Shown: one piece after another, positions 1 to 25,446 of the stretch
How the letters are laid out: every line of letters starts with the position of its first letter
Position numbering within the stretch: the stretch's first letter is position 1
Source of the DNA: a virus
IMG/VR virus record: IMGVR_UViG_3300035698_002519
Location: 1-25,446 of that record
DNA length: 25,446 bases
Reading direction: 5' to 3' (one strand)
Made by a program: the position numbers and the translations under genes
Notes under the pieces: model-generated
What the model was told of the DNA's origin: nothing
What the model saw: the letters and a program-made list of their open reading frames with translations, nothing else
The model's database searches: none

Positions 1-3000
1 CTGGACTTTACGAAGGAACTTACTGTCAAACGTTTCGCCCATCCGCTGAATATCAACTTCTTCTGAAGCTCCACGGTTTATCATAAATTCAGTTTGTGAC
101 ATGACCTTCACAGCTTCGGAATAGTTCGCGACAAAGTGACGAGTTCCATCAACCAGCGTCGCGCCAGCTTCGAGAGTCCCGCCTTCAAGAAATTCACCAT
201 ATGAAAAATATGAAGACATCTGCGTAATCCCGATTTTCGCTTTACCGCCCAGGACGGCCGTCGCAAAGTTCCGGTTAAAGTAGTTCAAGATCTTGTCGCT
301 AACGTTCGCAGCCTGGACACCACCGCCGGCAATACGTTCGCGGATCTGATCCGTGTTTTTCAAAAAGCCTTTACCGAATTTACTATCAACCTTTCGTCGT
401 AGCTTGGCGTCACCAAAGACATCATTCAAAAGCATTGTCTTCTCACGAAACGCTATGAAGTGAGACATTTCGGCTATGTGCCGGTTGAACACTTGAAGAT
501 CCGATCGGCGCGCTAATGGGGCGACCGCCGCAGAGTCGCGAAGCTTGAGCGCAGATCCCGCCGCAAGCTGTTTTCTGAATTCCTGTTCACGCCCGAAGAT
601 GTCAGTCGTTTCTTCATTCAGATCGATGTCCCGCGCGATCGGAGAATAAAAATCACTTTTTGGCAGCGAGATCCCAAACACGCGTTCGTAAACCTCATTG
701 ATCTGTTCATAAAATTCTTCGTAAATATCAAGCTGCGCCTGCGCGAATGCGAAGTCTTCCTTCTCCATGACTCCAAACATATCCCGCAGCATTTCATCTG
801 TATAAGCATTGCCGTTTTCGCTCTGCAGGGTGCTTTCACGAAGGGCTTCTGATTGATATTCCATCCACAGTTTACGAGCTTGCGCCCTGGATATTTCAAT
901 ACGTTCTTTTCCGCCGGCCATGTTTTGATAAACACCCAGATCAACGGGAACGTGACTTTCATCAAGCAGCGTGTTCAAGCCTTTTGCGTCTTTGCCGTAA
1001 GCTTCTTTTGCTGCGCCGATTAGCCGGTCGCTCATTTCGCGTTGAATGCGTTGCTGCGTTTGTATTTCTCCCCCGACTTCAAGGCTTGCAGCTTGTTCGG
1101 CGGGCATAATCCGATCGATGTAATCTTCCCAGGCTTCCACACCCCAAGCAATACTTTCACGCGTAGCTTTGCGAACTCCGCCTTTGCGCTTCTTCGTTAG
1201 AAGATCACCGTCTGGATCAATCGTCGCTTCAATTTGCGCGCGGATATCTTTGGCTTCCTGATGCCGGGTATTCAATCTTTTTTCTGCTTCGTCCAGGCCG
1301 AACGTCCGGATCGCTTCGATGTTGTCAGCAATGCGGCCGAGGAATTGCGGAGAGACAGAACGAGGATTTGCCTTCATGTGAAGGATTGAATTCGCCAGGG
1401 GATCAGGAACGCCAGCTTTCAGGAAGGTCGCCAGCATTTCTTCTGCATCCGATCGCCCGGTTGTCTTGTCCACTTTGCCGGAAATTTTGGCCAGCCCTTG
1501 CAGATATTCAAGACGCTTCTGTGTTGTGGCGTCAAACTTCCCGACGCGCTTGCCGGCTTGTGGCTTACGTTTCAGAGATTTGTTCGATAGTAAATTCTTG
1601 ACCCGGCTCTTTTGTTTGGCCGAAACTTTATCCGTCATGATCCGTTCAATACGTCTTTCAAAATCAGGCGCGGCTTTGCGCAGCTTCGCAGCGCTGTCAA
1701 TGTTTTTGATCGCCTTGATAAACTTCGCACGATCGGCGCTTTCCGGAAGGTTCGCTTCGATGAACGTGATGGCCGCTTCTTGTGCAGCTTTCACATCATT
1801 CTTCGCAGCGCGCACACCGTCCTTGAATGCCTTCTTGAATGACTTCACTTCCTTGACGTTTTCCATGATTTCAGCGTTCGCGATGTCACGTTGTTCGTTG
1901 AATTCCAGGATTGCGTCGCGCTGGTCAAGGGATTGCTGATCGGCGGCCGATACAATACCGACGCCGGACGCTTCCGCTTCCAGGGCTTCCAGCAAATCAG
2001 TGATAGAAATATCCGTCGGATTATTCGGATCAGGTTCAGGGAAGAATCCAGCTTCGATCGCAGCTTCCAGGGCTTCATCCAGGAACAGCGTTCCGTTTTT
2101 ATTGGCCACACCTTTCAGACCAGGGCTTTCTTTTCTGGTCAGGCGTTGCAGTTCACCGCTGAAATCGCCGGCTTGCGCGCCGCCTTCGACAAGATCTTCG
2201 GTTAAAATAGTCGTTTGATTGGGATCGATTTTGCTTCCCAATGAAAGGCCGCCGATGCTCTTAATAAATTCAGCCAGGCTTTGCGGTTTCTTCGGAACGG
2301 CCAGAAAGTTTGTGCCTTCCTGCGCTTCGATTTCCTCGATCGCCTTTTCATTGTGTTCATCGCGCATTTCCTTCAATGCCTCGAAGCTCGCACGGTCAAG
2401 CTGGCTGATATCGATCGGCTTGCCTTGTGCAAATTGTTCCAGGTAAGACAGCGCCTTTTCAGTGGCGGCCGCATCAGCGCCGGTTTTAATCCCAGACGCT
2501 TCAGTTTCAATTTCGCTGGCCACAATGCCTTCTAAAACATCAGATTGCGCCTCAACTTTATCCAGGAAGATTTTCGCCAGTTCAGCAGGGACAGTGCCGT
2601 CAGTTTGCTTTTCAACGCGCTTGGATAAAACATCCATACCGACAGAAGTCGTCCCACCACCAAGAGCGCCAAGGAATGCAGAATAAGCAGCCTCTTGAAG
2701 CGCACCCATCACATCAACTTCACGAATTCCGCTTGATTGTGTGATTGCACTTTCTGAGCCTGATTGAAGAAATTCTTGCACAGCTTCTTCACCCATACGG
2801 AACAAATGCTTTTGAACCCCTTTTGAGTTTTCAGCAATCTTGAAGAAATAATTTACACCCACAAATTCAAGCGCGCCTTCAACATTACCGGCAAGCTGTG
2901 CCATAGCCCCGGCCTTCTCAACACCGACGCCGGCATCGCGCGCTTCGAGATACACAGAAGAGTTTTGCAATTCAGAGAACAGCGCAGCCGACGCGATCGG

Positions 3001-3819
3001 GTTTTTCGTCAAAACAGCAAGGCCGATAGATGCCCCGATCGTAGTGGTAACGCCACCGAAATCATAAAGCACTCGTTCAGCAAGATTGCCTTTATCGCCT
3101 TCAATTTTTTCAGGCTTGGCAAAATGCTTTAATATCAAATCGTCTGCGTTCTTGCGGATTTTCACCACAGATTCCCGTACAGTTTTTTCCTGGGTTGCTA
3201 GTTTTTGGACAGCATTTATGTCGCCCTTTTGAATTGTTTTTTTTGTGTTTTCTCTCACAATGTCTTCAGGCTTTTTGAACAGGAACGCGATCGGGTTGTT
3301 TCTGTCATTAATATCGCGCAGAAGCACACGCGACTCTTCATCAGACAAAGCTTCACCAGACGCCATTTTGCGGCGCAGACCATCAACATCTTCTTCAAAG
3401 CCCTGCTTAATAGCATCAGATATCTTTAGGCGCGCGCCGGCTTCACCAGAGACACCAAGATTGACGGCCGTGGCGGCAGCGCCTTTAAATGGTAAAGCAA
3501 CGACATCAGCCGTTTTTTCAAATAGTTTGTTAAAACCGAAATATTGCGACACGTCAGTTTCAGGTTCATTTTGCATTTGATCAGAGAAAACCAGTTCGTT
3601 TTCTTGCATGCCTGGCGGCGCATCTACGACTTTGTTCTGGCTTTCAAGGTAGTAGCTTTGCGTTTCCTGGGGAGTCTGTACATCTTCGATCGTTTGAAGG
3701 TCACTTTCCCCGAACTGAACAGTTTCGCCCACCTGGACGCCCTCAAATGGCAAAGAGCTATTAAGATCATCCTGTGTAAAGTTGACCGTTTCGCCTAGCG
3801 GAGTGTCTTCGATACCCAT
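1..3819 (-). CDS. giant internal virion (ejection) protein, T7 gp16 position; 3' part beyond window
   Basis: The reading frame opens with ATG at 3819, directly after the TAA of the upstream gene, and stays open to base 1, so at least 1273 residues are present and the C-terminus is missing. Its place after gp14-like and gp15-like genes matches T7 gp16, which is ejected into the host to help form the DNA conduit. The N-terminus is acidic and contains a short imperfect duplication: GETVNFTQDDL and GETVQFGESDL within residues 9-35. Around residues 250-275 there is a hydrophobic Gly/Ala-rich stretch, followed by an amphipathic Ala/Gly region to about residue 390, compatible with membrane insertion. 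The middle (about 430-900) is Lys/Glu/Ala-rich helix. Residues about 1050-1230 (YSPIARDIDL, later ILNYFNRNFATAVLGGKAKI) resemble domains of large polyvalent or ejection proteins. No transglycosylase motif was seen; the hydrolase is in the preceding gene. Ejection role is inferred from position and composition. Confidence 0.8.
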   Translation of the reverse strand, partial: MGIEDTPLGETVNFTQDDLNSSLPFEGVQVGETVQFGESDLQTIEDVQTPQETQSYYLESQNKVVDAPPGMQENELVFSDQMQNEPETDVSQYFGFNKLFEKTADVVALPFKGAAATAVNLGVSGEAGARLKISDAIKQGFEEDVDGLRRKMASGEALSDEESRVLLRDINDRNNPIAFLFKKPEDIVRENTKKTIQKGDINAVQKLATQEKTVRESVVKIRKNADDLILKHFAKPEKIEGDKGNLAERVLYDFGGVTTTIGASIGLAVLTKNPIASAALFSELQNSSVYLEARDAGVGVEKAGAMAQLAGNVEGALEFVGVNYFFKIAENSKGVQKHLFRMGEEAVQEFLQSGSESAITQSSGIREVDVMGALQEAAYSAFLGALGGGTTSVGMDVLSKRVEKQTDGTVPAELAKIFLDKVEAQSDVLEGIVASEIETEASGIKTGADAAATEKALSYLEQFAQGKPIDISQLDRASFEALKEMRDEHNEKAIEEIEAQEGTNFLAVPKKPQSLAEFIKSIGGLSLGSKIDPNQTTILTEDLVEGGAQAGDFSGELQRLTRKESPGLKGVANKNGTLFLDEALEAAIEAGFFPEPDPNNPTDISITDLLEALEAEASGVGIVSAADQQSLDQRDAILEFNEQRDIANAEIMENVKEVKSFKKAFKDGVRAAKNDVKAAQEAAITFIEANLPESADRAKFIKAIKNIDSAAKLRKAAPDFERRIERIMTDKVSAKQKSRVKNLLSNKSLKRKPQAGKRVGKFDATTQKRLEYLQGLAKISGKVDKTTGRSDAEEMLATFLKAGVPDPLANSILHMKANPRSVSPQFLGRIADNIEAIRTFGLDEAEKRLNTRHQEAKDIRAQIEATIDPDGDLLTKKRKGGVRKATRESIAWGVEAWEDYIDRIMPAEQAASLEVGGEIQTQQRIQREMSDRLIGAAKEAYGKDAKGLNTLLDESHVPVDLGVYQNMAGGKERIEISRAQARKLWMEYQSEALRESTLQSENGNAYTDEMLRDMFGVMEKEDFAFAQAQLDIYEEFYEQINEVYERVFGISLPKSDFYSPIARDIDLNEETTDIFGREQEFRKQLAAGSALKLRDSAAVAPLARRSDLQVFNRHIAEMSHFIAFREKTMLLNDVFGDAKLRRKVDSKFGKGFLKNTDQIRERIAGGGVQAANVSDKILNYFNRNFATAVLGGKAKIGITQMSSYFSYGEFLEGGTLEAGATLVDGTRHFVANYSEAVKVMSQTEFMINRGASEEVDIQRMGETFDSKFLRKVQ

Positions 3820-5949
3820 TTATTCGACCCTCGTTCCAGATTTACCGTCTGGATTCATGCGGAATTTAACACCACGGATCAGGCGAATTTCACCTTCAAC
3901 GCTCACAGATGAATCAGCTTTTGGCCGGTCACTATGCGCACCGACAAATATGCGATCGCCGTTTATTGTAAACACCTGGTTAGGGGCTTTATCAAGACTT
4001 GCCGCGCCTGGCACAAGTTCGGCTAACATTTCTTGCGCAACAGCACTGACAATCTTCATGCTTTCCGATTTAATTGCATCCTTGGGCATTCCTTTGTTCG
4101 TCATATCGTCAAGCTGCGCTGATTTCTCGGTATAGCGTCTAAACATTTCATTGCGCACATCAGGTAAATCAGTCGTATCAGCAAACGCCTTGAAGGCAAC
4201 TTCGTCATGCGTGAAGTCAGGGAACCAGAAAGCCTTTCCAATTTTATCACCGGCAGCGGCGAGATCCATCGACAAAGACTTTTGCACGGCTTTAGCTTCA
4301 GATGCAGTGATTTCACCGGTTAAAGCTTGCTTGTTTACACTGACCATCATATCGCCAATGTCGTCAAGCATGTCCTCAGATACGGTAATCCGGCGCTGGC
4401 CATCTTTGCTTGATTTATTGAAAAACGCCTCTTTGCGCGCGTAGATCCCAGCGATCGCATTCGGATCGTATTCGGTTTTTTTAAGGTTCTTCTTCCCCAA
4501 AAGCATACTTTCGGCGGAGTTACTGAAATCTTTGGTGATTAAACCCTTGTGTTCAGCCTCGCGCAAAGCTGCAATCTTTTGTTCAGGAGCAACCGCATCG
4601 TTGTAAATAAGGTTGTTCAACTCGCTTTCGTTGGACTTAATCGTGAAAGCGTCAACCGTGTTGGCAATCTTTATTTCTTCAGCCCGTGCCTTCTCTTTAT
4701 CGGCCAGGCCTTGAGGAATTCTTGCGCGCGCTTTTGAAAGGATCTGTGAGTCAATCAGCGTGGCATTGCGTAAGAACTCAGATCCACCAGTGTCAAGCGT
4801 TTGAACGTAGTCCGTCAGCTTGTTCATGCGGTTATCCCAACCGGCCGCAAATTGCCCGTATTTTTCACCGTCAGCGGCGACCAGGCCGGCATATTTTTCT
4901 TGCCTAAGAACGATCAAAGAATAAGGATCTCCGTTTGCGGCATCAATCATGCCCCATGTGTCTTTGTCGTTTCCATGATTAACCAGGGCATCATATGCCA
5001 CAGCCTGAAATTGAGGTTCAAATTCATCAAGCTTTGGATCGTAATATTTTTCTTTTAGGATCTTAGCAGCGCCTTCAGCCGTAAGATTTTTAACATCCAC
5101 GCCAGGGTTATGTTTCGAATTGATCCCATATTTAGCGATCGCGCCGTCAGGCTCTTGCGCTATTTTAGAGCCGCCCTCAATGTCCATCATAATGAAATCA
5201 GTCAAAGGATCTTTACCGCCTTGCCCATATTCAAGGACGCGGCGCAATGCCGTCGGGTTGTCCTGGTTCTGACGAAAGAGGAAGTCGCGCGCTGCGTTGT
5301 CTGTTCCGTATTCAGCAAGGGTTAGGCTGTCTTGAGGACTAAGGATATCAGTCGAAACTTCTGTTGTGTATTTTCGAATGTTGGCTTGAAGATCTGTAAA
5401 ATCCTTGTATGACGGGCTTGTTTTTAGAGAGAAATTAGCAACCATGTCGTCGATGCCTTTTTCCGCGCCCGTAAATGTATTCTTTACCCGCTGGCCATTC
5501 TCGAAATCCTTTGATCTCTGCAACGTGCTTGTGCGATCGCGATCCGTAAGCTGGCGAAAATGATCAAGATCAAAATTCTTTTCATCACCGGCCAGGCTTA
5601 TTTCCTGTTCGACAAGCGCGGATTGTTCACGATGGAACTGGTCAAAGCTTTCAGAAAAGCCGTTTGGATCTTCTTGGGCTTTGTTGCGACGATCTTCATA
5701 TTCAGGGATAAGATCTCGCTGAAATTGGTTGTATCGGTCTTGCGCTCTGACCTTGCTGTCAGCCGCGCGCTGCGTCTTTAATCCGGTAGCAATAGCACCG
5801 GATGCGCTTGAATTCCGATTATGTTGCCCGGCATCTACTGCGAATTGTTGCGCTTCAACACCGCCACCGGCGGCGGATGCTGCGCTAACCGATTTTGAAC
5901 CGGAGCGATTTAAAAAAACATTGCGTGTAAACTGTGGAATTCTAGCCAT
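3820..5949 (-). CDS. internal virion protein (T7 gp15-like) with GH108-type muramidase domain
   Basis: This 709-residue protein lies between gp14-like and gp16-like genes, as gp15 does in T7. Its ATG overlaps the upstream stop as TAATG. Residues about 250-378 resemble the N-acetylmuramidase fold of glycoside hydrolase family 108. IEGG at 257-260 supplies the probable catalytic Glu (E258). It is followed by DGAIAKYGIN at 268-277, the AAKILKEKYY helix near 294-303, an AYDALVNHG segment at 318-326 and a closing GWDNRMNKL at 370-378. The flanking 250 N-terminal and 330 C-terminal residues are charged helix, as expected for a core or ejection protein. The inferred job is local opening of peptidoglycan during DNA injection, the role T7 gives to a lytic transglycosylase in gp16. 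The virion role rests on synteny and the enzyme on motif recognition. A free endolysin is unlikely because the domain is internal and there is no signal peptide. Confidence 0.8.
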   Translation of the reverse strand: MARIPQFTRNVFLNRSGSKSVSAASAAGGGVEAQQFAVDAGQHNRNSSASGAIATGLKTQRAADSKVRAQDRYNQFQRDLIPEYEDRRNKAQEDPNGFSESFDQFHREQSALVEQEISLAGDEKNFDLDHFRQLTDRDRTSTLQRSKDFENGQRVKNTFTGAEKGIDDMVANFSLKTSPSYKDFTDLQANIRKYTTEVSTDILSPQDSLTLAEYGTDNAARDFLFRQNQDNPTALRRVLEYGQGGKDPLTDFIMMDIEGGSKIAQEPDGAIAKYGINSKHNPGVDVKNLTAEGAAKILKEKYYDPKLDEFEPQFQAVAYDALVNHGNDKDTWGMIDAANGDPYSLIVLRQEKYAGLVAADGEKYGQFAAGWDNRMNKLTDYVQTLDTGGSEFLRNATLIDSQILSKARARIPQGLADKEKARAEEIKIANTVDAFTIKSNESELNNLIYNDAVAPEQKIAALREAEHKGLITKDFSNSAESMLLGKKNLKKTEYDPNAIAGIYARKEAFFNKSSKDGQRRITVSEDMLDDIGDMMVSVNKQALTGEITASEAKAVQKSLSMDLAAAGDKIGKAFWFPDFTHDEVAFKAFADTTDLPDVRNEMFRRYTEKSAQLDDMTNKGMPKDAIKSESMKIVSAVAQEMLAELVPGAASLDKAPNQVFTINGDRIFVGAHSDRPKADSSVSVEGEIRLIRGVKFRMNPDGKSGTRVE

Positions 5950-6434
5950 TATTTAAACTTATCCCCGTTCTTCCATGTTTCTTTTTTGCCACCACTAAAA
6001 GCCCCTGCGCCTTTGGCTGCACCAAGAACAGTTGCGGCCGTGCCAAAGAAGTCAGCTTTTTGAACTGGTTTTTGATTAGCTTCGCCTTGTTGCAAGAATC
6101 CTTGCGCCTTAGCTTCTGCATTTTTAATGGCGTTTGCTGAATTGTCTGCGCCCTGGTCAATTGTTTCGTCACCAACCAAAAGAGGCGACCCATCCAAGGT
6201 TACGCCGGATTGAAGGTATGCGGCCATTTGTTGCGATCTGATGCGCTTTGCGTCCAGCCGTTCTTGCCGTCCTTGCTCTGCACCCTCTTCCCTAGCCAGG
6301 CGCGCGTTCTCTTCAGCCTGTTCCGTTGCGGAAGCGTTTGCCCTCTTAGTTGCCTTTGCGGAACTGCGTTGTGATGTAAATCCTTGTACGGCCGATATGG
6401 CCTGAAAAGCAAATAGTGCAGCTTCTAAACCCAT
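5949..6434 (-). CDS. internal virion protein, T7 gp14-like
   Basis: The product is 161 residues. The start is ATG at 6434 with a strong GGAGGA ribosome binding site 7 nt upstream. The N-terminus (MGLEAALFAFQAISAVQGF) is a hydrophobic helix. It is followed by an Ala/Glu/Arg-rich helix (about 25-70), then SGVTLDGSPLLVGDETIDQG at about 76-95, a segment I recognise as characteristic of gp14-type internal virion proteins of podophages. The C-terminus has a Gly/Ala stretch. In T7, gp14 enters the outer membrane on infection and forms the first part of the DNA channel; the same role is inferred here. The gene is followed without a gap by the gp15-like gene. Confidence 0.75.
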   Translation of the reverse strand: MGLEAALFAFQAISAVQGFTSQRSSAKATKRANASATEQAEENARLAREEGAEQGRQERLDAKRIRSQQMAAYLQSGVTLDGSPLLVGDETIDQGADNSANAIKNAEAKAQGFLQQGEANQKPVQKADFFGTAATVLGAAKGAGAFSGGKKETWKNGDKFK

Positions 6435-6437
6435 AGA

Positions 6438-6881
6438 TCAGTCCTCCAAATATTTCGCGAACCGGATGTAATCGCGTTTCTTGTCGTCATAATAGCGTAA
6501 AATACCTTCTTCATGAAAACCTAATCTTTTACACCATTTATGATGATCTTTTGCGTAAGCAAGGTTTGCAGTTTCAAGTCGATGAATAAGCATATCTTTC
6601 ATCATTTTATCAAGCTGGTCTTTCACAACATCCATTAATTCAAGCGCGTCGTTGTCGATATGCTCTGAAACCATTGTCCAGCAGTGTCCCGTATGCTCTG
6701 TGGTTTGCAGAATTCCGCCGACGCACAAGATCCGGCCGTCTTTAACCGCAGTAAAACAAGTTCCATGTTCAGCCATAGGGTTTGACGCCTCGGCTGTTAT
6801 TTTGCCGTAACGCTCAAGATCTTCTTCTCTCTGCGCAAACAAGTCCATGTGGTGCGCGTGGTAAGGGATCAGCTTTATCAT
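6438..6881 (-). CDS. GNAT-fold protein in the T7 gp13 position
   Basis: This 147-residue protein has a pattern typical of phage GNAT-like proteins. A short N-terminal strand and helix are followed by TCFTAVKDGRILCVGGI (41-57), corresponding to the beta-hairpin that precedes the acetyl-CoA site. A helix around 79-98 follows, and then RLETANLAYAKDHHKWCKRLGFHEEG (101-126, shown only in outline), the usual end of the fold where a late helix leads into a GF strand. T7 gp13, also called internal virion protein A, is placed identically and is likewise GNAT-like, so this is probably a virion-assembly protein. I see no clear acetyl-CoA pyrophosphate loop (R/Q-x-x-G-x-G/A), so catalysis is doubtful. 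The ATG overlaps the stop of the nozzle gene by 4 nt, indicating translational coupling. Confidence 0.7.
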   Translation of the reverse strand: MIKLIPYHAHHMDLFAQREEDLERYGKITAEASNPMAEHGTCFTAVKDGRILCVGGILQTTEHTGHCWTMVSEHIDNDALELMDVVKDQLDKMMKDMLIHRLETANLAYAKDHHKWCKRLGFHEEGILRYYDDKKRDYIRFAKYLED

Positions 6882-9400
6882 TCTTCGTTTGTCTCCATTA
6901 GCGGTTGCAAGTACTGAATATTCGAAGGTGTTGGCTTATCATGCAACCAATAAATATATTTTTCATCAGCCCATCCATCAGGCATTTGAACATCAAGCAC
7001 CCCAGAAAACAACTTTGGGGGGCGGCCAGCGACTTCACCGGCGTCGCGATAAGCTGGTTCTTCCATGTTATAGAGCGATGTTCCGAATTCAGTTCCAAGG
7101 GAATCGCGCATACGAACGCCCATTTTCGTTATAGCGCGCGCCTTCGTCATCGCGGAGCCTATTTCAGACCCACCATTCACATCTTCAGTTTTTCCAATAC
7201 CGATATACCCAATACCAACGACAACATAGCCGGCGTCATCTTCCAGGAGAATCGCGCCATCTTCCACAACAGTCCCGCTTTGAACACCACCATCGGCAAG
7301 AATGACAACGGCTTCACCTTCAAGATGATTTAGACCCGCCAGGCCTTTCGCCATGTAATACCAGGCACCCGAAGCCCATGCCGCAGATTCTAGTTCGTAT
7401 TTGACGGTTCCTGTAACTTCAGTCGCAGAATTATGATTGTCAATTTCAATTTGGCCACCGTTAGGGGATTGGATGCGGCGCAGATCCGTTGCCATTTGCG
7501 CCGTAAAGAACGCGCCGTCAGCCGTTACGGTTACAGCATCCCCCACTTCAAGGCCGCCTGTAATGGTCAGGCCAACAGTAGCGCCAGAACGGCCGTCATA
7601 TGTAAGGGCAGAATCGCAATGCACAAGTGTCTTTTGAATGTTCCAAAGAGCAGATTCGAACGCAACTTCATCAGATTCTTGATTGTCACTTCCTGTAAAG
7701 AAGTCCTCAAGGACAGGGGTTTCTTCCAGTTTAGGCGTATACTCAATAGATCTTCGCGTCACGCCGTCAATCGTGCGCGTCGCACATTGCCATAGCTCAT
7801 CATCTTCTTCAGCGTCAGGGATAGAGGCCACAGATTCCCACAAGCCATTTGTTTTATGTAAGTGCCAGGCGACGACTTGCTGCGCAGGATCAAACGTCAG
7901 GCCGGCCAGCTTGCCGTCGTTACGGACAGCCCAGATTATGTTAGGCGTTCCCGCTGTATAGCTAAATTGTTTGAATTTTGATTTCCCAATGTGGTCAGCT
8001 AAAAGGGTTCTATCTGGTGACGTATAACCGTCTTGAAGCGCATTATATTCAAAGCTTCTTACTGTGCGTCCATTTCTCTGAGGGTACAGGATATAAGAAT
8101 CAAGCTTGACCGGCCGAACAGTGGAAACGCCATTGAACGATGTAGGTTTCACAGAAATGTTTGTCGGAGTGATCGCATTATTATCACCGCCACCAGTGAC
8201 GCGGAATTCAGAACCAGACGTCCCAACGGCCATATAGTTTTCAGCCCCAACAATCCAGCGAATTCGGTTTGCCTGGTCAGCGCGCAGTTTGTAAATAATG
8301 GCGTCGCTGTCAAGCGTTCCCGTTGTGAAGTCGTCAAGCTCCCCATCTTCACGGATCTTAGAGAACCACAGGCGCGTCGGAAATGTATCAGAAGCCCCAT
8401 AAATCAAACGGCCGTCAAATAACGTAACAACAGAAGGAAAGGAAAACGCTGTAAACTGCTCGACCGTTCCGGCAGATCCATATGTGTCATTGTCCGTGCT
8501 GTCATATCCTTCAAGCTCGAATGTGTTTGTGCCGACGTTCAAGTTTCTAATTGTGAACGATTTGTTGTTGACCTCAGTCATCCCAAGAACGTCAGCGATC
8601 CAGATAATATCACCGTTTGTGTAGGTATCAGCGCCGACGTAAGTGACCACAGCCGGGTCGGCCTTACTTATCCCGCTTATTGCCTGTGATGCCGCCTTCG
8701 TTGTTCCGAAGGGGCTTGAAATAATATCAAACGCCGCAAACGTCCAGGATGTATGCGAAGACCTGGTGAGTTTTTGAGGCGCAAAATCAGGATGCACCGT
8801 ATACATCGTATTATCTGTTTGCGTGAAATCAAATTCAAAAAGATTGGCTTCAAGGTATGGTGACGCAACCTGGACGATTTCGGCCACAGAGCCGCCAGAG
8901 GTATATGCAGGGTAAGCAGTAGTGTTAATGGCTACTGTGATGTTATCAACGTCCACCACGGACGCGACAGCGACTTCTATGCCATTAAGCTTTGTCATCC
9001 CACCGATGCCGGAAAGATAGATAGGTTCGCCGGCGCTCAATCCATGCCCGACGACCTCGATATTCGCAGCGGCGGCCTGTGATACGTCAGTAATATTAAT
9101 AGGCGTGAATGTGTTCAGGCCATGATCTTTATACATCCGAATGAATTGATCTGTAACTTCAAGCACATAGGATTGCTCAGTTTTATAGATGAACGGCACA
9201 AGGCGCGCGATATTGTTGTCTTTAGTGGTCGCAACGAAAATAGATCCTTCACGAAGGCTTGCTTCGCCCTGCGCTGTCACCTTGTAGTTTTGAAGGTAAT
9301 CAAGAGCCTGATCGTAGAAATCCAAATCAGCCCGGCCGCGAAGCTTGGGACTGACATAACCGTAATTTAATGCTGCAAAATCTGGGGTGACTCTAGCCAT
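6878..9400 (-). CDS. tail nozzle / stabilisation protein (T7 gp12-like) with two FCCH-like repeats
   Basis: The 840-residue product starts directly after the stop of the adaptor gene. The N-terminus (LNYGYVSPKLRGRADLDFYD at 11-30, then LQNYKVTAQGEASLREGSIF) is the hallmark of the large podophage tail nozzle or stabilisation family, which follows the adaptor and closes the tail tip. Two copies of a roughly 75-residue repeat are visible at about 98-172 and 240-314. Both carry a GMT-x-x-N core (GMTKLNG at 134-140, GMTEVNN at 273-279) and end with a Gly-rich turn (YTSGGSV, YGSAGTV). This is the FCCH-like repeat common in such proteins. The middle (about 320-570) is beta-rich, consistent with a propeller. 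The C-terminal third includes another Gly/Val-rich domain. No enzyme motif was found. Confidence is high for a tail-tip structural protein and moderate for strict gp12 equivalence. Confidence 0.82.
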   Translation of the reverse strand: MARVTPDFAALNYGYVSPKLRGRADLDFYDQALDYLQNYKVTAQGEASLREGSIFVATTKDNNIARLVPFIYKTEQSYVLEVTDQFIRMYKDHGLNTFTPINITDVSQAAAANIEVVGHGLSAGEPIYLSGIGGMTKLNGIEVAVASVVDVDNITVAINTTAYPAYTSGGSVAEIVQVASPYLEANLFEFDFTQTDNTMYTVHPDFAPQKLTRSSHTSWTFAAFDIISSPFGTTKAASQAISGISKADPAVVTYVGADTYTNGDIIWIADVLGMTEVNNKSFTIRNLNVGTNTFELEGYDSTDNDTYGSAGTVEQFTAFSFPSVVTLFDGRLIYGASDTFPTRLWFSKIREDGELDDFTTGTLDSDAIIYKLRADQANRIRWIVGAENYMAVGTSGSEFRVTGGGDNNAITPTNISVKPTSFNGVSTVRPVKLDSYILYPQRNGRTVRSFEYNALQDGYTSPDRTLLADHIGKSKFKQFSYTAGTPNIIWAVRNDGKLAGLTFDPAQQVVAWHLHKTNGLWESVASIPDAEEDDELWQCATRTIDGVTRRSIEYTPKLEETPVLEDFFTGSDNQESDEVAFESALWNIQKTLVHCDSALTYDGRSGATVGLTITGGLEVGDAVTVTADGAFFTAQMATDLRRIQSPNGGQIEIDNHNSATEVTGTVKYELESAAWASGAWYYMAKGLAGLNHLEGEAVVILADGGVQSGTVVEDGAILLEDDAGYVVVGIGYIGIGKTEDVNGGSEIGSAMTKARAITKMGVRMRDSLGTEFGTSLYNMEEPAYRDAGEVAGRPPKLFSGVLDVQMPDGWADEKYIYWLHDKPTPSNIQYLQPLMETNEE

Positions 9401-10036
9401 TTATGTCACCACTCGGCCTTGATAATCACCGCCGCCGATCCGTCGCCCTTCTTTGGCGGCCTTCCATTTTGATTTACGGACTTTCTGAGGCGGTGACTCC
9501 TGGCCGTCAACACCCTTTGCATCCGTCATTTTATCTTTATAAGATTCTTCCATAGTCGTCACCATTGACCGATTCCCGGTCATGTCGTAAGCCGTGTAAA
9601 CTGCGAGTTTGCGCGCCCATAACTGGATAAAATTCGGCGTCATCGTTGTGATATCTTCCTGGTCAAAAATATAACCAAGCGCCAACGGTGCGGCCTGGTT
9701 CGTGTAGATATACCCGCCCTTGACTTTATAATCCTCTTCAGGAAATTCTTCATCACCAACCCAAGCAACGCGGATATAATTACCCGGCAACAAATAGCGC
9801 TGTGAGTATTTGCCAACAGCCGGGATAGAGGACGCGGCCGGAAGACTTGTCTCTGTTTCTGCAAAGTTCCAGATATGATCTTGCAGGACTTCGCGCCGCG
9901 CTTCGTCAATCCATAAGGCAGCTTTTTTTGCGAACTTGTTTTTCTTATCGGGGGGATCAATTTCAGTTATGCCGTCTACCTTCAACATCCCTGCCGTTAA
10001 ATTTGCAAGCCCTGTTTTTGTGGTGACGCGCGCCAT
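9401..10036 (-). CDS. head-tail adaptor (T7 gp11 / tail tubular protein A-like)
   Basis: This 211-residue protein lies upstream of the nozzle gene, where gp11-type adaptors are found. Family features are a helix ending in WNFA (56-59), a YLLPGNYIRV segment after SQR (about 80-92), a GGYIYTN strand (107-113), and LGYIFDQEDITTMTPNFIQL (about 118-138), leading to the helix that packs on the portal. The C-terminal tail is basic (KVRKSKWKAAKEGRR). The protein is expected to form a dodecameric ring between portal and nozzle. The ATG at 10036 has an AAGGA site 9-10 nt upstream. The N-terminal MARVT is shared with the next gene, which may be coincidence. Confidence 0.8.
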   Translation of the reverse strand: MARVTTKTGLANLTAGMLKVDGITEIDPPDKKNKFAKKAALWIDEARREVLQDHIWNFAETETSLPAASSIPAVGKYSQRYLLPGNYIRVAWVGDEEFPEEDYKVKGGYIYTNQAAPLALGYIFDQEDITTMTPNFIQLWARKLAVYTAYDMTGNRSMVTTMEESYKDKMTDAKGVDGQESPPQKVRKSKWKAAKEGRRIGGGDYQGRVVT

Positions 10037-10069
10037 ATGAAAGATCCTTTTTGTGTAACTGTTAGAAGT

Positions 10070-10105
10070 AAAATAGGCCGACGCTCTGGTGGGATCGCCG
10101 GCCTA
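10070..10105 (-). terminator. hairpin terminator after the capsid/decoration genes
   Basis: On the transcribed strand TAGGCCG (10105-10099) can pair perfectly with CGGCCTA (10080-10074). The 18-nt apical region between them is GC-rich, and a short T run (TTTTAC) follows. It lies 12-47 nt after the stop of the candidate decoration gene. T7 has its terminator at the same genomic place, after gene 10. The U tract is only four residues, so termination is probably partial, which would allow read-through into the tail genes. Confidence 0.6.
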
Positions 10106-10116
10106 CTCTGCATTCT

Positions 10117-10605
10117 CTAAGCCGCAAGACCATCAAGAATAGCAACTACATCGCCAGCGGCAGATCCGACCGCAATACCGGTCAGGATGATGTCGTAGCG
10201 TGATTTCGCAGTTGAAGGCGTAAGACTAAGCAGTTCAGCGATGCTTTTCAGCGCCCCTAAATCTGCAATGTCCACGTTTTCAAGACCATCTACATTGCGC
10301 AATGCGGACGAAAGATCGATCGCATCAGCAAATAGATTGTCATCAACTACTACACCCGTTTCCGAGTTTGCAACGCCGATGTTGTAATCTGTTCCAGAAG
10401 TGATCGCGTCACACATGACGGTCAAAGCTACAGGAACAAAAGACGACGGAACGCTTGCAAACAACAGATAAGTTGAATTGTTGTCATCAGCAGCCGCAAC
10501 AGCGGCAGCACCGACAGACCTTACAACTTCGTGTGCGTTTCTTCCAGGTTCGGATTTTTCCCCAACGTTGGAAGCATTGTTTGTGAAATAGTTTTGAACA
10601 GCCAT
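10117..10605 (-). CDS. putative head decoration / minor capsid protein
   Basis: The 162-residue product is neutral to acidic and rich in Ala, Val, Ser and Asn, with a beta-strand-rich pattern and no enzyme motif. It begins MAVQNYFTNNASNVGEK. The gene directly follows the major capsid gene, has a strong AAGGAG site (AAGGAGACTGTGACATG), and sits in the same bounded transcription unit (promoter 11712, terminator 10070). Co-expression with the capsid protein and a composition typical of capsid-surface proteins suggest a decoration or cement protein. I do not recognise a named family, so the function is inferred from context. Confidence 0.6.
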   Translation of the reverse strand: MAVQNYFTNNASNVGEKSEPGRNAHEVVRSVGAAAVAAADDNNSTYLLFASVPSSFVPVALTVMCDAITSGTDYNIGVANSETGVVVDDNLFADAIDLSSALRNVDGLENVDIADLGALKSIAELLSLTPSTAKSRYDIILTGIAVGSAAGDVVAILDGLAA

Positions 10606-10632
10606 GTCACAGTCTCCTTTTCTAGTTTGGGG

Positions 10633-11526
10633 TTAAGGTGTGTGCGTGGTTTTGTATTCTTGCACTCTCGCGCCTTCCTTACGGACGGAACCGAGCATCA
10701 GCACAGCTTGCACCTGCTTTGCACGGTTGAGATCTGCACGAACATCCATGTACACTTCAGCGTCTTTAGCAAGACCGACCTCGATGCCGCCTTCAGCTAG
10801 AGCGATACAAGATCTCTCGTTGCTTCCGTCAACTGCCAAGATTGGATTACTTACTTTTCCGCCGAATTTCACGAAATCAAGACCAGCACCGTTTTGAATC
10901 TTGCCTTTTTCGACATTGAATTCACGGTTATAATCGCCGGACGTAAGTTCGTTTTCCTGCATGAAGTCAGTGTGTTCTTCACCGGAAATCAAAAGACACA
11001 TAGCTTCGTCTAGTTCTGTGCCGATTTCATAGTCCATGAAGTTTTCGCCCACTTCGAGCAGTTTTTCATACGTGGAACCAGCCGTTGCATCAACAGTTAT
11101 GACGCCATCATTCGCAGCCGTCACCAGCGTGTCCATGTTGCGTCCTGTGTATACAGAAGCCAGAGCCGCTTCAACCACAATGCGGTCAAATTGGCGGTAC
11201 ATTGCACGAGCAACAGCAGCCGAATAATTGCGTTCAGGATCGATTAGAACGCCTATTTCGTCTTTGTTGTCGAGATAGATGGTACAGCGGAATTCACGCA
11301 TGCGTAAACGGCGGCGGCCATGCACAATGTCTTGCCCTTGAGTCTTCTGATGACGCGTTGTAATTTCGATAGCTTCTAAACTATCCATCGTCTCAACAGT
11401 TTTGTCGTGGGTTGTCATTGGCGTAACCGTCACTTTATCACGTGTGCGGGTTTTCATTTGCTGACCGTTGGTATGCACTTGATCGGCAAACTGAATTGCC
11501 AGCGCGGTATCAACTTGATTAGTCAT
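10633..11526 (-). CDS. major capsid protein (Phage_capsid_2 type)
   Basis: The product is 297 residues when started at ATG 11526. The start was chosen because a GAGGA ribosome binding site lies 6 nt upstream and would fall inside the coding region of the alternative GTG at 11538. The sequence matches the Phage_capsid_2 pattern: MTNQVDTALAIQFADQV at the N-terminus, a TTRHQKTQ segment (56-63), HGRRRLRMREF (69-79), LDNKDEIGVLIDPERNY (85-101), and then the long spine helix AAVARAMYRQFDRIVVEAAL (103-122). This is an HK97-fold coat protein found in many podophages but distinct in sequence from T7 gp10. The gene has its own promoter and leader. Identity as the coat protein is very likely from motifs plus position after the scaffold. 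Confidence 0.92.
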   Translation of the reverse strand: MTNQVDTALAIQFADQVHTNGQQMKTRTRDKVTVTPMTTHDKTVETMDSLEAIEITTRHQKTQGQDIVHGRRRLRMREFRCTIYLDNKDEIGVLIDPERNYSAAVARAMYRQFDRIVVEAALASVYTGRNMDTLVTAANDGVITVDATAGSTYEKLLEVGENFMDYEIGTELDEAMCLLISGEEHTDFMQENELTSGDYNREFNVEKGKIQNGAGLDFVKFGGKVSNPILAVDGSNERSCIALAEGGIEVGLAKDAEVYMDVRADLNRAKQVQAVLMLGSVRKEGARVQEYKTTHTP

Positions 11527-11676
11527 GATATTCCTCACTAAAGGTTAAAGTTAAACGGGCATTTTATGCGATACGTTATCCGCGAACACGGGCGCAATCT
11601 TGCCGTTTGACGCTGGCCAGGCGATGCATGTTTATACACATCAATCAGGCCTACTGTGAGGGCTTCGGTTGTCTGA
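11527..11676 (-). promoter_or_regulatory. 150-nt structured 5' leader of the capsid mRNA
   Basis: From the predicted start near 11676 to the capsid ATG the transcript would carry about 150 nt with no convincing gene. Short inverted repeats include ATCAG/CTGAT enclosing GCC/GGC, ATGT/ACAT around GTATAA, the palindrome CTGGCCAG, and GCAAGATTGC. It may protect or tune the capsid mRNA, but that is inference; folding was not computed. Confidence 0.4.
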
Positions 11677-11683
11677 TGCGTTC

Positions 11684-11712
11684 ATTCTAGTCGTTTTTAA
11701 AATATTTGGCAA
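11684..11712 (-). promoter_or_regulatory. sigma70-like promoter of the capsid gene
   Basis: TTGCCA (11712-11707), a spacer of exactly 17 nt, and TAGAAT (11689-11684) give 5 of 6 matches to each consensus box. It lies immediately after a terminator and upstream of the coat gene, the product needed in greatest amount. Confidence 0.65.
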
Positions 11713-11719
11713 GTCAACG

Positions 11720-11746
11720 AAAAAACCCCACCAATTAAGGCAGGGC
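11720..11746 (-). terminator. intrinsic terminator between scaffold and capsid genes
   Basis: The transcript GCCCUGCC-UUAAUU-GGUGGGGU forms an 8-bp stem with three G-U wobbles and is followed by six U. On the plus strand the wobble positions become mismatches, so it acts in the minus direction only. It stands about 27 nt after the scaffold stop and directly before the capsid promoter. Confidence 0.7.
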
Positions 11747-11772
11747 TTTCGTGAGTAAACTATATATGAGAC

Positions 11773-12831
11773 TTAACGCTTGCGCGACGCTTCAGCCGCA
11801 GTCGCCGCAGAGGAATCCGCGTAGAACTGCTTAGATTTGGCTACTATATCTTTGTGATCCTTGTGCATAGCATCATAATAGGCTGGATGCTCCATAAGCT
11901 TTTTCCCTTCAGCACGAAGATCGGCAGGAGACATGCCGCCTGTCATACCTTTTTCACCGAAGTTTTCATCGCTCAGGCCATACGTTTTCTTCATGTGTTG
12001 AACAACATGACCAAGAGCCGCAGCAAAGGCCGGTGTTTGCTCATTGTTGATTGAGGCCTCGATTTGTTGGCGAAGCTCTACATCAGGAATAGCTTCCTGC
12101 ATCAAGGCACTTGCCTGTTTTGAAATCAACATTTTGTCATCACCAAAGATTTCATCAAGCTTTGTGTTTAGCGCTGCGCTTGCTTCTAACGTCGATTCCA
12201 TACCTTCAGCAAACATTGCTTCACGTAAAGCGTTTGCGCCTTCTACCGGTATATTGTTGTCATGCAGGAGTTGCGCCCATTTATCAGCATGCGCTTGATC
12301 ATAAGCGCTGTCAGGGACGCCATCAGGCTTTTCAAAGCCATAACCGGCCGCATCTTTCGGAACGCCCATCGCTTCATTAAACGCTGTAAGTTCTTCCGGC
12401 GTTGCATTCTCACCAGGTACGCCGACTTGTGGCTTGCCGATTTTAGATTGCGCCTCAAGCAACGACTTCGCCATTTCCTGAACAGGGTTGTCAGACTTAG
12501 CAAACTTTTCAAAGCCTGGGTTCTTAGCTAGATCTTCACCGAGCAAAGCGTTCAAATCAACTTTGTTAGGGTCGCCGGCCTCTTCACTGGATCCAGGTTC
12601 GCCGTCACCGCCGGCGTCACCACCAGCATCATCGCCACCAGAAGCAAACATTCCAGCTTTGCCGCCAGTGCCGTCATCCGTCGGGTTTCCAGAAGGTTCG
12701 CCGCCTTCGCCACCAGCATCGCCACCAGCCGGAGCCGCATCGCCACCGCCAGAACTTGCAGCACCGTCGCCGCCAGCTTCGTTCATACAAAACGGCATCG
12801 CAACGCCGGACATCAATAAGTTTTTAAACAT
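11773..12831 (-). CDS. capsid assembly scaffolding protein
   Basis: The product is 352 residues and acidic, with ATG 12831 and a good AAGGAG site 9 nt upstream. The N-terminal 90 residues are low-complexity Gly/Ala/Asp/Glu with repeated GGDAGG units. A helical body rich in Glu, Ala and Lys follows, containing LNALLGEDLAKNPGFEKFAK near 93-112. The C-terminus (HPAYYDAMHKDHKDIVAKSK) carries the His-Pro segment and basic helix common in podophage scaffolds and ends in a basic tail that would contact the coat protein. Position between the portal and the coat genes supports the role. Scaffolds of this kind are helical, transient and poorly conserved. Confidence 0.82.
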   Translation of the reverse strand: MFKNLLMSGVAMPFCMNEAGGDGAASSGGGDAAPAGGDAGGEGGEPSGNPTDDGTGGKAGMFASGGDDAGGDAGGDGEPGSSEEAGDPNKVDLNALLGEDLAKNPGFEKFAKSDNPVQEMAKSLLEAQSKIGKPQVGVPGENATPEELTAFNEAMGVPKDAAGYGFEKPDGVPDSAYDQAHADKWAQLLHDNNIPVEGANALREAMFAEGMESTLEASAALNTKLDEIFGDDKMLISKQASALMQEAIPDVELRQQIEASINNEQTPAFAAALGHVVQHMKKTYGLSDENFGEKGMTGGMSPADLRAEGKKLMEHPAYYDAMHKDHKDIVAKSKQFYADSSAATAAEASRKR

Positions 12832-12834
12832 AGT

Positions 12835-13035
12835 CTATTCTCCTTCTGATTTAAAAAGTTGAGCGCGCACAGCACAGTCTTTTGCTTCCAGAAGCTTCCG
12901 CAACGCAGTTGATTTTTCTGGATTATTTGGCAGAGCTTCATTCATAGATTGAGCCAGTTCACCGAAGGGTGCGCTGACTTCCTGCAAAACTTCAGGCAAA
13001 TGCTTGTATTCAAAAAATTGCATTAAATAACTCAT
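12835..13035 (-). CDS. small helical-hairpin protein, Acb2/Tad1-hairpin-like
   Basis: The product is 66 residues, started at ATG 13035 because AAAGGAG lies 9 nt upstream; the inner ATG at 13023 has no site. Its features are FFEYKHLPEVLQEVSAPF (7-24), LAQSMNEALP (27-36) and PEKSTALRKLLEAKDCAVRA (39-58). This layout, with a first helix, an LP-x-x-x-E turn and a second helix carrying LLEAKDxAVRA, is very common in phage genomes. It resembles the short hairpin family to which the anti-CBASS sponge Acb2 belongs. The family link is from memory of sequence pattern, not a search, and ligand binding is inference. The gene sits in the late operon beside the scaffold, so a virion-assembly role remains possible. 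Confidence 0.7.
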   Translation of the reverse strand: MSYLMQFFEYKHLPEVLQEVSAPFGELAQSMNEALPNNPEKSTALRKLLEAKDCAVRAQLFKSEGE

Positions 13036-13038
13036 AAT

Positions 13039-13443
13039 TCAAGCTCCTTTGTGCTTCGATTTGGATTTTGAGGTTGTGCGCTTCGGTTCTTCTTCTGGAT
13101 CGAAAAAGCCCGTAGGTTTTATGTCACCGTATTCGATGCGCGCAAGGACATCAGTCGGGACATGGCGACGGATCGCCAGGTAATGATTTAACTCCATTGC
13201 GGAATACATCGTCGCATATGGGTCAAGCTTGCCGCCAGATTCAGCCGATAAGATGACCTTACCAAACCCAGATCTTTCCATGATCCAGGCAAGAACGCGC
13301 ATTCCGTGGGGGGTGTTGTATGTTTTAGCGAAGTCCTCGCGCATCAGATCTTGTTTCTTTTGATCAAAATCTTTTGCTTGCTTTAGGTCTTCGGCTTGTT
13401 TTGCGCCCCTTGTTGAAGGGGGTAGTTGTCTATTGTCAATCAT
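13039..13443 (-). CDS. hypothetical charged protein of the portal-scaffold interval
   Basis: The product is 134 residues when started at ATG 13443, which has GGTGGA 5 nt upstream; an upstream GTG at 13452 would put that site inside the gene. The N-terminal 45 residues are Lys/Gln/Asp-rich helix (KQAEDLKQAKDFDQKKQDLM). The centre is more globular (NTPHGMRVLAWIMERSGFGK, then an AMELNHYLAIRRHV helix). The C-terminus is basic and unstructured (RTTSKSKSKHKG). The central HGMRVLAWIMERSGFG pattern is frequent in unnamed phage proteins encoded between portal and capsid. The function is unknown. Confidence 0.7.
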   Translation of the reverse strand: MIDNRQLPPSTRGAKQAEDLKQAKDFDQKKQDLMREDFAKTYNTPHGMRVLAWIMERSGFGKVILSAESGGKLDPYATMYSAMELNHYLAIRRHVPTDVLARIEYGDIKPTGFFDPEEEPKRTTSKSKSKHKGA

Positions 13444-13463
13444 GTAATCCACCAGAGTTGATT

Positions 13464-13509
13464 GGGAGTGGCGTCGCCGTGTGTTTCAACGAAATATCCA
13501 GCCACCCCC
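13464..13509 (-). other. inverted repeat in the 90-nt spacer before the 134-aa gene
   Basis: On the transcribed strand GGGGGTGGC (13509-13501) can pair with GCCACTCCC (13472-13464), nine pairs with one G-U, around 28 nt. The flank adds a CCCC/GGGG pair and a GGGGA/TCCCC repeat. There is no T run, so it is not a standard terminator. It could be an RNA processing or translation-control hairpin. Confidence 0.4.
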
Positions 13510-13533
13510 GATTATGTGGGGAGATCCCCTAGT

Positions 13534-13650
13534 TTATTCTTCCTTGTCTCGCTTTGCTTGATTCTCTTTTTCGCGTTTGATGCGACGAGCCTTTGCGGCT
13601 TCCAGAGATTTTTCATGTTCTTCGAGACAAATTTTATCTGCATCATCCAT
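13534..13650 (-). CDS. 38-aa highly charged microprotein
   Basis: The ORF begins at ATG 13650 with AAGGA 8 nt upstream and encodes MDDADKICLEEHEKSLEAAK followed by a Lys/Arg/Glu-rich helix ending RDKEE. It lies 11 nt after the stop of the 108-aa gene, in the same direction. The good site, operon spacing and helical pattern support translation. The function is unknown; similar tiny charged ORFs often sit between portal and scaffold genes. Confidence 0.6.
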   Translation of the reverse strand: MDDADKICLEEHEKSLEAAKARRIKREKENQAKRDKEE

Positions 13651-13661
13651 AATAGATATCC

Positions 13662-13988
13662 TTATTCCTGCGGCGCTAAGAATCCCTTGATGTCACCGAC
13701 CGTTATGCCGCCGCTTTTGGCTGTGCCTGTGATACTAGCAAGATCTTCTGGCGTAAGTTCCTCAGATGCCGCAAGTTCCGCAGCTTCATCAGATGCAAAA
13801 TCAAGCTTAGATTCTGTTTGGTTGCTAACTTTACGCTTTTCAATACCTGATTTACGTTCATCTTCAGCTTGCATATGCGCAGCATGACGGGCTTTTGCGT
13901 TCTTTTTGTCAATCTTTTCCTGCTTTGCAAGGATCTTTTCTTTACGCGTTCCCTTTTGTGCGGGGTAGCTGTTAACAATCTTAGACAT
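13662..13988 (-). CDS. hypothetical 108-aa structural-region protein
   Basis: The start is ATG 13988 with AAGGA 8 nt upstream. The N-terminal half is strongly basic helix (residues 12-50, KGTRKEKILAKQEKIDKKNA and on). The second half is acidic (SDEAAELAASEELTPEDLA). The last 20 residues (GTAKSGGITVGDIKGFLAPQ) look like a compact tail. The gene immediately follows the portal gene. Charge segregation suggests DNA or scaffold contact during head assembly, but I recognise no family. Confidence 0.65.
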   Translation of the reverse strand: MSKIVNSYPAQKGTRKEKILAKQEKIDKKNAKARHAAHMQAEDERKSGIEKRKVSNQTESKLDFASDEAAELAASEELTPEDLASITGTAKSGGITVGDIKGFLAPQE

Positions 13989-14019
13989 GGGGTTTTCCTT
14001 CGGTTAAGTTTCTTAAATT

Positions 14020-15735
14020 CTAGCCGCTATTTTGCACTGATCCAAGATCCTTTGCAACCCCTGCGCCGGCTTGCAGAAGTTCCGCTTGCTGTGCGGCCTC
14101 TTTGGCGTCCTGCTCTTTGTCGATCGCAGCCTGAACATCAGCCTCTTTTTTCCACATGCGCGCGTCTGCGCCTTTGATCTCTGTCAGGCGGTTTAGTGAC
14201 CAATCCCAATCAATGCGATGACGGATTGTTTCATCAACAGCAGAGGCCTCGCCGGCAATACCGAGCATTTCGACCATGCCCTGTCCTTCTTCAGCCATCA
14301 TGTCGCGCGCGGCCGGCGTTAGGTATTCAATCTTATAAAGATCTTCATCGGCTTCCATAGCTTTTATGAGTTTTTCAGGGAGATACTTCACCTTTTCGCC
14401 ATTGGCTTCTTTTGCTTGAGCTTCTGGGGAGTTTGGAATATACCCGAATTTATTGCGGCGCAGACAGATGTTGAAGCTTGTATTGATAATGACGTCAAAC
14501 TTTTCAAGCAAGATGCGGCTTACAATTGACCGAAGCGTGGATTGGCGTATTGCATTGCGCAAGAACGCTTCGCCTTTCGTCATTTCGACGTCATTATTCA
14601 GGTTGATCAGGCGGTCAATCATAAAGTGATTGCTGATCGTATTCTCTAGCGCCTCGATGATTTCAGGGGCGTTTCGGATGTCTTGGATGTCAAACAGCTT
14701 GCCCGTAGGTGGGACGCCTGGCGTGGCTTTATCAACACGAAGAATATTTGATGCGCCGGCAGATGTATCAATGAAACCATTGCCACTAACGGCATCATGG
14801 ATCTGATACATGGGCGGATCAAGGTTCTTTTCAAGCGCCAGGCTAAAATCTTCCCAGACTTGGTTTAGCAGCATGATTGACGGTAGCGCGTTCATTGCAC
14901 GGCCGCGACCATAGCTTTCATTAATTCGTTTAGCCAGGCGCGCACATGCGACCGGAAGTTCTGCATATCCAGATTCAAGCAAAATGTTTTTGCCTTCGAC
15001 TTCGATGTGAACTGATTTATACGGCATATCCTTGGCGGCGACCGATTCTTCGACACGATCTTTTTCGGGGCGCTCCGCTATGACATGGAGAACAGTAACC
15101 TTTTCGGACATCTTGCCTTCATCAAATAGCTTCTTAGACTTTTCGGAAACCTTTTCATATGTGTATTTTTCGACAAGTTGCTGGATAGTATATTCGCGGC
15201 GACGGTTAAATTCAGTCGCACGATTGACGGCGTTTTGCGCCAAGCTAAACGTTTGTATTGACCACGGTTCAAACTGCAAGCAACCCAGTTGCGGGTTTTC
15301 CCGGTTGCGTTCTTCGGTAAATACGGCGTCAGTTCCCAGGGTAATTAGATCAAGCATGCTTTCATCAAGTGCGATCGATAAGCCGGCTTCCTGATCATCC
15401 ATTTCATCTTGTAGGATTTCTGACGTTTCTTTCCAAAACGTCGCCATATCCTTGTCTTTATCCCAAAGCTTTTTATTTCCCGCCAGGGTGAATGACTTAA
15501 CACCAGCCGACCATATATAACCTAGAAACGCACTCGCAGAGGTTTCGGCCATGTGAACGGGGGCGTCAGTCCATAGGTGAGAATGAATAAAAGCGCCGGG
15601 CTGGCGCGTTGTCGTAAAGTCTGCGCTGCGTTGGTGCGTATATTCACTGACTAATTGCCAGATATTCAGCCATTGGTTGCGCTCTGTGTTTAGCTGGCCT
15701 TCGCGTTCAAGGTAGTCTTTGACTGTCATCGCCAT
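14020..15735 (-). CDS. portal protein (head-to-tail connector family)
   Basis: The 571-residue product belongs to the podophage head-tail connector group. Its N-terminus has the usual REGQLNTERNQWLNIWQLVS (11-30), then a HSHLWTDAPVHMAETSASAF segment and GVKSFTLA. The middle contains the conserved core GRGRAMNALPSIMLLNQVWE (about 289-308) and NLDPPMY, where the chain lines the channel. The C-terminal region carries a long helix (MEADEDLYKIEYLTPAARD) and an Ala/Gln/Glu-rich end. Twelve copies form the ring through which TerL packages DNA. The gene follows the small virion genes and precedes the scaffold, as in T7. ATG 15735 is used; a second ATG two codons later is possible. Confidence 0.92.
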   Translation of the reverse strand: MAMTVKDYLEREGQLNTERNQWLNIWQLVSEYTHQRSADFTTTRQPGAFIHSHLWTDAPVHMAETSASAFLGYIWSAGVKSFTLAGNKKLWDKDKDMATFWKETSEILQDEMDDQEAGLSIALDESMLDLITLGTDAVFTEERNRENPQLGCLQFEPWSIQTFSLAQNAVNRATEFNRRREYTIQQLVEKYTYEKVSEKSKKLFDEGKMSEKVTVLHVIAERPEKDRVEESVAAKDMPYKSVHIEVEGKNILLESGYAELPVACARLAKRINESYGRGRAMNALPSIMLLNQVWEDFSLALEKNLDPPMYQIHDAVSGNGFIDTSAGASNILRVDKATPGVPPTGKLFDIQDIRNAPEIIEALENTISNHFMIDRLINLNNDVEMTKGEAFLRNAIRQSTLRSIVSRILLEKFDVIINTSFNICLRRNKFGYIPNSPEAQAKEANGEKVKYLPEKLIKAMEADEDLYKIEYLTPAARDMMAEEGQGMVEMLGIAGEASAVDETIRHRIDWDWSLNRLTEIKGADARMWKKEADVQAAIDKEQDAKEAAQQAELLQAGAGVAKDLGSVQNSG

Positions 15736-15736
15736 G

Positions 15737-16012
15737 TTAAAGCCCCAATAATGTTTTTGATGTTACGTCTTCGCTGTCATTGCTTAAAGGATTGAACGTG
15801 TTCTGGCTTCCAGAGTTTGCAGCGACTTGTTTTTGTTGCTTCTTCTTCTTGGCGCTGGCGGCCTTTGCGGCCTCGTCCACTTGTGGTTCTGAATTTTGAA
15901 TGGTTCGTGGCGCAGGGCTGTCATCACCACCGCCGAACAAACCACCGCTTGCGCCTATAAATGAACTGAAAACGCTTCCTGCAATACTTAAAGTTAGTGG
16001 ATCAATTCCCAT
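15737..16012 (-). CDS. small virion-associated protein A, C-terminal KTLLGL tail
   Basis: The 91-residue product has a hydrophobic Gly/Ser-rich N-terminus (LTLSIAGSVFSSFIGASGGL), a Lys/Gln/Ala-rich middle (AASAKKKKQQKQVAAN) and the C-terminus VTSKTLLGL. The next gene upstream ends almost identically (VTTKTLLGL), so the two look like diverged paralogues. T7 genes 6.7 and 7.3, small head-tail proteins beside the portal, also share a C-terminal signature, so a similar virion role is inferred. AGGA lies upstream of ATG 16012. Confidence 0.7.
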   Translation of the reverse strand: MGIDPLTLSIAGSVFSSFIGASGGLFGGGDDSPAPRTIQNSEPQVDEAAKAASAKKKKQQKQVAANSGSQNTFNPLSNDSEDVTSKTLLGL

Positions 16013-16014
16013 GT

Positions 16015-16227
16015 TTACAATCCTAACAATGTTTTAGTTGTGACTTGCGCTTGCCCAGAACCGCCAAGACCAGCCGGAGAGTTTGCCCCTGCATTTGCGG
16101 CAAGAATGGCCTTGCTTTTCTTTTTATTGGCTTTTGAATCAATAGATGCCTGTGTCTCAGTTGGTGCAGGAGCCGCGACGACTGGCTGCGGTTTAGGCGC
16201 GCCGAACGCTTTCTTTACGAACCCCAT
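16015..16227 (-). CDS. small virion-associated protein B, C-terminal KTLLGL tail
   Basis: The product is 70 residues starting at ATG 16227, chosen over GTG 16233 because AAGGGA is then 8 nt away. It is Ala/Pro-rich (AFGAPKPQPVVAAPAPTET), then Lys-rich (KANKKKSKAILAANAG), and ends VTTKTLLGL, matching the adjacent downstream protein. Its start lies inside the end of the terminase gene by 35 nt, in another frame, so translation is probably coupled. The function is inferred from position beside the portal gene. Confidence 0.68.
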   Translation of the reverse strand: MGFVKKAFGAPKPQPVVAAPAPTETQASIDSKANKKKSKAILAANAGANSPAGLGGSGQAQVTTKTLLGL

Positions 16228-17722
16228 AGCCACTTTCCCTTCTTTTCTGCATTGTTGATGAACCAGATCCAGACCGTTTTCTGGACGGTGCTGTCGTATC
16301 GATTATATCTAAAATCTGGGGATAAGCAAATTGTAGAACAAAATTCGTGCCAAAGTCGGGGCTTGGAAGGTCGCGCGCTTTCAAATCCTTGACCGCCTCA
16401 AGCTGTATCTTCTGATTTGCCGTCATGAAATATTCAATGTTTATTAAATCTTCGCGCAAACGTGGTTCATCAGGTAATTCAAACCCGGCTTCAATAGCGC
16501 GCGCGCCTCTGCACCACATTTCAGCACGGACATTGATGTATTTATCAGGCTCTTGCGCTTTTGAACCTGAATTGACGCCGGTCGTAGGGATGCCCCAGGC
16601 CTTGAGTATGTCAGTTACGCCGCCACCGACACCAATATCATCAATGAAACAGCGAATTTGAATGTGTCCTGGCGTCCTTTGGCGATGGAAACGGTATGTC
16701 TCGGCCATCATCGTCGCCACCTCGACGACGTTTTTGCCGGAATATGACTCTAGTTCATGACATTTAGCGCCCTGGTATGCTCCGATCGTGGATAAATCAT
16801 CACCAAATCGGGCAACATCACAGCAAATTGATATAGGAAACATTTCAAAACCAAGCGCCTTGAACTCAGTCATACAATGATGCACTGCCTCTTCAGCAAT
16901 TAGCTGGTTTGACGCCTGGCGTGGGAATTTACCGAGGATACGAACACGGACAAAATCACTGTCAATGCCATAGTCATCAACCCATTGCTGCAATTTGTTC
17001 TTATTGGTTTTTCGTGCAGTCCTGGCGTCGATCGACCTGGTGATCCAGCGATGCCGGAACTTGCCAAAGCATGCACGGAAGCGGCCGGTGTTACGTGTAG
17101 GATTTCCAAACACAACCCACAGACAGCGCCCGGAGGTCATCGCGCCTTCAGACACGTCATAAATCGCGTCATCGATCGCAGATCCTTCATCGAATTTATA
17201 TAAAACAGCCTCGGCGTGTGTACCAGCAAAGCTTTCCGTCGTGTGCTTTGACCAAGGGATGGCGTTTGACCGCCACGTTTCCGGGCGTTCTTTCAAATAA
17301 AATGCGGTAGCAGTCCATTCAAATAGATGACCATGCACCATAAGTTTGTGCCATTTGGACAACTCGCGCCAGGTCTTCGTCGTAAGCTGGTTTAATGTAT
17401 TGGCCGTTGTGACCACTTGAGGGTCAACGTTTGTGGACATCCACCAAAGATCAATCAAAGCCATCAAAGCCGTCTTACCGATACCGTGACCGGAAGCGCA
17501 AGCTATTTGAACAGGGATGCGTTCTTCTTCAGGAAGGCGTTCGTTTGCCTGGAATGCTTTGCCGATATCGTCAAGAACCGCTAATTGCCATCTATCCGGG
17601 TATTCGCTTTCTAAAACCGTCCCAGGCTCACCCCAAGGAAAAGCCCATAGGACAAAGCCAACAGGGTCATTCTTGAATTTGGCCATAACTTCAGGGAGAT
17701 TAGTCATCGCGGTCGGGGTCAT
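16193..17722 (-). CDS. terL: terminase large subunit (packaging ATPase/nuclease)
   Basis: The product is 509 residues from ATG 17722, selected because AAGGA lies 10 nt upstream; a TTG at 17746 and an ATG at 17707 are weaker. Walker A is SGHGIGKT (77-84). Walker B is AVLYKFDEGSAI (172-183), with D178 and E179. The coupling motif is FGNPTR (205-210). The RNase H-like nuclease residues are probably D302 (CDVARFGDD), D361 or D362 (FIDDIGVGGG) and D456 (SPDFGTNFVLQFAYP). All motifs are intact, so it should pump and cut DNA at the portal. The gene overlaps the TerS candidate by 23 nt and the small KTLLGL gene by 35 nt. The C-terminal 30 residues are basic, as expected for a portal-docking tail. Confidence 0.95.
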   Translation of the reverse strand: MTPTAMTNLPEVMAKFKNDPVGFVLWAFPWGEPGTVLESEYPDRWQLAVLDDIGKAFQANERLPEEERIPVQIACASGHGIGKTALMALIDLWWMSTNVDPQVVTTANTLNQLTTKTWRELSKWHKLMVHGHLFEWTATAFYLKERPETWRSNAIPWSKHTTESFAGTHAEAVLYKFDEGSAIDDAIYDVSEGAMTSGRCLWVVFGNPTRNTGRFRACFGKFRHRWITRSIDARTARKTNKNKLQQWVDDYGIDSDFVRVRILGKFPRQASNQLIAEEAVHHCMTEFKALGFEMFPISICCDVARFGDDLSTIGAYQGAKCHELESYSGKNVVEVATMMAETYRFHRQRTPGHIQIRCFIDDIGVGGGVTDILKAWGIPTTGVNSGSKAQEPDKYINVRAEMWCRGARAIEAGFELPDEPRLREDLINIEYFMTANQKIQLEAVKDLKARDLPSPDFGTNFVLQFAYPQILDIIDTTAPSRKRSGSGSSTMQKRRESGYGVRKESVRRA

Positions 17723-18281
17723 AGTCCGTATTTCCTTCAGCTTCAATGGTTTCTTCTATGATCTCGCCATGAATAGCGGCAAAGGCTGGTGGATAAGATG
17801 CGTCAGGAAGTGGCATATCAGGGCTTATTTGCTCGACCGTTTCAAGAATAACTGTCTTGCGCTCAACCCTCATATTGCCTTTTGCAATGCTTTCAGCCAA
17901 ATCATCCCCAAACTTCGTTTCCGATGCGTCGCTAATGTGGACTTGAGGCATTGCCATGTGCATGAACTTTGCGGCCGTCTTTGCACATTCAACACGGTAG
18001 TTCATGCCGATCCCTTTGGATCGCATCATTTCACGCTTCTTTTTTTGGCGGTACAGCCTATCAACATCTTCGTTCATAACGGCCACAAGGAATTGCAGCG
18101 GCGTCATATTGCCGGTTGTTGGATCGAAGCCTAAATCCCGCATATGTTCAGCCGGCGACGATATGCCGCCAGGCTTTCCATTACGGGTATTAGGTGGATT
18201 ATCTGAATATTTTGCGGGAATTGTCAGATCATAATTTCCACGATCAATAGGTGGCTGTCCCGCCTCTGGCGGTTTCTCCAT
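17700..18281 (-). CDS. putative terminase small subunit
   Basis: The 193-residue product is encoded just upstream of and overlapping terL. The core MTPLQFLVAVMNEDVDRLYR (59-78), then a basic helix, then YRVECAKTAAKFMHMAMPQV (95-114), follows the pattern seen in many small terminases: a T/D-PL-x-F-L-x-x-VM helix followed by a helix with A-K-x-A-A-x-x-M/Y-x-H-x-x-x-P. The N-terminal 45 residues are Pro/Asn/Gly-rich and probably flexible; the C-terminus is acidic (EGNTDYDPDRDD), suited to contact TerL. The assignment rests on pattern and synteny. The site before ATG 18281 is weak (GGAT), and the upstream gene ends 3 nt earlier, so coupling is likely. Confidence 0.62.
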   Translation of the reverse strand: MEKPPEAGQPPIDRGNYDLTIPAKYSDNPPNTRNGKPGGISSPAEHMRDLGFDPTTGNMTPLQFLVAVMNEDVDRLYRQKKKREMMRSKGIGMNYRVECAKTAAKFMHMAMPQVHISDASETKFGDDLAESIAKGNMRVERKTVILETVEQISPDMPLPDASYPPAFAAIHGEIIEETIEAEGNTDYDPDRDD

Positions 18282-18283
18282 GA

Positions 18284-18790
18284 TTAAACATCCACATACT
18301 TGTCACCAACGGGCAAAACACCCGCTTGATCGTATTGCGTATTGTCCTGAAGGCCTTGAGGAACACCACCGCCGGCCATGTTTTCCATTTCGGCTTTGCG
18401 CTGCTCAATTTCCTTATCGTAACTTCTTTCCATGCGCATGTTATCTCTCAGGCCTTTTTCTGACATGAAATCCCTGGCGCGGCGTTTATGCTCCTGCAAG
18501 ACAGGCTCAAACGTGTCATCAAGGTAAAATGTGCGGACACGAATGCCCTTCAACTTATGGCGAATATAGCGGTTTGATGCCAGCTTCATGTCGCCTTTGT
18601 TGAAGTTTTGCGGAACTTCAAGCTTTGCTTCGAAATCACCTTCAACAACTTCTTTGCGGTGCTCTCCGCGCAGTGTGTATTTGCCGTGGATCTTGATAAC
18701 AACGACCGCAACGGCCGCGTTCAGCTCTTTTTCCGTCTTGTGGAAACGCTGTATGTTTGCAAAATGTGGAATTTGGTTATGTGTACTCAT
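18284..18790 (-). CDS. hypothetical 168-aa protein of the packaging/tail region
   Basis: The N-terminal half is beta-like (AAVAVVVIKIHGKYTLRGEH at 25-44). The centre reads NKGDMKLASNRYIRHKLKGI and is basic. The C-terminal third is Glu/Arg/Met-rich coiled helix, then a Gly/Gln tail (NMAGGGVPQGLQ). No family is recognised. It lies between the tailspike cluster and terS and ends 2 nt before that gene, so it belongs to the late operon. A small virion or packaging factor is a guess only. Confidence 0.65.
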   Translation of the reverse strand: MSTHNQIPHFANIQRFHKTEKELNAAVAVVVIKIHGKYTLRGEHRKEVVEGDFEAKLEVPQNFNKGDMKLASNRYIRHKLKGIRVRTFYLDDTFEPVLQEHKRRARDFMSEKGLRDNMRMERSYDKEIEQRKAEMENMAGGGVPQGLQDNTQYDQAGVLPVGDKYVDV

Positions 18791-18834
18791 GATCTTCGCC
18801 TACTTTCTTCGGTTACTGCGCAGAATTGCGCTGT

Positions 18835-19308
18835 TTAGTGCTTCGTCGTCTTCAGTAAATCGTCATGTATCGCGCTTTTCGTGGTCGAGTCGGTCGCTAA
18901 ATTCAGAGATCCGAGATCAACGCCCTGGTCATTCTGGTCAGGAGCTTCAGCGATTGTTATATCTTTAGGCCTGTAAATACGCAAGCCGGCTAGATGTTCA
19001 GCATAAAGGGGATCAGTCCAGGGAATAGTCTTATACAGTAGCCCTGGGTTTACGATGATCTGACCTTCTTTTAAGGCCTCAAAGTCGAGATATTCTTGAC
19101 CGGTCAATTCATCAATCACACGGGGCGCAGGGCTAACAAACATAACGCATTTGCCTCTTTGGCCTTTACCACAGTCAAGCGTCAAGTATTTATAAACAGG
19201 AGCATGAAGTAAACCGATCTGAACATTTCCGATCTTCTCAATGCGAGAAACGATCCCGCGCGCTTCATACGCCTGATCGTCCCTAATACCTTCATTAATA
19301 TTGTCCAT
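18835..19308 (-). CDS. hypothetical 157-aa late protein
   Basis: The start is ATG 19308 with AGAGGA 6 nt upstream. The protein is mixed alpha/beta and neutral, with a beta-strand pattern at IGNVQIGLLHAPVYKYLTLD (26-45), a Gly/Lys/Cys loop (CGKGQRGKC), a central FVSPAPRVIDELTGQEYLDF, and a flexible C-terminus. The pattern resembles a small OB- or SH3-like barrel, but I recognise no family. It follows the tailspike gene by 10 nt and could be a tail-associated protein. Confidence 0.62.
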   Translation of the reverse strand: MDNINEGIRDDQAYEARGIVSRIEKIGNVQIGLLHAPVYKYLTLDCGKGQRGKCVMFVSPAPRVIDELTGQEYLDFEALKEGQIIVNPGLLYKTIPWTDPLYAEHLAGLRIYRPKDITIAEAPDQNDQGVDLGSLNLATDSTTKSAIHDDLLKTTKH

Positions 19309-19318
19309 TGTTTTTCCT

Positions 19319-20932
19319 CTATGGTGTGAGGTGGTACGTACCGAACTGCAACGTCATCGCAACGGTTGCGTTGTCTTTGATGACTTTGGCATTATCCAAG
19401 CCCCAAAACACGCCCCATCCATAAACTATCTTGACTGATGAACCAGCGTCCGGCGTAGATGCCAACGTTAGGGTCAATCGTGTAGCTGATGATTTTGCAG
19501 AAGATGAAATCGCCACCTCGACGTCATCTTCGAAAGCTTTAAAGAATTCTTTTAGATCCCCGGCAGAAGCGGGGCTTGTGAAATCATTACCGTCGTCGTG
19601 TGTGATGTCGATCGTTACCGTAGCGCCAGAGATAGAGGCAGCCCAGGACATGCCATCAACACCAGCCAAGCTTGCGCCCTCAACGGCTGCAATCTTACGT
19701 GACCCGATTAAAGCCAGTTGTCTATAGCCAACGTCAAGAGGGTGAACAGAGTCCGTCAATCCGTAAGGAAGGCCGAACGTATGGACATTTGGAAGCTGGT
19801 TCGGCATATCAATTTGAACTTCACGGATTGATTGAGCGCCAGCTTTACCGGCTGCGGAAGGTTCTGACGTTTGACGGCCGCCAAGTTGTTGAACAAGAAT
19901 GTTTGCATTGCCCATAACAGCGCGCATTGTCTTGAACACGCGGATCAACGAAGCTTGATACTGTGACTTAGTGGCGAATCCTTCAACATTGACATAGAAA
20001 GAATCCGCTTCGCCCTGCGACCACCAGATCCATCCATTTTTTGTTAGGTCTACGGTGCGCGCATACTCGAAAAAGTCCCATAGTTCCGTTCCCCAGTAAG
20101 CGGGGTCAATGGTCTTGCTTGTGTTCCAGCGATCAGGATCATTTATGTCGTCATGCCAGTGTTCGGTCGATGGTGCAGAGCTTGAGGACGACGCCAACAA
20201 GGACGATCCGCCCTCTGCGCCGTTCCTTGGGTTGACTTGGATGCCATCAATCGCGTCCTCGATCGTGTTGATCATAACCTCGTAGCCACCTTCTTCGCCT
20301 GTTTCTTGGCTGTCAAAGTAGCCCGAACCTAACGACTGGCCGGCTGTAATAAGATCAACAGTCTTAGAACGCTTCATGCGAACAGCTAATTCGGACGGCG
20401 CAAGGTATTTATTGCCGACCTCATAGGCCTGAATTGTCCCGACAAGTGTATCTGATCCGCTATTGCGAGAGCCTAGATACAAATGCGTAAAGCCTGAAAT
20501 TCCTGTGATATCATAATTAGCTTCAAGGACTTCGCCCTTATAGATTATATAAGCAGCGTCACCCTTCCAGGCGAGGCCGATCGTGGTCTTCTCACCTTCA
20601 GCAATCAAATGATCAATCATGTCAGTCGTCGCAATGTTGCCGGAGTCCTGGCGAACGCGATATCCTGGGAAGCCAGCGCTTTGAAATAAGCGAACGCCTA
20701 CAGATGGATTTGATGAATTCTTGTTCAACTCGATAACGTACTGATCTTTGGAAGCGTTTGGGATGTCCGTCGGCGTGAACTCTGCCCACATAAAGCCTTC
20801 AGCCGCATTAGCGTCAACATATGGCACGTTTGTTACATCAACAAACGTGCCAATAACCGGATTCAGAACAACGCCGCTTGTGATAAGGGCGTTGTCTTCG
20901 TTTCCTAAAAGATCAAGTGCGAGATTTGACAT
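19319..20932 (-). CDS. tailspike: LamG-like domain plus SGNH/SASA esterase
   Basis: The 537-residue protein has three parts. Residues about 25-185 look like a LamG/ConA-like lectin sandwich: TTIGLAWKGDAAYIIYKGEV at 116-135, then FTHLYLGSRNSGSDTLVGTI at 148-167, the usual closing pattern. Residues 190-415 match the SASA/CE6 branch of SGNH hydrolases: block I is ITAGQS (195-200) with nucleophile S200, WSQGEADS (304-311) is the signature block, and DSVHPLDVGY (394-403) supplies the D394/H397 pair. The rest is a beta-rich C-terminal domain. The enzyme should remove acetyl groups from surface sugars, as expected of a receptor-binding tail protein. There is no signal peptide, and its place in the late operon fits a virion protein. 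The target sugar cannot be told. Confidence 0.82.
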   Translation of the reverse strand: MSNLALDLLGNEDNALITSGVVLNPVIGTFVDVTNVPYVDANAAEGFMWAEFTPTDIPNASKDQYVIELNKNSSNPSVGVRLFQSAGFPGYRVRQDSGNIATTDMIDHLIAEGEKTTIGLAWKGDAAYIIYKGEVLEANYDITGISGFTHLYLGSRNSGSDTLVGTIQAYEVGNKYLAPSELAVRMKRSKTVDLITAGQSLGSGYFDSQETGEEGGYEVMINTIEDAIDGIQVNPRNGAEGGSSLLASSSSSAPSTEHWHDDINDPDRWNTSKTIDPAYWGTELWDFFEYARTVDLTKNGWIWWSQGEADSFYVNVEGFATKSQYQASLIRVFKTMRAVMGNANILVQQLGGRQTSEPSAAGKAGAQSIREVQIDMPNQLPNVHTFGLPYGLTDSVHPLDVGYRQLALIGSRKIAAVEGASLAGVDGMSWAASISGATVTIDITHDDGNDFTSPASAGDLKEFFKAFEDDVEVAISSSAKSSATRLTLTLASTPDAGSSVKIVYGWGVFWGLDNAKVIKDNATVAMTLQFGTYHLTP

Positions 20933-21244
20933 CTATGCATGCTCCACGAAGTTTTGATTTTGTGGGTTCTGCGCATAGGCTTTTGTTGCTGAACCTGATC
21001 CGCTATCCTTTATGACGCGCCATTCTTTCGGCGCCTTAATTGTCTGGATGCCAGCGCTTGCGAATGTGTGGATGGTTGCCCAATTAGCCGCAGATGATGC
21101 GCGCCCCTGGATTGAAACGACATCGTTGCCGTCGCTATCTGCCTGAATAATGATTTCATCACCGACAAACGTGTCCTTGGATGCTTGTGTCGTGCCTGCA
21201 TCTGCGATCGTGATGTCTAAAACCGTAACTACTGAATTTGCCAT
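20933..21244 (-). CDS. small beta-rich structural protein upstream of the tailspike
   Basis: The product is 103 residues, starting at ATG 21244 with an AAGGA site. It is rich in Ala, Ser, Asp and Val with regularly spaced strands (ANSVVTVLDITIADAGTTQA at 2-21, then GDEIIIQADSDGND), and the C-terminus is QNPQNQNFVEHA. No catalytic motif is seen. It is the first gene after the promoter at 21266-21294 and its stop directly abuts the tailspike ATG, so the two are co-translated. A tail adaptor or tip component attaching the spike is a reasonable inference, but no family is recognised. Confidence 0.68.
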   Translation of the reverse strand: MANSVVTVLDITIADAGTTQASKDTFVGDEIIIQADSDGNDVVSIQGRASSAANWATIHTFASAGIQTIKAPKEWRVIKDSGSGSATKAYAQNPQNQNFVEHA

Positions 21245-21265
21245 GTGATGTTCCTTTTCGGTTAA

Positions 21266-21294
21266 ATGATATCAACTACCTACAATTTTTGCAA
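21266..21294 (-). promoter_or_regulatory. sigma70-like promoter of the virion operon
   Basis: TTGCAA (21294-21289), a spacer of 17 nt and TATCAT (21271-21266) score 4/6 and 5/6 against consensus. It fills the only 50-nt gap between the replication block and the structural block, 22 nt upstream of the first structural ATG. Confidence 0.6.
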
Positions 21295-21296
21295 GA

Positions 21297-21752
21297 TCAC
21301 CCTACCACAGCCGTCGGAGATTTGACAACCCGCACCGAAATGCCGTGACATGCAAGCATCAGTTTCGCCTTGAGTTTGAAGATTGCTGTGCTTACGCCTT
21401 TGAAATCTTCGACGATCGTCTTGCTTTCCGCCGGTGCACGGCCTCTTGGTTGCCCTTTACCAAACAACGGAACGCCGATCGTTTCTGATTTTGTTCCGAT
21501 AATGTACGTGAAATCAGCGATATATCGACAGATATGAACACCATCGATGTCGAAGCTGAATGATACCTGACAACGAAGATTCCTGATGATTCCCTGGTCT
21601 TGCTGGTATTTCAGGAAGATATATCGATCGCGTTCGCCGATGCTGTCAAACTTCTTGCCCATGTATTCGACGCGCTTGTTCCCATACTTCGATTTGCGCG
21701 GCTTTCCGGTGATATTTTTATAATCGCTTTGTCTTGGGATGAATACGCTCAT
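21297..21752 (-). CDS. DUF1064-family protein, PD-(D/E)xK nuclease-like
   Basis: The 151-residue product shows the DUF1064 pattern: SKYGNKRVEYMGKKFDSIGE (21-40) with E40, a helix RDRYIFLKYQ, the strand CQVSFSFDID, YIADFTYI (78-85) with D80, and TIVEDFKG (112-119) with a D-x-K pair at 116-118. E40, D80 and D116-x-K118 are spaced like the active site of PD-(D/E)xK nucleases. There is an insertion after YI (GTKSETIGVPLFGKGQPRGR, 86-105) that replaces the short turn usual in the family. A recombination or junction-processing role fits the replication block but is not shown. The site is AGGAGG, inside the upstream tiny ORF. Confidence 0.8.
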   Translation of the reverse strand: MSVFIPRQSDYKNITGKPRKSKYGNKRVEYMGKKFDSIGERDRYIFLKYQQDQGIIRNLRCQVSFSFDIDGVHICRYIADFTYIIGTKSETIGVPLFGKGQPRGRAPAESKTIVEDFKGVSTAIFKLKAKLMLACHGISVRVVKSPTAVVG

Positions 21753-21820
21753 GATTTATTCCTCCTGTTACGCTTTCGTGACGCTTTTGCGGCTTGATTT
21801 TTCTTTTTGCACTCAGTCAT
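21749..21820 (-). CDS. 23-aa basic microprotein coupled at both ends
   Basis: The ORF reads MTECKKKNQAAKASRKRNRR then NKS. Its ATG overlaps the stop of the upstream 41-aa ORF (ATGA) and its own stop overlaps the ATG of the DUF1064 gene (ATGA). AAGGTGG lies 5 nt upstream of the start. About half of the residues are Lys or Arg, so it could bind nucleic acid. Alternatively it merely keeps ribosomes moving into the next gene, whose AGGAGG site it contains. Translation is supported by context only. Confidence 0.5.
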   Translation of the reverse strand: MTECKKKNQAAKASRKRNRRNKS

Positions 21821-21942
21821 GTTACCACCTTCAAAATTAGTTCATATTCTTCGTTGTCGTTCACGTAAGCTTCACCGGAAGCAACCCTTCGGATGTTTTC
21901 TAAGTCAATACGTTCGCGGGTTTCGTCGCAATCTACGGACAT
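21817..21942 (-). CDS. 41-aa acidic protein
   Basis: ATG 21942 has AGGAG 11 nt upstream. The product reads MSVDCDETRERIDLENIRRV then an acidic, Tyr-containing tail ending ELILKVVT. Its stop overlaps the next ATG. The function is unknown. The chain of ATGA overlaps with its neighbours supports that it is real. Confidence 0.55.
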   Translation of the reverse strand: MSVDCDETRERIDLENIRRVASGEAYVNDNEEYELILKVVT

Positions 21943-21991
21943 TTTAGGGGTAACTCCTGTTTTTTGTTGGTGATATTTAATACAAGTTCAC

Positions 21992-22180
21992 TTAAAAAAT
22001 AGTTCCATGAAGTTTGTTTGATAGGGCATCTTCTACGTGCAAATAAACCTTGTACCCGTGCCATCCTTCACCTGAATTCTTTTGCTGAAACTCTGCATAC
22101 GTCATGACACCGAGGCGCTTCGCTTTTGGTTTTGGTTTATTATTTTCCGGCCTTGGTTTTTGGTAATAGTCGTTTGTCAT
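21992..22180 (-). CDS. 62-aa hypothetical protein
   Basis: ATG 22180 overlaps the stop of the helicase-loader-like gene. The N-terminus is Pro/Lys-rich (YYQKPRPENNKPKPKAKRLG), followed by a short globular part (VMTYAEFQQKNSGEGWHGYK) and a LHVEDALSNKLHG helix. The basic, proline-rich head suggests nucleic-acid or protein contact. No family is recognised; translation is supported by coupling to its neighbour. Confidence 0.62.
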   Translation of the reverse strand: MTNDYYQKPRPENNKPKPKAKRLGVMTYAEFQQKNSGEGWHGYKVYLHVEDALSNKLHGTIF

Positions 22181-22680
22181 GTGATCCTCTGAATGCTGTT
22201 GTGTGTTATTTGTTTTATCTCTTCGTCTTCAATCACAAATGCTTCCCTCTGCCCTCTTTCCTGAATGTTGAACGCTTCGATTGTGTCGTGTGCGTGTGTA
22301 TAGACATCGAAGCGATTATTTGCTTTTTGCCACTCTTTCGCAGCGATGAATTCTGTTTGTGTGATCTTAGGTTTTATTGGTTCTAGTATTGCAATCAAAC
22401 AGGATGGCGTCGGAAAGTCTTTGTTTTTATCTGTGTATTTATCCAGGGCATAAAGGATCTGTTCAATGGTGAAGCGCCCAGCGAATTTTCTTTCCCATCC
22501 TTGCATAGTCAGTTTTGGATCATATTTCTGGCCGAATTTCTTCTGCATTGCCATCATCGGAAAAGTAACCACGGACAGCATCTTTTTTTCTTCTATCGTC
22601 CATTCATTCACCGACCCAATCTTTGAAGCCGTCGCGCATTCTATCGATTTCATCTGTTCCGGTTCGTCCTTCGTGGTCAT
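22177..22680 (-). CDS. putative replicative helicase loader / DNA replication protein
   Basis: The 167-residue product begins inside the DUF1376 gene (77-nt overlap) at ATG 22680. GGAAGG stands 8 nt upstream, which decides the start. Residues 36-60 include a hydrophobic helix and QKKFGQKYD. WERKFAGRFTIEQILYALDK (63-82), YTDKNKDFPTPSCLIAILEP (83-102), then ITQTEFIAAKEWQKANNRFD (107-126) follow the layout of small phage loader proteins: a W-x-x-x-F/L helix, then a FPTP-x-x-L-I-x-I helix. Position behind an initiator-type DUF1376 protein mirrors lambda O then P. The loader role is inference from pattern and synteny; no ATPase motif is present, as is normal for P-type loaders. Confidence 0.6.
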   Translation of the reverse strand: MTTKDEPEQMKSIECATASKIGSVNEWTIEEKKMLSVVTFPMMAMQKKFGQKYDPKLTMQGWERKFAGRFTIEQILYALDKYTDKNKDFPTPSCLIAILEPIKPKITQTEFIAAKEWQKANNRFDVYTHAHDTIEAFNIQERGQREAFVIEDEEIKQITHNSIQRIT

Positions 22681-23392
22681 TGTATTTGCCTTCCATCAGT
22701 TTTATGAAGCTGGATTCACGTATGAGAAAATCGAAGTCAGCTTTCCACCCTCGATCGTTGTTGCCTTTGCAGAAGCTAGAGGCTTCCAGGAGCAGAAGGG
22801 CAGCTTTCCAGCCAGCTATTCCGTCACAGTCCTTCAAACGAGCCGTCAGGTGCTTCTTTCGCGTCGCAGATAGCTTTTGAACGGGCGATATGCCCATGAT
22901 CTTTGCTGCAACGTTGTATAAACTGACCGCATCTTTCAAAATTTGAGCTTCCGCCCCTTCTTCTTTCTTACTTGTCTCTGTCTCTGTCTCTGTCTCTGTC
23001 TCTGTGGCATTCCCACGCATAGCATCCGCATGCGCGCCGCATTTAACGTCTTGTTTTGGCTTGTTTTTACTCCACCGAACTTTTGCCGCTTTTTGCGCGC
23101 TTTCGCTTCGCCTGGTGCTTCTTTTGTCCTGAACATCAAGCTGTTTGTCACAGAAATCATGAAAAAGCATACCGTCCGCATGCGTGAAGAATGCGCGGAC
23201 TATGCGCGCCGCACCTAACCAGTTGTTTTCATTGACGCCTGCTATCCGTGCAAGTACATAGTCGTCGTCTGGAAGCGGCTCACGTGTGGCCATGTATTCG
23301 TCAATCAATCGGCGATAAATTCCGTCCTGTTCTGCGGTCAGATGCCGCGTTGCTTTCCTAAACTTCTTATAGTCCCAGGGATACCAGTCCAT
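22604..23392 (-). CDS. DUF1376 (YdaU-like) phage replication protein
   Basis: The 262-residue product has a diagnostic N-terminus: MDWYPWDYKKFRKATRHLTA (1-20), EQDGIYRRLIDEYMATREPL (21-40), and DDDYVLARIAGV. This winged-helix-like DUF1376 domain is common in replication modules of temperate phages. A basic linker (KAAKVRWSKNKPK, about 100-112) leads to a Thr/Glu repeat (five ET units, about 130-139) and then a C-terminal domain (LYNVAAKIMGISPVQKLSAT, KADFDFLIRESSFIKLMEGK), which is the usual second half of such proteins. It should bind the origin and recruit helicase through its overlapping neighbour. The AAGGA site overlaps the upstream RHH stop. Confidence 0.85.
   Translation of the reverse strand: MDWYPWDYKKFRKATRHLTAEQDGIYRRLIDEYMATREPLPDDDYVLARIAGVNENNWLGAARIVRAFFTHADGMLFHDFCDKQLDVQDKRSTRRSESAQKAAKVRWSKNKPKQDVKCGAHADAMRGNATETETETETETSKKEEGAEAQILKDAVSLYNVAAKIMGISPVQKLSATRKKHLTARLKDCDGIAGWKAALLLLEASSFCKGNNDRGWKADFDFLIRESSFIKLMEGKYNDHEGRTGTDEIDRMRDGFKDWVGE
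22975..23004 (-). repeat. 5 x 6-bp tandem repeat (TCTCTG on plus strand)
   Basis: Five perfect copies of the hexamer encode alternating Glu and Thr in the linker of the DUF1376 protein. As the unit is 6 bp, copy-number change alters linker length but not the frame. Confidence 0.95.
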
Positions 23393-23395
23393 AAT

Positions 23396-23563
23396 TTATT
23401 CCTTATCTTTTGATCTTGCGCTTTCAAGAATCAGATTAATTTGCCCCGAAACGCTGCGATGTTGCGCCGCCGCCTGGTCTTCCAACCACTGAGACAGATC
23501 GAAACCGGCCGTGAAGCCGATATATTTTGACTTTGTTTTGTTCTCTATAGTGTCGTTTGCCAT
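23396..23563 (-). CDS. ribbon-helix-helix (Arc/MetJ-type) regulator
   Basis: The product is 55 residues from ATG 23563, preceded by AAGGA; an in-frame upstream ATG at 23644 lacks a site and would add a hydrophobic, AT-derived leader. The strand KSKYIGFTAGFD (11-22), the helix LSQWLEDQAAAQ (23-34), the turn HRSVS (35-39) and the helix GQINLILESAR (40-50) reproduce the RHH fold, with RSVS at the usual helix junction. It is the first gene of the leftward operon, and its promoter faces the rightward one. Control of both promoters is therefore the likely role, as Arc and Mnt act in P22; this is an inference. Confidence 0.75.
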   Translation of the reverse strand: MANDTIENKTKSKYIGFTAGFDLSQWLEDQAAAQHRSVSGQINLILESARSKDKE

Positions 23564-23600
23564 TGTTTTTTCCTTTGTTAATGGGTTAGATCTCCAATGT

Positions 23601-23629
23601 ATAGTAAAAGAAAATAAAAAACAATACAA
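23601..23629 (-). promoter_or_regulatory. leftward promoter of the replication operon
   Basis: TTGTAT (23629-23624), 17 nt and TACTAT (23606-23601) lie in an A/T-rich region about 38 nt before the RHH ATG. Matches are 3/6 and 4/6, so it is weaker than the other promoters and could need an activator or UP element. Confidence 0.45.
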
Positions 23630-23637
23630 AAAAACCT

Positions 23638-25446: not shown

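Follow-up and report, generated by a model that had tools for sequence, protein, structure and literature searches.

A GH108-type muramidase-like domain in the gp15-position protein of an epsilon15-type ejection cassette

Which enzyme would open the cell wall for the DNA of this virus, and which protein carries it? The window, that is, the whole stretch of 25,446 nt that we have analyzed (IMG/VR record IMGVR_UViG_3300035698_002519), contains a gene whose predicted protein appears to combine a place among the ejection proteins with a muramidase-like domain. We have asked whether this domain really belongs to the GH108 family, whether its carrier is an ejection protein, and whether it acts at the beginning or at the end of infection. 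The features discussed are listed in Table 1.

Table 1. Position of the ejection genes and of the GH108 features in the window.
Feature	Position	Strand	Evidence
gp15-position ejection protein, GH108 carrier, 709 aa	3820..5949	(-)	Open frame; gene order; L003/L004 relatives
GH108 muramidase-like domain, residues 245-385	4795..5217	(-)	Pfam PF05838; AlphaFold2 domain model; structural matches
Closing GW-x-x-R motif, residues 370-374	4828..4842	(-)	W371 nearly invariant, R374 invariant
KYGIN segment, residues 273-277	5119..5133	(-)	Motif; G275, I276 conserved
Ala272 codon, at the triad Thr place of stand-alone GH108 enzymes	5134..5136	(-)	Alignment; triad PMC6996933
E258 codon, predicted catalytic glutamate	5176..5178	(-)	Invariant in 25 domains; aligned with N4 gp61 E26
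gp14-type internal virion protein, 161 aa	5949..6434	(-)	phrog_418 E 8e-14; epsilon15 gp14 matches same family
gp13-position protein, acetyltransferase-like by synteny	6438..6881	(-)	phrog_4177 E 4e-19, phrog_308 E 6e-13
Giant gp16-position protein, C-terminus cut by window end	1..3819	(-)	Open frame 1273 aa

The initial annotation had placed a GH108-type muramidase domain in the middle of the ORF 3820-5949 (-), at positions 4810-5200, which correspond to about residues 250-380. This proposal has held up. The Pfam profile Glyco_hydro_108 (PF05838) matches residues 255-326 with an E-value of 1.5e-7 and 32.3 bits, while its curated cut-off is 21.2 bits. The proteins of the relatives L003, L004 and L001 also exceed this cut-off. 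PHROG 315 is matched with an E-value of 1e-13, residues 253-435 of our protein being aligned with positions 341-540 of the 677 in the profile; since the match falls in the middle of the profile, the enzyme of this family is also central in a long protein. A PDB search with the single domain sequence found nothing, but profile searches did match: A profile made only from embedded domains, those found in long phage proteins, finds 2is5, 2ikb, 6v3z, 7dnp and 6v40 with E-values from 4e-15 to 3e-10. The motifs that had been described are all present. IEGG begins at residue 257, so that its glutamate is E258; the KYGIN segment is found where it was expected, and the closing GW-x-x-R appears as GWDNR. 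As far as sequence comparison can tell, the GH108 domain in the 709-aa protein is confirmed, far beyond chance.

Structure prediction, which had been suggested as a check, gives the same answer. The AlphaFold2 model of the full-length protein has a mean pLDDT of 72.6, with a block of 82-96 over residues 241-400, and in VIA-align it is matched best by NMB1012 (2ikb, Z 9.9, rmsd 4.2, 131 aligned residues). A Foldseek search with this model found mostly T4-lysozyme fusion proteins and was set aside; the domain was then folded alone, with a pLDDT of 88.8 and a pTM of 0.83. The top VIA match of the domain model is 7dnp (Z 10.6, rmsd 3.4, 141 aligned residues), followed by 2ikb (Z 9.4), 2is5 (9.3) and 2nr7 (9.1). 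These four are all solved GH108-type proteins. Behind them, at Z 8-9, come R21-type endolysins, GH46 chitosanases and other lysozyme folds. As VIA rows that differ by 1 Z or less count as tied, GH108 is set apart only modestly by the fold, and clearly by the sequence profiles. Foldseek gives a weak match with the domain model (E 0.02 for TtsA). An absent GH108 fold or an absent E258 would have spoken against the proposal; the predicted fold matches GH108 and E258 is present.

An alignment-based scan gave 26 loci with this domain. In most of them the carrier has about 660-1165 aa (2277 in one case), with the glutamate usually found 29-44% along its length; a few loci are short frames that stand alone, or are truncated by the end of the contig. 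Scanning the viral sequences again, now with the domain alignment as query, gave no contigs beyond the earlier ones, a scan of genomes added one new contig, from a Micavibrio MAG, and the plasmid collection that we searched gave no match. To judge from these sequences, the GH108 domain in the gp15 slot appears to be spread over many uncultured podoviruses, which is new here. The motif residues are conserved in homologues that come from independent contigs. The conservation alignment contains 25 domain sequences, two of them from stand-alone enzymes (N4 gp61 and another one), and its invariant positions include E258, G259, G275 and R374. When the window protein is compared with its two close relatives, identity is 81-82% in the domain and 59-66% in the flanks, and dN is 0.13-0.14 in the domain against 0.27-0.39 in the flanks, with dS saturated. 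The domain thus appears to be under stronger constraint than the flanks, as the most constrained part of the protein.

The carrier has a helical N-terminal part, the GH108 domain in the middle and a longer C-terminal part. Relatives over its full length are found in two IMG/VR contigs, L003 (67% identity) and L004 (65%), and a third contig has 40% identity across residues 1-489. Its gene is preceded by a gp14-type gene and followed by a larger one in the gp16 position, an order common to the window, epsilon15 and T7. The tail tubular A and B genes are found on the same side as the gp13-position and gp14-type genes, with the giant gene on the other side. Epsilon15 gp13, which is annotated as an acetyltransferase, matches both phrog_4177 and phrog_308, and full-length relatives of the gp16-position protein have 1500 and 1526 aa. 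Several other loci with the GH108 domain present the same neighbourhood, the gene just upstream coding either for a phrog_418-type gp14 or for a "DNA ejection" protein of phrog_598. Gene order and neighbours therefore agree with the gp15-position carrier that had been proposed. Sequence and profile comparisons of the flanks of the window protein with T7 gp15 and epsilon15 gp15 found no direct match; there is an indirect chain to a known gp15, from the window to L011 (the first 386 window residues, E 3e-23), from L011 to L013 (and also L015, both over about 600 residues) and from L013 to phiV10. The gp15 assignment, which we infer from gene position and this chain of relatives, makes the 709-aa protein a gp15-position ejection protein which is probably packaged and injected into the bacterium.

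Several other features of these regions may be mentioned. The tail tubular B-type protein (6878-9400, (-)) has a match to Pfam E1_FCCH in two stretches (E 4.5e-15) and a weak match to an endosialidase beta-barrel, i.e., small beta-barrel inserts. The gp16-position proteins of L008 (10033-14592) and L010 (9231-15980) contain the "large polyvalent protein" domains LPD38, LPD22 and LPD23, and a zinc-peptidase-like AHEVGH motif may be seen by eye in that of L008. Between terminase and portal lie two small neighbouring ORFs, 15737-16012 and 16015-16233 (-), which have no Pfam match and share a near-identical tail, TSKTLLGL and TTKTLLGL. A 537-aa protein (19319-20932, (-)), also without Pfam match, has by eye an N-terminus resembling laminin-G and, after it, a part that resembles SGNH/acetylesterases (GQSLGSG, WWSQGEAD); it is perhaps a tail-associated esterase. 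The ORFs 21297-21752 and 22604-23392 (-) code for DUF1064 and DUF1376 proteins, types which are frequent in phages.

The 709-aa protein could also be read as a lytic endolysin acting at the end of infection, as the label of phrog_315 says. In fact, the stand-alone GH108 enzyme of phage N4 is an endolysin (PMC12642591). The genomic context leads us to reject this reading, which we consider very improbable. An endolysin gene would be expected in a lysis cassette together with a holin, while this gene lies inside the ejection cassette, between the gp14-type and gp16-position genes. The lysis region of the virus itself lies outside the window; in the closest relative, L003, an M15_4 peptidase and a GTA_holin_3TM are found downstream of the ejection cassette and form a predicted lysis cassette. 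A further GH108 frame, a short one, is present in the phages of L013 and L017. Finally, neither an SLT nor any other muralytic Pfam domain was found in the gp16-position proteins of the window (partial), L003, L004, L008, L010 and L013. All these observations argue against an endolysin, and the separate peptidase and holin of L003 make an entry enzyme the most likely role of the 709-aa protein. Those members of PHROG 315 that the analysis covered are long proteins of ejection cassettes, with GH108 in their middle, and the endolysin label of the family is probably misleading.

The initial annotation had compared the locus with T7, where the wall-cutting domain is also part of an ejection protein: An SLT domain is found at the N-terminus of T7 gp16 (residues 15-127, E 1.7e-31) and none in T7 gp15. 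It is correct that both the enzyme family and the carrier differ, but T7 is not the closest system, as epsilon15 and K1E already have an enzyme in the gp15 position. Epsilon15 is a better comparison because it has the same gene order and a transglycosylase-like domain in the same slot. In epsilon15 and phiV10 (Uetakevirus) the order is tail tubular A and B, gp13, gp14, gp15. Epsilon15 gp15, annotated as a putative lytic transglycosylase, has a transglycosylase-type match at residues 242-363 of its 842 aa, so the slot is the same and the enzyme family is another one. In K1E and K1-5 the wall-cutting domain is also on the gp15-type protein, gp35, rather than on gp16; unlike in the window, it is a Phage_lysozyme GH24 domain (PF00959) near the C-terminus (776-910 of 982). 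A 2022 review reports lysozyme activity for these proteins and concludes that the T7 gp16 hydrolase can swap to the gp15 homologue (PMC8954989). The N-acetylmuramidase gp61 of N4 belongs to the same domain family as ours, its catalytic E26 corresponding to E258, but it is a free SAR endolysin (PMC12642591). Two Manatee Spring podoviruses, MW202722 and MW202485, also have a mid-protein GH108 domain, in proteins of 729 and 821 aa, before a giant gene; their records just say "lysozyme" and give no ejection role. GH108 is absent from a review of virion-associated lysins, which names T7 gp16 and SP6 gp36 (PMC5380687), and our searches of the open-access literature turned up no ejection protein described as a carrier of GH108.

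The comparison of L013, which carries GH108, with phiV10 gp15 suggests how the enzyme may have reached this slot. Their C-terminal halves align (residues 407-837 with 407-827, E 6e-65; E 2.5e-49 by profile comparison). Profile comparison shows no relationship between the middle domains and no significant match between the N-terminal parts. The identical residue number of the boundary in both proteins would fit an in-place swap of enzyme modules; as the N-terminal parts do not align, this boundary would mark the exchanged piece on the C-terminal side. In a tree based on 124 alignment columns, a branch with 100/99 support sets 24 of the 25 embedded rows apart from the other rows; the exception is L099, a 523-aa frame which groups with the stand-alone enzymes. 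The GH108 domains of virion genes would then form one clade, which is new here, but this may partly reflect sampling: The embedded rows came to light largely through motifs characteristic of the group, and most stand-alone rows are from a single bacterial class. Most GH108 frames in 289 genomes of that class have 130-390 aa, and few exceed 500.

The active site presents a different picture. The structure of TtsA has a lysozyme-like triad of Glu14, Asp19 and Thr28 (PMC6996933). The position of the Thr, directly before the K/N-x-G-I motif, is occupied by Thr in all 50 stand-alone rows (partly identical, about 35 are distinct) and in only 10 of the 25 embedded rows, the others having Ala (9), Val (4) or Ser (2). 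The window has Ala272, so it lacks a residue that is typical of the stand-alone enzymes, though not part of the definition of the family. For the Asp of TtsA the window domain has no clear counterpart; by its spacing D268, in a loop AQEPDG that the window shares with L003, L004, L009 and L010, is a candidate. Judged by the aligned sequences, the active site of the window domain is not canonical, and the frequent loss of the triad Thr in embedded domains is a new and unexpected split. With Thr replaced and no clear Asp, the activity of the domain is not assured. It might have kept the lysozyme fold and be catalytically weak or dead, serving the ejection conduit as a structural element or by binding peptidoglycan. 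The missing Thr in 15 of the 25 embedded domains, our own among them, points in this direction, but E258 is invariant in the part of the protein that is most constrained, a single catalytic Glu can suffice for activity in lysozyme-like enzymes (PMC5674055), and no other wall-cutting domain was recognised in the gp16-position proteins. We consider a weak or inactive module unlikely.

As a whole, the locus is best explained, with good probability, by a gp15-position ejection protein of a short-tailed phage, in an epsilon15-type gene order, whose GH108 domain would cut the cell wall at entry. Starting from the domain, its predicted fold, the conserved glutamate and the gene order, the following steps may be proposed. 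The 709-aa protein would be packaged in the capsid and, at infection, ejected into the periplasm, where it would take part in forming the conduit for the DNA. Using E258 as general acid, the GH108 domain would cut glycan strands locally, and this would allow the conduit to cross the cell wall. It would thus do the job of the SLT domain of T7 gp16. On a more tentative level, and with somewhat less than even chances in our opinion, the GH108 domains of ejection proteins could be one specialised subfamily, captured by the ejection proteins of podoviruses and exchanged in place with transglycosylase-type domains where the scaffolds are related; its altered active site would depend on Glu and work without the canonical Thr.

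In summary, the novelty is moderate: A known arrangement has another enzyme family in its slot, together with a split in one active-site residue. This split between embedded and stand-alone GH108 domains is open to direct test. Database labels which name such proteins endolysins may be corrected, and the published view of ejection proteins as modular gains support from comparing L013 with phiV10. The set of enzymes for passage through the wall would become wider: SLT on gp16 in T7, GH24 on the gp15 analogue in K1E, a transglycosylase-like domain on gp15 in epsilon15, and now GH108 on the gp15-position protein.
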